DNA of 64,000 bases from Lacrimispora xylanolytica. GTDB lineage: Bacteria; Bacillota; Clostridia; Lachnospirales; Lachnospiraceae. Positions 1 to 64,000 of the stretch are shown here, piece after piece. The DNA lies in contig NZ_CP113524.1 in NCBI RefSeq assembly GCF_026723765.1, forward strand, positions 2,837,001 to 2,901,000. The letters run 5' to 3'. The notes beneath the pieces are model-generated. The model saw only the letters and a list, made by a program, of their open reading frames with translations. It was not told where the DNA came from and made no database searches. Made by a program: the position numbers and the translations under genes. How positions within the stretch are numbered: position 1 is the stretch's first letter; every line of letters begins with the position of its first letter.

Positions 1-288
1 GAGTACGCTATTATGTTCCGCAGCAGTCGTAACAATGTGTCTCTGTATAGACCCGATCGTCTGGTTCAACGCCATGGTGGCGTTTTGACAGAATGCAACG
101 TGTATCTCGTTTTCTCCCCCCACAAAGCGGGCAATTTCCTGCCTTGCGCTTGTTATACATCGAAGTCCTTCCATGGAAGACTTATTCACCCCTCTGGAGG
201 AATTACCGTAGGAAAGCATTGCAGTTGTAACCGCATCAATCACGCATTGCGGCTTGGGCATTGAAGTAGCAGCACTATCAAAATACAT
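1..288 (-). CDS. Cysteine desulfurase / selenocysteine lyase-like class V aminotransferase, 5' part only
   Basis: The reverse strand reads from an ATG at 288, with AAAGGA 8 bases upstream, to the window edge without a stop, giving about 96 residues. The N-terminus MYFDSAATSMPKP and the later AEHNSVL are typical of PLP-dependent NifS/SufS-like enzymes; the His of EHNS is the residue that stacks on PLP. Such enzymes take sulfur or selenium from cysteine or selenocysteine. The PLP lysine and the catalytic cysteine lie outside the window, so the subtype cannot be decided. It is the third gene of a same-strand run selD - lysR - this gene, which points to a role in selenium delivery, for example to SelD; that role is inferred from context. 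Confidence 0.85.
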   Translation of the reverse strand, partial: MYFDSAATSMPKPQCVIDAVTTAMLSYGNSSRGVNKSSMEGLRCITSARQEIARFVGGENEIHVAFCQNATMALNQTIGSIQRHIVTTAAEHNSVL

Positions 289-353
289 AACTAAATCCTT
301 TCTGATATCAGCCCTGGTCTGATATTCCTATTTTATATAGAATCTAAATTTCG

Positions 354-1262
354 TTACTGCAGTTCTTTATAATAATTAAGAAGATATGTGTGAAATAATT
401 TTTGCACTGGCTGTAATATCATTTCTTTTTTCGATAATAAATAGAAATTCCTTTTAAACGTAAAATCTTTTAATTCAATGGTCTTTATCAATCCCATTTG
501 GGTATACATGGCAGTCGAAGCCCGGGATACAAATGAAATACCGATGCCGCTTGAAACTGCCTGTAAAACACCATGTGTATTGTTAAAGGAACAGGCGGTG
601 ATTAATTGATCAATTGTTAAATCCAAAGAGAGCAGGATTTTTTCCAGCTCCTTTCTGGTTCCTGATCCGTCTTCTCTCATAATAAAAGGTTGAGTACGAA
701 GGAGCTTTATCAACACCTCCGGTGATATATTCTCCGGGGTTTTAAAACCAGAAGGAACAGCAAGCACCAATGTATCGTGGTAGAATGGAGTTTGTACAAA
801 CCTGTTGCCGGAAAGCTTTGTTCCTGTGATACCAAAATCAAAAATACAGTTAGAAAGCAGCTTTCCTACTTGTTCACTGTCACTTTGCCTGACTTTAAAA
901 AAGATATCGGGATAGCTTTTTTGAAATACAGCAATCAGGGACGGCAGCAGATATTGAGCGGGAACACTGGAAGCCAAAAGAGAGATTTCTCCTCTTATGC
1001 TGCTTCCTCCCTGGGATACCGTATGAATGGCTTCATCACGAAGAGCCAGCATGTTTTGCGCATAAACAAAAAAATCCAATCCGCTTTTTGTAGGGTAAAC
1101 TTCCTTTGTAGAGCGTATCAACAGCTGTGTACCCAATTCTTTTTCCAAAGAATTAATATGGGAACTGATCGTAGGCTGAGATAAATAAATGGTATCAGCC
1201 GCTTTTGAGAAACTGTTCAGCTTCGCCACATAAACAAATGCTTCAAGTTGCTTTAAATCCAT
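354..1262 (-). CDS. LysR family regulator, selenium-metabolism type
   Basis: This 302-residue LysR-type activator has an N-terminal winged HTH (residues 1-60, MDLKQLEAFVYVAKLNSFSKAA followed by the LSQPTISSHI recognition helix region) and a C-terminal periplasmic-binding-like effector domain from about residue 90. I chose the ATG at 1262 because LysR proteins begin with MDLKQLEAF and AAAGG lies about 9 bases upstream; an ATG 12 codons earlier has no family support. It lies 47 bases downstream of selD and 65 bases upstream of the desulfurase-like gene on the same strand. A LysR subfamily found beside selD is known as selenium metabolism-associated, and the gene order here fits it. Effector and targets are unknown. 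Confidence 0.85.
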   Translation of the reverse strand: MDLKQLEAFVYVAKLNSFSKAADTIYLSQPTISSHINSLEKELGTQLLIRSTKEVYPTKSGLDFFVYAQNMLALRDEAIHTVSQGGSSIRGEISLLASSVPAQYLLPSLIAVFQKSYPDIFFKVRQSDSEQVGKLLSNCIFDFGITGTKLSGNRFVQTPFYHDTLVLAVPSGFKTPENISPEVLIKLLRTQPFIMREDGSGTRKELEKILLSLDLTIDQLITACSFNNTHGVLQAVSSGIGISFVSRASTAMYTQMGLIKTIELKDFTFKRNFYLLSKKEMILQPVQKLFHTYLLNYYKELQ

Positions 1263-1309
1263 AGTGACACAACCTTTCAACCAAAAGATTCCTTCCAATA
1301 TGTAATGTA

Positions 1310-2341
1310 TTACCCTGATATAATCAGGTTTTTATCTTGACGTGTTATCACAGAGGCAACGCAAGAGCTTACGATTCCCATGTCACCCAGGTCTTTTAAT
1401 AGAGCCTCAGTATCTCTGGAATCAACACTGAACAAAAGACCGCCTGACGTCTGAGGATCAAACAATATTTCCTGCATTGGCTGGGAAACATGCTCAAACC
1501 GCAGTTTATCTTTTAGATATTTTCTGTTTTTCTGACCTCCGCCTGTGATCAAATATTCCTCCGCCAGTCTATAAGCTTCTTCTATATAATGTATCTTAGA
1601 GCAGTCTACTAAAATGGTATATTCCTCTGTAACCATTTCATTTAAATGTCCTAAAAAGCCAAATCCGGTCACATCAGTGCTTGCATGTACCCGGTATTTT
1701 TTACTTGCCTCTGCTCCGTACTTGTTCAATGTCTGCATGCTGTCAACCGCTTGTTCGAAGCTTTTTATAGAAGCCTCTCCCGCTTTATAAGAAGAGGTCA
1801 CCAGGCCCACCCCAAGGGGCTTGGTAAGTATAATATCATCACCAATGGAGCAATTATTATTTCTCATAATTCTTTGAGGATTTACAATGCCGGTGACTGA
1901 AAGTCCATACTTTGGTTCCTTATCTGCAATGGAATGGCCTCCGCAGAGTACTCCTCCTGCTTCTTTTACTTTTTCTGCCCCGCCCCTTAATATCTCACCT
2001 AGAATAGCAGGGTCTTCATCCTCTGGAAAACATACCATGTTAAGAGCAACCTTAACTTCTCCCCCCATTGCGTATATATCACTTAATGCATTAGCTGCCG
2101 CAATTTTCCCAAATAAATAGGGGTCTTCCACCATAGGCGGGAAGAAATCAAGGGTTTGAATGATAGCCAATTCATCCGTTAACCGATAGACAGCCCCATC
2201 ATCCGATGTATCAAATCCTACAATAAGATTCTTGTCATCAAAAAGAGGTATATTTAACAATGCTTCTTTTAACATTCCCTGAGGCAGTTTGGCAATGCAC
2301 CCTCCACAAGAGGTAAACTTGTTGATTTTTCGAACATCCAT
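1310..2341 (-). CDS. selD: Selenide, water dikinase
   Basis: This 343-residue SelD makes selenophosphate from selenide and ATP in the cytoplasm, feeding Sec-tRNA synthesis and 2-selenouridine formation. The N-terminal catalytic motif is GGCIAKL, with Cys15 and Lys18 in the positions of the catalytic Cys and Lys; the organism uses Cys here, not selenocysteine. The glycine-rich AIRS-type metal/ATP region follows (VGFDTSDDGAVY and GGHSIADKEPKYGL) and the C-terminal PurM-like domain contains DPQTSGGLL. Length is normal for the family. It is the first gene of the selD-lysR-desulfurase run. No selA, selB or tRNA-Sec is visible in this window. Confidence 0.96.
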   Translation of the reverse strand: MDVRKINKFTSCGGCIAKLPQGMLKEALLNIPLFDDKNLIVGFDTSDDGAVYRLTDELAIIQTLDFFPPMVEDPYLFGKIAAANALSDIYAMGGEVKVALNMVCFPEDEDPAILGEILRGGAEKVKEAGGVLCGGHSIADKEPKYGLSVTGIVNPQRIMRNNNCSIGDDIILTKPLGVGLVTSSYKAGEASIKSFEQAVDSMQTLNKYGAEASKKYRVHASTDVTGFGFLGHLNEMVTEEYTILVDCSKIHYIEEAYRLAEEYLITGGGQKNRKYLKDKLRFEHVSQPMQEILFDPQTSGGLLFSVDSRDTEALLKDLGDMGIVSSCVASVITRQDKNLIISG

Positions 2342-2434
2342 AACTTCTCCTTAAACCAATCTGATTTGTAAAATTGTTCCCAAATTTCCCATAAAAAATA
2401 GAAACACTGCCCCCTCCCCCGTTAGCCTGATAAA

Positions 2435-2486
2435 CAATTATGATTGTAATGTAGATTGTCTACAATCTACATTACAATCATAATTG
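2435..2486. repeat. Perfect 25-bp inverted repeat
   Basis: Arms 2435-2459 and 2462-2486 are exact reverse complements (25 of 25) around a 2-base centre (CT). It lies 94 bases upstream of selD and is not followed by a T-run on either strand, so it does not look like an intrinsic terminator. It may be an operator (the arms contain ATTGTAATG / CATTACAAT, compatible with a dimeric regulator), a cruciform, or a remnant of an element. Confidence 0.85.
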
Positions 2487-2623
2487 AACAAGTTATCTTT
2501 TACAAGCGATTAATAGTTATATAACCGGCTCAACTTATTAAAATTATCTATAATACAACACTTTTTAAGATATATTATGTGTATTTTCAACAACTAAAAT
2601 GTTGTAACAAAGAGAAACAAAAC

Positions 2624-2659
2624 AAAAAAAACGCACAATTACCTATCAGTAGTTGTGCA
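2624..2659 (-). terminator. Intrinsic terminator of the transporter-reductase operon
   Basis: On the minus strand GCACAACTA pairs with TAATTGTGC (one bulge), followed by eight T. It begins 36 bases after the activase stop codon and separates that operon from selD. Confidence 0.8.
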
Positions 2660-2694
2660 TTTTACATTCGCTTTTTTAATATCTAAAGCTGATA

Positions 2695-3450
2695 TTAAGC
2701 TTTTAAAGCAGCTCCAATGGCTCCAGCATAACGGGAATAATGGGAAACGTTAACAGGGTACCCCGTCTGCTGCTCCAGCACGTTTCTAAGTCCTTCCAAT
2801 TGTGCCAATCCACCGGTTAAAAGAATGGGGGACTCGATTCCAATTCTTCCGGCCAGCGCCATCACTCTTGTGACCACGGATTGAACAATCCCTCCGGCGA
2901 TCTCTTCCCGGCTTTTTCCCGCCGCCAGCAAGGATACAATTTCAGAATCGGCAAATACCGCGCACATACTGCTTAGGGAACAGCATTTCCCCTCTTCTAA
3001 CAGCTTTGGAAAATCAGATAAATCAATCCCCATACGGTGGGCAGACATCTCAAGAAATCTTCCGGTGCCAGCCGCGCATTTATCATTCATCTGAAATGAA
3101 ACTACCTTTCCATTCTCTACGGATATGACCTTGGAATCCTGTCCCCCAATGTCAATAATAGTACGAACCTCTGGCAGGAGGTAATCTGCCCCTGCTGCAT
3201 GACAGGTAATTTCAGTTATTTTCTTATGAGCAAAGTCAATTCCCACTCTTCCATAACCAGTTGCTGCCACACGTATGTCTTCATCCGTTCTATTCTCCTG
3301 CTGCAATAGATCTTTAAGCACCGCTCTTGCAGTTTCTTTTGGATTCCAGCCTGTTGGCTTTACACAAGACGCGGCAATCCTGCCGCCTTTTAAAAGGATT
3401 CCCTTACAGGCGGCAGAACCGCAGTCAATTCCTACTGTTATCTGTTCCAT
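2695..3450 (-). CDS. Acyl-CoA dehydratase activase / ATP-dependent reductase component (HgdC/YjiL family)
   Basis: This 251-residue ASKHA-fold protein contains the HgdC signatures: VGIDCGSAACKG (phosphate 1), IIDIGGQDSK (phosphate 2), NDKCAAGTGRF with Cys125, and SSMCAVFADSE with Cys163. In HgdC the two equivalent cysteines per monomer hold one [4Fe-4S] cluster at the dimer interface. The family uses ATP hydrolysis to push a low-potential electron into its partner. The partner is the gene immediately upstream, only 3 bases away, so the two are translationally coupled. In the double-cubane family this component is the reductase DCCP-R. Function is firm; the final substrate is not known. Confidence 0.93.
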   Translation of the reverse strand: MEQITVGIDCGSAACKGILLKGGRIAASCVKPTGWNPKETARAVLKDLLQQENRTDEDIRVAATGYGRVGIDFAHKKITEITCHAAGADYLLPEVRTIIDIGGQDSKVISVENGKVVSFQMNDKCAAGTGRFLEMSAHRMGIDLSDFPKLLEEGKCCSLSSMCAVFADSEIVSLLAAGKSREEIAGGIVQSVVTRVMALAGRIGIESPILLTGGLAQLEGLRNVLEQQTGYPVNVSHYSRYAGAIGAALKA

Positions 3451-3453
3451 TCT

Positions 3454-4611
3454 TTATAACATCTCCACAAATGCTCCGGCTCTTGTTGACAGCTGTCCGA
3501 TATCAGCCGTACTATAATCAGTTTCTAATTGAAGATAGGGTATGTTTCTTTCTTTTAAAAACGTTTTTACGGTACTTGACTCTACCGCATAAGTATGACA
3601 TGCCTGAAGGGTCATTTCCACCACTCCGTCTACCTTAAACTGCTCACACAGTCTTCCCAGGAGTTCAAACCGGTTGGGGTTGGGAGTCATAATGGAACAG
3701 CCAATCTGTAGGTAGTGATCTGCAATATTGGCAATAGGATCTCCCTCTTCGGAGCACTGACGGTCCATCTGCTTTGCACCGGTACAGTTTTCATATGCGA
3801 CCACAACAGCACCTGCTTCCTCAATGACCTTTACGACTTTTTCCGTTACTCCTCCCATGGGACAGCCTGTAATAAGGATACGGGGAGCATCTTTCGATAC
3901 TGGCCGTTCACCTGCCTCATAGGCAGCTTTTATATTATGGATGGCATTCTGGATTTCTTCTGTTTTCTCCTTCCAGTCAAATTTAAACTGAGAGCCAAAT
4001 AAAATCTGGAGCTGGCGCAGACCAGTAATCGGCGGAGGACATAAGGTGCTAAGCTCATACAGCTCTTTTAACAGCCTACGTTCCTCATTGCGTTTTTGAA
4101 TGGCATCTCTTAACATCTCATCGGTGATGGTCACACCAAAATCTTTTTCTACCCGCTCCTTTAGGCGAAGGACTTCAGACCTCCAAAGAGCTTTTGACTC
4201 TGGAGTGAACTGATTGCGGGGAAGCTGAAGAACATGCAGGTTTTTCTTTTTTGCAAGGAGCTCATACATCTTCACCTTGCCGTCGCAGGTTGTTTCACCA
4301 ACCACTAAATCTGCAAAATACATATAAGGACATTTATCCGTTACTGCAAATCCATAGCTTGATTTAATCAGGGGACATAAATTGCCTGGCAGCTCTTTTT
4401 CCGCATCTGGAATCGTTTCATCACTGGTGGAACAAAGGCTTACCGATACCAGGCCAGCCGCCATAAAAATCTCAAGAGGTGTATAGGTACAAAACTGTCC
4501 AACGACTCCCTTACCGGAATCTTTTATTTTCTTAACTGCCAGAAATCCGTTTTTTCTTGCCTCTGCAAAACTTTCAAATACCTGAGGCAGTTCTCTTTTC
4601 ATCTCAATCAT
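3454..4611 (-). CDS. Double-cubane-cluster-type reductase (2-hydroxyacyl-CoA dehydratase family, HgdB/YjiM-like)
   Basis: This 385-residue protein of the HgdB/FldC family has cysteines at about 41, 60, 79, 94 and 109 (GQFCTYTPLE, SLCSTSDE, GNLCPLIKSS, TDKCPYMYFADL, GETTCDGK). This is the pattern of the stand-alone double-cubane reductases, here with a single large subunit plus activase rather than the usual two dehydratase subunits and CoA-transferase. Family members reduce small molecules at an [8Fe-9S] double cubane using ATP-activated electrons. The ATG at 4611 has AAAGGAG 7 bases upstream; a second in-frame ATG three codons on is too far from it. It follows the ABC transporter ATPase by 51 bases in one operon. 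A true 2-hydroxyacyl-CoA dehydratase is less likely because no second subunit or CoA-transferase is present. Confidence 0.88.
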   Translation of the reverse strand: MIEMKRELPQVFESFAEARKNGFLAVKKIKDSGKGVVGQFCTYTPLEIFMAAGLVSVSLCSTSDETIPDAEKELPGNLCPLIKSSYGFAVTDKCPYMYFADLVVGETTCDGKVKMYELLAKKKNLHVLQLPRNQFTPESKALWRSEVLRLKERVEKDFGVTITDEMLRDAIQKRNEERRLLKELYELSTLCPPPITGLRQLQILFGSQFKFDWKEKTEEIQNAIHNIKAAYEAGERPVSKDAPRILITGCPMGGVTEKVVKVIEEAGAVVVAYENCTGAKQMDRQCSEEGDPIANIADHYLQIGCSIMTPNPNRFELLGRLCEQFKVDGVVEMTLQACHTYAVESSTVKTFLKERNIPYLQLETDYSTADIGQLSTRAGAFVEML

Positions 4612-4662
4612 GGTTTGACTCCTTTCAAATATGACCCTGTGATTTGTATATTAGAACAGTAA

Positions 4663-5400
4663 TTATTTTAAATTGTAGTCCAGAAAGCGTTTCAGTCTCT
4701 CATCTTTAGGATTATCCAGTATTTCTTCTGGTTCCCCATCCCCCACAATGGTTCCATCTGCCATAAATAATATTCTAGTAGCAATCCTGCGCGCAAACAT
4801 AATCTCATGGGTGACAAGTATCATGGTAGATCCGTCTTCTGCCACCTGTTGAATGGTGTTTAAAACCTCCCCCACCAGTTCCGGGTCAAGGGCAGAGGTC
4901 GGTTCGTCAAACAATAGGACCTCCGGACTCACTGCCAGAGCTCTGGCTATGCCAATCCGCTGCTGCTGTCCGCCGGAAAGCTTAGAGGGATAATAGTCCT
5001 TCCGTTCCAGCATTCCAACCTTTTTAAGAAGCTTTAACCCCAATTCCTGGGCTTCCTTCCTGCTTTTTCCGGCCACAATCATCAGCGCTTCCATAATATT
5101 TTCCAACGCTGTTTTATTCTTAAACAAGTTGTAATTTTGGAAAACCATGGCGGAATGCCCCCGCAGCTCCATAATATCTTTATTCCTATGATTCTTTGCA
5201 TCTATGGTTGTAGATCCAATACGGATGCTTCCAGCCGTTGGCTTTGTCAGATAATTCAAACATCTGAGCAATGTGGATTTTCCAGTTCCGGAAGAACCAA
5301 GAATGGCAACAATCTCACCTTTTTTAATGGAGACATTTATATCCTTTAAAATATCTGTTTGTCCGTCAAAGGACTTCCATAAATGACTGATTTCAACCAC
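4663..5400 (-). CDS. Polar amino-acid ABC transporter ATPase (GlnQ/TcyN-like)
   Basis: This 245-residue ABC ATPase has Walker A GSSGTGKS, Q-loop FQNYNLF, signature LSGGQQQR, Walker B VLLFDEPTSALDP and the switch His of LVTHE. The sequence is of the polar amino acid uptake (PAAT) type; the FQNYNLFKNKTALENI stretch resembles cystine transporters, but this is only an impression. It is the third gene of permease - binding protein - ATPase - reductase - activase. It begins 20 bases after the binding-protein stop and powers import through the adjacent permease. Confidence 0.93.
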   Translation of the reverse strand: MVEISHLWKSFDGQTDILKDINVSIKKGEIVAILGSSGTGKSTLLRCLNYLTKPTAGSIRIGSTTIDAKNHRNKDIMELRGHSAMVFQNYNLFKNKTALENIMEALMIVAGKSRKEAQELGLKLLKKVGMLERKDYYPSKLSGGQQQRIGIARALAVSPEVLLFDEPTSALDPELVGEVLNTIQQVAEDGSTMILVTHEIMFARRIATRILFMADGTIVGDGEPEEILDNPKDERLKRFLDYNLK

Positions 5401-5420
5401 TTTTTTACCTCTTCCTCCAC

Positions 5421-6278
5421 TTAGTCATGAATCATTTGAGTCATATCGGAATACATCCATTTTGTAATTATCTTTGAAGTGGTTCCATCTTCCATCATCT
5501 TATCCAAGACCTGATTTACTTCTTCACAAAGCTCTTTTCCCTTCTCATTTTGCTGGAAGTAATATGCTACATTATTTGCAAGAAGCCTGGTCTCCAGAAT
5601 ATGAAACTTCATGTTTTGCGTCTTCTCATATTTATGGACAAGGCTGTCTGTTGTCGCCATGGCATCAATTCTTTTCAAATGAAGATCCTGATATCCCGTA
5701 TCACTTGTTTCATAAACGACTACATTCCAGCCATATGTTTCTGCCATCTTCTCTACGGATACCTGGGAAGCCTGCCCCTGGGTAACTCCGATGGTAACGC
5801 CTTTCAATGCCTCAAAGGTATTGATGTCTGCTTTGTCTTCGTTCACAATCACACACTGGGCATCTCCGTAATAGGGGTGAGAAGTCAAATATTTATCCAT
5901 TCTCGCTTTTGTTGTCGCAAAGCAATTTGCGGCAACGTCAACCCGTCCGGCATCCAGTTCGCCAAACAAGGATGAGAATTCCGCCTGCTTCACTTCAATA
6001 TCCCAACCGGTACGTTTTGCAATCTCACTCCACATCTCTGAATCAATTCCAGTCCATTCCTTTCCATCACTGCTAAGGAGGCTGTAGGGTTCTCCTGTGC
6101 CGCCTGTGGCAATTATGACTTTACGTTTTTCGGCTGAACTTTGCTCTGATCCATTTTCTGATTTTGTGCTCTCTGCCGTTGTTTTCTCTGCATCTGCTGC
6201 TTTGGCTGAAGTATTGCTGCTGCATCCTGCAAGCGTCATTGCTGCCATTAGCAGGAGAATTGGTAATCCTTTTTTCAT
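5421..6278 (-). CDS. Amino-acid ABC transporter substrate-binding lipoprotein
   Basis: This 285-residue family 3 solute-binding protein starts with a lipoprotein signal ending LAGC (lipidated Cys19), then a Ser/Glu/Lys-rich linker and a two-lobed domain (VIIATGGTGEPYSLL, WTGIDSEMWSEIAKRTGW, DVAANCFATTKARMD). The ATTKAR motif replaces the usual Arg-containing ITxxR ligand loop and keeps the Arg that binds an alpha-carboxylate. It delivers ligand to the cognate permease at 6306. Ligand identity is not deducible; co-transcription with a reductase suggests that the ligand, or a product of it, is the substrate of that enzyme. Confidence 0.92.
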   Translation of the reverse strand: MKKGLPILLLMAAMTLAGCSSNTSAKAADAEKTTAESTKSENGSEQSSAEKRKVIIATGGTGEPYSLLSSDGKEWTGIDSEMWSEIAKRTGWDIEVKQAEFSSLFGELDAGRVDVAANCFATTKARMDKYLTSHPYYGDAQCVIVNEDKADINTFEALKGVTIGVTQGQASQVSVEKMAETYGWNVVVYETSDTGYQDLHLKRIDAMATTDSLVHKYEKTQNMKFHILETRLLANNVAYYFQQNEKGKELCEEVNQVLDKMMEDGTTSKIITKWMYSDMTQMIHD

Positions 6279-6305
6279 TTTTTTCCTCCCAATATTTGAT
6301 GGTTG

Positions 6306-6968
6306 TCAGTACATTTCCATACATTTTCTATCCATAATCTTATGAAGATGAGAAAATCCCAAAACTAAAAGCCAGTAAATAATCATAACAGCAAGGTAGA
6401 TTTCAAAGTAGCGAAAGGACTGCGCGCCTTCACTCTTTGCCTGTCCCATAATATCTCTGACACCAAGCATGAATGCCAGTGATGTTGCCTTTAAAAGATT
6501 AATCAGATCGTTAAATAAGGCCGGCAATGACACGCGAAACGCCTGTGGCAATACAATCCGTCTAATGGTCTGAAGCTCTGTCATTCCAAGCATGGCGGCA
6601 GCTTCCTTTTGCCCAGAGTCAACCGACAGAAGGGCTCCACGAATGCTTTCAGACATAAAGGCTCCGGTATTTAAGCTCAATACCAAGGCCACCGCAGTCA
6701 GCGGCTTCATATTAAGCACAATCTCACTGACTCTTGCCAGCCCATAATAAAAAAAATACAACTGAGCCACCAGAGGGGTTCCCCTTAATATGGACAAATA
6801 AAAACGGGTAAGGGGATAAAGAATCTTTATTTTATAATATCCGATAACGGCTACGGTGACACCGATGAGAATGGAGAACATTGCCGCCGTCAAGGTCAGC
6901 GTTAGCGTCACCTGTAATTTAGATGCAATCGTTGGAAACACATTTAGAAAATAAGTGAAGTCAAACAA
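6306..6968 (-). CDS. Amino-acid ABC transporter permease, first gene of the operon (TTG start)
   Basis: This 220-residue HisM/GlnP-type permease has about five membrane helices and the EAA loop GQKEAAAMLGMTELQTIRRIVLP. The start codon is TTG at 6968 with AAAGGAG 8 bases upstream; no ATG fits. A minus-strand promoter is visible 38-66 bases upstream, so this gene opens the five-gene operon that ends with the activase at 2695. It forms a homodimeric channel, or pairs with another permease that is not present here. Confidence 0.92.
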   Translation of the reverse strand: MFDFTYFLNVFPTIASKLQVTLTLTLTAAMFSILIGVTVAVIGYYKIKILYPLTRFYLSILRGTPLVAQLYFFYYGLARVSEIVLNMKPLTAVALVLSLNTGAFMSESIRGALLSVDSGQKEAAAMLGMTELQTIRRIVLPQAFRVSLPALFNDLINLLKATSLAFMLGVRDIMGQAKSEGAQSFRYFEIYLAVMIIYWLLVLGFSHLHKIMDRKCMEMY

Positions 6969-7005
6969 GTTCTATACTCCTTTAGGTATGATAAATTCTA
7001 AAATA

Positions 7006-7034
7006 ATTATATCATTGGGGTATATTGGAAACAA
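7006..7034 (-). promoter_or_regulatory. Sigma-A-type promoter of the transporter-reductase operon
   Basis: On the minus strand TTGTTT (7034-7029), a 17-base spacer and TATAAT (7011-7006) lie 38 bases upstream of the TTG start. The predicted transcript has a leader of about 30 bases with no room for a riboswitch. Confidence 0.7.
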
Positions 7035-7087
7035 ATTCAAAATATATATCAATCTTTCTCTCATCTATACATTTAACCAATATATAA

Positions 7088-7141
7088 AAAAAGATAAAAA
7101 AGAAATCCAGCCAATTTACTGAAAAATAATGGCTGGATTTC
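7088..7141 (-). terminator. Terminator-like hairpin in a divergent intergenic region
   Basis: GAAATCCAGCCA and TGGCTGGATTTC form a 12-bp stem; on the minus strand it is followed by TTTTTTATCTTTTTTT. No minus-strand gene ends here: the neighbours are the start of the transporter operon and the start of mntR. It may insulate the two promoters or end an unannotated transcript. A second stem, CTCAGG/CCTGAG, lies at 7175-7198. The rest of the 347-base gap holds the two promoters. Confidence 0.6.
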
Positions 7142-7247
7142 TGTAACACTTTGATTCATTTAATATATATTAGTCTCAGGAAACTTTTTTAGCCTGAGCT
7201 AACTTTTTTAATGATAAAGATAATCACTCCTATTTTTGTGATACATC

Positions 7248-7276
7248 TTGCACTTCTTCATTTTTAGGCATATAAT
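7248..7276 (+). promoter_or_regulatory. mntR promoter
   Basis: TTGCAC (7248-7253), a 17-base spacer and TATAAT (7271-7276) form a near-consensus vegetative promoter. The expected start site, about 7283, abuts the palindromic operator at 7285-7300. Confidence 0.8.
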
Positions 7277-7284
7277 ATAATTAA

Positions 7285-7300
7285 TTTAGGTATACCTAAA
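7285..7300. promoter_or_regulatory. DtxR/MntR-family operator
   Basis: TTTAGGTATACCTAAA is a perfect 16-bp palindrome of the TTAGGNNNNCCTAA type bound by DtxR/MntR/SirR-family repressors. It covers the predicted transcription start and lies 15 bases before the mntR ATG, so the whole mntR-transporter operon is probably autorepressed by Mn or Fe. Confidence 0.8.
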
Positions 7301-7315
7301 AATGGAGGCGATGAT

Positions 7316-7984
7316 ATGACACCAAATAAAGAAGATTATTTAAAAGAACTATATAAACTGGGCGGCTCAGAGCATCTTATCAACAACAAACAGCTATCTC
7401 AGGCTTTAAAAATAGCACCGGCTTCTGTATCTGAGATGCTTGCAAAGCTAAGTCAGGAAGCACTGCTTGTCACGGAGCCATATAAAGGAGCAAAGCTGAC
7501 AAAGGAAGGAATTGAAATTGCTGTTTCACTTTTGCGTGGACACCGCTTGTGGGAGGTATTCCTTATCCGGCATCTGGGATATTCCTGGAGTGAAGCACAT
7601 GAAGATGCTGAATTATTAGAGCACGTATCTCCTGTCCGGCTTACGAACCGGCTGGAGGGTTTCTTGAATTATCCGGAGTACTGCCCCCATGGCAATGCAA
7701 TACCGAACCAGATGGGACAGATAAAGGAAGGGGCCTTAACACTTCTTTCCACACTTACAGCTGGTAAAACAGCCATTATAAAAAAGGTGCAGGAAGAAAA
7801 AGAACTTCTTGATTACCTGCAGACACAGGGAATTGAAATAGGAAGCCAGATAACAGTCCTTTCGGTGGATGATTATGAAGGTCCCTTTACCCTGACACTT
7901 GGAGATAAAAAAATACGGATCAGCCATAAAGCCGCCTGTCAGATTTATGTAGCTGCCAGGAGTGAAACTAAAAACAAAGAATAG
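7316..7984 (+). CDS. mntR: DtxR/MntR-family metal-dependent transcriptional regulator
   Basis: This 222-residue protein has an N-terminal winged HTH (TPNKEDYLKELYKLGG, SQALKIAPASVSEMLAKL), the metal-binding dimerisation helix region (GHRLWEVFLIRHLGY, EDAELLEHVSP) and, unlike the short 140-residue B. subtilis MntR, a C-terminal FeoA/SH3-like domain from about residue 145. It represses metal uptake when metal is bound. GGAGG precedes the ATG by 7 bases. It is the first gene of a five-gene plus-strand operon with the transporter it presumably controls, and a palindromic operator lies in its promoter. Manganese is favoured over iron because of the transporter ligand set, but this is inferred. Confidence 0.9.
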   Translation: MTPNKEDYLKELYKLGGSEHLINNKQLSQALKIAPASVSEMLAKLSQEALLVTEPYKGAKLTKEGIEIAVSLLRGHRLWEVFLIRHLGYSWSEAHEDAELLEHVSPVRLTNRLEGFLNYPEYCPHGNAIPNQMGQIKEGALTLLSTLTAGKTAIIKKVQEEKELLDYLQTQGIEIGSQITVLSVDDYEGPFTLTLGDKKIRISHKAACQIYVAARSETKNKE

Positions 7985-7998
7985 AATGGAGGATATTT

Positions 7999-8931
7999 AT
8001 GATGAAAAAATGTATGGTTTTGTTAAGTTTCTGCCTTATGACAGTAATGATGATAACAGGATGCCAAAAAGCAGAACAGAAGAAAACCAGTGATACCTTA
8101 AACATTGTAGCCACCACCACTATGCTTGCTGACTTATCCAGAGTCATTGGTGGAGAACATGTAAATGTAGATGGGCTTATGGGGCCTGGAATTGATCCCC
8201 ATTTATACCAGGCAAGTGCCGGAGATGTTACATTGATGCAAAATGCTGATGTCGTTGTTTACAATGGCTTGCATCTGGAAGGAAAGATGGGTGAGATTTT
8301 TCAGTCCCTCACAGATCGCGGCAGTACCGTAATCTGTATTGAAGATGGCCTTCCAAAAGATCAATTATTATCCTGGGAGGACGACAGCTCTGTCCATGAT
8401 CCACATATCTGGTTTCAGGTTTCCCTGTGGAAATCAGCAGCAAAAACGGTAGCAGACCGTCTGTCAGAAGCAGATCCCAGTCATGCCCAGGCTTATAAGA
8501 AAAACTTAGAAGCCTATACCTTAGAGCTGGAAAAACTGGATACCTACATAAGGGACAGAATCAATGAAATACCAAAAGATCAGAGAGTTCTCATCACAGC
8601 ACATGATGCGTTTCAATATTTTGGCAAGGCATATGGTCTTGAAGTAAGAGGACTACAGGGAATCAGTACGGATGCGGAGGCAGGAACTGCCGATGTAAGC
8701 ACCCTGGCAGATTTTATTACCAAGCGTAAGATAAAAGCCGTTTTTGTGGAATCTTCTGTTCCGCCTAAAACCATAGAGGCCCTTCAGGCGGCAGTTAAAT
8801 CAAAGGGGTTTGATGTTGCCATAGGCGGAGAGCTTTACTCAGATTCCCTGGGAGGCAAAAATTCCGGCGCTGAAACCTACCTTCTCACAGTAAAAGCCAA
8901 TGTTGACACTATCGTAGGAGCTTTAAAATAG
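7999..8931 (+). CDS. Metal ABC transporter substrate-binding lipoprotein (Mn/Fe type)
   Basis: This 310-residue cluster 9 (TroA/PsaA) solute-binding protein carries a lipoprotein signal ending MITGC. Candidate metal ligands are the His of GIDPHLY, the His of VHDPHIWF, the Glu of VFVESSVPP and the Asp of LYSDSLG. This His-His-Glu-Asp set is typical of Mn/Fe rather than Zn binders, and the His-rich loop of ZnuA proteins is absent. The ATG at 7999 has GGAGG 7 bases upstream and lies 14 bases after mntR. It hands metal to the two permeases encoded downstream. Confidence 0.93.
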   Translation: MMKKCMVLLSFCLMTVMMITGCQKAEQKKTSDTLNIVATTTMLADLSRVIGGEHVNVDGLMGPGIDPHLYQASAGDVTLMQNADVVVYNGLHLEGKMGEIFQSLTDRGSTVICIEDGLPKDQLLSWEDDSSVHDPHIWFQVSLWKSAAKTVADRLSEADPSHAQAYKKNLEAYTLELEKLDTYIRDRINEIPKDQRVLITAHDAFQYFGKAYGLEVRGLQGISTDAEAGTADVSTLADFITKRKIKAVFVESSVPPKTIEALQAAVKSKGFDVAIGGELYSDSLGGKNSGAETYLLTVKANVDTIVGALK

Positions 8932-8955
8932 TTATTTCAGTAAGGAGGAAACCAT

Positions 8956-9714
<759 letters not shown>

Positions 9715-9728
9715 GGAGGTGCATAAAT

Positions 9729-10652
9729 ATGGAACAGGTATTTACCCTTTTTAAAGACTACACGTTTCAGACCGTGGCCCTTGGCTCAGCCATTTTAGGC
9801 TTATTAAGCGGTATATTAGGAAGCTTCGCAGTCCTTCGTAAGCAAAGTCTTTTAGGTGACGGTGTGTCCCATGCCGCTTTGCCTGGTGTCATACTGGCGT
9901 TCATACTAACCGGCTCCAAGCACACGGAAGTGCTTCTTCTTGGAGCCTTGGTCTCAGGCTTAATGGCCACTTTATTTATCATCAGCATTGTAAAACATAC
10001 CAGAATCAAATTTGACAGCGCACTCGCCCTTGTCATGTCTGTATTCTTTGGATTTGGGCTGGTACTCCTCACCTTTGTTCAGAAAATACCAAACTCCAAT
10101 CAGGCCGGATTAAAACGCTTTATCTTCGGGCAGGCTTCTACCCTGCTGCAAAGAGACGTGATCTTTATGAGCCTGTGCGGAGTCATACTTCTTATCCTGG
10201 TACTCCTGTTCTGGAAAGAATTTAAGCTATTTATCTTTGATATGGAATATGCCAGGAGCCTTGGTCTTCCAGCCAATAAAATTAATCTTCTGCTGTCATT
10301 TATGATTGTTATGGCAATTATTATTGGCCTGCAGACCGTAGGTGTCATATTAATGAGCGCCATGCTGATCGCTCCCGCAGTTGCTGCCAGGCAATGGACC
10401 GACCGCTTATGGGTCATGGTCATGCTGTCTGCCGTCTTTGGTGCTGTATCTGGAATCCTTGGAACCATTGCCAGCTCTCTGACTGCAAAACTGCCAACAG
10501 GACCTGCCATTGTTGTGTTTATCAGCTGCATTGTCATATTCAGTATCCTGTTTGCTCCGGGAAGAGGTATCTTACAAAAGATGATTCATAGAAGGAACTT
10601 AAAACAGATGATAAAAAGAAGAGGAGGGAATGAAGATGTCTCCACAATTTGA
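9729..10652 (+). CDS. Metal ABC transporter permease 1
   Basis: This 307-residue ABC-3 family (ZnuB/MntC-like) permease has about eight membrane helices. It shows the family signature LLGDGVSHAALPGV near residue 45 and GVILMSAMLIAPAVAARQW near residue 205. The C-terminus is basic (KMIHRRNLKQMIKRR). It overlaps the next permease gene by 17 bases, suggesting coupled translation and a heterodimeric channel. Confidence 0.94.
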   Translation: MEQVFTLFKDYTFQTVALGSAILGLLSGILGSFAVLRKQSLLGDGVSHAALPGVILAFILTGSKHTEVLLLGALVSGLMATLFIISIVKHTRIKFDSALALVMSVFFGFGLVLLTFVQKIPNSNQAGLKRFIFGQASTLLQRDVIFMSLCGVILLILVLLFWKEFKLFIFDMEYARSLGLPANKINLLLSFMIVMAIIIGLQTVGVILMSAMLIAPAVAARQWTDRLWVMVMLSAVFGAVSGILGTIASSLTAKLPTGPAIVVFISCIVIFSILFAPGRGILQKMIHRRNLKQMIKRRGGNEDVSTI

Positions 10653-11754
10653 AATTCAACTGATTGCGGTCATCGTGGCCGTTGCCTGCTCCCTGCCTGG
10701 AGTATTTCTTGTATTAAGGAAAATGTCAATGATGTCTGATTCCATTACTCATACCATTCTTCTAGGTATTGTCCTTGCCTTTTTCCTGACCCACGACTTA
10801 TCTTCCCCGCTTCTGATTGCAGGAGCTGCCTTTATGGGCCTTGCAACCGTATGGCTGACAGAAACATTAAACCGTACAAAGCTCCTTTCTGAGGATGCTT
10901 CCATTGGGATTGTATTTCCCCTGTTATTTTCCATAGCCATCATACTGATTACCAGATACGCAGGTTCTGTGCATCTGGATACGGATTCCGTTTTGTTAGG
11001 TGAGCTTGCATTTGCTCCATTTAACCGAATGATCTTGTTTGGCTATGACATTGGTGCGAAAGCAATTTACAGCACACTGACCTTGCTCCTTATTAATCTG
11101 ATTTGTATCATAGTATTTTTTAAGGAATTAAAAGTAGTTACCTTTGATCCTATCCTGTCCGCGGTACTGGGAATCTCTCCGACTCTCATTCATTATGGGT
11201 TGATGTTGCTGGTTTCCATGACAACCGTAGGAGCTTTTGAAGCAGTTGGTTCTGTACTGGTGGTTGCCTTTATGATTGGACCGCCTGCTACGGCTTATCT
11301 TTTGACCGATGACTTAAAGCATATGCTGATGCTCAGTACAGGAATCGGTGCTGTCAATGGCATCTCAGGCTTTTATCTGGCTTCCTGGCTGGATGCTTCT
11401 ATCTCAGGCAGTATGGCTGTTATGACTGGATTTGTATTCTTTCTTGTATTTATTACGGCACCAAAAAAGGGCTTTATAAGCTCCATCCGAAGACACAAAA
11501 GGCAAAAACTGGATTTCAGCATGAAAACATTGCTCTTTCATCTATACCAACACGAAGGAAGCGAGGCAGAAAGCCAGGAAGCCGGCCTTCATACTCTTTC
11601 CGCCCATTTTCATTGGGATGAAGCGTTTACAAATAAAATTGTAAAATACTTATTAAAAGAAGGTAATGTGAGTATTGAAAATGAGGTCATAAAACTTACT
11701 ACGAAAGGAAGAGAGTTGAGTGACCAGGAATATAAGGCTATATTTTCAGAATAA
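10636..11754 (+). CDS. Metal ABC transporter permease 2 with C-terminal winged-helix-like extension
   Basis: The first 275 residues are a second ABC-3 permease (MMSDSITHTILLGIVLAFF, GAFEAVGSVLVVAFMIGPPATAY). The last 90 residues are soluble (from LDFSMKTLLFHLYQHEG to the C-terminus) and read like a MarR/DtxR-type winged helix (IVKYLLKEGNVSIENEVIKLTTKGRELS). I start at the ATG at 10636, 7 bases after GGAGGG; the ATG at 10630 lies only one base after it. Related C-terminal extensions occur in some Mn transporter permeases. A role in sensing is a guess. Confidence 0.9.
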   Translation: MSPQFEIQLIAVIVAVACSLPGVFLVLRKMSMMSDSITHTILLGIVLAFFLTHDLSSPLLIAGAAFMGLATVWLTETLNRTKLLSEDASIGIVFPLLFSIAIILITRYAGSVHLDTDSVLLGELAFAPFNRMILFGYDIGAKAIYSTLTLLLINLICIIVFFKELKVVTFDPILSAVLGISPTLIHYGLMLLVSMTTVGAFEAVGSVLVVAFMIGPPATAYLLTDDLKHMLMLSTGIGAVNGISGFYLASWLDASISGSMAVMTGFVFFLVFITAPKKGFISSIRRHKRQKLDFSMKTLLFHLYQHEGSEAESQEAGLHTLSAHFHWDEAFTNKIVKYLLKEGNVSIENEVIKLTTKGRELSDQEYKAIFSE

Positions 11755-11758
11755 GTTA

Positions 11759-11790
11759 AGCCAGCCGTTCTTAAGTAAGAAGGGCTGGCT
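11759..11790 (+). terminator. Intrinsic terminator of the mntR operon
   Basis: AGCCAGCC..TTCTTA pairs with TAAGAA..GGCTGGCT with one G/G mismatch; only a short T tract follows. It begins 4 bases after the permease stop and, being symmetric, may also serve the convergent gene ending at 11808. Confidence 0.65.
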
Positions 11791-11807
11791 TTCCAATATC
11801 ATTATTT

Positions 11808-12824
11808 TTATTTCTCTTTCACTTTAATATCTAAAATATCCAGCAAGAACATAAAAAGCGGAATCCCGAACAGCAATCCCCATACCCCGATATAATGCTC
11901 GCTGACTAACAAGATTAAAAACACCAGAAATACTGGAATCTTTGTTTTAGCTGACATTAACTTAGGATTTAGGACGTAGGTCTCCAGAGAATGAAGCACC
12001 ACGATCATAACAATGACCTCAATAATCTTAATGGCACCACCGATGTTAAATGCAATAATAGTAAGCGGAATCAGTGAAATAATCACACCAGCTACAGGAA
12101 TCAGTCCCAGAATGAAAATCATGGCTCCCAGTCCCAAGGTCTGAGGAAATCCCATTAGAGTCAGAGCAAGTACAGATAATACGGAGTTAATAAAAGCAAT
12201 GACAATCTGTAATTCAATGACTTTACCAAAGGAATTTAAAAACTTCTTTCCATAGTAAACAGAATATTCAAAAAGAAAAGATACCTTACTATTCTCCATG
12301 TGCTTTAAAAAGCCAATAATCTCATCTCTCTCCAATAAAAAGAGGAAGCTGATTAAAAAGGAAAGAACCAGATTAATGCTGAATGTACCAGCCGTTGCAA
12401 CAAAGCTGAGAAGATGACTTTCTGCCATTCGGATATATCCGTCAATCTGCTCCTTGGGAATGCTGCTAATGAGATTGATGTTAATCTCCGACTGCAACTG
12501 GTTCAAATCAAATTTCGATATCAAATTGACGATATCAAACAGCTGCTGGGTCACTTTAGGAATGTATACAATACCACTGATGGTAAAAATAAGAAGAATC
12601 ACTGCATACATCATTATGGTGATCAGTTTACGGCTTACTTTTATCCTGGCATTTACCTTATCATAGATATATTTTTGCAGCTGACCGAAGATAAAGGTAA
12701 TAATAAAAATAAGGAGAAGCTGATTGAACATACCCCGGAACAAATACATGAACAAAGCGAGGAGTAAAATACTAAAAACCTTTTTAACAACCGTATTACT
12801 AAAAATATCACCGAATCGATCCAT
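11808..12824 (-). CDS. AI-2E family transporter (membrane protein)
   Basis: This 338-residue protein has the AI-2E/TqsA topology: paired N-terminal helices, a soluble segment around residues 100-140, and a C-terminal cluster of helices (LGLGAMIFILGLIPVAGVIISLIPL, LVSEHYIGVWGLLFGIPL). Members export autoinducer-2 in a few cases but many serve as Na+/H+ antiporters, so the family name does not prove a quorum-sensing role. The ATG at 12824 has AAAGG upstream. It stands apart from its neighbours and is convergent with the metal transporter operon. Confidence 0.88.
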   Translation of the reverse strand: MDRFGDIFSNTVVKKVFSILLLALFMYLFRGMFNQLLLIFIITFIFGQLQKYIYDKVNARIKVSRKLITIMMYAVILLIFTISGIVYIPKVTQQLFDIVNLISKFDLNQLQSEININLISSIPKEQIDGYIRMAESHLLSFVATAGTFSINLVLSFLISFLFLLERDEIIGFLKHMENSKVSFLFEYSVYYGKKFLNSFGKVIELQIVIAFINSVLSVLALTLMGFPQTLGLGAMIFILGLIPVAGVIISLIPLTIIAFNIGGAIKIIEVIVMIVVLHSLETYVLNPKLMSAKTKIPVFLVFLILLVSEHYIGVWGLLFGIPLFMFLLDILDIKVKEK

Positions 12825-12966
12825 CTAGAATGCCTTTCTATCCCCCAAAATACGGGTTTTATCCATTATGTACCATTTATCGTCAAATTAAGCACACTGA
12901 CTTAATTATAATATAAAAAAGCAATTATGAGAATCCCCCGATTATTATAATTTTTATTTTGTTTCC

Positions 12967-13986
12967 TTAAGGTTTTCTTATGACTCCATGGTCCAAAAGA
13001 AACTCTGTCCAGATTTTATAGTAAGCTGCCTTTAGATGGACGTTATCAAACGTATAATCAGAAGGAATCCCACCTGTACCATCCATAATCACCTGATTTA
13101 CATCAATATAGAATAAAGACGTATCATCTGCCAGAGACTGAATTGCGGCATTTCTCTCCTGTATATTTCTGTTATTGAAGATCGGATCGGAATCTGACTT
13201 CTTTTTTGATACTCCCATGATTCCTTCTATAAATATAATGGCATCGGGCTGAAGCTCCTTAATTCTTCCAATTACTTCACTATACTTCTTTGCAAAAGTC
13301 TCTGTCGTTCCTCTTCCAAGTTCATTGATTCCAAGCATGATATAGATTTTTCCAAACTTCTGCCTTTTTAGAGCCTGGTCTATGGTCATGGTCTCCCCAT
13401 TTACCGTTGCAACCTTTTTATCAAATACGGAATAAACCGTAAGACCTACGTCTGCATAATATGCAGGATTTTTCCAATTGGAATACTGGGATAAGCCCAC
13501 AGTCCTTGAGTCTCCGATAAATAGTGCATCATCAAAATAGCTCTCATCTACTCTTGTAAAAGGACTCTTGTTTGGGACTTCAGATGGAGGGGACTTCTCT
13601 TCTTCTACAGACGCTTCTGTCTGTTCCGGTTCCACAGCCTGGTTTTCCTGGCTATTATCCTCTGATTCCTTCAAGGCTTCTGACTCTTTCATGGCCTCTG
13701 TTTCTTTTGTGCCTTCTGTCTCTTTTGTAATCCCTGTCTCTCCTATGAGTCCAGGATCTTCAGATACTTCCGCCGGTCTCACTCCATGGGTCAGGATATC
13801 CCACGGATATCTGCCCTGTTTTAAACCTTCCAACACCACCATTAGCTGAGGGGCTTTTAATATATCCACGGTATCATCTGCGTAAACCGTATTTTTCCCT
13901 GCGAATCCTATCAAAGATAATGCCAGGGAGCTGAGCAAAACCAGGGCAAGCAGACGGTATCGTTTAAAGTCTCCTAAATGTTTCAT
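12967..13986 (-). CDS. Secreted or anchored SGNH/GDSL hydrolase, partner of the MBOAT acyltransferase
   Basis: This 339-residue protein has an N-terminal signal/anchor helix (residues 11-36), an acidic low-complexity linker rich in KETE/ESE (about 80-135) and a C-terminal SGNH domain. Catalytic elements are visible: FIGDSR with Ser160, MLGINELG as block III, and DNVH with Asp314 and His317. It lies 27 bases downstream of an MBOAT gene in one operon. MBOAT plus SGNH pairs (AlgI/AlgJ, PatA/PatB, DltB/DltD-like) move acetyl groups across the membrane and attach them to envelope polymers. The target polymer is unknown. Confidence 0.87.
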   Translation of the reverse strand: MKHLGDFKRYRLLALVLLSSLALSLIGFAGKNTVYADDTVDILKAPQLMVVLEGLKQGRYPWDILTHGVRPAEVSEDPGLIGETGITKETEGTKETEAMKESEALKESEDNSQENQAVEPEQTEASVEEEKSPPSEVPNKSPFTRVDESYFDDALFIGDSRTVGLSQYSNWKNPAYYADVGLTVYSVFDKKVATVNGETMTIDQALKRQKFGKIYIMLGINELGRGTTETFAKKYSEVIGRIKELQPDAIIFIEGIMGVSKKKSDSDPIFNNRNIQERNAAIQSLADDTSLFYIDVNQVIMDGTGGIPSDYTFDNVHLKAAYYKIWTEFLLDHGVIRKP

Positions 13987-14013
13987 ACGCTTCCTTTCGT
14001 ATTATATGTACTC

Positions 14014-15408
14014 CTAAAATTTAAAATATAGGAAGGGATTATTTGCCCCATTGGAAATGAAGTAAACAGAATACCAGAATATTGCCAGCAAGAATAAAGT
14101 ACATGCCCAGCTGTTCTGAAATCGGTTAAATATACGTTTTCCATAAGGAAAGCAAAGAAAACCTCCAATGAGAAATATCCATTTATACTGACTGAAATAC
14201 CGAACGTAGTCGTTTGGATTTACATTGACCCCCTGGTATATGCCAAACATCCTGCCCAAGTAAATCATGAGGTCTTTCAAATGATTGACCGCAAAGATAA
14301 TCCAGGTAACAGGTATTACAAAAAGCATATAAAGTCTCGCCAGAATCTTTGACCGGTCAAGAAGTGGTTTATAAAAAAGCTTTTCCAGAAGAATTAACAG
14401 GAACAAAAGAATTCCCCACAAGACAAAATTCCAGCTGGCACCATGCCATAAGCCGGTAAGAATCCATACTGCAAAAAGATTGGCGGCAAGGCGTTTTAAG
14501 CCATACCGGTTTCCTCCCAGCGGTATATATACATAGCTGCGAAACCACATGCCAAGGGTCATATGCCACCTGCGCCAGAATTCCGTAATGGATTTTGACA
14601 TATAGGGGTGGTTAAAGTTGGCCGGGAGGTGAAAGCCCAGCATTCTTCCCACACCGATTGCCATAAGGGAATAGCCCTGAAAATCCAGATAAATCTGGAG
14701 ACTGTATGCCAGAGAACCCAGCCATGCCAGAGGAGTGGAAATACTCTGAAAGCCTATGGTCTGAATGTCGTTCCATAACAGCCCGATGCGGTCTGCCACC
14801 AACACCTTCATGCCCAAGCCAAGAATAAAATACCTTAGTCCGATCTCTAACTTAAAGATGTTATATTTTCTGACGGACAGCTCCTCTGAAATTTCTCCAT
14901 AGGAAGTAATTGGCCCGGATAATATTTTAGGAAACATGGTGACATACGTAGCAAAATTTAAGAACGTAAGCTCTTCACCGATTTCCTTACGATATACATC
15001 GATCACACAGGAAATCACCTGAAAGGTATAAAAGCTGATCCCCAGGGGGAGTGAAAGATTTAACACGGGCAATTCTTTCTCCCAGTGAAACACCTGCGCT
15101 ATGGCATTTATATTTTCAATTAAGAAATTTGAATATTTAAAGAAAAACAAGGTCCCTATATTATATACCAGGGATAAAAGAAGCCAGATCTTTTCATGAT
15201 CCCGATGACGGATCATCTGTCTGACAATGAGATAATTGATTCCAACTGATGCTAAAATCAGAGGAAGATACCGGAAATCTCCCAGGGCATAAAAACAAAG
15301 ACTTCCTATAAGAAGGACTTTGTTTCGATGCTTATAAGGCGCAACATAATAGAGTGCCAGAAATGCCGGAAAAAAACGAAAAATAAATTCTAAACTACTG
15401 AATGCCAC
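14014..15408 (-). CDS. MBOAT family O-acyltransferase (AlgI/DltB-like)
   Basis: This 464-residue polytopic protein carries the MBOAT signature: FWRRWHMTLGMWFRSYVYIP near residue 280 and the catalytic His in LTGLWHGASWNFVLWG near residue 325. It moves acyl groups, usually acetyl, from a cytoplasmic donor to the outer face. The start is GTG at 15408, preceded by GAGGAGGA; it gives the usual family N-terminus (AFSSLEFIFRFFPAFLALYY). It is co-transcribed with the SGNH protein that likely completes the transfer to a cell-surface glycan. Confidence 0.93.
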   Translation of the reverse strand: MAFSSLEFIFRFFPAFLALYYVAPYKHRNKVLLIGSLCFYALGDFRYLPLILASVGINYLIVRQMIRHRDHEKIWLLLSLVYNIGTLFFFKYSNFLIENINAIAQVFHWEKELPVLNLSLPLGISFYTFQVISCVIDVYRKEIGEELTFLNFATYVTMFPKILSGPITSYGEISEELSVRKYNIFKLEIGLRYFILGLGMKVLVADRIGLLWNDIQTIGFQSISTPLAWLGSLAYSLQIYLDFQGYSLMAIGVGRMLGFHLPANFNHPYMSKSITEFWRRWHMTLGMWFRSYVYIPLGGNRYGLKRLAANLFAVWILTGLWHGASWNFVLWGILLFLLILLEKLFYKPLLDRSKILARLYMLFVIPVTWIIFAVNHLKDLMIYLGRMFGIYQGVNVNPNDYVRYFSQYKWIFLIGGFLCFPYGKRIFNRFQNSWACTLFLLAIFWYSVYFISNGANNPFLYFKF

Positions 15409-15564
15409 TCTTTTGTCCTCCTCATGCTGTACGTTTGTGGCGTTTTAGATTGACCAAACAGGAACCACAAAGACCTATTATATACTTTTATTTTTAGAAT
15501 GCCATTAAGTAAGCATTAATTAATTTTAAGTTTTTTTGTATATGTTTACAAAATTATAACAATT

Positions 15565-15600
15565 AAAAAATCCCCGCCAACCAGCCCGGTTGACGAGGAT
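15565..15600 (-). terminator. Intrinsic terminator of the sodium symporter gene
   Basis: On the minus strand CCTCGTCAACC pairs with GGTTGGCGGGG (two G-U wobbles), followed by ATTTTTT. It begins 20 bases after the symporter stop. Confidence 0.85.
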
Positions 15601-15619
15601 ATTAAGTATATTATTTTCT

Positions 15620-17011
15620 TTATTTTATTTCGCTGTCATATGGCTTTCCAGCTTCCCAGTCTTTTGTCAGCTTGATGACAACTCCACCAAGTAATAGGAG
15701 AGACAGTATATTAGGTATCACCATCAGACCATTGAAAAGGTCGGCAAGATTCCAGACCAGATCTACTTTCAGCGCACAGCCCACACCTACGAAAATGGAT
15801 ACCATGACCGCATAAAATGGAATGGCCTTTTTACCAAAGAGATACTTCACATTGGCAAGGCCGAAAAAGTACCAGCCCATGATGGTAGCAAATGCAAAGA
15901 AGAACACACAGATAGCAATGACCACATAGCCAAAATGGCCAAAGACCTGAGCAAACGCAGACTGGGTCAGTTCGATTCCCGTTACAAACTCTCCTTTTAC
16001 ATCTCTGGAGCCCAGGACTCCGGAGGTTAAGATAGCAAGAACTGTTAATGGTAAAAGTACAATGGTATCCACAAAGACTCCCATCATGGCAACCAGTCCC
16101 TGTTCACACGGATTTTTTACGCGGGCAAGGGCATGGGCATGAGGTGTGGATCCCATACCGGCTTCATGGGTGAATAAGCCTCTGGCGATTCCAAAACGAA
16201 TGGATTTCTGTACAGATACTCCAAGTACCCCGCCTAAAACTGCCTGCGGATTAAATGCACCGACAAAAATATCATAAAAAGCAGGAATGATGCTGCGAAA
16301 ATTTACTACCATGATAATTAAGGAAGATAGAGTAAAGAACACTGCCATAAAAGGAACTACCTTTTCTGCCACAGCAACGATTCGTTTGACTCCGCCTAAA
16401 AATACAAGCAGGGATAAGATAGCCAGGGCGACTCCCACGTACTCAGAACGAACCCCAAACGCTGCTTCCATGGCTCCTCCTACGGAATTTGCCTGAACCA
16501 TATTTCCCATAAATCCAAGGGCAATGATAATGAGCACAGAAAATGTAGCCGCTACTACTTTACCAGCCGGCCCTTTGATAGCCGCCCGGATATAATAGAC
16601 AGGCCCACCTACCAGTTCTCCGTTTACCACAGTCTTATAACGCTGAGCCAGAGTTGCCTCCGCGTAAATAGTCGCCATACCTAAAATAGCACTCACCCAC
16701 ATCCAGAATACAGAACCAGGCCCTCCGGAAACCATGGCAGTTGCCACACCTGCAAGATTTCCCGTACCGATCTGTGCGGATATTGAGGTAAGCAGTGACT
16801 GAAAAGAAGTCATACCCTCTTTTTCACTGGCATCCTTTCCTCTTAAGGTAATGGAGCCAAAGGTCATACGAAAGCTTTGCTTAAACCTGCGAAACTGAAT
16901 TCCTCTCGTTCTTATGGTAAAGTAAAGACCTACACCGCAAAGAACAACAATCAAAAACACATTCCATAACACTTTGTTAATACTGACAACCAAAGCCGAA
17001 AACCATTCCAT
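15620..17011 (-). CDS. Sodium:alanine/glycine symporter (AGCS family)
   Basis: This 463-residue member of the alanine or glycine:cation symporter family has about eleven helices. Recognisable blocks are SLLTSISAQIGTGNLAGVA near residue 85, GPGSVFWMWVSAILGMATIYAE, and GLFTHEAGMGSTPHAHALA near residue 290. I use the ATG at 17011 (AAGGAGTG 8 bases upstream, family-like MEWFSALVVSINKVLW); an in-frame ATG 40 codons earlier lies inside the leader terminator and is not used. A tandem glycine riboswitch with its own terminator precedes it, so glycine is probably a physiological substrate. Confidence 0.93.
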   Translation of the reverse strand: MEWFSALVVSINKVLWNVFLIVVLCGVGLYFTIRTRGIQFRRFKQSFRMTFGSITLRGKDASEKEGMTSFQSLLTSISAQIGTGNLAGVATAMVSGGPGSVFWMWVSAILGMATIYAEATLAQRYKTVVNGELVGGPVYYIRAAIKGPAGKVVAATFSVLIIIALGFMGNMVQANSVGGAMEAAFGVRSEYVGVALAILSLLVFLGGVKRIVAVAEKVVPFMAVFFTLSSLIIMVVNFRSIIPAFYDIFVGAFNPQAVLGGVLGVSVQKSIRFGIARGLFTHEAGMGSTPHAHALARVKNPCEQGLVAMMGVFVDTIVLLPLTVLAILTSGVLGSRDVKGEFVTGIELTQSAFAQVFGHFGYVVIAICVFFFAFATIMGWYFFGLANVKYLFGKKAIPFYAVMVSIFVGVGCALKVDLVWNLADLFNGLMVIPNILSLLLLGGVVIKLTKDWEAGKPYDSEIK

Positions 17012-17087
17012 ACTCGTAACACTCCTTATTATTTTTGCATGGATATTCTGAAGCTGTAAATCAGAATGTCCTGAATGCATCAACAAA

Positions 17088-17119
17088 TAAAAAAGCCAAA
17101 CCAAAAATATGGTTTGACT
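17088..17119 (-). terminator. Riboswitch expression-platform terminator
   Basis: On the minus strand AGTCAAACCA pairs with TGGTTTGGCT (one G-U) and runs into TTTTTT. It sits between the glycine aptamers and the symporter ATG, which makes it the likely switch for premature termination. Confidence 0.8.
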
Positions 17120-17159
17120 CCGGATATGCACAAAAAGACCCCAAAAATAAATTTATAAA

Positions 17160-17340
17160 GGTTCTCTGTCCTTTTGCCTGAGAGATTAAAGCGGATAAAT
17201 CCACCCCTTACACCTTCGGCACCCAATCAAGGGATTCTCCAGAGTTACATCCATTTATAGTCCACACCTGGTTTTCCAGGCACCTGAGAGTGTTACTCCT
17301 TCGGTAGGCTATAGCCATTTTCCTACAAACTTCACTTGTT
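17160..17340 (-). ncRNA. Tandem glycine riboswitch
   Basis: Read on the minus strand, two gcvT-type aptamers follow each other. The first has CCTACCGAAGGAGTAA and CACTCTCAGG; after the linker GGACTATAAATGGATG comes CTCTGGAGAATCCC, and the second has GTGCCGAAGGTGTAA and ATCTCTCAGGCAAAAGGACA. These conserved CCGAAGG and CTCAGG..AAAAGGAC blocks identify the class clearly. It controls the downstream sodium:alanine/glycine symporter through the terminator at 17088-17119. For a transporter an OFF response to glycine is the logical direction and has been described for a streptococcal symporter, but direction cannot be read from this sequence alone. Confidence 0.95.
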
Positions 17341-17414
17341 GATGATACTTCATTTTCTATACTATCACATTAATTTAATAAAGTCAAACCACGGTTTTCA
17401 TTTCTTTGTACCTT

Positions 17415-18140
17415 TTAAGATTCACCCGGCCTGGAGGAAATGATCACCTCTAAAAAGTCTGATATCTGCTCCCGGTCCACCTTCATATGAATCAGGTACT
17501 GATCTGCCAGTGTTGTTTTTAACCTTAACAGATCTTCTACCGCTCCCGGAATCTGAGGAACTGGAGTATATTCAATCAGAAAAACCGTCCTTGCAACGTC
17601 ATAGAAATAATCTCCTGCACATACATTCATAAAATCAATGACAACCGGGTTTTCAATGCTTAAAATTACATTGCCTGGATGAAAATCCCCATGGCAAAAG
17701 GTATCCCCATCTGGAAGTTTTTGAAGCTGCCCAAAAAGACCCTCAAATTTCTCTTCAGAGTTTCTTGCTGCCCGTTCCAGATTCCGGTATAGAAAATCTT
17801 TGTAACTGGGAGCAGATGTAACCTTATGGGCCAGCATCCTTTTATGAAGCTGAGCCAGTATCTCTCCTCCCCGTTCTAAATCTTTTGTTCTTAACAGCCA
17901 GTCCAGTAAAGACTCTCCCATTACGCTGTCATAAATAATACCCAATCTTCCCTCCACCTCAATGACATCATATGCCATAGGCTTTGGAAAATCCATCTTA
18001 CTGACAATTGCTACATTTGAGAATTCCCTCATAACGCTGTCTTTTGGATATCCGGAATGAAACAACTTAATAACGGTCTTACCTTCCCAATGATAGACGT
18101 CTGCTGTATTACCAATCCCCACTCGATGACCTAATTTCAC
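17415..18140 (-). CDS. APH-fold small-molecule kinase (phosphotransferase enzyme family)
   Basis: This 241-residue protein of the aminoglycoside phosphotransferase/choline kinase fold has an N-lobe with VGIGNTADVYHWEGKTVIKLF, the catalytic loop FCHGDFHPGN near residue 155 and the metal-binding Asp of VIDFMN near 172. It begins with GTG at 18140, preceded by GGGAGA. It stands alone between the riboswitch region and GH95. The fold covers many substrates; nothing here supports antibiotic resistance specifically. Confidence 0.85.
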   Translation of the reverse strand: MKLGHRVGIGNTADVYHWEGKTVIKLFHSGYPKDSVMREFSNVAIVSKMDFPKPMAYDVIEVEGRLGIIYDSVMGESLLDWLLRTKDLERGGEILAQLHKRMLAHKVTSAPSYKDFLYRNLERAARNSEEKFEGLFGQLQKLPDGDTFCHGDFHPGNVILSIENPVVIDFMNVCAGDYFYDVARTVFLIEYTPVPQIPGAVEDLLRLKTTLADQYLIHMKVDREQISDFLEVIISSRPGES

Positions 18141-18234
18141 GATCTGTCTCCCTTTCTTAGCCCGTTCTTCCCATTTAGTATGAATGACTTTTATGCTGGA
18201 TTAACACTTTCTACGTATTTTATGATTTAAGTAT

Positions 18235-18282
18235 GGAAAAACGGTGCAAACAAAGTCCTGATTCAGAAACTTATTTACACCG
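18235..18282 (-). terminator. Intrinsic terminator after GH95
   Basis: On the minus strand CGGTGTAAATAAG pairs imperfectly with CTTTGTTTGCACCG and is followed by TTTTTCC. It lies 25 bases downstream of the GH95 stop. Confidence 0.7.
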
Positions 18283-18306
18283 ATTTTCCTAATTTCTGTT
18301 ACTTCA

Positions 18307-20442
18307 TCAATAGATCCGGTAAGTGTCAAGCTCCCCATTATCCCACTTGATATCCACTGTTTTACCGTTCTTAATTCTAAGACCCTTCACATATCCACTG
18401 TCAAACTGGGAAGGCATTGCGGGTAAAATCTTAATTTCACCGTTTCGATCCTGCACCAGCATATTTGCCAGGCCAGCAGCTCCTCCAAAGTTTCCATCAA
18501 TCTGGAACGGCGGATGGGCGGACCAGAGATTTTCATAGGTGGAGCGGGTCAGCAGGGTATTTAGAAAATGGTATGCATTTTCTCCATCTCCTAACACGGC
18601 AAATAAGTTAATGATCCACGCACAGCTCCAGCCCGTATGTCCGCTGCCACTGCTCAAACGAAGGGACAAGGATTTTTTGCAGGCCTCGGTAAGCACTTTA
18701 TCGCCTTCAAATAGCTCACCCGGGAACATACCGTATAGATGAGACAGATGACGATGGCCAGGCTCGCATTCTTCAAATTCCTTATTCCATTCAAGAAGCT
18801 GTCCTTTGCTTCCCACTTTAAAAGGTGTAAGCTTTGAAAGCCGTTCGGATATCTCTTCTAATATCTCATCATCCAGCTTTAAAATCTCACAGGTCCTCTT
18901 AAAGTTCCCGAACACCTCCCGAATGATAGCAAGATCCATGGCGGATGACATGGCAACAGCACAGGAGTCTCCGGTTGGAGTCTTAAACATGTTCTCCGGA
19001 GACGTTGACGGACAGGTAACATAGCTTCCTTCATATTCGTAAAGCCAGTCGATTAAGAACAGGGCAGCTTCCTTTAGAACCGGATAAACTGTGTTCTTTA
19101 AAAATTCCGCATTGGGATTATATTCGTAATGCCGGAACAGCTCACTGGTCAGCCAGGCACCACCCATCGGCCACATGGACCAGGTAACGGCTTCTTTCTC
19201 TCCATGATCTTCTCCATATGGCATGCCCATAGGATTTGTGTTGCACCAATAATCCGCGTTGTGATGGTGAACAAAGCCTCTGCAGTTATAATGAATTTTT
19301 GCTGTCTTTTTCCCTTCCTCACAAAGCTTTTTCACCAGCTCAAAATAAGGAGGCAGACATTCCTTTAAGTTACAGCTTTGAGCCAGCCAGTAATTCATCT
19401 GGGCATTGATGTTGGTGGTCCAGTTACAGCTCCATGGCGCACGGAACTGCCAGCTCCAGATTCCCTGAAGATTGGCTGGGAGGCTCCCCTCTCTGGAAGA
19501 ACTGATAAGAAGATATCTTCCATACTGGAAAAACAGAGCATATAAATCATTGTCCTTCTCTCCTTTTCTCAGCCGTTCCAGCCGTTCATCTGTAGGAAGA
19601 TTGATTTCTTCCCCCAGATACAGCTCCACCTTCTCATATAAGCTTCTGTAATCTTTAATATGTATCTCCTTGATCTCATCATAAGACATGGCAGGATTAA
19701 ATTCTGGTTCTTTCACCGCTGAAAATACCAAAGTCACAACCGATGCCTTAGAGATGCTTATGCACTGTTCTTCCTCTTCTATGGTTCCGTCACAATGAAG
19801 AACGTTACATTCGGCATGGAACTTCATGCCTTTATCCCCCTGAATGATGGGATTTTCATGGATATCTATGTAGGATGGGTCCACATGTTCGGGACAAGTC
19901 CCTTTTATGTTTAAACCGACTGAAGTATATTCTGTTTTACAGACCATCTGCGACTCAAAGGAAATCTTGAAATCTAAGGCTGGACTGTCACATTGAAGCT
20001 TAATAAAGATTGCTTTTCCAGGATAGCTTGAAAAGTATTCCCTTGTATAGCTATGCCCTCCGGTCTGGTAGCTGACTTCTGAAACAGAGTGATCTAAGTC
20101 AAGGGTTCGCTTATAATTTGTAATGTCTTCGGTATGATTAAAGGTGAAATAAAGATTGCCAAGAGGCATATAGGATTCATTATATTCCCCCAGCATGGTC
20201 TCACGAATGACTTTCTCCGCCTTTTCATACTCTTCCTTTTCTACCAGCCTGCGGCACTCTTCCAAATGCTTTGACGCCTTATGGTTATTCTTGTCACGGT
20301 AATAACCAGACCAAAGGCTCTCCTCATTGAGTCCCAGACATTCTCTCTTTGTTTCCCCCCATATCATGGCACCAAGACTGCCATTTCCAATGGGTAAGGT
20401 TTCTTCCCATTTCATTGCCGGTTTGGTATAAAATAACTTCAT
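18307..20442 (-). CDS. Glycoside hydrolase family 95 (alpha-L-fucosidase / alpha-L-galactosidase type)
   Basis: This 711-residue GH95 enzyme begins with the N-terminal domain signature AMKWEETLPIGNGSLGAMIWG and has LNEESLWSG. The (alpha/alpha)6 barrel contains NINAQMNYWLAQSCNL, TSPEN, RHLSHLYGMFPG and GHTGWSCAWIINLFA. The family removes terminal alpha-linked L-fucose or L-galactose by inversion. There is no signal peptide, so it acts on imported oligosaccharides in the cytoplasm. It follows the GH1-PTS operon but is separated from it by a strong terminator, so it probably has its own promoter. The preferred sugar cannot be fixed from sequence. Confidence 0.93.
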   Translation of the reverse strand: MKLFYTKPAMKWEETLPIGNGSLGAMIWGETKRECLGLNEESLWSGYYRDKNNHKASKHLEECRRLVEKEEYEKAEKVIRETMLGEYNESYMPLGNLYFTFNHTEDITNYKRTLDLDHSVSEVSYQTGGHSYTREYFSSYPGKAIFIKLQCDSPALDFKISFESQMVCKTEYTSVGLNIKGTCPEHVDPSYIDIHENPIIQGDKGMKFHAECNVLHCDGTIEEEEQCISISKASVVTLVFSAVKEPEFNPAMSYDEIKEIHIKDYRSLYEKVELYLGEEINLPTDERLERLRKGEKDNDLYALFFQYGRYLLISSSREGSLPANLQGIWSWQFRAPWSCNWTTNINAQMNYWLAQSCNLKECLPPYFELVKKLCEEGKKTAKIHYNCRGFVHHHNADYWCNTNPMGMPYGEDHGEKEAVTWSMWPMGGAWLTSELFRHYEYNPNAEFLKNTVYPVLKEAALFLIDWLYEYEGSYVTCPSTSPENMFKTPTGDSCAVAMSSAMDLAIIREVFGNFKRTCEILKLDDEILEEISERLSKLTPFKVGSKGQLLEWNKEFEECEPGHRHLSHLYGMFPGELFEGDKVLTEACKKSLSLRLSSGSGHTGWSCAWIINLFAVLGDGENAYHFLNTLLTRSTYENLWSAHPPFQIDGNFGGAAGLANMLVQDRNGEIKILPAMPSQFDSGYVKGLRIKNGKTVDIKWDNGELDTYRIY

Positions 20443-20550
20443 CTCGCTTTACCCCTATATTCATTATTAGTTTTGACAAAGCTGATTTAGAATCTTTCAT
20501 CGTATCCAGTCGTTCCCATCTGCTGCCCTTTTGATGGTCAGAGATTACAT

Positions 20551-20602
20551 AAAAATAAGGCAGGGACGAGGATGGATGCGAAAGGATCCACCCATCCCTG
20601 CC
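20551..20602 (-). terminator. Strong intrinsic terminator after the GH1 gene
   Basis: On the minus strand GGCAGGGATGGGTGGATCC pairs, with small interruptions, with GCATCCATCCTCGTCCCTGCC, followed by TTATTTTT. It ends the bglG-PTS-GH1 operon. Confidence 0.88.
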
Positions 20603-20611
20603 ATTATGGGT

Positions 20612-22069
<1,458 letters not shown>

Positions 22070-23896
22070 TTATAATAAGGTTATTACTTCATCGCCGCAA
22101 TGGACTTTAGAACCACAGCGGTTCATCGCAACGACCTCCATATAATCCTTTGTATTTGTGACCAAAACCGGAGTATCCAAAGAATACCCTTCTCTTTCAA
22201 TGGCATCCTTATCAAAAGTAATAAGAAGGTCTCCCTTTTTCACCTTATCTCCTTCGTTTACGTGTGCCTCAAAATATTTTCCATTTAACTGTACAGTATC
22301 CATGCCAATATGAATGATTACCTCACAGCCATTGTCAGACATAAGTCCAACGGCATGCCTGGTAGGAAACAGCATCATGACTGTACCGTCAAATGGAGCA
22401 GTGACCTTTCCTTCTGTTGGTGAAACCGCCATTCCCTGTCCCAAAGTTCCATTGGCAAATGCAGCATCCTTTACCTGATCAAGTGCCATGACCGTACCGG
22501 AAAGAGGACATGCAATCACTTCTTTTCTGCATTTATCTGAAAGTTCCCCTTCTTTTGTCTCAGAAGGCGCCTCATCTTTAAAGGTTATAAAGGTTACAGC
22601 AAAGCCTACAATAAGTGATATGGCTGCCGCAATCAGGGCATGCACCATGCTTTTTCCAGGCTGGGTGGGATCCAGAAGAGCTGGTATCTCAAAGAGTCCC
22701 ATACCTGCCATGGTGTGATACTTTAATCCTAACGCTGCGGTTGCTGCACCTGCAACGGCACCGCAAAGACAGGAAAGAACGAAATACTTCATTCTTGGTA
22801 ACAAGATACCGTAAATCGCTGGCTCGGTCACTCCAAAAAATCCGGAAATCCAGGCTGGAAGTGCAATCTGCTTTAAGGTCTTGTCTTTGCTTTTCAGCCA
22901 CATGGCAAATATCATACCGGTGGTGGTAAAGGTCACGAACGTAGTAAAAGCAAGAATTGGGTCTGGTGTTCCTGATATAATATTGGTGATACATAAAACC
23001 ACCAGCACAATATGAACACCAAATACAATCATGACCTGCCATAATCCGCCCACCAGAAAACCTGCGAATATCGGGCTTAGCTTATATATGGATAACACTC
23101 CCTGTGAAATTCCATTGGAAATGAGATTCGCAATGGGTCCAATCACCACAAAACCAACGGGAAGTGCGATAAGGAGCACCAGCATCGGTGTGATAAAGGT
23201 CTTTACCATATCAGGGATCACCCGGTTAAAAAAGCTCTCCAGGGGCTTAGCCAGTGCCACAATAAGAATTACCGGAAGCAATGTGGACGTATAGGTTACA
23301 TTAATCATATGACCAAATAAAGGTACATCGGTGCCGTTGATCGTAGGATAGCACAGTGCCGCACCGATAATAAGACCCAGGAAGGGATTCATATCAAGTT
23401 TCTTTGCCGTGTTAAAACCGATGACAACAGGAAAGAAGAAAAAGATGGAATCTCCTATAGCGTTAAGCAAGATATAGATTCCATCGGCATCAGAGTAAAG
23501 CCCAAGGTATAAAAGAATGGAATTGAGTCCTTTTAACATACCGCAGGCGCACAGGATTCCGATGGCTGGCATCATGATTCCTGAAATAAGATCCAGAGAT
23601 TTTTCCCGGAAGCTCATCTTCTTTTTTTCAGTTGCTGTTTCTGATGAAATATTAGCCAGCCTGCAGACATCTGTAAATACCTGGGGTACATGGTTTCCGA
23701 TGACCACCTGATACTGTCCGGAGCTGTGCATGACTGTTATGACACCTTCCATTTGTTTGAGTGCTTCATCATCTGCAAGGCTTTCGTCTTTTAAGTTGAA
23801 ACGCAGACGGGTGACACAGTGGACAAGGCTTATGATATTATCCTTGCCGCCGACTTTTTTAATAATGTCTTTTGCCAACAGGTCATATTTTCCCAT
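22070..23896 (-). CDS. bglP: Beta-glucoside PTS permease EIIBCA
   Basis: This 608-residue fused PTS protein has an EIIB domain at residues 1-85 with phospho-Cys27 in VHCVTRLRF. A polytopic EIIC domain follows to about residue 450. An EIIA-Glc-like domain at about 465-608 has the phospho-His in VIIHIGMDTVQL. It imports and phosphorylates beta-glucosides, which the adjacent GH1 enzyme then cleaves. The ATG at 23896 has GGAGGA 7 bases upstream; the ATG at 23911 overlaps that Shine-Dalgarno and is rejected. Control is by the BglG protein encoded upstream and probably by catabolite repression. Confidence 0.95.
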   Translation of the reverse strand: MGKYDLLAKDIIKKVGGKDNIISLVHCVTRLRFNLKDESLADDEALKQMEGVITVMHSSGQYQVVIGNHVPQVFTDVCRLANISSETATEKKKMSFREKSLDLISGIMMPAIGILCACGMLKGLNSILLYLGLYSDADGIYILLNAIGDSIFFFFPVVIGFNTAKKLDMNPFLGLIIGAALCYPTINGTDVPLFGHMINVTYTSTLLPVILIVALAKPLESFFNRVIPDMVKTFITPMLVLLIALPVGFVVIGPIANLISNGISQGVLSIYKLSPIFAGFLVGGLWQVMIVFGVHIVLVVLCITNIISGTPDPILAFTTFVTFTTTGMIFAMWLKSKDKTLKQIALPAWISGFFGVTEPAIYGILLPRMKYFVLSCLCGAVAGAATAALGLKYHTMAGMGLFEIPALLDPTQPGKSMVHALIAAAISLIVGFAVTFITFKDEAPSETKEGELSDKCRKEVIACPLSGTVMALDQVKDAAFANGTLGQGMAVSPTEGKVTAPFDGTVMMLFPTRHAVGLMSDNGCEVIIHIGMDTVQLNGKYFEAHVNEGDKVKKGDLLITFDKDAIEREGYSLDTPVLVTNTKDYMEVVAMNRCGSKVHCGDEVITLL

Positions 23897-23964
23897 TGTT
23901 AAATCCTCCATTTTTCTTTTTATTTGAAATATGAAAGTTTAGCCAACTTAATGTAACCATCTCG

Positions 23965-24807
23965 TCATAAAACAGTCTTATAAACAACTCGTTCGATGTG
24001 CAGGGTGAGGTAAAGCTTTTCATCATTGGAAACGTTATAGTTATATTTCTTTTTAAGAAACTCACATATCTTTTCCGCACACTCATAGGCATTCACATAT
24101 TTTTTCTTTATAATAAGGAGAAGATCATCCTGTTCATCATCAAGGTAGGTCTTTCCCTCTAAGAGTCTCTGGGCGAAAAATTTAAGATGAGTGATGAACC
24201 GGAAATAGTATAAGGAATCTTCATTAAAAAATATGTGAAAATGGTACGATACAATGCTGGTGATTTCAGAGATGATTTCAGCCACCTGGTGGATATCCTG
24301 AGCACCCTTTCTGGTAACCGCTTCCACAAGGTGAATGGCAATGAATCCTGCTTCGTCTTCTGGCAATCGAAGGCAAAATTGTTTTTCTATCATCTCCAGT
24401 GCTTTCAACCCGATGTCAAATTCCTTTTTGTAAAACTTTTTTATGTCCCAGAGAATGGCGTTTTTTATCCCAATGCCTTCCTGGAATCGTTTCACAGCAG
24501 AATACAGGTGGTCGATGAGGGACAAGTAGATGGTATCATTTAAATCCACCTCCAGAATCGATGCCGCATATTCAATAATCTCTTCCCCAAGCTCCACATA
24601 ATCAATGGGAATGCTTGCGACAAGCTCCTGAAACCGGTTGTTAATAAGGGGATCCGACAGGACAAAGATCTTATCAATCTTACTTTCATCCAGCTCATCT
24701 CCGTTCTTCTTTTTAAAGGCAAGACCGCAGCCCATAACAACCTTTTCCACTCCGTTTTCATCTTTTATTACGACTGCATTGTTATTGAAAATTTTGTAAA
24801 TGATCAT
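23965..24807 (-). CDS. licT: BglG/LicT-family transcriptional antiterminator
   Basis: This 280-residue protein has an RNA-binding CAT domain (residues 1-55, MIIYKIFNNNAVVIKDENG, GCGLAF) and two PTS regulation domains. The conserved PRD histidines lie in SLIDHLYSAV and GFIAIHLVEA (PRD1) and in THLKFFAQR and LTLHIERV (PRD2). When its sugar is present it binds a RAT RNA and prevents a terminator from forming. I start at the ATG at 24807, 8 bases after AGGGG. A RAT sequence and terminator lie 55-143 bases upstream of this gene, so it is autoregulated together with the PTS and GH1 genes. Confidence 0.94.
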   Translation of the reverse strand: MIIYKIFNNNAVVIKDENGVEKVVMGCGLAFKKKNGDELDESKIDKIFVLSDPLINNRFQELVASIPIDYVELGEEIIEYAASILEVDLNDTIYLSLIDHLYSAVKRFQEGIGIKNAILWDIKKFYKKEFDIGLKALEMIEKQFCLRLPEDEAGFIAIHLVEAVTRKGAQDIHQVAEIISEITSIVSYHFHIFFNEDSLYYFRFITHLKFFAQRLLEGKTYLDDEQDDLLLIIKKKYVNAYECAEKICEFLKKKYNYNVSNDEKLYLTLHIERVVYKTVL

Positions 24808-24861
24808 GGCCATCACCCCTGTCTAAAGTAATAAATCCTCTTGAATTTTGTATTTTTAGCG

Positions 24862-24924
24862 AAAAAAAACCTGTTTACCATGCTATTATAGGCAAAAAAA
24901 GCCAAAATAACATAATAAACAGGT
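24862..24924 (-). terminator. BglG-controlled leader terminator
   Basis: On the minus strand ACCTGTTTA pairs with TAAACAGGT, followed by eight T. Its 5' arm overlaps the 3' end of the RAT at 24920-24950, the classic mutually exclusive arrangement. Confidence 0.88.
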
Positions 24925-24950
24925 ATAGCTTGCTAGCGCAATCACCATCC
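24920..24950 (-). promoter_or_regulatory. RAT (ribonucleic antiterminator) element for BglG 1
   Basis: The minus strand reads GGATGGTGATTGC...GCAAGCTATACC, matching the LicT/SacT RAT pattern GGATTGTTACTGC...GCAGGCAAAACC with symmetric arms. Binding by the downstream-encoded antiterminator would block the overlapping terminator. Confidence 0.82.
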
Positions 24951-25041
24951 ACTGACTACAGTATACTGGAAGATTACATTTTTAGCAACATATTTTTTTG
25001 AATTTCAAATAATTACTATTCACTATTACTAATTTCCAGTT

Positions 25042-25344
25042 TTAATTTGTAACGGATGGCAAGCTGCTTAAATTATTGCTCTCACTGCCATCTGGGAGAG
25101 ATTTTAAATACTCATTCCCATTCCTGGAGGAGACTCCCACTCCCTCTATGCCGCCTTGTTTGGCAAGCTCCACACCTTCTTCTTTGTTAAGGACTCTTCC
25201 ATCAGAAAGCTTGTATCCGGTAACCCGTCCGCTTTCCTTTACCAGCGCAACTATCTGCTTTGCATCTGCGTTTGGGACTGGAATATCGCTAAGTGCCATC
25301 ATGGGAAGATCGTTTGCTGTACCACTGAATTTGTTGTCCTCCAT
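25042..25344 (-). CDS. DUF3892 domain protein
   Basis: This 100-residue soluble protein contains the DUF3892 pattern: IVALVKESGRVTGYKLSDG, then VLNKEEGVELAKQGGIEGVGV, then NGNEYLKSLPDG. Its biochemical role is unknown. AGGAGGG precedes the ATG. It is a single gene between the bglG leader and the divergent membrane protein gene at 25540. Confidence 0.8.
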   Translation of the reverse strand: MEDNKFSGTANDLPMMALSDIPVPNADAKQIVALVKESGRVTGYKLSDGRVLNKEEGVELAKQGGIEGVGVSSRNGNEYLKSLPDGSESNNLSSLPSVTN

Positions 25345-25473
25345 TATATTTCCCTCCTGTCTTTTTTCTTACTTTCTTTACATTTTAGTGTTTCAAATCC
25401 AGCTTGAATTATTCAGGTACAATTTTGCAAATAAAATACTTGACGGTGGATTATGCATGTGTTATACCTATTC

Positions 25474-25491
25474 TGTTAGTTATGACTAACA
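25474..25491. promoter_or_regulatory. Candidate MarR operator, copy 1
   Basis: TGTTAGTTATGACTAACA: GTTAGT and ACTAAC arms with a 4-base spacer, 49 bases upstream of the membrane-protein ATG at 25540. The same arms and spacing recur at 28334-28349 before the methyltransferase-MarR operon. Confidence 0.65.
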
Positions 25492-25539
25492 CTAATCCGC
25501 AGCGTATAACTGCAACATCCTAAAGGAGAAAATAAATCA

Positions 25540-26262
25540 ATGATATTTTTAATCGCACTATTGGAAGCATTTGTTTTCGTGTGTTTTTGCAAAGGTGCAA
25601 TCAAAAAACACCCAGGAGTTTTTTACGTTCTTTCCGTAGCAATCATAGCATTTTGTGCCTGCTACAAGATCATGAATCTTTACACCGTTTTTCCTGAATG
25701 GACTTATACCTACATCATTTCTGTATTCTGGAGAGGTGCCTTTGCTACTGCTTTATTTGTGATTGTTATGTACATTGGCGCTTTGGATCGAAAAAGTAAA
25801 ATCGTTAAGGCTTTGATGCCCATTAGAGGGTATTTATCCATCATCGCCTGTCTCATTACCTTAGCTCATTCCTTTGCCTATGGAGCTTATTACATACCAA
25901 CTATGATCAATAATCCTCAGGAACTGGATCTTAGAGGAATCATAGCTCTGATCATCACCCTCCCTTTATTTACGATTATGATTATATTGATGGTTACGTC
26001 TTTTATAAAGGTGCGAAGAAAGATGAAACCTAAGGTATGGAAGAATGTCCAGAGGCTTGCCTATCCCTGGTTTGCCCTTCTTTACATATATCTAATGGTC
26101 CTCTTTATTCCCACGGTCATCGAATCTTTTGATCCTGCCTCAGAACTTAGTATGTTTTATAAGGTGAATTACATTCTGTCTGTTGTGATTTATACCCTTG
26201 TTTTTGTAGGTTATTTTATTTTGAGAATCAGAAAATATCGTCTGGACAAAGTAAGAACGTAG
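25540..26262 (+). CDS. Integral membrane protein, ferric reductase/MsrQ-like transmembrane domain
   Basis: This 240-residue protein has about seven hydrophobic helices. IRGYLSIIACLITLAHSFAYG and WKNVQRLAYPWFALLYIYL resemble the haem-coordinating helices of ferric-reductase-like/YedZ proteins; His119 in LAHSF is a candidate ligand, but the expected second His pair is incomplete. That makes haem binding uncertain. AAAGGAG lies about 11 bases before the ATG. It is monocistronic, and the palindrome in its promoter matches the one before the methyltransferase-marR operon, so the MarR protein encoded at 26772 may control it. Confidence 0.7.
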   Translation: MIFLIALLEAFVFVCFCKGAIKKHPGVFYVLSVAIIAFCACYKIMNLYTVFPEWTYTYIISVFWRGAFATALFVIVMYIGALDRKSKIVKALMPIRGYLSIIACLITLAHSFAYGAYYIPTMINNPQELDLRGIIALIITLPLFTIMIILMVTSFIKVRRKMKPKVWKNVQRLAYPWFALLYIYLMVLFIPTVIESFDPASELSMFYKVNYILSVVIYTLVFVGYFILRIRKYRLDKVRT

Positions 26263-26442
26263 ACCCTTTCACAATCTCTTCACACTTTTATCAAAATCCT
26301 GTCACATTTTCCAGATATAGTAAATATCACAAGAGGCGACGAACCTTTTCGTAATATACTTTTTCATACTTCAGTCGGCAGGATCCAAAGGGTTCTGCCG
26401 ATCCCTCCATGTCCATATCTTGCTTATTAATATAACTGATAG

Positions 26443-26477
26443 AAAGAAAAGCGGCTAAGTGTCAGCCGCTTTTCTTT
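26443..26477 (+). terminator. Intrinsic terminator
   Basis: AAAGAAAAGCGGCT pairs perfectly with AGCCGCTTTTCTTT, and T-rich sequence follows. It works in both directions and lies between the plus-strand membrane gene and the minus-strand small gene at 26487. Upstream at 26374-26400 is a smaller TCGGCAG/CTGCCGA stem without a T-run. Confidence 0.85.
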
Positions 26478-26486
26478 ATTCCTTTT

Positions 26487-26702
26487 TTATTTGCCGTCGT
26501 GCTTATTTCCCATTTTATAATCGTCTCTAGCCCAGTTGGGGGCATTAATGGGGCCGGCTTTTTCATTTCCATTTTTTGCAGCTCCCTGAATCTCCGGCAC
26601 CTTAGCCTGTTCATTTTGGGGACGGTGCATTTTTTCATGATTCTCTGTTCCATGATTGTTGGAATCATAGGGACTTGGTCTTCTCATTCCTGCTTTTGCC
26701 AT
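26487..26702 (-). CDS. Small hydrophilic protein, unknown function
   Basis: This 71-residue protein is rich in Asn, Lys, Gly and Pro (MAKAGMRRPSPYDSNNHG, KVPEIQGAAKNGNEKAGPI) and has no hydrophobic segment. GGAGG precedes the ATG with good spacing and a terminator lies just downstream, which supports a real gene. The composition would suit a small intrinsically disordered or spore-associated protein, but I do not recognise the family. Confidence 0.65.
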   Translation of the reverse strand: MAKAGMRRPSPYDSNNHGTENHEKMHRPQNEQAKVPEIQGAAKNGNEKAGPINAPNWARDDYKMGNKHDGK

Positions 26703-26771
26703 GATAATACCTCCTGTCTTTCCATAGTCTCTGTATTTTCAAGGAAAGTATGCTGGGGAGATAATCCAATG

Positions 26772-27224
26772 TTAGAAATGATGACCCACTAAATCATTGG
26801 CATGTTTTAAAAACGTTTGTATCAGTTCCAGTTCATCTGAATTTAAGCTGTCAAGGTAATCAAACAATGGGCTGTCATACTTTTTGTGATACTCCTGATG
26901 GAGCTGATACGCTTCTTTTCCTTTGTCTGTTAAATAGAGGCAAAGTCTTTTTTTATCGTTTTCATCTTCTACTTTTTGAATCAGACCTCTTTCTTCCAGC
27001 TTATGAATGGTCTTGGCTACCACTGCCCGGGTTATACTGAAATTTCTGGCCATTTCTGAAATGAAGATACCAGGATAATCTCCCACCATCTTAATCATAT
27101 GAATTTCTCCCCGGTAAAAGGTCATATCCTCTGACCCGAAATTTAAAACATTCATTTTTCCATTGGCGACCCGCTCCGTCAAACGGATAAAATCATTGAC
27201 CACCAAAGTTTTTTTATCAATCAT
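26772..27224 (-). CDS. MarR family transcriptional regulator
   Basis: This 150-residue winged-helix regulator contains the MarR core (FISEMARNFSITRAVVAKTIHKLEERGLIQKVEDENDKKRLCLYLTDKG), including the recognition helix and the D-x-R wing motif. It overlaps the upstream methyltransferase gene by 8 bases and is co-transcribed with it. Two palindromic motifs in the operon promoter are candidate binding sites. The inducer is unknown. Confidence 0.93.
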   Translation of the reverse strand: MIDKKTLVVNDFIRLTERVANGKMNVLNFGSEDMTFYRGEIHMIKMVGDYPGIFISEMARNFSITRAVVAKTIHKLEERGLIQKVEDENDKKRLCLYLTDKGKEAYQLHQEYHKKYDSPLFDYLDSLNSDELELIQTFLKHANDLVGHHF

Positions 27225-28251
27225 CCTGGTGTTCCTCTTCCTTTATTACCTGATAGAACTTCCCCGGCAAGCCTTTAAACATACCACCGACATCCCGCTT
27301 TTCCATGCAATGGAAGCCATGCTTCATAAGGGCCTGTTCTATGGTATTCTTTGTCAAAAGAAGATCAAGACCATCTAAATGACTGGACAGCCATCCAAGG
27401 ATGCTTTCTGGCGGATTTTGATAATCTTCACTCACCTCATGGGTGACGATATATAAGTAGCCATTGGCCGAAAGCGCATGTTTTAATTTTTCAAGAAAAG
27501 AATCCAGATAATCCTTTGCAAAATCCAGTACACCGGATGCTATAATTAAATCATAGTCTTCACCAATTCCATCCTTATTAAAATCCCCCTCCATGACTTC
27601 AATCCGGGAGCTTAGGCCCCGCTCCGTTATGAGACGTCTGGGTAAAGCTGTCACCTTGGGGTGTTCAAATACCACGCCTTTGCTCTCCGGAAATGCAGCA
27701 ACCAGTTCCATTGCAAATACTCCGCTTCCGCCTCCCAAATCAAGAATCTTACCTGGCTGCCGGTCTATGAACAATTCTTTCACTGCGGCAAGGAGAGACT
27801 GGACTCTGCCGGTGTACATCTCAGGAACTGTCACCTTTGCCATTTCGCAAAAATCGTATACCTCCGCACCAATATTTTGATGAAGTGTCTGGATGTCAGG
27901 ACCGTTTTTTACCTTTTCGTCAATACTATGAAGTGACATCATATTCTCCCGGAACAAGAGGCATTCCCCCAGATAAAGGGGACTGGTTTCATTTAGAAAT
28001 TCATTGCTCTCTGGGGTATTGCAAAAGCGTGTCCCATCCTTTTCGAGCATTCCGATGCTGGCAAGGGCATTCAAGAACAGGGAGACATTGCGCTCGTTAA
28101 GGCCTGTTCTCGCTGCCACGGAAGCTGGAGTTTCCCATCCTTCTAATTCTGTAAATATGTGAAGGCGCAGACCAGATAAAAAAAGCTCTGTGACTCTTTT
28201 TTGATGAAGCAATTTGTAATATTGACCGGGATTTAATTGTGGTTTCACCAT
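27217..28251 (-). CDS. SAM-dependent methyltransferase (O-methyltransferase family 2-like)
   Basis: This 344-residue protein has an N-terminal winged-helix dimerisation domain (residues 10-90, SGLRLHIFTELEG, GLNERNVSLFLNALASIGML) and a Rossmann methyltransferase domain with motif I ILDLGGGSGVFAMEL near residue 168 and a following acidic FEHPKV. This architecture is common to small-molecule O-methyltransferases. The strict catalytic His of plant enzymes is not evident, so the substrate atom is open. It is first in the operon with marR, which suggests that the substrate or a related toxic compound is the inducer. Confidence 0.85.
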   Translation of the reverse strand: MVKPQLNPGQYYKLLHQKRVTELFLSGLRLHIFTELEGWETPASVAARTGLNERNVSLFLNALASIGMLEKDGTRFCNTPESNEFLNETSPLYLGECLLFRENMMSLHSIDEKVKNGPDIQTLHQNIGAEVYDFCEMAKVTVPEMYTGRVQSLLAAVKELFIDRQPGKILDLGGGSGVFAMELVAAFPESKGVVFEHPKVTALPRRLITERGLSSRIEVMEGDFNKDGIGEDYDLIIASGVLDFAKDYLDSFLEKLKHALSANGYLYIVTHEVSEDYQNPPESILGWLSSHLDGLDLLLTKNTIEQALMKHGFHCMEKRDVGGMFKGLPGKFYQVIKEEEHQDD

Positions 28252-28333
28252 TTTTCCACTCCTTTATTATGTGCATTTATATGACCCAAAACACTTCTTA
28301 CATTTGTTTTTTATAGGTAACAAGTATCGTTTT

Positions 28334-28349
28334 GTTAGTTTTAACTAAC
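28334..28349. promoter_or_regulatory. Candidate MarR operator, copy 2
   Basis: GTTAGT-TTTA-ACTAAC, identical arms and spacing to 25475-25490, located 83 bases upstream of the methyltransferase start. Confidence 0.65.
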
Positions 28350-28353
28350 CTAA

Positions 28354-28400
28354 TTGTATGCCAAGTATACAATAGAAAGAGTTGTATGTCAAGCATACAT
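28354..28400. repeat. Two tandem dyad motifs upstream of the methyltransferase-marR operon
   Basis: TTGTATGCCAAGTATACAA (28354-28372) and TTGTATGTCAAGCATACAT (28382-28400) are near-identical dyads spaced 28 bp centre to centre. They look like regulator sites, distinct from the GTTAGT palindrome next to them. Confidence 0.65.
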
Positions 28401-28439
28401 ATGACCAATTGGAAAAATGATTGTCCTTTATAATATTCC

Positions 28440-28481
28440 AAAAAAAATATAAAACCGATGTTACTCGGTTTTATATTTTTT
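28440..28481 (-). terminator. Intrinsic terminator of the PadR-redox operon
   Basis: AATATAAAACCGA pairs with TCGGTTTTATATT around a 6-base loop, with T-runs on both sides. On the minus strand it lies about 65 bases after the flavodoxin stop. Confidence 0.85.
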
Positions 28482-28544
28482 TACATCAACTTCTCTCCAA
28501 CAGACTTATACAGAATATATTACAAACCAATCAGATGAATCTGA

Positions 28545-29027
28545 TTATAAGGAGCTAAAACCGCTGGCCCATGTGAATGCTTTCCGGCAGTTTTCCTCAG
28601 ACTTTCTCTTCGGCTCCACAAAATCTATTTGACCGAGGAACTCATTTCCAGGAAGGGCTTTCTTTAGCTTATCAAAGCATTTTGCAGCGCCTCCCCCGCC
28701 ATGGCAGGCAAATATTCCGATCCTCTTTCCTGCTATATGATATTGGCTGATCAGACTTTTAATAGGCGGTGCAAATGATCCTGCCCAAACTGGGGTGCCG
28801 ATGATAACGGTATCATACTGACCCATATCAATAGGTGGGTTTATCAGCTCCGGTTCTTCCCCGAAAAGAACACTTTTTCCACCCCAAAAGAATTTCCCCA
28901 CGCCTTCCTTTGGATATACCTTGCTGGTCTTTAGTTCTACCAGATCGCCTTTGATTGCTTCAGAAATCTTTTCAGCAACTAATTTCGTATTGCCTTCAAA
29001 TGAAAAATACACCACCAGAGCTTTCAT
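28545..29027 (-). CDS. Flavodoxin-family protein
   Basis: This 160-residue protein starts with the FMN-phosphate loop VVYFSFEGNTKLVAEKI (T/S-x-T-G-x-T variant SFEGNT) and has VIIGTPVWAGSFAPPIKSL and GIFACHGGGGAAKCFDKL, typical of short flavodoxins. It carries electrons at low potential in the cytoplasm. Its start is one base after the stop of the [4Fe-4S] membrane protein, so the two are coupled and may form one electron path. GGAGAA precedes the ATG. Confidence 0.9.
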   Translation of the reverse strand: MKALVVYFSFEGNTKLVAEKISEAIKGDLVELKTSKVYPKEGVGKFFWGGKSVLFGEEPELINPPIDMGQYDTVIIGTPVWAGSFAPPIKSLISQYHIAGKRIGIFACHGGGGAAKCFDKLKKALPGNEFLGQIDFVEPKRKSEENCRKAFTWASGFSSL

Positions 29028-29028
29028 T

Positions 29029-29784
29029 CTAATTCTCCTTCTTTCTAAGAATGGTTTCTTGTTCTAACGAATGGCTTCTCTTTTGAGAAATTCCAAAACC
29101 GATGGCATGCTTCGGACAGATATCAACACATGCCAGACAACTAATGCACTCCGTGGAATCCGTGTTCCCGGACTTTACCATCCGGGAAATGTCTAATCCC
29201 ATAGGACATTCTTTTGTACACTTTCCGCAGGAAACACAAGCATCGGGCTTTGGTTTTAGCCGAAACCTTGGGATGTGGAGAAAATCGGATACGGTTTCTC
29301 CTATCACCATAAATGGAGCCATCCAGCAAAGACTGTGGCACATTCCCCGCCGTCCCGTACTAATTGCAAACAGGTAAATAATCGTCATAACAATGGTATA
29401 TATCATGATATAATGCCCATCGAACTTATATAAGAACAGAAAATCTCCCTTTAAGGGAAGATGTTTCATCCAGAGTAATAGAATGAGTGAAAACCATACC
29501 GCCCAGATAATATATTTTGATACGTTTTTCCCTTTGCTATTCCAGTTTCTTTTGTTAGCTCCAGAGATCATATCCTGGACTGCTCCGCCAGGGCAGAGCC
29601 AGCCACAATAGATGCGGCTGAATAAAAAAGAGAACAGAAAAAGGGAACCAAAAACCATGGCACTGCCATTGATTACCCCTGTGGAGGCAGACAAAATAAT
29701 GACATAGGGTGATAACAGGAAAAAGGTAAGGGGAAACATTAACATGGAAAATGCAAGTATGCCTTTACGGATTCTTTGTCTCAT
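29029..29784 (-). CDS. Membrane [4Fe-4S] ferredoxin-type protein (NapH/MauN-like)
   Basis: This 251-residue protein has about four to five helices with the membrane motif YCGWLCPGGAVQD near residue 60. The C-terminal bi-cluster ferredoxin domain has CVSCGKCTKECP and CISCLACVDICP, giving two [4Fe-4S] clusters. Such proteins pass electrons between the quinone/membrane side and soluble carriers. I start at the ATG at 29784 (AAAGGGG about 9 bases upstream) rather than an earlier in-frame ATG at 29808. The gene overlaps padR by 20 bases and is followed by flavodoxin. Confidence 0.88.
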   Translation of the reverse strand: MRQRIRKGILAFSMLMFPLTFFLLSPYVIILSASTGVINGSAMVFGSLFLFSFLFSRIYCGWLCPGGAVQDMISGANKRNWNSKGKNVSKYIIWAVWFSLILLLWMKHLPLKGDFLFLYKFDGHYIMIYTIVMTIIYLFAISTGRRGMCHSLCWMAPFMVIGETVSDFLHIPRFRLKPKPDACVSCGKCTKECPMGLDISRMVKSGNTDSTECISCLACVDICPKHAIGFGISQKRSHSLEQETILRKKEN

Positions 29785-30346
29785 GGTCTTTTTCCCCTTT
29801 CGCGGCAATGATGTCTTTTGCTTCTATGGCCCAGGCTTTCATAGCAGTATAGATATGAATTCCGCAAAGTGCTGTCAGCTTGCTGTAGGAGCAGTCAAAA
29901 TCCAGCCCGCTGGCTCCTTCAATCTCTTCTATGTAACCATTCATATCCTTAATGAGTTTCTCATTCCTTTGAATAAATTCATCCAGATGACCGAGAAGCA
30001 CATCTTTCGTGGTATTGTCGCCAAAAGAAATTTTAAGCAGTATTTCATATCTTAGCTTCTCGATCTCGGGCTCTTTTGAAAGCCAGTCAGAAAGCTCTTT
30101 TTTACCCGCGTCTGTAATGGTATATAAAATCTGGCCTCTGCCGTTTCTCCGTTCTGAACTTTCAGAGCTGACTGCAAGCCCCTCTTCCACAAGCTTTTTA
30201 AGGGTGGGGTAAATCTGCCCATAGCTTTCCTGCCAGAAATGACTGTACTCATTCTCCAGCCATTTCTTAATCATATAACCTGTCAAAGGCATGCGGGCAA
30301 GCATTCCCAGCATTACATATTTGGATTTTCCTGTGTTTTCTCTCAT
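29765..30346 (-). CDS. PadR family transcriptional regulator
   Basis: This 193-residue PadR-type repressor has an N-terminal winged HTH (MLGMLARMPLTGYMIKKWL, GQIYPTLKKLVEEGL, YTITDAGKKELSDWL) and a long C-terminal helical dimerisation domain (residues 95-180), as in the PadR-s2/Vir group. It leads the operon with the [4Fe-4S] protein and flavodoxin. A near-perfect 32-bp AT-rich palindrome lies 19 bases upstream of its ATG, so it is probably autorepressed. Confidence 0.93.
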   Translation of the reverse strand: MRENTGKSKYVMLGMLARMPLTGYMIKKWLENEYSHFWQESYGQIYPTLKKLVEEGLAVSSESSERRNGRGQILYTITDAGKKELSDWLSKEPEIEKLRYEILLKISFGDNTTKDVLLGHLDEFIQRNEKLIKDMNGYIEEIEGASGLDFDCSYSKLTALCGIHIYTAMKAWAIEAKDIIAAKGEKDHETKNP

Positions 30347-30364
30347 TATTATACCTCACTCTTT

Positions 30365-30396
30365 ATATATCATCATAATATATTATAATGATATAT
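30365..30396. promoter_or_regulatory. Candidate PadR operator
   Basis: ATATATCAT...ATGATATAT arms around a TAATATATTA core make an almost perfect 32-bp palindrome directly upstream of padR. Confidence 0.65.
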
Positions 30397-30613
30397 CTGT
30401 CAAGCAAAATGAATGAGCTGAATATTCCAGCTGCCAGCCAAAGATATCTCACGTTAATCACTTGTAAAATAATCTAAGTCTCCTTACATAAATCATAAGT
30501 GCAGCTAATAAAAAGCTGATACCAAATAATACTTACAGCAGAAAAAAAAACTGATTTTTCTCTTATGTATTTTTATATTTTTACCCAAAATACAGACGAT
30601 TTCCGAAATAGAC

Positions 30614-30642
30614 TTGCTTTTATTTTATATATATGGTATACT
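30614..30642 (+). promoter_or_regulatory. Promoter of the L25-sigma factor locus
   Basis: TTGCTT (30614-30619), a 17-base spacer and TATACT (30637-30642). Transcription should start near 30649, giving a leader of about 128 bases. The preceding part of the gap, 30397-30613, shows only AT-rich sequence with no gene I can support. Confidence 0.7.
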
Positions 30643-30673
30643 AAAAACAATTGGATATAAAAGAACCGTCTGT

Positions 30674-30735
30674 TGAAGAAGGGCTTTTGTTCGTTTCATT
30701 TTATGATGAGACAATGAAGGCCCTTCTTTTTCAGT
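30674..30735 (+). terminator. Leader terminator / attenuator before the L25 gene
   Basis: GAAGAAGGGC pairs with GCCCTTCTT, with further pairing inside (GTTTCAT/ATGAGAC), and is followed by TTTTTC. It lies within the transcript leader, 42 bases before the ATG, so most transcripts may stop here unless read-through is allowed. Confidence 0.7.
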
Positions 30736-30776
30736 AACAGGCCTTTTATACCATACAATTCACAAGGAGGATCACA

Positions 30777-31346
30777 ATGGACATTATTACTGTAGAGAAA
30801 CGTAATGATCAATTAAAGGCAAAGCAATTGCGAAGAAAAGGCATTGTACCTTGCTGTGTATATGGAGGCGGACTCACCGATTCTATCTCAATCCAGATGG
30901 AACAAAGAACTGCCGACAAACTGCTTCGAAAATTACGACTGGGAAGCAAGGTTCAACTTAATTTAGAGGACCAGAACATAATCACACAGATCAAGGATAA
31001 ATACTTTGCCAATGGTAAAGTAGAGCATATTGATTTTCAGGCATTGGACCCACAGACAAAAGTTAACAGTGTGGCACACATCATTTTGGAAAACAGTGAT
31101 GTTGTTACTGGTATCCTGGATAAAATGCTAATGGAAATCCCATACGCCTCTTTACCAAAGGATATGATTGATACAGTTACAATAAGTTTAGAAGGTAAGG
31201 CTGTTGGAACAACGATAACAGTCGCAGATATTCCCGAATTCATGAATGACAGCATTGATCTGCAGGTGGATGCAGACAGCATTATATTAAGAATATCGGA
31301 AAAGAGATCTTCCGCTGTAAAGGAAGAAGCAGAAGCAGCTGGATAA
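30777..31346 (+). CDS. ctc: 50S ribosomal protein L25 / general stress protein Ctc
   Basis: This 189-residue protein is of the long L25/TL5/Ctc type. The N-terminal 5S-rRNA-binding domain covers residues 1-90 (RRKGIVPCCVYGGG, HIDFQAL) and the C-terminal beta domain residues 95-180 (IPEFMNDSIDLQVDAD). It binds 5S rRNA in the large subunit and is a stress protein in bacilli. AAGGAGG lies ahead of the ATG. It is followed by a sigma-factor gene and preceded by an attenuator-like leader. Confidence 0.93.
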   Translation: MDIITVEKRNDQLKAKQLRRKGIVPCCVYGGGLTDSISIQMEQRTADKLLRKLRLGSKVQLNLEDQNIITQIKDKYFANGKVEHIDFQALDPQTKVNSVAHIILENSDVVTGILDKMLMEIPYASLPKDMIDTVTISLEGKAVGTTITVADIPEFMNDSIDLQVDADSIILRISEKRSSAVKEEAEAAG

Positions 31347-31372
31347 TGAATACTTAGAAATGATGGATTCCA

Positions 31373-31412
31373 TAGGAGCCTTGATTGTCGATTTGCCATA
31401 AGACATGAGAGG
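31373..31412 (+). terminator. Weak hairpin between L25 and the sigma factor
   Basis: GAGCCT and AGGCTC form a 6-bp stem with a long loop, followed by TGTGTTTTATTT. It may reduce read-through into the sigma gene. Confidence 0.4.
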
Positions 31413-31447
31413 CTCTGTGTTTTATTTCAGAAAGAAGGAGGAGTCAT

Positions 31448-32311
31448 ATGCAAGCAGCAATTCAAACAAAACAACCCGATACCTATACAGACGATTCTAT
31501 TAAAATGTATTTATTGCAAGCAGGTGAATCCCCTTTGCTGACACAGCAGGAAGAACTAAAGCTCGCCAAACTTTCCGCCCAGGGAAATAAGGAAGCGAAA
31601 AACCGACTTGTCAGCTCTAATCTCAGGCTTGTCATCAGCATTGCAAAAAAACATGAGGCCTATGTACAATCCTTGACCTTACTTGACTTAATTCAGGAAG
31701 GAAACATCGGCCTTATGAAAGCGGTGGAACGGTATGATTATTCCCTGGGATATCGTTTTTCCACCTACGCTACCTGGTGGATTCGGCAGGCAATCACTCG
31801 GGGAATCGCAGACCAGGACCGTACCATTCGTTTACCGGTACATTACAAAGATGACGTGAACCTGGTCCAACTCGCTCTGCGTCAGCTGGATCATGAGCAA
31901 GGATTCTTTACCACCCAGGATGTGTCTGATCTGACAGGATTTTCTGTAGAAAAGATAGACAAGATTATGTTAAATTCTGCATCCATTATCTCACTTGATA
32001 CTCCCATTGGTGATGATAATTCAGCCTTTTTAGGTGATTTAATTGAAGATAAAACCATTACATCTCCCGAAGAATGTGTAACAGATGTTATGCTGAAAGA
32101 AGAAATCAATAAGCAATTATCGTCTTTAAATCCGAGGGAGCAGATCGTATTAAATATGAGATTTGGACTCAATGGACATATCCCTCATACTTTGGAGGAA
32201 GTAGGAAACCATATTGGTGTAACAAGAGAACGTATCAGGCAGATTGAGACCAGGGCCTTAGGCAGGCTTCGCGTGGCAAAACGCAGCAAATACCTGGTGG
32301 ATTTTTTATAA
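31448..32311 (+). CDS. Group 2 sigma-70-type RNA polymerase sigma factor
   Basis: This 287-residue sigma factor lacks region 1.1. Region 1.2 (DSIKMYLLQAGESPLLT), region 2 (LLDLIQEGNIGLMKAVERYD, YRFSTYATWWIRQAI), region 3 and region 4 (REQIVLNMRFGL, TLEEVGNHIGVTRERIRQIE) are complete and close to the primary sigma. This marks a nonessential RpoD-like factor that recognises near-standard promoters. GGAGGAG precedes the ATG. It follows L25/Ctc, and its stop overlaps the convergent ada stop by 6 bases. Confidence 0.93.
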   Translation: MQAAIQTKQPDTYTDDSIKMYLLQAGESPLLTQQEELKLAKLSAQGNKEAKNRLVSSNLRLVISIAKKHEAYVQSLTLLDLIQEGNIGLMKAVERYDYSLGYRFSTYATWWIRQAITRGIADQDRTIRLPVHYKDDVNLVQLALRQLDHEQGFFTTQDVSDLTGFSVEKIDKIMLNSASIISLDTPIGDDNSAFLGDLIEDKTITSPEECVTDVMLKEEINKQLSSLNPREQIVLNMRFGLNGHIPHTLEEVGNHIGVTRERIRQIETRALGRLRVAKRSKYLVDFL

Positions 32312-33367
32312 ATCTTCCTTATGAAAGTTCTGTTCATGGTCCAGAAGCCATTGTTTCCGCTCCCGTCCTCCGCCATAGCCACCGATCTCTCCACTGGTCT
32401 GAATCACCCTGTGACAAGGTATTATAATTGCCAGCTGATTGGCTCCATTTGCATTACCTACGGCTCTCACACCATCAGGAGTGCCGATTTCAGATGCTAT
32501 TTTTTTATAGGTGGATACCTCTCCTGCCGGAATTTTAAGTAATGCATTCCATACTTTCTTTTGAAAATCAGATCCTAAAAAAAAGACAGGGGTCTGAAAA
32601 TGAATCAGCTTATTCTCAAAGTACAGGTTCAGCTCCTCCTCTATCTGCCTTGATATCTTAGTTTCTCCGGGTAATATAGTGGCCTTTCGCCTGTTTCTTA
32701 AACGTTCAATCTCCCGCTCCAATCCGCGCCGGTCAACAAATTCAAGCAGATATAGAAACTCTTCATCAGAAATACTCAGCATGGGACCAAGCTTTGTATT
32801 GATCCATTTGGCGTACAGCACGTTAATCTCTCCTTTTTTAATTGGTGGATTTCCCATAATTTTTGAAAAGGCATCGTTAAATCCACTGGCTGAATCATAA
32901 CCAGCATTAAGCTGAGCATCGATGACCTTTTCCCCTAAACGGATGGATTGCAGGGCAAGCCCCATTCGTCTGGCCCTGGCATATTGGACAAAGGTCATAC
33001 CATAGGCCTGTTTAAATTGCCGCCTTGCAGTGGCGGGGTGTGCCCCCAGCACTTTAAAGTCTTCATCCTTCCACCGCTTTTCTGGATTTTGTTCCACCAT
33101 GGATACGATCTCTTTCACAAGAGGGGATAACTCATGGGGATAGGAAAGAGGGTTACAGCGTTTACATGGCCTAAAACCAGCCAGTAAAGCGGACTGAGCA
33201 TCCTGAAAAAAGAGGCAATTCTCATATTTGGGCTTTTTTGCCGGACAGGTGGCATGGCAGAATACGCCTGTTGTTTTAATGGCTGCGAAAAATATACCGT
33301 CATAATTGGCATCTTTATTTACCAATGCATCATAATATTTCTTTTTGATTTTCTCATCTTCTATCAT
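32306..33367 (-). CDS. ada: Bifunctional Ada: methylphosphotriester/O6-methylguanine methyltransferase and regulator
   Basis: This 353-residue protein has the full Ada order. The N-terminal Zn domain has Cys37, Cys41, Cys68 and Cys71 (VFCHATCPAKKP, CKRCNP), the first being the methyl acceptor from phosphotriesters. An AraC-type HTH follows (residues 85-180). The C-terminal O6-alkylguanine transferase domain has the acceptor Cys318 in IIIPCHRVI. It repairs alkylated DNA and, once methylated, activates transcription. It is monocistronic and convergent with the sigma factor. Confidence 0.95.
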   Translation of the reverse strand: MIEDEKIKKKYYDALVNKDANYDGIFFAAIKTTGVFCHATCPAKKPKYENCLFFQDAQSALLAGFRPCKRCNPLSYPHELSPLVKEIVSMVEQNPEKRWKDEDFKVLGAHPATARRQFKQAYGMTFVQYARARRMGLALQSIRLGEKVIDAQLNAGYDSASGFNDAFSKIMGNPPIKKGEINVLYAKWINTKLGPMLSISDEEFLYLLEFVDRRGLEREIERLRNRRKATILPGETKISRQIEEELNLYFENKLIHFQTPVFFLGSDFQKKVWNALLKIPAGEVSTYKKIASEIGTPDGVRAVGNANGANQLAIIIPCHRVIQTSGEIGGYGGGRERKQWLLDHEQNFHKEDL

Positions 33368-33516
33368 CGTTCATCCTCTTAAAAATTCAAAAGCAGAATA
33401 TAATCTGCAGTCCAGTTTATCATATCATTACTATTGTTAATTGTTTCTTGTAATTATAATTCACATTATAAAGACCTTTTCTTCCTTTTGCATACGAAAA
33501 ATGAACATCTATTTTT

Positions 33517-33560
33517 AGAAAAGAACTGCCGGCTAAATAATAGTCGGCAGTTCTTTTCTT
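33517..33560 (-). terminator. Intrinsic terminator of the GH62-GH127-HPr-MBL run
   Basis: On the minus strand AAAAGAACTGCCGACTA pairs with TAGCCGGCAGTTCTTTT around a 5-base loop and ends in a T-rich tail. It starts 12 bases after the MBL stop. Confidence 0.88.
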
Positions 33561-33571
33561 CACCCAAAGCC

Positions 33572-34282
33572 CTATAAAAATTTTTGAAGAAAGTTAAGAA
33601 TTTCGCTTTTCCTTACAGGTTCACTATGACCTACCACTGCAAGCTCAAACGGTATCGCACTAAGTTCCTCATAAAGCAGTTTTGTTTTCTCCAAATCCCT
33701 GTAATGATTCTGATAAAAATCATCATTGTAGACATCCCCAAGGAATATAATGTTTTCTTCTGGTACTAATATTGCCACGGAATCCTCGCTATGAGCTGAT
33801 GTTAAATGCAAGCATTCACAGGTAACTCCACCTAAGTCGATTACAATTTTTTGAGCAAAGGTCAAAACGGCAGGTGCTACTTTAATCTCATCTAAATTTT
33901 CATATTCCGCCCTTATATGCTCATCGGCAAATGGGATCTCTTCTCCGGTTCGCAGCCGCTCCTTCATCTTTAAATCATTCCAGACCCAGGAAGACATTCT
34001 TGCCAACTCATCACTTGTTTTAAAGTGTGCAATTGTTTCTGCTTCCAGAGCATGCATACCAAAGGTATGATCCCAATGCCAATGTGTAATAATGCAGTAC
34101 TTCGGTTTTTTAAGTCCATGATTTTCAATCAGAGAATTGTACTCTCTCACATGGTTTGCTGAATTCCCCGCGTCAATCATAACAGAAAACTTTTCCCCAT
34201 TAATATATCCTAATACAGGACGATCGCTGCTGGAATCGCATTCCGTATATAAAATATGTTCTGTTAACTTTTTCAGTCTCAT
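33572..34282 (-). CDS. MBL-fold metallo-hydrolase
   Basis: This 236-residue metallo-beta-lactamase-fold protein has the metal motif THWHWDHTFG (His67, His69, Asp71, His72), then LHLTSAHSEDSV and FLGDVYNDDF as later ligands, and VVGHSEP near the end. The fold covers hydrolases of many small substrates. GGAGATAA precedes the ATG at 34282, 11 bases after the HPr stop. There is no signal peptide; it acts in the cytoplasm. Substrate unknown. Confidence 0.85.
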   Translation of the reverse strand: MRLKKLTEHILYTECDSSSDRPVLGYINGEKFSVMIDAGNSANHVREYNSLIENHGLKKPKYCIITHWHWDHTFGMHALEAETIAHFKTSDELARMSSWVWNDLKMKERLRTGEEIPFADEHIRAEYENLDEIKVAPAVLTFAQKIVIDLGGVTCECLHLTSAHSEDSVAILVPEENIIFLGDVYNDDFYQNHYRDLEKTKLLYEELSAIPFELAVVGHSEPVRKSEILNFLQKFL

Positions 34283-34293
34283 ACCCTTATCTC

Positions 34294-34566
34294 CTATTCT
34301 CCGAAACCGTTTTTTGCAAATCCTTCAATTGCCCGGATTGCTTTCTCCTCATCTTCTCCACAAGCTTCAAAGGTCAGTTCATCCCCCATAGATGCATTTA
34401 GATCCATTACGGAAAGGACGCTTTTCGCATTGATCTTCCCGGAAGAGTCTCCATTTTTATAGACCATAATATCGCTTGCAAAGTCTTTGATAAATATTGA
34501 CAAAAGGCTGGCTGGCCTTGCATGCAGACCAAATGGGTTTGTTACAGTTACAGTAACTATCTCCAT
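34294..34566 (-). CDS. HPr-family phosphocarrier protein
   Basis: This 90-residue HPr has phospho-His15 in GLHARPAS and a regulatory Ser equivalent to Ser46 at Ser49 in NAKSVLSVM, so it could act both in PTS transfer and in CcpA-type catabolite control. An insertion of a few residues (NGDSSG) before the Ser loop sets it apart from standard HPr. I start at the ATG at 34566 with AAGGAG 7 bases upstream; the frame stays open for 34 more codons upstream, but these look non-coding. It follows GH127 by 103 bases. It may be a dedicated or Crh-like paralogue. Confidence 0.88.
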   Translation of the reverse strand: MEIVTVTVTNPFGLHARPASLLSIFIKDFASDIMVYKNGDSSGKINAKSVLSVMDLNASMGDELTFEACGEDEEKAIRAIEGFAKNGFGE

Positions 34567-34669
34567 ATTTTTTCTCCTTTTACCTGAAATGACAGCTGCT
34601 TCTATAGAAACACCTCTGGTTTCAATATTAAAAGTATAATATAGAAATAGTGTATCTGTAAAGTCCACC

Positions 34670-37312
34670 TTATGCTTTTATGATACTTAATGTATATGTT
34701 TTCGTATTTCCATCTTCTGCAACAACTTTAAGTTCGAATACAGTTGTATCTGAGGTCAAAGTGACCCGTCTGACAGCCGTATCATCAATTAAAATATTAT
34801 TCACATAGACGAGAGCATGACTGCGTTCCGGCGTGAATTTTAAATCCGCGTATTCCACATCTCTATTTACATAGCTTTTATAGGAGTCTTCTGATAAACC
34901 AGCTTCTGTTCCATTTACTGTAATGCTTTTTAAGCTGGCATTGCTGTTATAATCCTTTAGAATGGATAACGTATCAAATACACCTCCAACATAGCTGTTT
35001 CCCCGGTTGGAGAACTTCACTGTGATTTTGGATTTACCATTCAGCCAATCTTTAGGAATCTGATAGCGGACGTCATAAAAGCCTGTGGGGGTTTTCGCCT
35101 GTATCGTTTCCTGCACCAACAGACGATTATCCACGAATACATTAAAGGTTCTTCCTGCATCACCGCTATAATACTTTGCACTGATATAGTTGGTCACCGA
35201 GGGATTGACGCTCATATCATAGCTAAACCAGCCCTGCCCATCGGCTGTTCCATGGACATGGCGGTAATTATATCCGCCAAAGGAACCGCCAGAGGAATTG
35301 CCCTGTAAATTATGGACCAATTCATGCTGATCGTTGGTGACTTGAACTTCATCAATGGTCGCTTCTAGTTTTTTGGCTGCGTTCTTGCTGTTTTTGATAC
35401 TCTCCTGAAATTCCGGAGAATCAATGGCTGACAATATAAAATAAATCCCATACCGGTCAGTATACCTTTTATAATGGGGGGTGAATTTTAACCGGTTGTC
35501 TTCATCTGTATTTCTTAAGGTAAATTCAAACTTTCCTGGCTTTTGTACCAGATTGTTTTTTAAGCCTGCAATCCATGCATCTACAGATGTATCCTTTATT
35601 AAAATATAGTCTTTTATCATAACGCCATCAGGTATGGTTGCCTTTGCAGATGCCATATGAGATGCAGATACCATCTTTTCGGTTCCAAGGCCTGCACTTA
35701 AAACGACTGGTCCATATTGGAAAGCAACTGCCTGTTTATTATCAGGAAGTCTTGATGCCTTAATCTCCATGGGAAGATTGAGTTCAATCTGATCTCCAGA
35801 CCGAAAGACTCTGCTGATATCCACATACCCATCCTTTTTTACCCCATAGAATACCGTATTATTTATCTTAATGGTAATGTTTTTACCCTCTGCAATCCAG
35901 GAGGGCACCCTGAATTTAATGGTAACTGCGGACCCTGGTGCTGTATTTATAGTAAATACTGCCTTCTCAGATTGTGGAATATCGGAATTCTGGGTAAGTG
36001 AGAAGTTTTTCCCGATCCAATTCAGTTCTGAGCTTATATACATATTTACGTATAGATCATTGCCACTATAAAAATAAAGACTGTCATTTAATTTCGTATA
36101 ATTCTCCATCCCGCTGCCGGTACAGCACCAGAATGAATTTGTTTCCGTTCCAAATAACTTAAAATATCCGGTTCCCATGGGTTTAAAATAAGTTGTCATT
36201 CCTGTTTCCGGATTGATGGCTGACATGACTTCATTGATAAATGCATTCTCATAATAATCCGCATATTTTACATCCCCGGTGACCTTAAATAATTCTCTTG
36301 CAAGCTTTAACATGTTGTAGGTATTACAGGATTCATTGTTAATGTTATTTCTTGTGGCGTCCAGCTTTAAAGGTGCCCGGAAGCGTTCATTCTCGCTGTT
36401 TCCTCCGGTCACATAGGTATGATCTCTTACTACAGTAGCAAAAAACTGAGCGGCTGCATTCAAATAAAAGCTTTCACTTCCTCCCAGGGTACGATAACGG
36501 TTCAATGCACCAACAAATTTCGGAATCTGAGTATTGGCATGGAGGTTTTCCAGTACATTCCGTCCGCTTCCGATGGCAGTAAATAAGGAATCTTCATCGA
36601 ATTTATGAGCGGCTGCCAAGTGATTAGGATTCCTCGAATATTTATAAAGCTCATATAAACAATCGTTCATTCCGCCATATTCCACATTCAGCACTTTCGT
36701 TTGAAGAGAACGGTCCCATGCAGAGGTTCTTTTATAGGCCCAATCCCCCAGCCTCTCTGCAACTGATAAGGCAGTTGCATTTCCTTCATAACGATAAACA
36801 TCCACAAGACCTGCGATTAGTTTGTGCATGGTATACCACGGAACCCAGTTATCTCCTGTGGCTTTTCCTTCAATAATATCAAAATGCACTTCAAAGGACG
36901 CGAATAAATAACCATTTTTGCTCTTATCCTGAAACTTTTTCAGTTGGCTTATGGCATAATCCAGCTTCTGTTTGATCTGTGCATTCCGGCTGGGATCATT
37001 TTTTCTTGTCTGCTTAAAAGCCTGGGCCATGGCAGTCAGGTAATGCCCCAGAGTATGTCCCCTTAATAAGCTCCAGCCGCCTTCCCAGCCTCCGTATAAA
37101 TGAATGCCTGATGTGTTTTTAGGATCCTTTCCATCTGAAACAGCCTGATAGCCTGCCAGGAGACGGTCAACATCCAGAGAAAGAATGTAATTTAAATCCT
37201 TTTCAAGGGCATTCACATAATAGGAATCTGTAATAATCACCTGCTCCATATCAAACTCATTCAAACCGGAACCCTCTGACATAATTGAAACACTTTCTTC
37301 TTCAAACAACAT
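34670..37312 (-). CDS. GH127-type beta-L-arabinofuranosidase with C-terminal cadherin-like domain
   Basis: This 880-residue protein has a GH127 (alpha/alpha)6 barrel at about residues 25-430. The zinc/nucleophile residues of this family appear as Glu327 and Cys329 (NNESCNTYNML) and Cys396-Cys397 (FWCCTGSGMENY), one Cys being the nucleophile. Beta-sandwich domains follow, ending in a cadherin-like fold at about 795-880 (LKSITVNGTEAGLS, KTYTLSIIKA). The ATG at 37312 has GGGAGGA upstream. No signal peptide is seen, although cadherin-like domains are usually extracellular. It likely trims arabinofuranosyl side chains together with the GH62 encoded upstream. Confidence 0.88.
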   Translation of the reverse strand: MLFEEESVSIMSEGSGLNEFDMEQVIITDSYYVNALEKDLNYILSLDVDRLLAGYQAVSDGKDPKNTSGIHLYGGWEGGWSLLRGHTLGHYLTAMAQAFKQTRKNDPSRNAQIKQKLDYAISQLKKFQDKSKNGYLFASFEVHFDIIEGKATGDNWVPWYTMHKLIAGLVDVYRYEGNATALSVAERLGDWAYKRTSAWDRSLQTKVLNVEYGGMNDCLYELYKYSRNPNHLAAAHKFDEDSLFTAIGSGRNVLENLHANTQIPKFVGALNRYRTLGGSESFYLNAAAQFFATVVRDHTYVTGGNSENERFRAPLKLDATRNNINNESCNTYNMLKLARELFKVTGDVKYADYYENAFINEVMSAINPETGMTTYFKPMGTGYFKLFGTETNSFWCCTGSGMENYTKLNDSLYFYSGNDLYVNMYISSELNWIGKNFSLTQNSDIPQSEKAVFTINTAPGSAVTIKFRVPSWIAEGKNITIKINNTVFYGVKKDGYVDISRVFRSGDQIELNLPMEIKASRLPDNKQAVAFQYGPVVLSAGLGTEKMVSASHMASAKATIPDGVMIKDYILIKDTSVDAWIAGLKNNLVQKPGKFEFTLRNTDEDNRLKFTPHYKRYTDRYGIYFILSAIDSPEFQESIKNSKNAAKKLEATIDEVQVTNDQHELVHNLQGNSSGGSFGGYNYRHVHGTADGQGWFSYDMSVNPSVTNYISAKYYSGDAGRTFNVFVDNRLLVQETIQAKTPTGFYDVRYQIPKDWLNGKSKITVKFSNRGNSYVGGVFDTLSILKDYNSNASLKSITVNGTEAGLSEDSYKSYVNRDVEYADLKFTPERSHALVYVNNILIDDTAVRRVTLTSDTTVFELKVVAEDGNTKTYTLSIIKA

Positions 37313-37352
37313 AGTTTCCTCCCACCATAATAATTTTAGATTACCTTTATAT

Positions 37353-37390
37353 GATAAATCACCCGGCGTTTTATCGCCGGGTGATTTATT
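37353..37390 (-). terminator. Hairpin between GH62 and GH127
   Basis: ATAAATCACCCGGCG pairs perfectly with CGCCGGGTGATTTAT (15 bp) around a 6-base loop. On the minus strand no T-run follows, so it may be an mRNA-stabilising or partial terminator element that separates expression of the two genes. Confidence 0.6.
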
Positions 37391-37425
37391 ATCAAAATCC
37401 GGACCTTTTCAGGCCTGTCCTGTTA

Positions 37426-38340
37426 TCACTTGTAATTTCTGATAACTCCTAAATCCCAGATGATCTGCTGATAAGGCCCTGACAGGCTGTTCGTACCTTG
37501 AATCAAAAACTCAACTCGGTCTATATTGTTTATTTCCATCTTCTGATTATAGCCTGCACGGATAATTTCACCGTGGGATACATTGGTGGTCCATCTGTCT
37601 GCTTTGTAGCTTAAATTACCTCTCCACGCCCACTTCTCAGCAACCTTATTCCATGGTCCTCCTGCACTATTGGATGTCCATAATTCATAGTAACGTCCAT
37701 CCTTTTGATCCTCAATCGTCAGGTAATACTTACCATCTGCTAAGGATTTATAGACGTTTGCGCCTTCAAAGGTATCCCCTAATGCAACGGATGGAGCTCC
37801 CCAGCCGTTAGGGAAATTAGCGAGTGAAGTTCTTCTTACATACAATTTTCCAGAACCATCACTTGGTGTATTATACATATATGCATAGGAGTTATCACAA
37901 ATAACATAATAATCCCAACCCATATTTCCTGACATGCCTAAGGATTTTGGTCCTGACCAGGATTTAGGATCTGCAATATTTGATGTTGTGGCATACGCTG
38001 CACCAAATGTGCCATCCTGATAAATCAGATACCATAATTTCTTTGGTTCGAAATAAAATACCTGAGGTGCACAAAAATAGTTCTCTCCAATAGAACTCAT
38101 ATAGGTGCGGGGAGCATTCTTAAGGCCTGAAAGGGTGGATGCTGACGTATAAAGCATCTGCCAGCCACCGCCCTGATTGGCGCCAGTATAAAATACATGA
38201 TACTTACCTCCATAATACACGATGGTAGGATCTTTTGCACCATAATAATCATAAGGTCTTGCCTGGCCATGGAAAATAACTCTCTCATCTACATACCATG
38301 TTGGGTTTGCTATCGCTGTTGCACTCATTGATTTTTTCAT
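37426..38340 (-). CDS. GH62 alpha-L-arabinofuranosidase-like hydrolase
   Basis: This 304-residue five-bladed beta-propeller has GH62 landmarks: GAKDPTIVYYGGKYHVF with candidate general base Asp37, GWDYYVICDN with Asp143, TSLANFPNGWG, and DTFEGANVYK with candidate general acid Glu192. The family removes alpha-1,2/1,3-arabinofuranose from arabinoxylan. The whole length is catalytic domain and no signal peptide is present (N-terminus MKKSMSATAIANPTWYV), which is unusual because GH62 acts on polymers. AAAGGGAG precedes the ATG. The frame stays open about 30 codons upstream without a usable start. Confidence 0.85.
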   Translation of the reverse strand: MKKSMSATAIANPTWYVDERVIFHGQARPYDYYGAKDPTIVYYGGKYHVFYTGANQGGGWQMLYTSASTLSGLKNAPRTYMSSIGENYFCAPQVFYFEPKKLWYLIYQDGTFGAAYATTSNIADPKSWSGPKSLGMSGNMGWDYYVICDNSYAYMYNTPSDGSGKLYVRRTSLANFPNGWGAPSVALGDTFEGANVYKSLADGKYYLTIEDQKDGRYYELWTSNSAGGPWNKVAEKWAWRGNLSYKADRWTTNVSHGEIIRAGYNQKMEINNIDRVEFLIQGTNSLSGPYQQIIWDLGVIRNYK

Positions 38341-38709
38341 AAAAATACGATCTCCCTTTAATTCAGTTTTCTGCCCGGAAACATTCCATCTTTCTTTAGA
38401 CAGTGAATTATTGTTCTTGTTAAACTCTGATTAACCACCTCCCTCTACCAGTTTATGCAGCCACTTCAAAAGGGCTCCATTTTACCCTCTGAACGAAAAA
38501 TGAACAAATTAATATAGTATGCCGCTATGAAAAAAAGATTCAGTTAACAAAAAAGCGGCTGCACCTTAGTCGTAAACCGCCTGAAAGTGCAACCGCTTTT
38601 TCTGTTTTTAACCTGCTTAAAATCATGCGGGTCAGGGCCATATATTTATCCTGCCGAAAGCCGGAGTAGAACATTCCCCGGCACGTTTTTTAAGAGTCAA
38701 ATCCAAATC
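38341..38709. other. Intergenic region of 369 bases
   Basis: This gap holds the leader of GH62, the terminator at 38549-38602 and a GCCGG/CCGGC hairpin at 38654-38692 followed by TTTTTT on the plus strand, with no plus-strand gene before it. I see no gene here. Confidence 0.6.
38549..38602 (-). terminator. Intrinsic terminator after the AI-2E family gene
   Basis: On the minus strand AAAAAGCGGTTGCACTT pairs with AAGGTGCAGCCGCTTTTTT, with a long internal loop. It ends the phosphoribosyltransferase-OadB-AI-2E operon. Confidence 0.82.
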
Positions 38710-39891
38710 CTATATATCTTCATGTTGCAGCATGTCTGCATCTGCATATCTTTCAGCTTCTAAAACAGCTGCCTCTCTGGCTGCAATCATATCATCCGTG
38801 ATCTGTTTTACTATATTTACGATTGGAATTGCCAAAATCATCCCCCAGACCCCTGCTACAGATCCGCCTATGGAGATGCCAATGACGATCAAAGCCGGAC
38901 TAAGAGAAAAGGAATTCCCCATTAATTTAGGCTGAATCACATTTCCATCAATCTGCTGTGTAATTAATAGAACCACTGCAGTGATCAGGCCAGTGCCAAT
39001 GCCATTGGTGCTGGCGACTACGATGACCGCTATGATGGAACCGAATATAGAACCAAAGTAAGGAATTATATTAAGAATCGCCAGCATCATGCCTAAGGCC
39101 ACTGCATGCCTGGATCCTAAAACGGAAAATTCAATGGTGGTTATTATGCCAAGAATACAGGAATCTAAAAGCTGGCAGGCAATGAATTTCTTAAAGCTTT
39201 CGCTTATAATATTGCCGTACTTACCAATCACCTCTCTCGTTTTCCTTGGAAGAAAAAGTCTGGAAACACGGGACATATAATTCTTGAAATTATGTGTTTC
39301 CACCAATAAATATATAGAAGTGATGATGGCGATCACACTGCTGAAAATAACGGAAGTGAGACCAAACACAACATTTAAAGATGATAAAATATTGGTAAGC
39401 CCTATACTTTCTAACAGGATTTTGAGGCTGATTTTACTGGTCACCGTTTCTAAAATCGTATCCAGGACCTCGGTATTTTCAATGGGCAATTGCTTGATGG
39501 CTGTGATTGCATTGTTGTAATACGTGTTAAAATTAACGATAAAATCCGTGATATTCCTTTGAAGGGACGGAATAATGATGTTCATTGTTATGCTAATGAT
39601 AACAATTAATAAAACATACACAATTAAGATACTGACTGACCTTGCTCTCTTCTTCCAGAACACAGATTTAGATCGCTTGAAATTTCGTTCCAAAGCAGAA
39701 CAGGGAATATTCAGCAGATACGCAATGATGAATCCATAGAAAAATGGCATTAATATATTCATCCCAGCTTTTAACCAGCTCATAACGCCTGATACGTTCA
39801 TGATTATTTTATAGGATATAATAACTAAGATGGCCAGCAGTAATCTGGATAAAAATCGTTTTGTTGTTGTTTTGTTGAGAAAATCTAAAAT
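38710..39891 (-). CDS. AI-2E family transporter, probable AUU start
   Basis: This AI-2E/TqsA-type membrane protein has helices including GFIIAYLLNIP, a soluble segment and LNIIPYFGSIFGSIIAVIVV. The first ATG in frame (39801) has no Shine-Dalgarno and would cut into the first helix. The frame stays open upstream through FLSRLLLAILVIISYKII, the expected first helix. It reaches an ATT at 39891 with a perfect AGGAGG 6 bases upstream, 11 bases after the stop of the previous gene. I therefore call 393 residues with an AUU start; a conservative annotation would begin at 39801 (363 residues). It is last in the operon with OadB and a phosphoribosyltransferase. Confidence 0.8.
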   Translation of the reverse strand: MLDFLNKTTTKRFLSRLLLAILVIISYKIIMNVSGVMSWLKAGMNILMPFFYGFIIAYLLNIPCSALERNFKRSKSVFWKKRARSVSILIVYVLLIVIISITMNIIIPSLQRNITDFIVNFNTYYNNAITAIKQLPIENTEVLDTILETVTSKISLKILLESIGLTNILSSLNVVFGLTSVIFSSVIAIITSIYLLVETHNFKNYMSRVSRLFLPRKTREVIGKYGNIISESFKKFIACQLLDSCILGIITTIEFSVLGSRHAVALGMMLAILNIIPYFGSIFGSIIAVIVVASTNGIGTGLITAVVLLITQQIDGNVIQPKLMGNSFSLSPALIVIGISIGGSVAGVWGMILAIPIVNIVKQITDDMIAAREAAVLEAERYADADMLQHEDI

Positions 39892-39913
39892 AACGAACCT
39901 CCTGACTATTTAA

Positions 39914-41077
39914 TTACGGCCCGAAAAAGGTAATAAAAATACCTGCGATCAGGGCAGAACCTATGGTGCTGGAAACAATCGGCCCCATGGCATGCATGAG
40001 CAGATGATTATGGGGATTGTATTCCTGACCAAGCTTCTGGGAAACACGGGCTGCCATAGGCATGGCAGATACCCCTGAATTACCGATAAGAGGGTTAACC
40101 TTACCGCCTGTGATTTTACATAGCAGCTTTGCAATTAGGACTCCGCCTACGGTACCAAAGGCAAATGCGAATAGTCCAAGACAGATTATGAGAATCGTCT
40201 GAGGATTGATAATTCTATCTGCAGTAGCTGTAGAGCCTACGGAAATACCAATAAGCAGTGTCAAAATATTCAGCAGGTCATTCTGCAAGGTCCGTACATA
40301 TCGTTCTGTCACACCGCTTTCCCTGATGATATTACCTAGCATCAGCATGGCAATTAAGGTTCCTGCTGCCGGTACGATTAGCAGCGTGGCGAATGTAATA
40401 CCAAAGGAAAAAATCAGTTTTTGACGGCGTGTCACTCTTTTTGACTCCGGCATCACAATGACCCGCTCTTTTTCCGTGGTAAGCATACGCATAATGGGCG
40501 GCTGAATCAGAGGCACCAGGGCCATATAAGAATATGCCGCTATGGTAATAACAGGCAAAAGCTGGGGTGCCAGAAGCTCAGCCGTATAGATGGAGGTCGG
40601 TCCATCAGAACTGCCGATAATACCAATGGCTGCTGCTTCCTGTAAACTGAATCCGTCAAATGCCGGTACAACACTAGAAAGTCCCTTTCCCACCAGCAAG
40701 GCTCCTCCCAAAGCTGCAAAGATACCAAGCTGTCCTCCAAGTCCTATGAGTGCACTCTTAGGTGATGAGATGAGAGGTGTAAAATCCGTCATGGCTCCGA
40801 TACACAAAAAGACCAGTGGAGGATAGATTCCAAGAGAAATTCCCTGATATAAATAATAAAGCAGCCCGCCCTTATCGTGTGCGGACAAGCCGGATAAAGG
40901 GAGATTTGCTATGGCCATACCAAATGCCAGGGGAAGAAGCAATAAGGGTTCATATTTCTTTTCTATTGCTAAGTAAGCCAGAAATAACGCAAGTACTACC
41001 ATAACAAACTGAGGTACGGTGAGATGCATGAAACTAAGACTAGAAAGAAATTTATTTAAGAACATCGATAGTATCAT
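39914..41077 (-). CDS. Sodium-translocating decarboxylase beta subunit-like protein (OadB family)
   Basis: This 387-residue protein has about eleven helices and the OadB/MmdB motifs: AIGIIGSSDGPTSIYTAELL with the Asp near the Na+ path, and NPLIGNSGVSAMPMAARVSQKLG. In the complete enzyme, decarboxylation on the alpha subunit drives Na+ export through beta. No alpha, gamma or biotin-carrier gene is in the window, so it is either an orphan that serves an enzyme encoded elsewhere or has another cation role. It starts 11 bases after the phosphoribosyltransferase stop. Confidence 0.92.
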   Translation of the reverse strand: MILSMFLNKFLSSLSFMHLTVPQFVMVVLALFLAYLAIEKKYEPLLLLPLAFGMAIANLPLSGLSAHDKGGLLYYLYQGISLGIYPPLVFLCIGAMTDFTPLISSPKSALIGLGGQLGIFAALGGALLVGKGLSSVVPAFDGFSLQEAAAIGIIGSSDGPTSIYTAELLAPQLLPVITIAAYSYMALVPLIQPPIMRMLTTEKERVIVMPESKRVTRRQKLIFSFGITFATLLIVPAAGTLIAMLMLGNIIRESGVTERYVRTLQNDLLNILTLLIGISVGSTATADRIINPQTILIICLGLFAFAFGTVGGVLIAKLLCKITGGKVNPLIGNSGVSAMPMAARVSQKLGQEYNPHNHLLMHAMGPIVSSTIGSALIAGIFITFFGP

Positions 41078-41088
41078 CTCCTACTTTA

Positions 41089-41730
41089 TTAGATATTTGT
41101 ATAGCCTTCACTGTTGATAATGGCCTCTAACTTCTGGCCTTCCCTGCACATCGTGCATTCCCCCATACTGTATACCTGATACCCAGGAATGTCTTCCCTT
41201 GTAAACATGGAATGAATTACCTGTTCATCACCTGCCGGGTATGCGTTAAATAAAGCAGAGATCCCTGCGATTACCCCTCCATAATACGTGATACAATCCA
41301 GAGCGCGGCCAATCGTCGTACCACTGGAAATGGAGGCCACCAGCAAAACAATTTCCTTGTCTCTGATATACTGCTGGACGTTGCATTGAAATAACAGCTT
41401 ACCGTTTGCACTGATCACCGGCTTTAATACCCGGATTTCTTTCCCGGTGTTAATGACACCTACTCCCTCCTGCATAAGCTCTTCTGCCAAATAAGCGCCA
41501 ATTACTTCAGTTCCCTCCATACAGACAATGGTATCCACTGAAACATTCGCCAGATACGGTATGGACAGCTCCCTTGCCACATCTTTCGCTATGACAGCAT
41601 TGGTCTTTAATTCACTGACATCAAGATAATGACTGATATGAAAGTGATTGGTAGTAAAATGTCCTGGTATTACCTTCATGGATATGAGGGGATTTTTAGT
41701 TAACGAAACACTATAAGCTCTGTCTTCCAT
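41089..41730 (-). CDS. Phosphoribosyltransferase-like protein (type I PRTase fold)
   Basis: This 213-residue protein has a PRPP-binding-type loop IVLLVASISSGTTIGRALD near residue 130, where the usual two acidic residues of the PRPP motif (DD) are replaced by Ala-Ser, and an upstream VDTIVCMEGTEVIGAYLAEEL as in orotate-type PRTases. The loss of acidic residues makes catalysis uncertain. C-terminal cysteines (GECTMCREGQ) resemble a metal or redox site. The ATG at 41730 has AAAGGAG 6 bases upstream. It is first in the operon with OadB and the AI-2E family gene, a pairing that suggests a regulatory or nucleotide-linked role. Confidence 0.75.
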   Translation of the reverse strand: MEDRAYSVSLTKNPLISMKVIPGHFTTNHFHISHYLDVSELKTNAVIAKDVARELSIPYLANVSVDTIVCMEGTEVIGAYLAEELMQEGVGVINTGKEIRVLKPVISANGKLLFQCNVQQYIRDKEIVLLVASISSGTTIGRALDCITYYGGVIAGISALFNAYPAGDEQVIHSMFTREDIPGYQVYSMGECTMCREGQKLEAIINSEGYTNI

Positions 41731-41955
41731 TTTTTCTCCTTTATTCATGCCTTGTATTTAAAAAAATGCACCCACTTTAATAGTAACATAGAATGGATGA
41801 TAAGAGCAAGCCCTCCAGCCATTAAGTGCCGTAAAATCAGGGTTCTTAAGGAATACTGTGTATATAAACAATATTATTATGGATTATATCCTTTTTTTGG
41901 TAATTATTATGCCGAAAATGATAAGTTTTCTAATTATGTATAAAAATACAATTTA
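41731..41955. other. Upstream region of the PRTase operon
   Basis: AT-rich sequence that should hold the minus-strand promoter of the PRTase operon. I see no gene, and no clear operator. Confidence 0.4.
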
Positions 41956-41959
41956 TTGA

Positions 41960-41988
41960 TTGATGTATTCACTTTACTATGGTATAGT
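41960..41988 (+). promoter_or_regulatory. Promoter of a candidate small RNA
   Basis: TTGATG (41960-41965), 17 bases, TATAGT (41983-41988). No plus-strand gene follows for more than 4 kb. Confidence 0.55.
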
Positions 41989-41994
41989 GTTAAT

Positions 41995-42070
41995 GAATGT
42001 TTAGCCACATTCGTACAATGTTCAACAGAGCCATCCTCATATCGTTGGCTCTGTTCTTTGTTTTTTTTTG
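41995..42070 (+). ncRNA. Candidate small RNA with terminator
   Basis: Downstream of the promoter a 6-bp hairpin GAATGT/ACATTC (41995-42012) is followed by a strong terminator AACAGAGCCA/TGGCTCTGTT and TTTGTTTTTTTTT (42023-42069). The transcript would be about 75 bases. The only ATG gives a three-codon frame, and no plus-strand gene follows, so it is not an attenuator of a nearby gene. It matches no RNA family that I recognise. Confidence 0.5.
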
Positions 42071-42100
42071 CTGAGAGCACTATCGAAGCCAGGAAAGTAA

Positions 42101-42142
42101 CAAAAGGCCATAACAGGACATGGTATCCTGTCAGGGCCTCTT
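42101..42142 (-). terminator. Intrinsic terminator of the nitroreductase-tetR operon
   Basis: On the minus strand GAGGCCCTGACAGGA pairs with TCCTGTTATGGCC (interrupted) and TTTTGTTACTTT follows, 20 bases after the tetR stop. Confidence 0.75.
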
Positions 42143-42162
42143 TGCATTTATATTAATACATA

Positions 42163-42747
42163 TTAATGATTGCCTTTTAATAGCAATAGAAAATTATCAG
42201 CTAAACCGTGTAGCTTTTCTCTACTGCCCGATGTTCTGGCATAAACCCGAACGCCAAGTAAAGTACTATGAAGAATTTCAGCCAGGGAATCTGCACTGAG
42301 GCTGCATGAAAATTCTCCATCCTTTTGCCCTTTTCGTATCAGTTCTCCCATGAGTCTCTCTGATTGCGCAAGTGCTTCCTCTGCCTTTTCATCTACTTCC
42401 TTATCCCGCATTGCCATCTCAGTAACTGCATTAACAATAAAGCAACCACATGGGTGTTCTTCAGTGCCGTCAATCATAAGACTAAATATATTTTTGATTC
42501 CTTCCCTGGCGGTCTTTGCCTGTGAGATCACACAGTTTAATGCTTCTGAGGTGTTTAAGCTATAACAGTCTATGGCTTTTAAGTACAACGAATGCTTGTC
42601 GCCAAAGGTATCATATAAGCTTTTTCGATGAATTCCCATATGCTCGACCAAATCGCTCATTGATGTCTTCTCATATCCCTGAAGCCAAAATAATTCCATG
42701 GCTTTTTTAAGAACCTCATCTTCCTCAAATTCCTTGTTACGTCCCAT
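42163..42747 (-). CDS. TetR/AcrR family transcriptional regulator
   Basis: This 194-residue regulator has an N-terminal HTH (EDEVLKKAMELFWLQGYEKTSMSDLVEHMGIHRKSLYDTFGDK) and a C-terminal ligand domain of the TetR_C type with Cys-containing HPCGCFIVNAV near residue 100. It lies 71 bases downstream of the nitroreductase gene. The motif TAGAACGAACGG lies between the two genes and related copies precede the nitroreductase, so it probably represses both. Related regulators respond to reactive electrophiles, which would suit the Cys pair, but this is inference. Confidence 0.92.
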   Translation of the reverse strand: MGRNKEFEEDEVLKKAMELFWLQGYEKTSMSDLVEHMGIHRKSLYDTFGDKHSLYLKAIDCYSLNTSEALNCVISQAKTAREGIKNIFSLMIDGTEEHPCGCFIVNAVTEMAMRDKEVDEKAEEALAQSERLMGELIRKGQKDGEFSCSLSADSLAEILHSTLLGVRVYARTSGSREKLHGLADNFLLLLKGNH

Positions 42748-42781
42748 TGCCCTACCTCCTGTTTTTACATCATAACATTTA

Positions 42782-42804
42782 TAGAACGAACGGCCAAGTA
42801 TTTT
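42782..42804. promoter_or_regulatory. Candidate TetR operator at its own promoter
   Basis: TAGAACGAACGGCCAAGTAT at 42782-42801 (then TTT) matches 43787-43809 at 19 of 23 positions. It lies 34 bases before the tetR ATG. Confidence 0.55.
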
Positions 42805-42818
42805 CAGGAAAATATCAT

Positions 42819-43625
42819 TTAATCGTTGAAAAATGATACGGATAACGGCTGTCTTTCTGTAAAACGTTTGAATTTATTCTTTGGGTATCCTACCATGACA
42901 CAGCCTGTTATCTTCTTTTCTTCCGGAATATGTAACAGCTTATTAAGCGGAGAATCTTCACTAAGGGCACATAACTCCAATAACCCAGCCCAGCAGGATC
43001 CTAAGCCTAAAGAGGGAGCGTATAACTCCAGATAAGTTAATGAAAAAATCGAACTTTCTCTGCCCACATAATGATCTTTATTCGCTAAGGATAAAATAAG
43101 ACTGGGGGCATCTCTTAGAATCTTGTCAACCTTAGTTTCTCTGTATTCCTTTATTAAAGAGCCTAAATAGTTACTCCAGGTGGGATGATTCTCCAGCCAG
43201 TTGATACATTCTTCTACGATCTTTTCAATCATATTCTTATCATCGATAATCAAAAAAGAAATACCTTGTGAATTACTGGCTGTAGGTGCAAGATGAGCTA
43301 CATCTACAAGCTGAATCAGTTTCTCTCTCTCTACGGGCTTACTCTTAAAGGTACGAATGGAACGACGAGACCGGAGAAAATTCTTAGCCTCTTCTGGATT
43401 TAATTTTGTCATATCCCCTATCTCGGTTTGCATGCCAAGGGGTGACTTCTCATTGTCCATAGCGTCTTTTGGGCAAACGGCCACGCAATGGCCGCAGGCA
43501 ATACAGGAACCACCATTTATCTCTACCGGACCTGTTGATTCCATCTTTATTACCGTCGTTGGACATTCCTCTACACAGAGCCCGCATTTGATACACTTCT
43601 CTTCATTTACTGTTATTAAACCCAT
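42819..43625 (-). CDS. Ferredoxin-nitroreductase fusion protein
   Basis: This 268-residue protein has an N-terminal 2x[4Fe-4S] domain (CIKCGLCVEECP and CIACGHCVAVCP, residues 1-60) fused to an FMN-dependent nitroreductase domain (SRRSIRTFKSKPVEREKL, LAPTASNSQG, GLGSCWAG, and the C-terminal GYPKNKFKR). It takes low-potential electrons through the clusters to reduce nitro groups, quinones or similar electrophiles in the cytoplasm. It is followed by tetR, and two TetR-like motifs precede it, which suggests induction by its substrates. Confidence 0.93.
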   Translation of the reverse strand: MGLITVNEEKCIKCGLCVEECPTTVIKMESTGPVEINGGSCIACGHCVAVCPKDAMDNEKSPLGMQTEIGDMTKLNPEEAKNFLRSRRSIRTFKSKPVEREKLIQLVDVAHLAPTASNSQGISFLIIDDKNMIEKIVEECINWLENHPTWSNYLGSLIKEYRETKVDKILRDAPSLILSLANKDHYVGRESSIFSLTYLELYAPSLGLGSCWAGLLELCALSEDSPLNKLLHIPEEKKITGCVMVGYPKNKFKRFTERQPLSVSFFND

Positions 43626-43745
43626 TTTGATTTACTCCTTATCTTTTTATTTATTATCTTTTTCAAAAATCACCGACACGTGCTCACTTCTTCGTCTAAT
43701 CTTTATGTACCAATCATCAGCCGCACAACTGATGTTTTCTAATTA

Positions 43746-43809
43746 TAGAATGACCGTTCTACAATTTATGCTTAGTATATCTTTTTTAGAACGACTAGTC
43801 AAGTATTTT
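43746..43809. promoter_or_regulatory. Candidate TetR operators before the nitroreductase
   Basis: Two sites: TAGAATGACCGTTCTA (43746-43761, dyad) and TAGAACGACTAGTCAAGTAT (43787-43806), the latter closely matching the site at 42782. They lie 121-185 bases upstream of the nitroreductase ATG. Confidence 0.55.
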
Positions 43810-43831
43810 TTATTGTTTTGATTTGGGATAA

Positions 43832-43867
43832 AAGAAAAAGAAGACAATGCATCTTATCATTGCCTCC
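43832..43867 (-). terminator. Intrinsic terminator after the metallophosphoesterase
   Basis: On the minus strand GAGGCAATG pairs with CATTGTCTTC (one wobble), followed by TTTTTC. It lies 41 bases past the stop. Confidence 0.75.
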
Positions 43868-43907
43868 TTTTACCTCTTATTAAAATACTAATCAGATTAC
43901 CACACCA

Positions 43908-44855
43908 TTAATGATCTTCATATTTCTTACCAGCTCCGGAACGGCCTTTTTGCCTTCGGTCGAAGGCTTCAATTGGTATTGGCCCCCGCACAACCGTACG
44001 AAGAATTTGAAGTCCCCCATGTTCATCCGCAGCGATTCTCCAGTCAACCATCAAGATCTCACCGTTTACAATCTCAATGCCTGAGATTCCTCGTGTGCGG
44101 GTGCAGCATCCGGTATTAAAATATGGGACATCTTCTGCCTTTGGAAATTTAGGTCTGTGGGTATGACCGCAAATCAGCATAACCCTGCGCCTCCGTATCC
44201 ATTCGTCATAAATTCGTTCCACTTTATGTCTTTTAAATAGATTGCGGGCAGGGCTTGTGGGGTTATCAAAGCCAACCAGATGAAGATACCGCCACAGATA
44301 ACGAAGTAACAGCATGGAGATGAACCAAAACTGGTCGTTCATGATATCCCCCTGGTGTCCATGGAGAACCAATATCTTCTGATTGTTGTTTTTATATTGA
44401 AGGACCAAGGCCTCCTTGGGCTCCAGGCCCTTAAACAAATCCACCTTCTTCTGATTATATTCATCGTAAAATTCATAATAATTCGTTTTTACGAAATGCT
44501 TTGATTTTAAATAAATATTGTGATTGCCATACAGCATGATAAAACGCCCGGTATCAAAAAACTTTTTGATGGCTGTAAACACATCGGTATGGGCAAGGCG
44601 GATCACACTGAAATTTTTATACTCCCACAATTCATCCCCGTCCCCTACCTCTACGTAGACGTAATTTTCTTTATAATAATAATTTAAAGCATGTAAAAAT
44701 ATATTCTGATTTCTAATAAACTCATCAGAAACACTGTCATCTCCACGATGGCAGTCACTAAAGAATATAAATTTTGAATTAGAATCAAATGGTATTCTTG
44801 TGGCATGTTTAAATGCCCTGGTCAGTCTTTTATTTGCTCTCTTATTCGCTCTCAT
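43908..44855 (-). CDS. Calcineurin-like metallophosphoesterase
   Basis: This 315-residue protein has all five phosphoesterase blocks: FFSDCHRGD, VGDGDELWEY, YGNHNIYL, VLHGHQGD and CGHTHRPK, holding a two-metal centre. It has no signal peptide. Long spacings and basic ends differ from small phosphodiesterases; the arrangement recalls UDP-diacylglucosamine hydrolase-like enzymes, but Gram-positive members have unknown substrates. It is a single-gene unit with its own terminator. Confidence 0.88.
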   Translation of the reverse strand: MRANKRANKRLTRAFKHATRIPFDSNSKFIFFSDCHRGDDSVSDEFIRNQNIFLHALNYYYKENYVYVEVGDGDELWEYKNFSVIRLAHTDVFTAIKKFFDTGRFIMLYGNHNIYLKSKHFVKTNYYEFYDEYNQKKVDLFKGLEPKEALVLQYKNNNQKILVLHGHQGDIMNDQFWFISMLLLRYLWRYLHLVGFDNPTSPARNLFKRHKVERIYDEWIRRRRVMLICGHTHRPKFPKAEDVPYFNTGCCTRTRGISGIEIVNGEILMVDWRIAADEHGGLQILRTVVRGPIPIEAFDRRQKGRSGAGKKYEDH

Positions 44856-44943
44856 ATTTGCTCCGGATCTCTTTTTCTTTATAGTATTTAGAAATATCCT
44901 GAGTTTTATACGGATGATAAGGAGATAAAAGGAAATAGAAAAT

Positions 44944-46089
44944 TTATGATGAAATAAATGAATGAAGCTCTAGTATTTTATCATCCCCCGGATTAGGCAC
45001 TTCTCTGCCGTCTGTGTTACTGGTAGTAACATATATAGAACCATCCATGGCCTGATAGACATCCCTCAGCCGTCCAAACTCACCGCTAAGTATCCGCTCC
45101 ACATGAACTGCCTGGGTTCCTGATTCGTCAAACGTGATGGCCACAAGTGCATTTCCACGAAGTGTTGCCACAAGGAGCTGACCGCTTCTGGGACCACTGG
45201 TGACAAAGGTGATTCCTGCCGGAGCCCAGGTATCCTCCCCGCTTTCCAGGACAGGCGAAATAAAATCATTCCCTGGCATTTCCCCGACGCCTGTAACCAA
45301 AGGCCAGCCATAATTGCCCCCTGGTACTATGATGTTGATTTCATCATGAGTCCTGTCTCCATGCTCGGAAGCAAACAGTATCCCCTGGTCATTCCAGGCA
45401 AGCCCCTGGGGATTTCGAAGTCCCAGGGCATAAACCGGGGAATCTGGAAATGGATTGTCAGAAGGAATGCTTCCATCGGTTCCAATTCTTAAAATTTTAC
45501 CAGCCAGGCTGTTTCGATCCTGGGAAAGATTCCGGTCTCCCCCATCTCCGGTGGTTATATAAAGATATCCATCCGGTCCAACTTTTAACCGTCCGCCATT
45601 ATGAATTAAGCCTGCCGGAATCCGGTCCAGAAGAATTTTCTCCTCGGATACGGTATTTCCCCCTAATCTTATACGAACCACACGGCTGTAAATTGCCCCC
45701 TGATCCTCATAGGTATACATCAGATACATATATCCGTTCGTCAGGAAATTTTTATCCAGCGCGAGCCCCATAAGCCCGCCTTCTCCCCTATTTACAAAGG
45801 GCGGGCCATATGTATACAATGTTACTGGATTTAATATACCATTTTCTATGACACGCAGATTTCCCGTGCGTTCTGTAAAGAACAACCTTCCGTCTTCACT
45901 GACCTCTACGGCCCATGGGATTCTTAAGTTCTCTGCAATGGCCTGTATCTGGGAGATATCATTTTGATTCTCAGTTATCTCCAAAGAGACATAATTCTCC
46001 TTCTGGTACCCGACTCTCCTTTGGCTCAATGTTTGAAATCTCCCGTTAAGCATGTCATCTTCCTTTATAAACATGGTATTACCTACCAT
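44944..46089 (-). CDS. Glucose/sorbosone dehydrogenase-fold protein (PQQ-type beta-propeller)
   Basis: This 381-residue six-bladed propeller shows GSDH-family motifs: IPWAVEVSEDGRLFFTERTG, GGLMGLALDKNF, IHNGGRLKVGPDGYLYITTGDGG, GLRNPQGLAWN and GRLRDVYQAMDGSIYVTTSN. Family members oxidise sugars with PQQ, but many Firmicute members lack a known cofactor. No signal peptide is present, and no PQQ synthesis genes are visible. An alternative ATG at 46053 has an equally good Shine-Dalgarno, giving 369 residues. Monocistronic. Confidence 0.85.
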   Translation of the reverse strand: MVGNTMFIKEDDMLNGRFQTLSQRRVGYQKENYVSLEITENQNDISQIQAIAENLRIPWAVEVSEDGRLFFTERTGNLRVIENGILNPVTLYTYGPPFVNRGEGGLMGLALDKNFLTNGYMYLMYTYEDQGAIYSRVVRIRLGGNTVSEEKILLDRIPAGLIHNGGRLKVGPDGYLYITTGDGGDRNLSQDRNSLAGKILRIGTDGSIPSDNPFPDSPVYALGLRNPQGLAWNDQGILFASEHGDRTHDEINIIVPGGNYGWPLVTGVGEMPGNDFISPVLESGEDTWAPAGITFVTSGPRSGQLLVATLRGNALVAITFDESGTQAVHVERILSGEFGRLRDVYQAMDGSIYVTTSNTDGREVPNPGDDKILELHSFISS

Positions 46090-46262
46090 TTTCTTCCTAT
46101 CATTATATGAAAATATTGATTTCTATGTGAGGTATTAAGGCAGATAAATATTAAGTCCGTTAAAAATGTGTTATACTAAAGCATAGGCAGCAGCGGCTCA
46201 TTCCTTACATAATGGGTATGCCTAAACATAGAAAAGAACAATGACTCGAAAGGAGAATGCTT

Positions 46263-47903
46263 ATGAAGTTAAGTAAACAAAGATTCCATATCTTTTTCAT
46301 ATTGCTCACAATGCTGTTAGTTCTGGGTGTAAGTCCCGTGTATGCCAAAGAGGACGCAATACCAGCCATCGATGTGGAGGCCACTCTTCAACGGGATGGT
46401 TCTGCAGTGATAAGGGAAGTCTGGGATGTGCGAGGAGTCTCAAGCGGCACGGAATATTACAAGGCACTTAACAATATGAAAGGTATGAGCGTCCACTCTC
46501 TTATGGTATGGGATGAGACTGGAACGCAGTTTAAAACTCTGGATGACTGGAACACAAAATTATCCAGAGAGGAAAAGGCGGGCAAAAGCGGCATATTAAA
46601 AACCTCTGATGGATATGAGCTCTGCTGGGGAATTGGAAGCTATGGTGACCATCAATACACCATTCAATATACCATCGATGGATTGGTAAAAAATTATGGA
46701 GATTACGCAGGATTTTATCACCAGTTTATCTCCGACCTTTCCAGCCCTCCTCAATCTGTCCATGTTACGATTAAAATGGCGGATACAGGCTTAACAGAAG
46801 ACAATGCCCGCATCTGGGGATATGGCTTTAAAGGTGAGGTAAAAATCGCAGATAATGGCACCCTTACCGCTATTTCTTCCAAATCATTGGGGAATAACGA
46901 TTATGTAAATGTTCTCTCCCGCTTTGAAAAAGAATTATTCCCTCAGGCCCCCAAAGCAAATATGACATTTGAAGCTCTGCAGAAATCAGCAGATAATGAT
47001 AACTCAAATACCGCTTTATATATTGCCCTATCGATAGTAGCGGCGGCTATCATTATCATTATTTTCTTAATTTCCTTCTTCGCTTCCAGATATAAGCTGG
47101 CAGATGGTAGTACCGTTCGGCTTTCAGGTATGAAACAAATTGAGGTGAATTACTCCATTCCATTCGGCGGCAGTATCCCTGCTGTTTATTCTACGATGCA
47201 GTTGCTTCGCAGGAACATTTCCTTTGATAAGCTTATCAGTGCTTATTTCATTCGTTGGCAGGAAACTGGCTATATTCATATGGAAAAACAGAAGGCAGAA
47301 GCTATCGTGTTTTATCCGGATAAAACACCTGACTCCCAGTTAGAGCGTTCACTATACGATATCTTAAGTTATGGCACCGATGCCACGGGAATTCTTTTGA
47401 TTTCAGACCTGGAAAAAAGAGGGGAAGAGCTTTATGATAAGCTTAATGCCTGGGAGGAATCAGTGAAGCAGGAAGGGGAAGAGGAATTAATCCGCTCAGG
47501 CGCAGCGGCTGCCGGTGAGAAGGGAGCTGTCCTGTTTACTGCTTCCGGCTTTGAGCAGGCAAAACGGATACTGGGACTTCAAAAATATCTCCTGAAGATG
47601 ATTATGCAAAAAGAAGACAAAGAGGCAGACAGACAGCTTTGGGGAGATTATTTTGTAATCGCTGCCTTGTTTGGTATTGGTGATAAGGTCTTAAAACGTT
47701 TTAAAGCCCTTGATCCTTCCCATTTCGATTATTTCGCTGGAAGATATGGCTGTAATTCCTACAGCATGTTTTACCTTATGACTATGACAAACCATATCTC
47801 CAGCACTGCATCTCCCAGTTCAAATATAAACGGTATGGGAGGCGGTACCAGTTCCTTTGGAGGCGGCGGTTTCTCTGGAGGCGGTGGCGGAGGAAGCCGT
47901 TAA
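46263..47903 (+). CDS. DUF2207 family membrane protein
   Basis: This 546-residue protein has a signal peptide (residues 1-28, cleavage after VYA) and an extracytoplasmic DUF2207 domain to about residue 250 (RDGSAVIREVWDVRG, GDYAGFYHQFI). A transmembrane helix lies at about 248-272, followed by a cytoplasmic region and a glycine-rich tail (GGGFSGGGGGGSR). The ATG at 46263 is 7 bases after AAAGGAG; the ATG at 46257 nearly touches it. The role is unknown; the tail is characteristic of the family. Single gene with its own terminator. Confidence 0.88.
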   Translation: MKLSKQRFHIFFILLTMLLVLGVSPVYAKEDAIPAIDVEATLQRDGSAVIREVWDVRGVSSGTEYYKALNNMKGMSVHSLMVWDETGTQFKTLDDWNTKLSREEKAGKSGILKTSDGYELCWGIGSYGDHQYTIQYTIDGLVKNYGDYAGFYHQFISDLSSPPQSVHVTIKMADTGLTEDNARIWGYGFKGEVKIADNGTLTAISSKSLGNNDYVNVLSRFEKELFPQAPKANMTFEALQKSADNDNSNTALYIALSIVAAAIIIIIFLISFFASRYKLADGSTVRLSGMKQIEVNYSIPFGGSIPAVYSTMQLLRRNISFDKLISAYFIRWQETGYIHMEKQKAEAIVFYPDKTPDSQLERSLYDILSYGTDATGILLISDLEKRGEELYDKLNAWEESVKQEGEEELIRSGAAAAGEKGAVLFTASGFEQAKRILGLQKYLLKMIMQKEDKEADRQLWGDYFVIAALFGIGDKVLKRFKALDPSHFDYFAGRYGCNSYSMFYLMTMTNHISSTASPSSNINGMGGGTSSFGGGGFSGGGGGGSR

Positions 47904-47930
47904 ATGAGATAAAGTATAAAACGCTAAAAC

Positions 47931-47973
47931 GCAGGCTATCTTCCTTAACGGAATCGATAGCCTGCATTTTTTA
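47931..47973 (+). terminator. Intrinsic terminator after the DUF2207 gene
   Basis: GCAGGCTATC pairs perfectly with GATAGCCTGC around a 15-base loop, then ATTTTTTATTT. Confidence 0.9.
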
Positions 47974-47994
47974 TTTACCAATCAGAACTGAGCA

Positions 47995-48285
47995 TCATGA
48001 CTTAAGTTCCTCTTGTTTTAAGATTCGGACTGTTTTAATTAGAAGATACAGAGTTAAAATCATATATCCCGCTCCTGCTCCAATGGAAAATATGGTCGGA
48101 TTCAAGGGCCCAAATAACCAAAGAAAAAACGTGATTCCAGCTATCCCTCCCATGTAATGACCAAACAAAAAACCAATGGTTTGTTCCTTTAAAGATAATT
48201 CATGTTCGCCAGCGACCAGACGCTGGAGACCTTTCGTGGAAAAGATAAGGGATAAAGAGGTAAACAATATTACTCCGCTTATCAT
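47995..48285 (-). CDS. Small three-helix membrane protein coupled to the osmoprotectant transporter
   Basis: This 96-residue protein has three hydrophobic helices (about 1-22, 36-58 and 62-85) and a charged C-terminal end (VRILKQEELKS). Its start overlaps the transporter stop by four bases (ATGA), so it is translationally coupled and last in the operon. I do not recognise the family. A role as accessory or stability subunit for the OpuC transporter is possible. Confidence 0.75.
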   Translation of the reverse strand: MISGVILFTSLSLIFSTKGLQRLVAGEHELSLKEQTIGFLFGHYMGGIAGITFFLWLFGPLNPTIFSIGAGAGYMILTLYLLIKTVRILKQEELKS

Positions 48286-49847
48286 GATATCAGTCCATGT
48301 TCCTTTAAAAATTCGTGGGCAACCTCTTCCGGAGACTGCTGTAATTCATCCACCTTATAGTTCAGCTCGCCCATAACCTCGTCTGTTAACAGTGGATTTA
48401 ATTCTTCCAAAATGGCGGGAATTTCCGGATACTGTTCCAGTGCCTCTCCACGGATAATCGGCATTGCATAATAAGGAGGAAAGAATTTTTGATCATCTTT
48501 CAGAGATCTTAAATTAAATTTCTTTAAGAGGCCATCTGTTGCATAGGCATCAATCACATCTACGTCACCTTTTTGCAGGGCTGAATAACGGGGAGCATTG
48601 TCTAAGGTAATGTTTTGGCCAATCTGAAAGCCATACGTCTTTTGAATCCCGGAAAGACCATCTTCCCGGTTGGTAAATTCAAAGGTCAGCCCTGAGGTCA
48701 TACTACCTGCCTTCTTTGCAAAATCACTGATGGTCTCAAAGCCGTACTTGTCTGCTGTCTCCTGAGTTACGGCAAGTACATACGTGTTATTAAAATTCAT
48801 TTGCTTTAATACATCAATATTGTAGATATCTTTTAATTCATCTTTTACCGTCTCATAGACCTTATCCATGTCGCTGATGGGCGGGTGCTTAAGCGTATCG
48901 GTATAAGCCGTTCCACTATATTCCACATAGAGGTCAATGTCACCATTTTTCAATGCTCCAAAGCATACCTGAGTTCCTCCAAGGTTCAGCCTTCTGTTAA
49001 CTGAAATATCGGTACGGTCCTCGATAAGATCCGCCATCATATTTCCTACAATCTCCTGCTCCGTAAAATCCTTAGAGCCTATGGAAATAGTCCGGGAGCC
49101 TTGCATACTTCCTCCCAGAGAGGTAAATACAAAGATTCCTGTAAGCATCAGTGCAGCCACACTAATTCCAGCTTTCTGAACGGTTCTCTTTTTCTTCTTA
49201 GACACTGTATCTCCCTTTTGGAGACTTATAGGCGTTACTAACTTTTCTACCAGACCAATTAAAAAATCAACCATCAGTGCAAGCAGACAGGCTGGTATGG
49301 CTCCAGCTAGAATCTGGTTGTTGTTCACTGTCCTTATTCCGGAGAAAACAAGATAACCAAGGCCTCCGGCTCCGATAAATGCTGCCATGGTCATAAGCCC
49401 TACTGCGGTTACGGATGCAATACGCACCCCTGCCATGATGACCGGAAGGGCCATTGGGATCTGCACTTTTGTCAGCACCTGAAGAGGTGTCAGACCAATT
49501 CCCTTGGCAGCTTCCAGTGTCTGGGGATTGATGCTCTCAATTCCCGTATAAGTATTTTTAATAATGGGGAGCAGGGAATAAAGAACTACTGCTGACACAG
49601 CCGGAACCGTTCCGATTCCAAAGAGAGGAATCATGAAGCCCAAAAGGGCCATACTGGGAATCGCCTGAATGATATTGGCAATGGATAAAACCGGTTTACC
49701 GGCTTTCGATGCATAAGAGATGAAGATGCCAAGAGGTACGCCAATCAAGATAGCCAGACCAACAGAAATAGCAGTCAGCTTTAAATGTTCGATTAATAAT
49801 GAAATGATTTGAGGATATTCACTTCCTAAAAATTGTATAAAACTCAT
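48282..49847 (-). CDS. opuCBC: Osmoprotectant ABC transporter permease/substrate-binding fusion (OpuC type)
   Basis: This 521-residue protein fuses an ABC permease (residues 1-215, EAA-type loop LEAAKGIGLTPLQVLTKVQIPMALP) to an extracytoplasmic binding domain (about 245-521, ISIGSKDFTEQEIVGNMMADLI, LNLGGTQVCFGALKNGDIDLYVEYSG). Such fusions import glycine betaine, carnitine or choline in osmotic stress. It overlaps the ATPase stop by one base (TAATG). The pore and ligand sites are thus in one polypeptide, two copies per transporter. Confidence 0.94.
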   Translation of the reverse strand: MSFIQFLGSEYPQIISLLIEHLKLTAISVGLAILIGVPLGIFISYASKAGKPVLSIANIIQAIPSMALLGFMIPLFGIGTVPAVSAVVLYSLLPIIKNTYTGIESINPQTLEAAKGIGLTPLQVLTKVQIPMALPVIMAGVRIASVTAVGLMTMAAFIGAGGLGYLVFSGIRTVNNNQILAGAIPACLLALMVDFLIGLVEKLVTPISLQKGDTVSKKKKRTVQKAGISVAALMLTGIFVFTSLGGSMQGSRTISIGSKDFTEQEIVGNMMADLIEDRTDISVNRRLNLGGTQVCFGALKNGDIDLYVEYSGTAYTDTLKHPPISDMDKVYETVKDELKDIYNIDVLKQMNFNNTYVLAVTQETADKYGFETISDFAKKAGSMTSGLTFEFTNREDGLSGIQKTYGFQIGQNITLDNAPRYSALQKGDVDVIDAYATDGLLKKFNLRSLKDDQKFFPPYYAMPIIRGEALEQYPEIPAILEELNPLLTDEVMGELNYKVDELQQSPEEVAHEFLKEHGLIS

Positions 49848-50980
49848 TATGCCTCTCCTCCTTCATAGTCAAAATACTGCTGGCTTAACGTGGTGACCAG
49901 GCTGCTTCGTGTGATGAGACCCTTTAAGCGCTTTTCCTCATCCACCACGGGAACTGTGGATACCTGGTTTTCCGTTACTATCTTCAGTGCATCCAAAATA
50001 CACTGCTCTGGTAACAGAGACGGATAATCTTCATACATATATTCCTCAGCCAGACGGGTCCTGTCTTCCACTCCCCTCAGCCTTTTAGCCTTTACGATTC
50101 CTTCCAGATGTCTTGTGGCACGATCCACGATTAAAAGACTGTCTACTTTATTCTGGCGCATTTTTTCAATGCACTTTAAAACAGTCAGATCTTTATATGC
50201 AATGACCGGATTCTCAATCATAATATCGGATACCTTTATATACTCCGGCGAAGACCAGATTCTGTTCTTCCCTACGAAGTTTGATACGAATTCATCCTTG
50301 GGGTTGTTTAAAATGTTTTCCGGCGTGTCGTATTGAAGAACATCACCGTCCTTCATAATGCAGATCATATCCGCGATTTTAATGGCTTCATCCATGTCAT
50401 GCGTTACAAAAACAATGGTCTTTTTAAGCTTTGCCTGGAGCTGCACCAGCTCATCTTGAAGGTCAGACCTTGTCATGGGGTCAAGCGCTGAAAAAGGTTC
50501 ATCCATGAGAATAATATTGGGGTCAATGGCAAAGGCTCTGGCAACCCCCACTCTCTGCTGCTGCCCTCCACTGAGCTCTGTTGGATAACGGTGTAAGAAC
50601 TCATTACAGTCAAGGCCCACCATCTGCATCAGCTGTTCCGTATTTTTTTCAATGTCTGCTGCAGCTCTTTTTTCCAGCTTTGGAATCAGCTCGATGTTTT
50701 CCTTTACTGTCATATGAGGAAACAGTCCGGTCTGCTGTATGACGTAGCCGATACTCCTTCTTAAAGCCACCTCATCCATACTGTTTATACTTTTACCATC
50801 AATAGAAATCGTGCCCGATGTGGGCTTAATCAGACGATTGATCATTTTTAGAAGTGTTGTCTTACCGCAGCCACTCTCTCCAATCACAGCCACCAGGCTG
50901 CCACTTTTAATCGTAAATGTAACTTCATTAAGAACTTGTTTTGTCTTATATCGCTTTGAAATTCGTTCAAATTGTATCAT
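49847..50980 (-). CDS. opuCA: Osmoprotectant ABC transporter ATPase with CBS domains
   Basis: This 377-residue ATPase has Walker A GESGCGKT, Q-loop IQQTGLFP, signature ELSGGQQQRVG, Walker B IILMDEPFSALDP and H-loop VTHDMDEA. Two CBS domains follow at about residues 250-370 (PVIAYKDLTVLKCIEKMRQNKVDSLLI, ILDALKIVTENQVSTVPVVDE). CBS domains in this family sense ionic strength or c-di-AMP. I start at the ATG at 50980 with AGAAGGAGG 8 bases upstream. A 15-bp inverted repeat lies 19 bases upstream of the start, a likely repressor site. Confidence 0.94.
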   Translation of the reverse strand: MIQFERISKRYKTKQVLNEVTFTIKSGSLVAVIGESGCGKTTLLKMINRLIKPTSGTISIDGKSINSMDEVALRRSIGYVIQQTGLFPHMTVKENIELIPKLEKRAAADIEKNTEQLMQMVGLDCNEFLHRYPTELSGGQQQRVGVARAFAIDPNIILMDEPFSALDPMTRSDLQDELVQLQAKLKKTIVFVTHDMDEAIKIADMICIMKDGDVLQYDTPENILNNPKDEFVSNFVGKNRIWSSPEYIKVSDIMIENPVIAYKDLTVLKCIEKMRQNKVDSLLIVDRATRHLEGIVKAKRLRGVEDRTRLAEEYMYEDYPSLLPEQCILDALKIVTENQVSTVPVVDEEKRLKGLITRSSLVTTLSQQYFDYEGGEA

Positions 50981-50998
50981 AATTTTGCCTCCTTCTGA

Positions 50999-51040
50999 AC
51001 AAAGTAACAACTTAATTATATTGTAAAGTTGTTACTTTGT
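50999..51040. promoter_or_regulatory. Perfect inverted repeat upstream of opuCA, candidate BusR operator
   Basis: ACAAAGTAACAACTT (50999-51013) and AAGTTGTTACTTTGT (51026-51040) are exact 15-bp arms with a 12-base spacer, directly upstream of the opuCA Shine-Dalgarno sequence. The wide, bipartite dyad suits a tetrameric GntR/RCK_C repressor. Confidence 0.75.
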
Positions 51041-51054
51041 CAAATCGGAGCACG

Positions 51055-51086
51055 AAAAAAGCCTGGAGCATTTCGGCTCCAAGCCT
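51055..51086 (-). terminator. Intrinsic terminator after the BusR-like gene
   Basis: On the minus strand AGGCTTGGAGC pairs with GCTCCAGGCTTTTTT. It lies 14 bases after the regulator stop and separates it from the opuC operon. Confidence 0.85.
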
Positions 51087-51099
51087 GATAAAATAAGGG

Positions 51100-51738
51100 T
51101 TATTGGGGTGGATATAAAAATTCTTTTACCCTGTCTGACGTATCATCCTGAGTAACAAAATATATGGTATCGTTCTCCGATAACGCAACGTATGGTCCTG
51201 GCGATTTCATAATGGTATCGTTTCTGCTGACACCTATGACCGTAGCACCTGTGCGCTGCCAGAATTGTATTTCCGTGACCGTTTGATTCAAATAAGCACA
51301 GTCCTTTGTGATTTTTATTTCAAATGGCATAAACGGATTCATGGAACGGAAATGTACAGATGCCTCAATTAAGTCCTTCAGACAATCATTTAAAATCTCC
51401 ATTTCCTGTTTCTGACGGCTCACACTTTTTAAAAGATTTTCTTTGATGGTATCAATGGTCTGCCTCTTGCCGTTTTGCTGAATGTATTGTGCAGCCTTTT
51501 TCTGGGACCTGATAATAATACCATTTCCCTTTTCAGAGGTAACGATTCCAAGATCGCTTAAGATGCATATCGCCCGACGTGCGGTCTCCGGAGACACACT
51601 GTACTGGCTGGCAAGGGAGGATCGGGCATAGATTTTCTCTCCCTCCGGATATTCCCCGTTGGCAATTCGTGCAGCAACTTCAACGGCAATCTGCTGATAG
51701 CGGGGAATGGCTGTTTTATTTTTTACCTCTATGGCCAT
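51100..51738 (-). CDS. BusR-like GntR-family regulator with RCK_C domain
   Basis: This 212-residue protein has an N-terminal GntR winged HTH (residues 5-75, YQQIAVEVAARIANGEYPEGEKI, SSLASQYSVSPETARRAI), a central coiled segment (85-130) and a C-terminal RCK_C/TrkA-C domain (about 135-212, LNQTVTEIQFWQRTGATVIGVSRN, VALSENDTIYFV). In lactic acid bacteria this arrangement is BusR, which represses the betaine transporter when c-di-AMP is bound. Its position just upstream of opuC on the same strand fits that role. Confidence 0.85.
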   Translation of the reverse strand: MAIEVKNKTAIPRYQQIAVEVAARIANGEYPEGEKIYARSSLASQYSVSPETARRAICILSDLGIVTSEKGNGIIIRSQKKAAQYIQQNGKRQTIDTIKENLLKSVSRQKQEMEILNDCLKDLIEASVHFRSMNPFMPFEIKITKDCAYLNQTVTEIQFWQRTGATVIGVSRNDTIMKSPGPYVALSENDTIYFVTQDDTSDRVKEFLYPPQ

Positions 51739-51843
51739 AAGACTCTCATTTCCTTTTCTTCCTTTAATAATGTTATATCAGAATCAGTATAGCCTAAAAC
51801 CCATGATTAGGCAAGACATAGGCACAACAGCTCCAAAAACTGG

Positions 51844-51860
51844 AAATAAAGCGCTTTATT
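51844..51860. promoter_or_regulatory. Palindrome upstream of the BusR-like gene
   Basis: AATAAAGCGCTTTATT is a perfect 16-bp palindrome about 105 bases before the regulator ATG. It resembles a degenerate catabolite-response element core (AAAGCGCTTT) or an operator. Confidence 0.4.
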
Positions 51861-51886
51861 CTCTCAAATGAAAGACGTGGCATAGA

Positions 51887-51946
51887 AAATAACCGCTTAT
51901 CTACACGATGTTTTAAAGAAAATAAAGGGTAGTAAGCGGTTATTTG
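51887..51946 (-). terminator. Terminator-like hairpin after cooS
   Basis: AAATAACCGCTTA and TAAGCGGTTATTT form a 13-bp stem with a long loop, 7 bases after the cooS stop; the T-tract is short. Confidence 0.6.
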
Positions 51947-51953
51947 ATTTATT

Positions 51954-53864
51954 TTATAATCCCATCTTCTGTCTCTTCTTCATAATATGGCTTTCGATAT
52001 CATTAGCCACCTGCTCCGGGTCATCTCCCAATGCGATTTTACCGCCTGTCAGGCTCTCCACATCTTCTGTAAGAAGCTTCACAAGCTTTGGTGCGCCAGT
52101 GATAAAAGGTGTAGGAGAAAGATGAGTATATGCGCCGTAAGCTACAGCAAATACGCCATCGATAGTTGCCTTCTGTTCCATCCACTCCGGTGCTGTCACA
52201 GCTATAGGAAGGTCTGATATATCCACATCCAGATGGTCAGCCAAAGCTGTTACAAGCATGGAAACTCTTCCGGTATCCGTACAGGTTCCAAAGCTTAAGA
52301 CCGGTGGAATTTTAAGGGCACTGCATACTCCCTTAAGCCCTTCTCCTGCCTGGTTGATGGCGTCTAAGTTACACATTCCTGCCACCTCAAGACCGTGGTT
52401 TCCGCAGCCGCCTGCAACGACCAGTATATCCTTTTTAATCAGCTCCTTTGTTAAATTAACTGTATTCCAGTCCTGAGGACCGTTTCTCAGCGTGGAGCAG
52501 TTAGCCAGGGCAACAATTCCTTTGATCTGTCCTTTTGCTATGACATCTACTAAGGCATTTAAATCATTCCCCACTGCATTTAACACTGCTTCGGTTGAAA
52601 AACCTGCAATGGCTTTCTGCTTATGGTGGGGAACCATTGGTTTGATTTTATTATGGCGTTTTTTAAAGTTCTCAATTGCTACGTGAATGCATTTTTCCGC
52701 CATCTCCGCTGCCTTCTGAGGATAATATGGCATCTCATGTTCCGTTCCAGGAACTCCAATAATAGTGCTTACGCTTACCAGGGCTACCTGATACTTTTCT
52801 GCATACTGGTCAATGGCTGGAGGAGAACAGTTCTCTTCCATGACAAATGCATCTACCGTACCAGTGGCTAAAAATGGCTCTATGGCTAACCAGTTTCCCA
52901 TAAGACCGATAAATACGTCGTCAACCTCAAATCTCTGAAGCAATTCCTGCCCGGTCTCAATAGAACCTACGATATGAATTCCTTTGGCTCCTGACTGTCT
53001 TGCCAGCTCTTGAAATTCTTCTGTCTTGGCTAATTGTAACGCTGCTGCTCCGATCCAAGGCTGATGTCCGTTAAATGCAATATTTACATAGTCCGGGTCC
53101 ATAATACCAAGGTCAACATCCACCTCATGAGGCTTTGGCGTTCCAAACAGGATATCCTGGGTCATCTCAAGACCGATCTGGGCCGTATATATCGTGGATA
53201 ATCCCAGGCGCAGTGCCTTTTTTGCCAAAGATACATAATCTCCGTCAACATTGGTCAGGCAGCTTGCAATGCTGTTTTGCACCTCGTGCTCAATTCCAGA
53301 TGGATAGATGTTTAAGTCTCTCCATATCTTCTTCCTCTTTTTTGGTGCAAAGGCTTCCACCATAACGCTTTCATGGTCAGGGTTTAACTTCATCTCCCGG
53401 TCTAAGAGTTCTGCAAGGCAGGTTGCCATCTGATTTACGTTCTGGTTTGTATCAATTCCTGTTTTTTCGCACATCCATTTTAGCTTATCCACATCTGTAA
53501 TCTGAAACGTGGTATTGCCCTTTCCGGTCTCTTTTAAGGTTCGGAATGCTTCATAGGCGTGGTGTGCATAGGTAGCCGCTCCCATGATATTTCTCATGAG
53601 AAGATTCCTCATTGCCATGGCATCCGGGCCGATTCCGCAGGCACCTTTTTCCGGGCCCTTCTGCTCATTGATTCTGCATGGCCCGTTGGTACACAACTGG
53701 CAGCTTAAACCCTGTAAGCAAAATTTGCATCGGATTTTTTCCTGTTCATCAAATCTGGAAAATACACTGGATAATCCATCATCTCTTATCCGAATGAGCA
53801 TCTCTTCTACGGAATCGTGGTAGCTTACGCGCCCCTTTGTCTTTTCTAAAATTGCTTCTGTCAT
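51954..53864 (-). CDS. cooS: Anaerobic Ni-Fe carbon-monoxide dehydrogenase catalytic subunit
   Basis: This 636-residue CooS/CdhA-type enzyme interconverts CO and CO2. The N-terminal cluster region is RCKFCLQGLSCQLCTNGPCRI (Cys46, 49, 55, 58, 63), then KGACGIGPDAMAMRN; the C-cluster part includes NGHQPWIGAAAL, VALANCSTLRNG and VVAGGCGNHGLE. The D-cluster ligands are spaced C-x2-C (Cys46, Cys49), while the second Cys of the common C-x7-C spacing is Ser54. I start at the ATG at 53864 (GGAGG 5 bases upstream); an ATG four codons earlier overlaps that site. There is no ferredoxin, CooC or acetyl-CoA synthase gene beside it. Confidence 0.95.
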   Translation of the reverse strand: MTEAILEKTKGRVSYHDSVEEMLIRIRDDGLSSVFSRFDEQEKIRCKFCLQGLSCQLCTNGPCRINEQKGPEKGACGIGPDAMAMRNLLMRNIMGAATYAHHAYEAFRTLKETGKGNTTFQITDVDKLKWMCEKTGIDTNQNVNQMATCLAELLDREMKLNPDHESVMVEAFAPKKRKKIWRDLNIYPSGIEHEVQNSIASCLTNVDGDYVSLAKKALRLGLSTIYTAQIGLEMTQDILFGTPKPHEVDVDLGIMDPDYVNIAFNGHQPWIGAAALQLAKTEEFQELARQSGAKGIHIVGSIETGQELLQRFEVDDVFIGLMGNWLAIEPFLATGTVDAFVMEENCSPPAIDQYAEKYQVALVSVSTIIGVPGTEHEMPYYPQKAAEMAEKCIHVAIENFKKRHNKIKPMVPHHKQKAIAGFSTEAVLNAVGNDLNALVDVIAKGQIKGIVALANCSTLRNGPQDWNTVNLTKELIKKDILVVAGGCGNHGLEVAGMCNLDAINQAGEGLKGVCSALKIPPVLSFGTCTDTGRVSMLVTALADHLDVDISDLPIAVTAPEWMEQKATIDGVFAVAYGAYTHLSPTPFITGAPKLVKLLTEDVESLTGGKIALGDDPEQVANDIESHIMKKRQKMGL

Positions 53865-53943
53865 AATAGCCTCCATTCATAAAGATTCAAGGTTAGTATG
53901 TCAGATATTAGCAATTCGATTCTGATATATTTAATCAATACAT

Positions 53944-53991
53944 AAAAAATAACGAACCAGCCTTACTTTCCATAATGGCTGATTCGTTATT
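53944..53991 (-). terminator. Intrinsic terminator of the beta-glucuronidase PTS operon
   Basis: On the minus strand AATAACGAATCAGCC pairs with GGCTGGTTCGTTATT (one wobble), followed by TTTTTA. Confidence 0.9.
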
Positions 53992-54032
53992 CCTAAATAA
54001 CAGCAGAACCTTTTGGCTCCCCTCAAAAGCAG

Positions 54033-54563
54033 TTACTGAAAATTAAATATCTGCTCCAGTACTTCTACCTTACCTGTATGAGGTTTGCTCATATTACCAA
54101 GTAAAGCGGCATTGGGCACCAGAACCATAGTTGTTGTCTGATAGCCTTTATCTTTTATTTTAGCACAATCAAACTCCACCAGCAGCTCCCCTGCCTTTAC
54201 ATGATCTCCCTGCTTCACAAATGCCTGAAAACCATCTCCCTCTAATTGTACCGTATCAATGCCGATATGAAGTAATACCTCCATTCCATCTGCCGTTTTC
54301 ATGCCGATGGCATGTCCCGTAGGAAAGACAGTTATAATCTCTCCTTCTACGGGAGCATAAAGCTTCCCTTCCTCTGGTTCAATGCCAACGCCAGGCCCCA
54401 TCACTTCTTCTGCAAACACAGGATCACTGACCTCAGCCAAAGGAATTACGGTTCCTTTTAAGGGGCTGTAGATGGTGTTTGGCTCGCAGATGATACTTTT
54501 TGCAGCCGGAGTTTCTGATACATTTTTTTCTTTGTTACCAAATAGATTATTTAAAAATCCCAT
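54033..54563 (-). CDS. PTS EIIA component, glucose type
   Basis: This 176-residue soluble EIIA-Glc-like protein has an N-terminal amphipathic start (MGFLNNLFGNKEK) and the His pair His84 (PTGHAIG) and His99 (VLLHIGIDTVQL), His99 being the phosphorylation site. It receives phosphate from HPr and passes it to the EIIB domain of the EIIBC protein encoded two genes upstream, which lacks an EIIA domain. I use the ATG at 54563, about 9 bases after AAAGGG, instead of the ATG at 54572 that touches it. Last gene of the operon. Confidence 0.93.
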   Translation of the reverse strand: MGFLNNLFGNKEKNVSETPAAKSIICEPNTIYSPLKGTVIPLAEVSDPVFAEEVMGPGVGIEPEEGKLYAPVEGEIITVFPTGHAIGMKTADGMEVLLHIGIDTVQLEGDGFQAFVKQGDHVKAGELLVEFDCAKIKDKGYQTTTMVLVPNAALLGNMSKPHTGKVEVLEQIFNFQ

Positions 54564-54584
54564 TATAATCATCCCTTTATATGC

Positions 54585-56387
54585 TTATTTCATTGATTCC
54601 CACCGGTTCTTTAATACAAATGCAGCACTCTTTGGTTGTCTTGCCCGAGTAAAAATGCCTTTTTTGTTTCCATTGACTCGCATGATTCCTTCTGTGGTCT
54701 GGAAATCAGCAAAATTCCACACCAGTTCGCCCTGTACAAAATCAAATTGATCAAATATATCAAAATTCATATCCAGATATTCATTCTGGTACTCCTGGCT
54801 CCACATAATACTTGGAAGTTTATGTTCCGTTGCCATGGTATCGGTACCGAATTCAGTGAATACAAACGGTATATTCAGATTTTTATCTTTCCACTTATTC
54901 ATTTCAATTAAGAACGCTTCCCTTGCATCTACAAGTTCTGGTCCTCCTTTGATATACCAACCGTAATACCGGTTCAAACAGATAAAATCACAAAGCTGAT
55001 AACACTTACAGAGTTCCGGCTGGCTGTTCTTTTCAAAGGCACCAGTCATAGGACGATTCTGGGGGTCCAACGCTCTTGCAGCATCAAAAATTGGGGTGAA
55101 ATATTCCTTAGACTGCTCACTGGTGGTTTCTGGCTCATTAAACAAACTCCATGCGATGACAGAAGGATGGTTTTTGTCTCTTACAATCATTTCCTCTACG
55201 GCCTGAAGATGTGCCTTCTGCAGATTGGGTACGGTAGGAGTTTCAAAAAATCCGGTATACTTACCAGTTCCAGCCGCAGCAAAGTTTCTGGTGGATCTCA
55301 TCATTCCCACTGCAGGAACCTCATCAATAATTAAAAAGCCTTCCTCGTCTGCAAACTGATACCACTCTTCCGCATATGGATAATGGCTGGTACGAAAACA
55401 ATTGGCACCCATCCATTTCATACATTCAAAGTCTCGTTTTAAAACACCCCAGTTAAAACCGCGGCCAATGACTTCAAAATCTTCATGCTTTCCAAAGCCT
55501 TTTAGATAAACAGCCTTGCCGTTAATCTTAATTTCTTTTCCTTCGATGTTCACCGTCCGGATGCCGATCTTTGAAGAATACTCATCGATTAAGGTTTCCC
55601 CATCCCAGATACGCATAACTGCCTGATAAAGATAGGCATTCCCTACGTTCCAAAGATGTGCACCTGGGACAAGGACGCTTCCCTGTTTTCCTGTGCTTTT
55701 AGCCACCGGCTGTTTTTCCTGATCCAACAATTCAAAGGAAACCTCATGGGTTCCATTGGTCATAATCTCGTAGCGGACAACGGCATCTTCTCCGTTTAAT
55801 TCATAATCCACGTTAAAGTCTTCGATAGATTCCTTTGGCTTTGAAACAAGCCATACGCTTCTTTGAATTCCGGAATAATTGAAAAAGTCGAAATAGGGCT
55901 TAGCCAGTTTTCTTCCATCGCTCAGCACTGTGGTGGTTCCGCATGGAAGGGTCTCTTCACTTAATTCGTTGTTAGCCTTCACCACAAATGTATTCATTTC
56001 GCCAAATTTCACATGGTCTGTTACCTTGGCGACCACTGGAAGGAAACCACCTTCATGTTCGCTTACCAGATTGCCGTTGCAGTATACAGATGCGCGATGG
56101 GTAATGCTTCCAAAGCGGATTTCCAGCTCCTGTTTCTCCCATTCTACTGGTACGAACACTTCTGTCTCATACCAGAAATCCCCGCAGTAATCCCGCTCTT
56201 CTTTTGTTGTAAAAAAATCAGAAAAGCTGGCAGGAACCGGCATGGAGATGGAGTCTGGCAGCTTATGCTGCCAGCCCTCTAATAATCCTTTTTCCTCAGG
56301 ATCAAAACTAAACTTCCACATACCATCCAAGGAGTGGGCCATTCTGGCCTGGTTACTGATTGGATATAATTCTGAAAAATTCAGCAT
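54585..56387 (-). CDS. uidA: Beta-glucuronidase (GH2)
   Basis: This 600-residue GH2 enzyme is collinear with E. coli UidA. Acid/base Glu418 lies in SLFNEPE and nucleophile Glu512 in FTEFGTD; the glucuronate-specific NxK motif is Asn574-Lys575-Lys576 in GNKKGIFTR, with LNRYYGWY and SHYPYAEEW also conserved. The NxK motif contacts the substrate carboxylate, so it is a true glucuronidase rather than a galactosidase. No signal peptide. I start at the ATG at 56387 with TAGGAG upstream. It sits between PTS EIIBC and EIIA genes, although glucuronides cannot be phosphorylated at C6. Confidence 0.95.
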   Translation of the reverse strand: MLNFSELYPISNQARMAHSLDGMWKFSFDPEEKGLLEGWQHKLPDSISMPVPASFSDFFTTKEERDYCGDFWYETEVFVPVEWEKQELEIRFGSITHRASVYCNGNLVSEHEGGFLPVVAKVTDHVKFGEMNTFVVKANNELSEETLPCGTTTVLSDGRKLAKPYFDFFNYSGIQRSVWLVSKPKESIEDFNVDYELNGEDAVVRYEIMTNGTHEVSFELLDQEKQPVAKSTGKQGSVLVPGAHLWNVGNAYLYQAVMRIWDGETLIDEYSSKIGIRTVNIEGKEIKINGKAVYLKGFGKHEDFEVIGRGFNWGVLKRDFECMKWMGANCFRTSHYPYAEEWYQFADEEGFLIIDEVPAVGMMRSTRNFAAAGTGKYTGFFETPTVPNLQKAHLQAVEEMIVRDKNHPSVIAWSLFNEPETTSEQSKEYFTPIFDAARALDPQNRPMTGAFEKNSQPELCKCYQLCDFICLNRYYGWYIKGGPELVDAREAFLIEMNKWKDKNLNIPFVFTEFGTDTMATEHKLPSIMWSQEYQNEYLDMNFDIFDQFDFVQGELVWNFADFQTTEGIMRVNGNKKGIFTRARQPKSAAFVLKNRWESMK

Positions 56388-56403
56388 TGTTAATCTCCTA
56401 TTC

Positions 56404-57786
56404 TTATTTTGTTTGTTCCTCATTCTTATAGGCAAAGAGGTATGTCACCAGGAATACTCCTACAAAGGATACTACCATTGATATAATAATCGCCGGTCCT
56501 GACATAGCATAAAGAGCTGGCATTGTCAAAACATTGATGGGGACCTGAGCGGTACGGATGCTTCCGGTCACAGCAGCGATAATACCACTGAGTCCGTTAA
56601 CCACACACATGCAGATAAATATTCTCTTATTTTTCATTAAAACACCATAGATACCTGGCTCAGTAACACCGCCAATAAGAGCTGAGATGGATGCGGAACC
56701 TGATACTAATTTAAGATCTTTATCCCTTGTTTTCAAGAATACGGCCAAACATGCTGCTGCGATACCAAAGTTAGCACCGAAGGTCGGCGGCATAATATAA
56801 TCATAACCTAAAACAGAGTAATTGTTCATGATAATCGGTAAAAAGCCCCAATGTAAGCCAAATACAATAAACAGCGGCCATAAGGTTCCCAGGACTAATC
56901 CTGCAATGGCTGGGGAGAAGGAAAACACTGCCTGGATTCCTCCGGCTAAACCACGGCTCACTACATCAGTTACTGGTCCAATGGCAATGAGAGCCAACGG
57001 GAAAACAATTACAAAATCCACCAACGGAATAATTATACTCTGAATAATCTTAGGAATTACTTTCATTAAACCTTTTTCCAGCTTTGACTGGGCATAAACC
57101 GTAATAAGAATCGGAAGTACAGAGCTAGGATAGCTGATCAGTTTTACAGGAATAGAGAAAAATGTAACAACTGCTTCCTTATCATTAAAGAGTCCGGTCA
57201 TACTAGGATAACACATGGCGCAGGCAATTGCCATAGAGATAAACGGCTTGGCGCCAAACTTTTGAGCTGCACAGTATGCAAGGAATACCGGCAGGAAATA
57301 AAAGATACCATCGGATGCTGCATAAAGTATGGTATAAGTAGTGGAAGTTTTATCAAGAAGAGACAGGGTGGTGAAAAGTACGAGAAAACCTTTTAAAAGC
57401 CCTGCTCCGGTGAACGCTCCCATAAACGGCATGAAAATACCAGAGATTAAATCTGTTATTTTTTCTACAACACTGCCTTTTTTATCGCCAGAAGTTGAGT
57501 GAGCTGCTTCTACGGATTCACTACTATTCTTGTCTCCAATGGAAGTCTGAAGTAGAATCTGGTCATATACATCTTCCACGTCACTTCCGATTACGACCTG
57601 GTACTGACCGGCTGCCTGCATTACCTTAATAACGCCCTGCATATTTTTTAATGTTTCTGTATCTGCCTTGCTTTCGTCCTTTAATTTAAAACGAAGCCGA
57701 GTAATACAGTGGGTGAGGGAATTTACATTTTCTTCCCCACCAACATGCTCCACAATATCTTTGGCTAATTTTGAATAATCTGCCAT
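56404..57786 (-). CDS. PTS EIIBC permease, beta-glucoside/sucrose family
   Basis: This 460-residue protein has an EIIB domain (residues 1-90, phospho-Cys27 in THCITRLRF) and an EIIC domain with about ten helices (FGLHWGFLPIIMNNYSVLG, GGVTEPGIYGVLMKNKR). It has no EIIA domain; the separate EIIA gene at the operon end supplies this. It should import and phosphorylate the sugar whose glucuronide bond UidA cleaves, or a related glycoside. A terminator separates it from the upstream bglG gene. Substrate not predictable beyond the family. Confidence 0.93.
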   Translation of the reverse strand: MADYSKLAKDIVEHVGGEENVNSLTHCITRLRFKLKDESKADTETLKNMQGVIKVMQAAGQYQVVIGSDVEDVYDQILLQTSIGDKNSSESVEAAHSTSGDKKGSVVEKITDLISGIFMPFMGAFTGAGLLKGFLVLFTTLSLLDKTSTTYTILYAASDGIFYFLPVFLAYCAAQKFGAKPFISMAIACAMCYPSMTGLFNDKEAVVTFFSIPVKLISYPSSVLPILITVYAQSKLEKGLMKVIPKIIQSIIIPLVDFVIVFPLALIAIGPVTDVVSRGLAGGIQAVFSFSPAIAGLVLGTLWPLFIVFGLHWGFLPIIMNNYSVLGYDYIMPPTFGANFGIAAACLAVFLKTRDKDLKLVSGSASISALIGGVTEPGIYGVLMKNKRIFICMCVVNGLSGIIAAVTGSIRTAQVPINVLTMPALYAMSGPAIIISMVVSFVGVFLVTYLFAYKNEEQTK

Positions 57787-57813
57787 ACTAATTTCCTCCT
57801 ATAATTTTCTATC

Positions 57814-57861
57814 AAAAAAGCCTGGTCATCCCCTATTAGTAAGAAGAATAACCAGGCTTTG
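57814..57861 (-). terminator. Hairpin between bglG 2 and EIIBC
   Basis: On the minus strand AAGCCTGGT pairs with ACCAGGCTT and TTTTT follows. I find no RAT overlapping it; it may reduce or control read-through from bglG into the PTS genes. Confidence 0.78.
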
Positions 57862-57887
57862 CTGAACTTAATCATAACACTGCCAAA

Positions 57888-58727
57888 CTAACTGTTTTTC
57901 AATTGTGATAAATGAACTGCCAGATAAATCAATTCATCGTGGCCTGCTTTGTAATGATACTTTTCTTCAATATAATTACATACCTTCTGACTGCAGCGGT
58001 ATTCATCGGGGTAGTTTCTAAGAAGCTCCTCGAGCATACGTGCTCCGCCATGCTCTTTATAATAATACTTTGTCATGACCCGCTGTGCAAAAAATTTCAA
58101 ATGGGTCATATATCGGTAATAGGGCAGCGAATCTTCTTTTACCTGAAACTTAAGCTCTGACATAATAAGGTCATTTAATTCACTTACCATTACAATCATC
58201 TTTTTTGCATTTCCGCTTATTTGATTATGACGTGCCGTCACAAAATGCATAGCCACAAAGCCTGCTTCATCATTGGATAACCGGTAACCAAATTTCGCCT
58301 CGATCAAATCAAGCATCTTCTGTCCGACCTTGTATTCATCTGGATAGAATCGTATGATATCATGAAGAATGGAATTCGGTACAACAAGCCCCTGCTTAAA
58401 ATTCTCTACCGCATGGTAAATATGATCGACCAGGGAAATATGAATGGTTTCATTCAGGGTCATATCATAGACCTGGACTGCGTAATCTATCACATCCTCT
58501 GCCACCATTATATATTCCTGGGGCACGGTATCTAAAATTTCGCGGAACTGACTTTTATGATTTTTATCTTTTAGGATAAACTGTTTTTCCACCCGCTCCT
58601 GGTCGATGGCGTCTCCGTTTCGGCTCTTAAATCCAAGTCCGCTACCTAAAAGCAGGACATCCTGTCCATTTTCATCGTTGGATATCACAGCATTTGTATT
58701 TAATATCTGCTTAATAATCATTTTCAT
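57888..58727 (-). CDS. BglG/LicT-family transcriptional antiterminator 2
   Basis: This 279-residue protein has a CAT RNA-binding domain (residues 1-56, MIIKQILNTNAVISNDENG, GSGLGFK) and two PRDs with conserved histidines in SLVDHIYHAV and GFVAMHFVTA (PRD1) and in THLKFFAQRV and YLAVHLSQL (PRD2). I start at the ATG at 58727, 7 bases after GAGGA. Its own leader contains a RAT and terminator (58788-58850), so it is autoregulated; it probably controls the GH1, PTS and uidA genes around it. Confidence 0.94.
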   Translation of the reverse strand: MKMIIKQILNTNAVISNDENGQDVLLLGSGLGFKSRNGDAIDQERVEKQFILKDKNHKSQFREILDTVPQEYIMVAEDVIDYAVQVYDMTLNETIHISLVDHIYHAVENFKQGLVVPNSILHDIIRFYPDEYKVGQKMLDLIEAKFGYRLSNDEAGFVAMHFVTARHNQISGNAKKMIVMVSELNDLIMSELKFQVKEDSLPYYRYMTHLKFFAQRVMTKYYYKEHGGARMLEELLRNYPDEYRCSQKVCNYIEEKYHYKAGHDELIYLAVHLSQLKNS

Positions 58728-58787
58728 AAAAGTATCCTCAATTTCACTGTTTAAATGAATCATAACGTTACAGATATATTTAAAAAA

Positions 58788-58828
58788 CAAAAAAACAAGT
58801 ATGCACCAAAAAAACAGATGCAGACTTG
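58788..58828 (-). terminator. BglG 2 leader terminator
   Basis: On the minus strand CAAGTCTGCA pairs with TGCATACTTG (one mismatch), followed by seven T. The 5' arm lies in the 3' end of the RAT. Confidence 0.8.
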
Positions 58829-58850
58829 CCTAATTTAATAGTAACACTCC
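58822..58850 (-). promoter_or_regulatory. RAT element for BglG 2
   Basis: The minus strand reads GGAGTGTTACT...AGGCAAGTCT, matching the RAT halves GGATTGTTACT and AGGCAAAACC. Its 5' end can also pair with an upstream segment (AACACTCCTGT at 58895-58885), giving a competing hairpin. Confidence 0.75.
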
Positions 58851-58895
58851 TGTAAACTGATTACATCTTATCACAGGAGTGTTTTTAAAACAATC
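58843..58895 (-). terminator. Hairpin after the GH1 gene, overlapping the RAT
   Basis: On the minus strand AACACTCCTGT pairs perfectly with ACAGGAGTGTT (11 bp). The T-run is on the plus strand only. It lies 41 bases past the GH1 stop and may both protect that mRNA end and mask the RAT. Confidence 0.6.
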
Positions 58896-58935
58896 GTTAT
58901 TTTAACTAATAATCTTCAGTACATTTTGTACACTT

Positions 58936-60399
<1,464 letters not shown>

Positions 60400-60424
60400 T
60401 TAACAAAGTGACAACCCAAAACAT

Positions 60425-61954
60425 CTATTCAAAGATTCTCCAGGCTACGATAAAATTGCTTTTCCACCAGGCAGAACGCTTCCGATGGACTACCTTTCCA
60501 TTGCCGGAAGAAGCATCAATTACCATGCCTCCATCTGCTGCAATTCCCATATGTCCCTTTTCTACAATAATATCTCCAGGTCTTATATCTTCATAATTTG
60601 AGATGCGTTTATATTTCCCCATATTTCTCCAGCCGCTTGAAGTAAGATAGCTCTGTCTTACTCCGATTTGGTTTAAACACCAATACACAAAACCGGAACA
60701 GTCAAAGGAACCAGGCCCTTTGGATCCCCATACATACTTCGAGCCCACTTTAGAAGATGCGATATTAATAAGTGCTTTCACATTTCCATTTGCCGTTCCG
60801 CCACCGCTTTTGTCTGTGTCAGGCTTTTTGCTGCCAGCGGATCCCCCGGTTTTGCCTTTCACGCTCTTATCTCCAGAGAGATAGGAAAGTGTCTGCACAC
60901 CTACGGATCCATCTGGGGGCAGACCATTATCGGACTGAAAGGTTTTTACTGCCTGCTCGGTGATTTCTCCAAAATATCCAGTGGCATTGGAAGAGGACAA
61001 ATATCCATATTTATTTAAAAGCTCCTGAACTCTTTTTACACTTTCTCCCTGTTCTCCAAGCACCAGGCCGTTAGGTCTTGCCTCTCCCCCTTCCAGGGCA
61101 ATTCTTGTGGAGGGTCCCAGGTAACCGTCTACTACCAAATCGTTTCTTGCCTGAAACTGCTTTACGGCCATCACGGTATCTGTGCCGTAATTACCATCTG
61201 GCACTGTAGTCAAATACCCTAATCCCTTTAATTGCTTTTGGGCAGAAAGAACCACGTCGTTATTCTCTCCATATGCCAAATAATCGGGCTTAATCTCTTC
61301 ACTGTAAAGCAGGTTTATTGTCTGTCTGCCCACTTTACCGTCTACCGATAACTGATTTAGTTCCTGCAATTTAATGACTGCTTTTTCTGTGACCTCATCA
61401 AACTCACCGCTCACATTTTCTTTCTTCATAAGATAACCCAACTCATAAAGTCTGTTTTGGATTCTTTTAACGTCATCACCTGATATACCAAGAGAGACCG
61501 CATAATATTTTGCCTCATCAGAAAGAAGGATTGCCAAAGTCTCTGGTCCCACCACTCCATCCTGAACAAGATTGTTTTGCCTTTGATATATCTTTACAGC
61601 ACTTGCGGTTACCGGGCCATAGAATGAAGTCGGTTCATCATTTTCCATAAATCCCAGTTCCATCAGACGGTCCTGTAAGGTTGCAACAAATGGATGCTCC
61701 ACGCCTTCTTTTAAGTATTCGGGAGGCGGCGTATCCGTATTTTCCTCACGTTCTGCTTCTGACGGAGATGCTTCATTTTCTGTCTTAAGATTAATATCTG
61801 GTTCCCCTTTTTGCAGAGATAACACCTCTTTTTCCTGTTTTGGACCGAGGCCCTTCTTCTGATTATGTACAGAAATTGCAAATATTCCTGCCAGCACTGC
61901 AATGACAGCCGTAGCGGCAGCCGCTCTTTTATGTTTTTTGATTAAGTTTAACAT
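60425..61954 (-). CDS. Anchored NlpC/P60 peptidoglycan hydrolase with four PG-binding repeats
   Basis: This 509-residue protein has an N-terminal anchor helix (about 10-28), a Glu-rich linker, four PG_binding_1 repeats (about 90-360; each ends in a G-x-x-T motif such as VGPETLAIL or LGPSTRIAL), a Ser/Gly/Lys linker and an NlpC/P60 domain with catalytic Cys419 (FDCSGFVYW) and His468 (EKGHMGIA). It cleaves stem peptides in peptidoglycan outside the membrane. It lies 31 bases after a VanW-type gene. The Shine-Dalgarno is distant from the ATG (about 14 bases). Confidence 0.92.
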   Translation of the reverse strand: MLNLIKKHKRAAAATAVIAVLAGIFAISVHNQKKGLGPKQEKEVLSLQKGEPDINLKTENEASPSEAEREENTDTPPPEYLKEGVEHPFVATLQDRLMELGFMENDEPTSFYGPVTASAVKIYQRQNNLVQDGVVGPETLAILLSDEAKYYAVSLGISGDDVKRIQNRLYELGYLMKKENVSGEFDEVTEKAVIKLQELNQLSVDGKVGRQTINLLYSEEIKPDYLAYGENNDVVLSAQKQLKGLGYLTTVPDGNYGTDTVMAVKQFQARNDLVVDGYLGPSTRIALEGGEARPNGLVLGEQGESVKRVQELLNKYGYLSSSNATGYFGEITEQAVKTFQSDNGLPPDGSVGVQTLSYLSGDKSVKGKTGGSAGSKKPDTDKSGGGTANGNVKALINIASSKVGSKYVWGSKGPGSFDCSGFVYWCLNQIGVRQSYLTSSGWRNMGKYKRISNYEDIRPGDIIVEKGHMGIAADGGMVIDASSGNGKVVHRKRSAWWKSNFIVAWRIFE

Positions 61955-61985
61955 TCTAGTATTTTGGATCCTTTCCCTTGTCTGT

Positions 61986-63587
61986 TTATACTCCGGGGCC
62001 TGCTGATGTTACACTGCCCTCTGTGGTCTCTGTCCCACCCTTCTCCATATCGGGTGCGGTTTCCTGCTCTATGAAAGGAGGATTAGTCGTAGTTTCAACT
62101 TCTTGCTTTGTCTCAGTCGTTTCCTTTTCGGCCTTTTTCGTTTCCAAGGGTTTTACAACACCAGAGGTATTCCTTTTTACCACACCTGGTTTCCCTTTAT
62201 ATGTACTGGAGTGAAAATATACTTCCGTTAAAACGGCCCCATCTTTTGAGGTTATTAAATAAGTCTTCCAGGTCGACCCTTTGACCCCTGGAGTAACCAC
62301 TACCTCCTGGTCCAGCTTCAGGGTTTGATCTTCCTCGTATTTGGATTCAGGGGGGTCGTATTCTTTTACTTTCTCCGAACGCATGGAGATTGTTATTCCC
62401 TGTTCCAGAATGGGGATTGCAACGATTGAAATCGTTATTTTCTTATCTTTAAAAACTGCCCGTATAGCCATGGAAGTTTTGCTGTTGTTGACAAAACGAA
62501 GATCAGGACCACTATAACCGTCATAGCTTACCATGGCATCTTCTCCTGGTATAACATAAGATGGCTCGAAGCTGTGAGGATGGCGTTCGGTTGTTTTAAT
62601 TCCAGCCAGTATAATGGCATTATATAAGGTGGAGGAGACCTGACATACCCCTCCGCCTGGCTCCTCAACAAATTCTCCGTTTCGATAGGCCCCGGCTGGC
62701 TTATACCCCCGTTCAACCGTTCGGTTTCCTGTGGTCTCATTAAAGGAGAAGGCTTCACCAGGGTATATGACAAGGCCATCCAGTGCATTGACAGCTAGTT
62801 TTATATTATTGTTTCTGTTTTCATTGTTGGTAGCAACGGTTTCAAATGTTCCAATCACCTGATACTTTTCTTTCACCTGAGAAGCCGTTAGGTCTGGTGG
62901 CTGTTTTACCGCTTCGGCTTCCACTTCTTCATTGAATTTCTTTTGGTTTACACGACTCATGATTTTATCTGCTGTCTTGTCTTCATCAATCTTGATTCCA
63001 TTTTCTCCGTCTGAATAAATCCATTTGTTATTATCCTTATCACGCCCGGTAAGCTGTGCATTGACAGGGTTTTTATTCCACTTAGCTGCTGCATCTTTTA
63101 CCTGACTTCTTACGCGTTCTTTTGCATCGGCCAAATCGAGGGTATACTCTCCGTCTTCATTCTTTGAGTAAATCTCCTCCAGAAGTTCATCAATCATTCC
63201 AGGAAATGGATTCTTTAACTCCAAAGACTGTTCTTTATATTTAAGTCTTATGTTCCACGAATAGTATTCCAACAACGTTTCTCTTGCTTCTTTTTTATTC
63301 AGCCCCGTAATAGAAACCCCATCCACCTTTATTTCGTTTAGCGATTCCGTCTCTGTATCGGTTTCCATCATAGTCTCTATGCTTTGCTCTATGGTATTGG
63401 TCACTAAAATATCTGTCTTTCGTTTATTCTTTGAGACAGAAGCCCTTACAAAAATGGCTAACCCTATGAATATTACCACAAATATCACAGCCTGTTTGGC
63501 AAATCTTCTTCCGGCCCAAAACTTTCGTTTTCCCATTTTATCCTGTTTTCTTATATGATTTCTTTCTCTATCGCCTTTATGGCGCAT
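61986..63587 (-). CDS. VanW family cell-wall protein
   Basis: This 533-residue protein has a basic N-terminus, a membrane anchor (about 35-52), a PG_binding_4-type domain (about 95-200, GVSITGLNKKEARETLLEYY, FNEEVEAEAV), a VanW domain (about 225-370, NALDGLVIYPGEAFSFNETTG, GGGVCQVSSTLYNAIILAG), a G5-like domain and a Thr/Glu-rich tail. I start at the ATG at 63587 with GGGAGAG upstream. VanW alone does not give glycopeptide resistance; such proteins are common in spore formers. It is co-oriented with the NlpC/P60 gene. Confidence 0.92.
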   Translation of the reverse strand: MRHKGDRERNHIRKQDKMGKRKFWAGRRFAKQAVIFVVIFIGLAIFVRASVSKNKRKTDILVTNTIEQSIETMMETDTETESLNEIKVDGVSITGLNKKEARETLLEYYSWNIRLKYKEQSLELKNPFPGMIDELLEEIYSKNEDGEYTLDLADAKERVRSQVKDAAAKWNKNPVNAQLTGRDKDNNKWIYSDGENGIKIDEDKTADKIMSRVNQKKFNEEVEAEAVKQPPDLTASQVKEKYQVIGTFETVATNNENRNNNIKLAVNALDGLVIYPGEAFSFNETTGNRTVERGYKPAGAYRNGEFVEEPGGGVCQVSSTLYNAIILAGIKTTERHPHSFEPSYVIPGEDAMVSYDGYSGPDLRFVNNSKTSMAIRAVFKDKKITISIVAIPILEQGITISMRSEKVKEYDPPESKYEEDQTLKLDQEVVVTPGVKGSTWKTYLITSKDGAVLTEVYFHSSTYKGKPGVVKRNTSGVVKPLETKKAEKETTETKQEVETTTNPPFIEQETAPDMEKGGTETTEGSVTSAGPGV

Positions 63588-63669
63588 ATTGAACACTCTC
63601 CCTTTTTTTGGCATTGGCGATATCAGACACTTCATTAATCTAACACATAAATATGGGGATTTTATGGGG

Positions 63670-63708
63670 ATAAAAACAGCATCGTCAAGGATGCTGACGA
63701 TGCTGTTT
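63670..63708 (-). terminator. Intrinsic terminator after the histidine kinase
   Basis: AAACAGCATCGTCA pairs perfectly with TGACGATGCTGTTT; on the minus strand TTTTATCC follows, 11 bases past the stop. Confidence 0.9.
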
Positions 63709-63719
63709 GATTGGTGCTT

Positions 63720-64000
63720 TTATTTCAGTGGCAGGATGATTGTAAAGACAGCTCCTTTGTCCGGGCCGTTTTCTGCTGTTATCTTCCCTCCATGTTTTTC
63801 TACAATAGCCTTTGTAATTGATAGACCAATTCCCATCCCTCCGGTCTTCTTGCTTCTTGATTTATCCACCCGGTAAAACCGGTCGAACAAATAGGGCAAA
63901 TCCGTATTTGGAAAACCAATTCCAGTATCATATACCAGTACCCGTATCTGCTTCCCATTATTTTTGTATTCCACCGTGATCGTCCCGCCTCTGGGGGTGT
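63720..64000 (-). CDS. Sensor histidine kinase, C-terminal ATPase domain only
   Basis: The frame is open from the window edge to a TAA at 63720, giving 93 residues of a HATPase_c domain. The G1 box DTGIGFP, F box LFDRFYRVD, G2 box GGMGIGLSITKAIVEKHGG and the end GAVFTIILPL are clear. The sensor and the phospho-His lie outside the window. A terminator follows directly, so it ends its operon; the VanW and NlpC/P60 genes downstream are on the same strand and may belong to the same envelope-stress context. Confidence 0.92.
   Translation of the reverse strand, partial: TPRGGTITVEYKNNGKQIRVLVYDTGIGFPNTDLPYLFDRFYRVDKSRSKKTGGMGIGLSITKAIVEKHGGKITAENGPDKGAVFTIILPLK

Follow-up and report, generated by a model that had tools for sequence, protein, structure and literature searches.

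The window, by which we mean the whole 64,000-nucleotide stretch of DNA analysed here and to which all coordinates refer, contains an operon of five genes on the minus strand. In order, these encode the permease, the binding lipoprotein (SBP) and the ATPase of an ABC importer, a double-cubane-cluster reductase (DCCP) and its activase, with intergenic gaps of 27, 20, 51 and 3 bases (Table 1). The gene coordinates agree with the layout proposed in the initial annotation, and the promoter and terminator that it placed around the genes prove to be conserved. Among the aligned loci, window included, the -10 box is kept in 8/8 and the -35 box in 7/8 (L018 reads TTGTGT), though the latter fits the consensus at only three of six bases, which is why the promoter is absent from the output of the promoter scan. 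The hairpin and T-run of the terminator, which stands between the operon and selD, are found in 5/5 aligned loci, again counting the window.

Table 1 Features of the operon and of its selenium neighbours
Feature	Position	Strand	Remarks
Polar-amino-acid-type ABC permease (PERM)	6306..6968	-	Operon gene 1, TTG start; PF00528 (BPD_transp_1)
Substrate-binding lipoprotein (SBP)	5421..6278	-	PF00497 (SBP_bac_3)
ABC ATPase	4663..5400	-	GTG start; PF00005 (ABC_tran)
Double-cubane-cluster anaerobic reductase (DCCP)	3454..4611	-	HGD-D; NF040772
HgdC-like ATP-dependent activase of DCCP	2695..3450	-	BcrAD_BadFG; TIGR00241
Operon promoter TTGTTT-17-TATAAT	7006..7034	-	Conserved block upstream of promoter
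Intrinsic terminator 3' of activase	2624..2659	-	Hairpin with T-run
selD, selenophosphate synthetase	1310..2341	-	TIGR00476 378 bits, cut-off 125; in-frame TGA absent
selD promoter-like site TTGTAA-17-TATGAT	2505-2477	-	Upstream of selD, within 2450..2505
Palindrome TGTAGATTGT-NN-ACAATCTACA	2471-2450	-	Within selD upstream stretch 2450..2505
Selenium-metabolism-associated LysR-type regulator	354..1298	-	NF040786 358.8 bits, cut-off 250
Cysteine-desulfurase / selenocysteine-lyase-like gene, start	1..288	-	Runs past window edge (L002 11185-12288)

The reductase belongs to the curated double-cubane family (NF040772 double_cubane, 524.9 bits; cut-off 350). A phmmer alignment with PDB entry 6eno, which together with 7yyl we take to represent DCCP and its reductase from Carboxydothermus hydrogenoformans, reveals eight Cys columns in common, while three more Cys in this part of 6eno are unmatched. 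A genome search detects a single HGD-D protein, with the activase right downstream of it, so the earlier description as a stand-alone reductase with a single large subunit plus activase is correct. The activase itself reaches 261 bits with TIGR00241 (cut-off 125) and conserves both motif Cys of 1hux (DKCAAGTG, SSMCAVFA). An identity as 2-hydroxyacyl-CoA dehydratase (HgdABC or HadBC) was rejected: the second HGD-D subunit is absent and the HadC model gives 103 bits against the required 700.

The surroundings of the operon are rich in genes of selenium metabolism. Past the lyase-like gene follow, in order, YedF (TIGR03527, 197 bits; cut-off 110), a Se/S carrier (PF11823, 74 bits; cut-off 25), SelB (TIGR00475, 363 bits; cut-off 242), TrxB, TrxA, GrdA, GrdC, GrdD, SelA and GrdE; Trx, Grd and SelA proteins were named by reading, without profile models. 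The lyase-like protein scores 363 bits with TIGR01977, under the cut-off of 377, and an identity as the selenocysteine lyase SclA was discarded (NF040779, 288 bits; cut-off 525). The initial annotation had named none of the selenium neighbours selD, LysR, lyase-like gene, YedF and carrier.

Is this arrangement conserved? The full five-gene order is present in ten named relatives (L012-L020 and L036, with genes split in L020), and SBP precedes DCCP at equal spacing in 11 of the 25 genomes of the genus, the window's included. Two further genus genomes carry the importer-DCCP unit with another gene order. This pattern shows that the gene order is not due to chance: importer, DCCP and activase are arranged as a single operon that is conserved in about half of the genus. 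In most of these genomes the operon is followed immediately by selD, the LysR-type selenium regulator and genes that handle selenium; in G492 and G493 the unit is present and selD does not adjoin.

Outside the genus the picture changes. A polar-amino-acid-type SBP and permease occur within 7 kb of 4/95 dereplicated DCCP loci, one of which is the genus itself and the others L021, L159 and L067 (the last on the opposite strand), and beside none of 31 further Clostridia loci. The link thus seen in Sporomusa and in one Lachnospiraceae locus (L159) involves different subfamilies, with cystine transporters as the best-named relatives of both binding proteins. The expectation that reductase pair and transporter are usually linked has therefore to be given up, and with it a general importer-reductase module; recurrence of the five-gene order, which had been suggested as a check, was read within the genus. 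What stands is a genus-level module that is rare elsewhere.

This rarity could mean that the importer rides along as a passenger: its ligand would be unrelated, a Stickland substrate for instance, and its genes would have joined the operon in a single genus. Glycine reductase genes (by reading) do follow in the window's species. We give this explanation little credence. All 13 SBP orthologues of the genus remain within 3 kb of DCCP despite the change between two gene orders, and among the 200 Lachnospiraceae, SBP matches at E<=1e-30 occur in four genomes, every one a DCCP carrier (p=0.003 when the window's own is left out). Import of a Stickland substrate ranks low because in 7/10 Lacrimispora loci (L014-L018, L020, L036) the unit is present and no grd genes were detected in the available downstream DNA. 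The nearest of these SBP matches from outside the genus, with 50% identity, forms a run on one strand together with yqeB, fdhD and a gene resembling formate dehydrogenase.

What might the importer carry? All parts of a polar-amino-acid importer (PAAT) are found: an SBP_bac_3 protein, a HEQRo-type permease (TIGR01726, 70.5 bits; cut-off 42.2) and an ABC ATPase. The top equivalogs of permease and ATPase are cystine transporters, PRK15100 and TcyN, and SBP misses all equivalog cut-offs. A cystine importer identity (TcyJLN) was nevertheless rejected, as permease (168/300 bits), SBP (93/312 with the cystine model) and ATPase (302/406) all score under cut-off. Accessible parts of one publication name a selenocysteine-linked ABC system, Sao (PMC13188914), for which the models SaoX, SaoB and SaoP were considered. 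This candidate was set aside as well: no Sao model appears among the permease and SBP matches at E<=0.001, and SaoA is absent among the best 25 of 190 ATPase model matches.

We aligned SBP with six of the eight other SBP_bac_3 proteins of the same genome (L191 and L192 left out), which locates Cys119, Arg126 and Thr210 in the pocket. The carboxylate-binding Arg is kept, and the amine-binding Asp, present in 6/6 of the other proteins, is Thr in 12/12 aligned loci of the genus. By this alignment SBP departs from the canonical L-amino-acid pocket, defined by the equivalents of what are presumably Arg75 and Asp157 in GlnBP numbering. An ordinary amino acid thus appears an unlikely ligand, given the retained Arg, the missing amine-binding Asp and the conserved pocket Cys. 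In the genus proteins Asp211, one position on, could partially substitute for the lost Asp; L238, the relative at 50% identity, has no Asp there. The Cys is kept in the nearest match outside the genus, and the Fusobacterium protein L067 retains the amine-binding Asp. Ala at the Thr70 equivalent was dropped as a telltale of SBP, since 2/6 of the other genomic binding proteins also carry it. Of the substrates first suggested, the 'sulfur/selenium-containing' part fits the adjacent selenium genes; 'amino acid-like' needs amending, given that Thr replaces the amine-holding Asp.

The neighbourhood counts start from 122 DCCP loci (L163 just below cut-off), which reduce to 95 at 90% identity and to 59 with at least 5 kb on each side; the 36 loci with shorter flanks were excluded from the main ratio. 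At least one of eight selenium genes lies within 7 kb in 24/59 of these loci and in 0/20 HgdB-type control loci (p=2e-4), the controls being picked among the best sub-cut-off HGD-D matches; of these controls, 16 have 5 kb on each side. Against the eight controls in selD genomes the comparison is 0/8 (p=0.04). Under the same flank requirement, Lachnospiraceae alone yield 13/43 loci (p=0.006), and a second sample at class level 7/31 (p=0.03 against 0/20); the latter comprises 35 of 47 over-cut-off matches, 31 of them with 5 kb on each side, and is not dereplicated against the first set. Taken singly, the lyase-like gene stands out (19/59 against 0/20; p=0.002), whereas YedF (8/59 against 0/20; p=0.19), the Se/S carrier (4/59 against 0/20; p=0.57) and selD (p=0.32) are not significant alone.

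These companions would also suit a role of DCCP one step later, on selenium that is inorganic or bound to protein, in which it reduces Se(0) or perselenide on the lyase-like protein, YedF or the Se/S carrier to selenide for SelD, and the importer brings in selenocysteine, selenocystine or a relative. The cystine transporters among the relatives of permease and ATPase, and among those of the binding proteins in Sporomusa and L159, agree with such a cargo. The SBP pocket without the amine-binding Asp does not, and we rate this alternative as unlikely, if a real contender. We dropped a thermodynamic case of our own, that the Se(0)/selenide couple, at about -0.7 V, is too low to be reached without an ATP-driven reductase, since accessible parts of a review describe hydrogen selenide as close to H2 in reducing power (PMC5187540). 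The same point weakens the later step, as ATP-boosted electrons would be thermodynamically unneeded for the reduction of Se(0) or perselenide.

Genome-level co-occurrence points the same way as the neighbourhoods. Among 200 Lachnospiraceae, selD is found in 28/29 DCCP genomes against 37/171 others (65/200 overall; Fisher 4e-15), and among 293 Clostridia in 35/35 against 36/258 (71/293 overall; Fisher 9e-26), in lists paired by reading tables and with tests that ignore relatedness. Two genomes in the Clostridia sample belong to the window's species, and a few are shared with the first sample. The one exception is G087, a DCCP genome with no selD above cut-off. Seen from the other side, DCCP occurs in 1/135 and 0/222 genomes without selD above cut-off: among the Clostridia sampled it is almost confined to selD genomes. 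The converse does not apply, as 37/65 selD genomes of the Lachnospiraceae sample are without DCCP. Control genomes whose only HGD-D proteins are sub-cut-off (E<=1e-20) have selD in 9/25 cases, and within the genus it is present in 15/15 DCCP genomes against 22/25 overall (p=0.05). Such phylogenetic profiles are evidence of partnership, not of chemistry.

The partnership might be indirect: DCCP would perform some other anaerobic reduction, and selD would share with it an anaerobic life style of glycine reductase, Wood-Ljungdahl pathway and selenoprotein dehydrogenases. SelB is in fact the best companion of DCCP, which occurs in 23/30 selB genomes against 5/35 with selD but without selB, and glycine reductase genes (by reading) belong to the window's cluster. 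Those five DCCP genomes, where selD is present and selB below cut-off or absent, imply that DCCP tracks selD and not Sec decoding alone. Moreover, several lineages show DCCP in physical clusters with selD, YedF, lyase and carrier, no selenium clustering is seen at the 20 related HGD-D loci from same-family anaerobes, and grd genes are undetected at the seven Lacrimispora loci mentioned above. An indirect link is accordingly quite unlikely in our eyes.

Could the module instead act on methylated or other organic sulfur, like the nitrogenase-like methylthio-alkane reductases, with the selenium genes riding along? Importer relatives of cystine, sulfonate and taurine type and Mlp-type methyltransferases near 6/59 DCCP loci are in keeping with this. 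Sulfonate/taurine-type importers that share the strand and lie no more than about 7.5 kb away accompany 5/162 DCCP loci (L021, L024, L025, L027 weakly, L119) and 0/20 controls, too few to claim an enrichment. The use of sulfur is, to our knowledge, universal among organisms, and yet DCCP hardly ever occurs in genomes without selD above cut-off, which makes a sulfur role improbable.

A selenium job for DCCP is likely, as the genes that prepare selenium directly adjoin the operon, and we lean modestly towards the operon being a selenium-acquisition module in which DCCP takes part in selenium supply. About half of this confidence goes to the chemistry we prefer, cleavage of organic C-Se bonds. 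The importer would take up a small carboxylate compound without a free alpha-amine that bears selenium, or sulfur with it. Spending ATP, the activase would drive electrons supplied by ferredoxin or flavodoxin into the predicted [8Fe-9S] double-cubane cluster, which would reductively liberate selenide from the imported compound by C-Se or Se-Se/Se-S cleavage, and SelD would convert the freed selenide to selenophosphate. In some other lineages DCCP adjoins other importers, methyl-selenium-type methyltransferases or a selenocysteine-lyase-like gene, any of which may feed it instead. Counting against the selenium reading are the terminator between operon and selD, the lower share of 7/31 in the class-level sample, the near confinement of the importer link to the genus, the units of G492 and G493 with no selD beside them and the many selD genomes that lack DCCP. 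A bolder version is possible but doubtful: DCCP as the selenium counterpart of C-S-cleaving nitrogenase-like reductases, stripping selenide with ATP from organic selenium that is betaine-like or carboxylated and without free alpha-amine, with a purpose-built importer in the genus whose pocket Cys grips Se. If the selenium-acquisition reading holds, the module supplies a missing entry step of bacterial selenium nutrition, from organic or inert selenium to selenide for SelD. The physiological relevance of known double-cubane reductase reactions is called unclear in the accessible part of one paper (PMC11971306); the near-perfect tie to selD and the adjacent importer turn the question of the DCCP substrate into a binding assay.

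How does the module relate to known systems? In a limited search, not covering Haft and Gwadz 2023 or Jeoung and Dobbek 2018, we found no published description of the importer-DCCP pairing. A provisional link of DCCP to selenium is already in print; the importer link and the genome counts are added here. That link was made by Kountz and Balskus for type I mlp gene clusters, which, in the parts of their article available, are drawn with DCCP, sel genes, SelR and glycine reductase genes, similar to the present locus (PMC10418091). This locus differs in having an importer in place of the Mlp methyltransferase and corrinoid protein that, beside DCCP, define such a cluster: in L012, a near-identical representative of the window locus, neither has a match within 7 kb of DCCP. 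The set of selenium genes that Lin et al. described in 2015 (LysR_Se, YedF, DUF3343, YedE) has the same selenium neighbours as the operon, and their STRING table includes 2-hydroxyglutaryl-CoA dehydratase and activase genes; the accessible sections do not take the reductase further as a candidate and name no ABC importer like the window's (PMC5322559). With the cystine and polar-amino-acid ABC importers of the TcyJLN and GlnHPQ type, all three importer parts share their fold families, but they miss every equivalog cut-off, and SBP lacks the amine-binding Asp and has a pocket Cys. The C. hydrogenoformans DCCP is of the same curated family, with the shared Cys columns and, in the window operon, an adjacent activase; unlike it, the window DCCP, a predicted reductase, is tied to an amino-acid-type importer and selD. 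The methylthio-alkane reductase MarHDK is, as far as we know, nitrogenase-like and not homologous to DCCP. According to the available portion of the report (PMC12552129), it uses an ATP-driven metallocluster to split a carbon-chalcogen bond, and by analogy we propose that DCCP may serve the same function.

The reductase belongs to an operon of five minus-strand genes, and the layout described in the initial annotation is confirmed by the coordinates and protein models: permease, binding lipoprotein, ATPase, reductase and activase follow each other with gaps of 27, 20, 51 and 3 bases between one promoter and one terminator. The −10 box of the promoter is kept in 8/8 aligned loci and the −35 box in 7/8, the window being one of the eight, while the terminator 3′ of the activase is kept in 5/5. 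Among solved structures, the reductase is closest to the double-cubane protein 6eno/7yyl (257 bits), with eight cysteine columns in common and three further 6eno cysteines without a counterpart; the activase is closest to HgdC (1hux). The genome, a single contig of 4.5 Mb, yielded one HGD-D protein, which excludes a dehydratase of two subunits. We refer to the reductase as DCCP, for double-cubane-cluster protein.

Features of the operon and its surroundings (window positions; scores in bits)
Feature	Position	Strand	Basis or remark
LysR regulator	354-1298	minus	NCBIfam 'selenium metabolism-associated' model, 358.8 vs. cut-off 250
selD	1310-2341	minus	downstream of operon; TIGR00476, 378
Activase	2695-3450	minus	operon gene; matches TIGR00241
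DCCP (HGD-D family)	3454-4611	minus	operon gene; NCBIfam double-cubane model, 524.9 vs. cut-off 350
ATPase	4663-5400	minus	operon gene
Binding lipoprotein	5421-6278	minus	operon gene
Permease	6306-6968	minus	operon gene
Promoter	7034-7006	minus	TTGTTT-17-TATAAT, inside conserved block
MntR/DtxR-type regulator (divergent), then genes reading as metal-type ABC importer	7316-11754	plus	apparently unrelated to operon
Sodium/alanine-type symporter	15620-17131		name by reading; directly downstream of riboswitch
Glycine riboswitch	17156-17252	minus	RF00504, 52
Cysteine-desulfurase/selenocysteine-lyase-like gene	past window edge	same as operon	TIGR01977, 363, just under cut-off 377; SclA model 288 vs. 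cut-off 525
YedF	past window edge		TIGR03527, 197 vs. 110
Se/S carrier	L164 (locus past window edge), 4248-4523		PF11823
selB	past window edge		TIGR00475, 363 vs. 242
trxB, trxA, grdA, grdC, grdD, selA, grdE	beyond selB		names from reading translations only

Importer and reductase are tightly tied in Lacrimispora, which we call the genus because most named relatives with a 91–100% identical DCCP belong there. An orthologue of the binding protein (at least 71% identity; next best 32%) occurs in 13/25 genus genomes, and in 13/13 of these a DCCP lies within 3 kb. The binding protein stands upstream of DCCP and selD downstream in 11 of the genomes, the full five-gene order having been read in loci L012-L020 and L036. 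Two genomes (G492, G493) have the order DCCP, activase, permease, binding protein, ATPase with selD not nearby; the importer–DCCP link thus survives rearrangement.

Does this pairing extend beyond the genus? Among 200 Lachnospiraceae, matches to the binding protein at E<=1e-30 occur in four, all DCCP carriers (p=0.003 excluding the window's own genome, relatedness ignored), and in the three besides the window's the matching gene was found away from DCCP (on another contig or at ~93 kb). Otherwise an importer of the same type is rarely found near DCCP: Sporomusa (L021/L022) has one on the same strand, as does a single Lachnospiraceae locus (L159), one Fusobacterium locus (L067) has it on the opposite strand, and 31 Clostridia loci examined have none. 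The nearest relative outside the genus (G156, 50% identity) has its own permease and ATPase and forms one same-strand run with yqeB (TIGR03309, 356 vs. 220), a formate-dehydrogenase-like gene (613, below the cut-off of 666) and fdhD (184.5 vs. 140.9); a dehydratase-like gene and an IS607-type element lie within this stretch. The initial annotation had proposed a complete import-and-reduce module for an amino acid-like or sulfur/selenium compound. As a universal module this fails; what holds is an importer–reductase module at the level of the genus, with a selenium association.

Further DCCP copies occur in relatives. One relative (L020; G507:C1:4290776-4293841) has an intact DCCP copy besides the one linked to the importer, which, like its activase, selD and the lyase-like gene, reads as disrupted by stops or frame changes. 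Additional DCCP–activase pairs (L030-L033, L061, L196-L198) have neither an importer of the operon type nor the searched selenium genes in their flanks; two of them (L030, L031) have an MCP-domain gene and a polypeptide-deformylase-like gene as neighbors. Sporomusa DCCPs (L021, L022, L024) are 84% identical to the window's, and further Lacrimispora copies 78–79%. Since Sporomusa belongs to another class than the window's organism, these identity figures suggest horizontal transfer.

DCCP is also associated with selD, which, like the other selenium genes downstream of the operon, the initial annotation does not mention. In the 200 Lachnospiraceae genomes, one per genus, DCCP scores over cut-off in 29 and selD in 65, with selD present in 28/29 DCCP genomes (Fisher 4e-15, relatedness ignored). 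Among 293 Clostridia the counts are 35 and 71, with both in 35/35 (9e-26, relatedness ignored); in the 25 genus genomes they are 15 and 22, with both in 15/15 and p=0.05 only, again ignoring relatedness. Where all HGD-D proteins of a genome in the Clostridia sample fall below the cut-off (E<=1e-20), selD is present in 9/25, and the tie is therefore not a property of the superfamily. SelB exceeds its cut-off in 30/200 Lachnospiraceae; 23 of the 29 DCCP genomes have it, five have selD without it and one has neither, so that the reductase goes with selD broadly, most often alongside selenocysteine decoding. The sole DCCP genome without selD over cut-off (G087, L149) still has a lyase-like gene and activase adjoining DCCP; selD may have been lost recently or may fall in a gap of the assembly, or the reductase may have a different role there.

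Gene neighborhoods point the same way. Dereplication at 90% identity reduced 122 DCCP loci to 95, of which 59 extend at least 5 kb to either side. At least one of eight selenium genes lies within 7 kb in 24/59, compared with 0/20 HGD-D control loci (p=2e-4), or 0/8 when controls are confined to selD genomes (p=0.04). The lyase-like gene accounts for 19/59 (0/20 controls, p=0.002); none of the others, taken singly, is significantly enriched in this comparison. In a further Clostridia sample, selenium genes lie near 7/31 loci, a weaker result (p=0.03 against 0/20). Several Lachnospiraceae (L136, L139, L143) have a lyase-like gene and DCCP preceded by genes for two ATPases, a pseudouridine synthase and a transporter protein of the CbiQ type.

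In the window itself, selD has its own promoter-like site and a palindrome with a conserved core, so it may be transcribed separately from the five genes. The palindrome, perfect over at least 44 bases (2439-2482, core 2450-2471), directly follows the −10 box and is a putative operator or 5′ hairpin; aligned relatives keep the core (L019 nearly so), and L013 alone the outer arms. TATAGAT recurs in conserved minus-strand blocks upstream of selD (2535-2553) and the permease gene (about 7040-7080), a possible shared LysR site. The riboswitch and symporter fit a glycine-reducing organism.

What might the importer bring in? None of its proteins scores over the equivalog cut-offs for amino-acid importers. 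When the binding protein is aligned with others that this genome encodes, the carboxylate-binding Arg126 is invariant. Thr210 occupies, in 12/12 aligned genus loci, a column where 6/6 other aligned proteins of the genome have Asp, an assignment on which alignments with 4zv1 and 9d5w agree; elsewhere it is Ala (Sporomusa), Ser (L159) or Asp (L067). Cys119 is found in 12/12 genus loci and none of the other aligned proteins, at the position corresponding to Gly68 of glutamine-binding protein. The G156 relative keeps the Cys and lacks the Asp. Together, these residues point to a carboxylate without a free α-amine, perhaps including a soft, thiol-liking atom.

The most economical model builds on the observed operon layout, family membership and selenium association: the importer would bring in an organic selenium (or sulfur/selenium) compound, from which ATP-driven reduction at the double-cubane would release selenide for capture by SelD. 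Ligand, electron donor, reaction and flow to SelD are the inferred parts. The main rival has the lyase-like protein, YedF and Se/S carrier hold selenium and the reductase act after them; a thermodynamic argument for this order was dropped once compared with the literature. Characterized DCCPs reduce acetylene, hydrazine and azide, their physiological role being unclear, and the family is partly related to 4-thiouridine-monophosphate desulfidase, according to PMC11971306.

The DCCP–selenium link itself is not new, as two papers indicate. Kountz and Balskus (PMC10418091) name DCCP as one of several genes 'provisionally linked' to selenium, and the presence of Mlp methyltransferases near 6 and of corrinoid proteins near 4 of the 59 loci accords with their work; among the partners that STRING gives for LysR_Se and YedF, Lin et al. 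2015 (PMC5322559) include 2-hydroxyglutaryl-CoA dehydratase and activase genes. New here are the size of the association and its controls. The proposal, partly supported and sharpened, thus becomes that of a genus-specific importer variant of an already known DCCP–selenium association.
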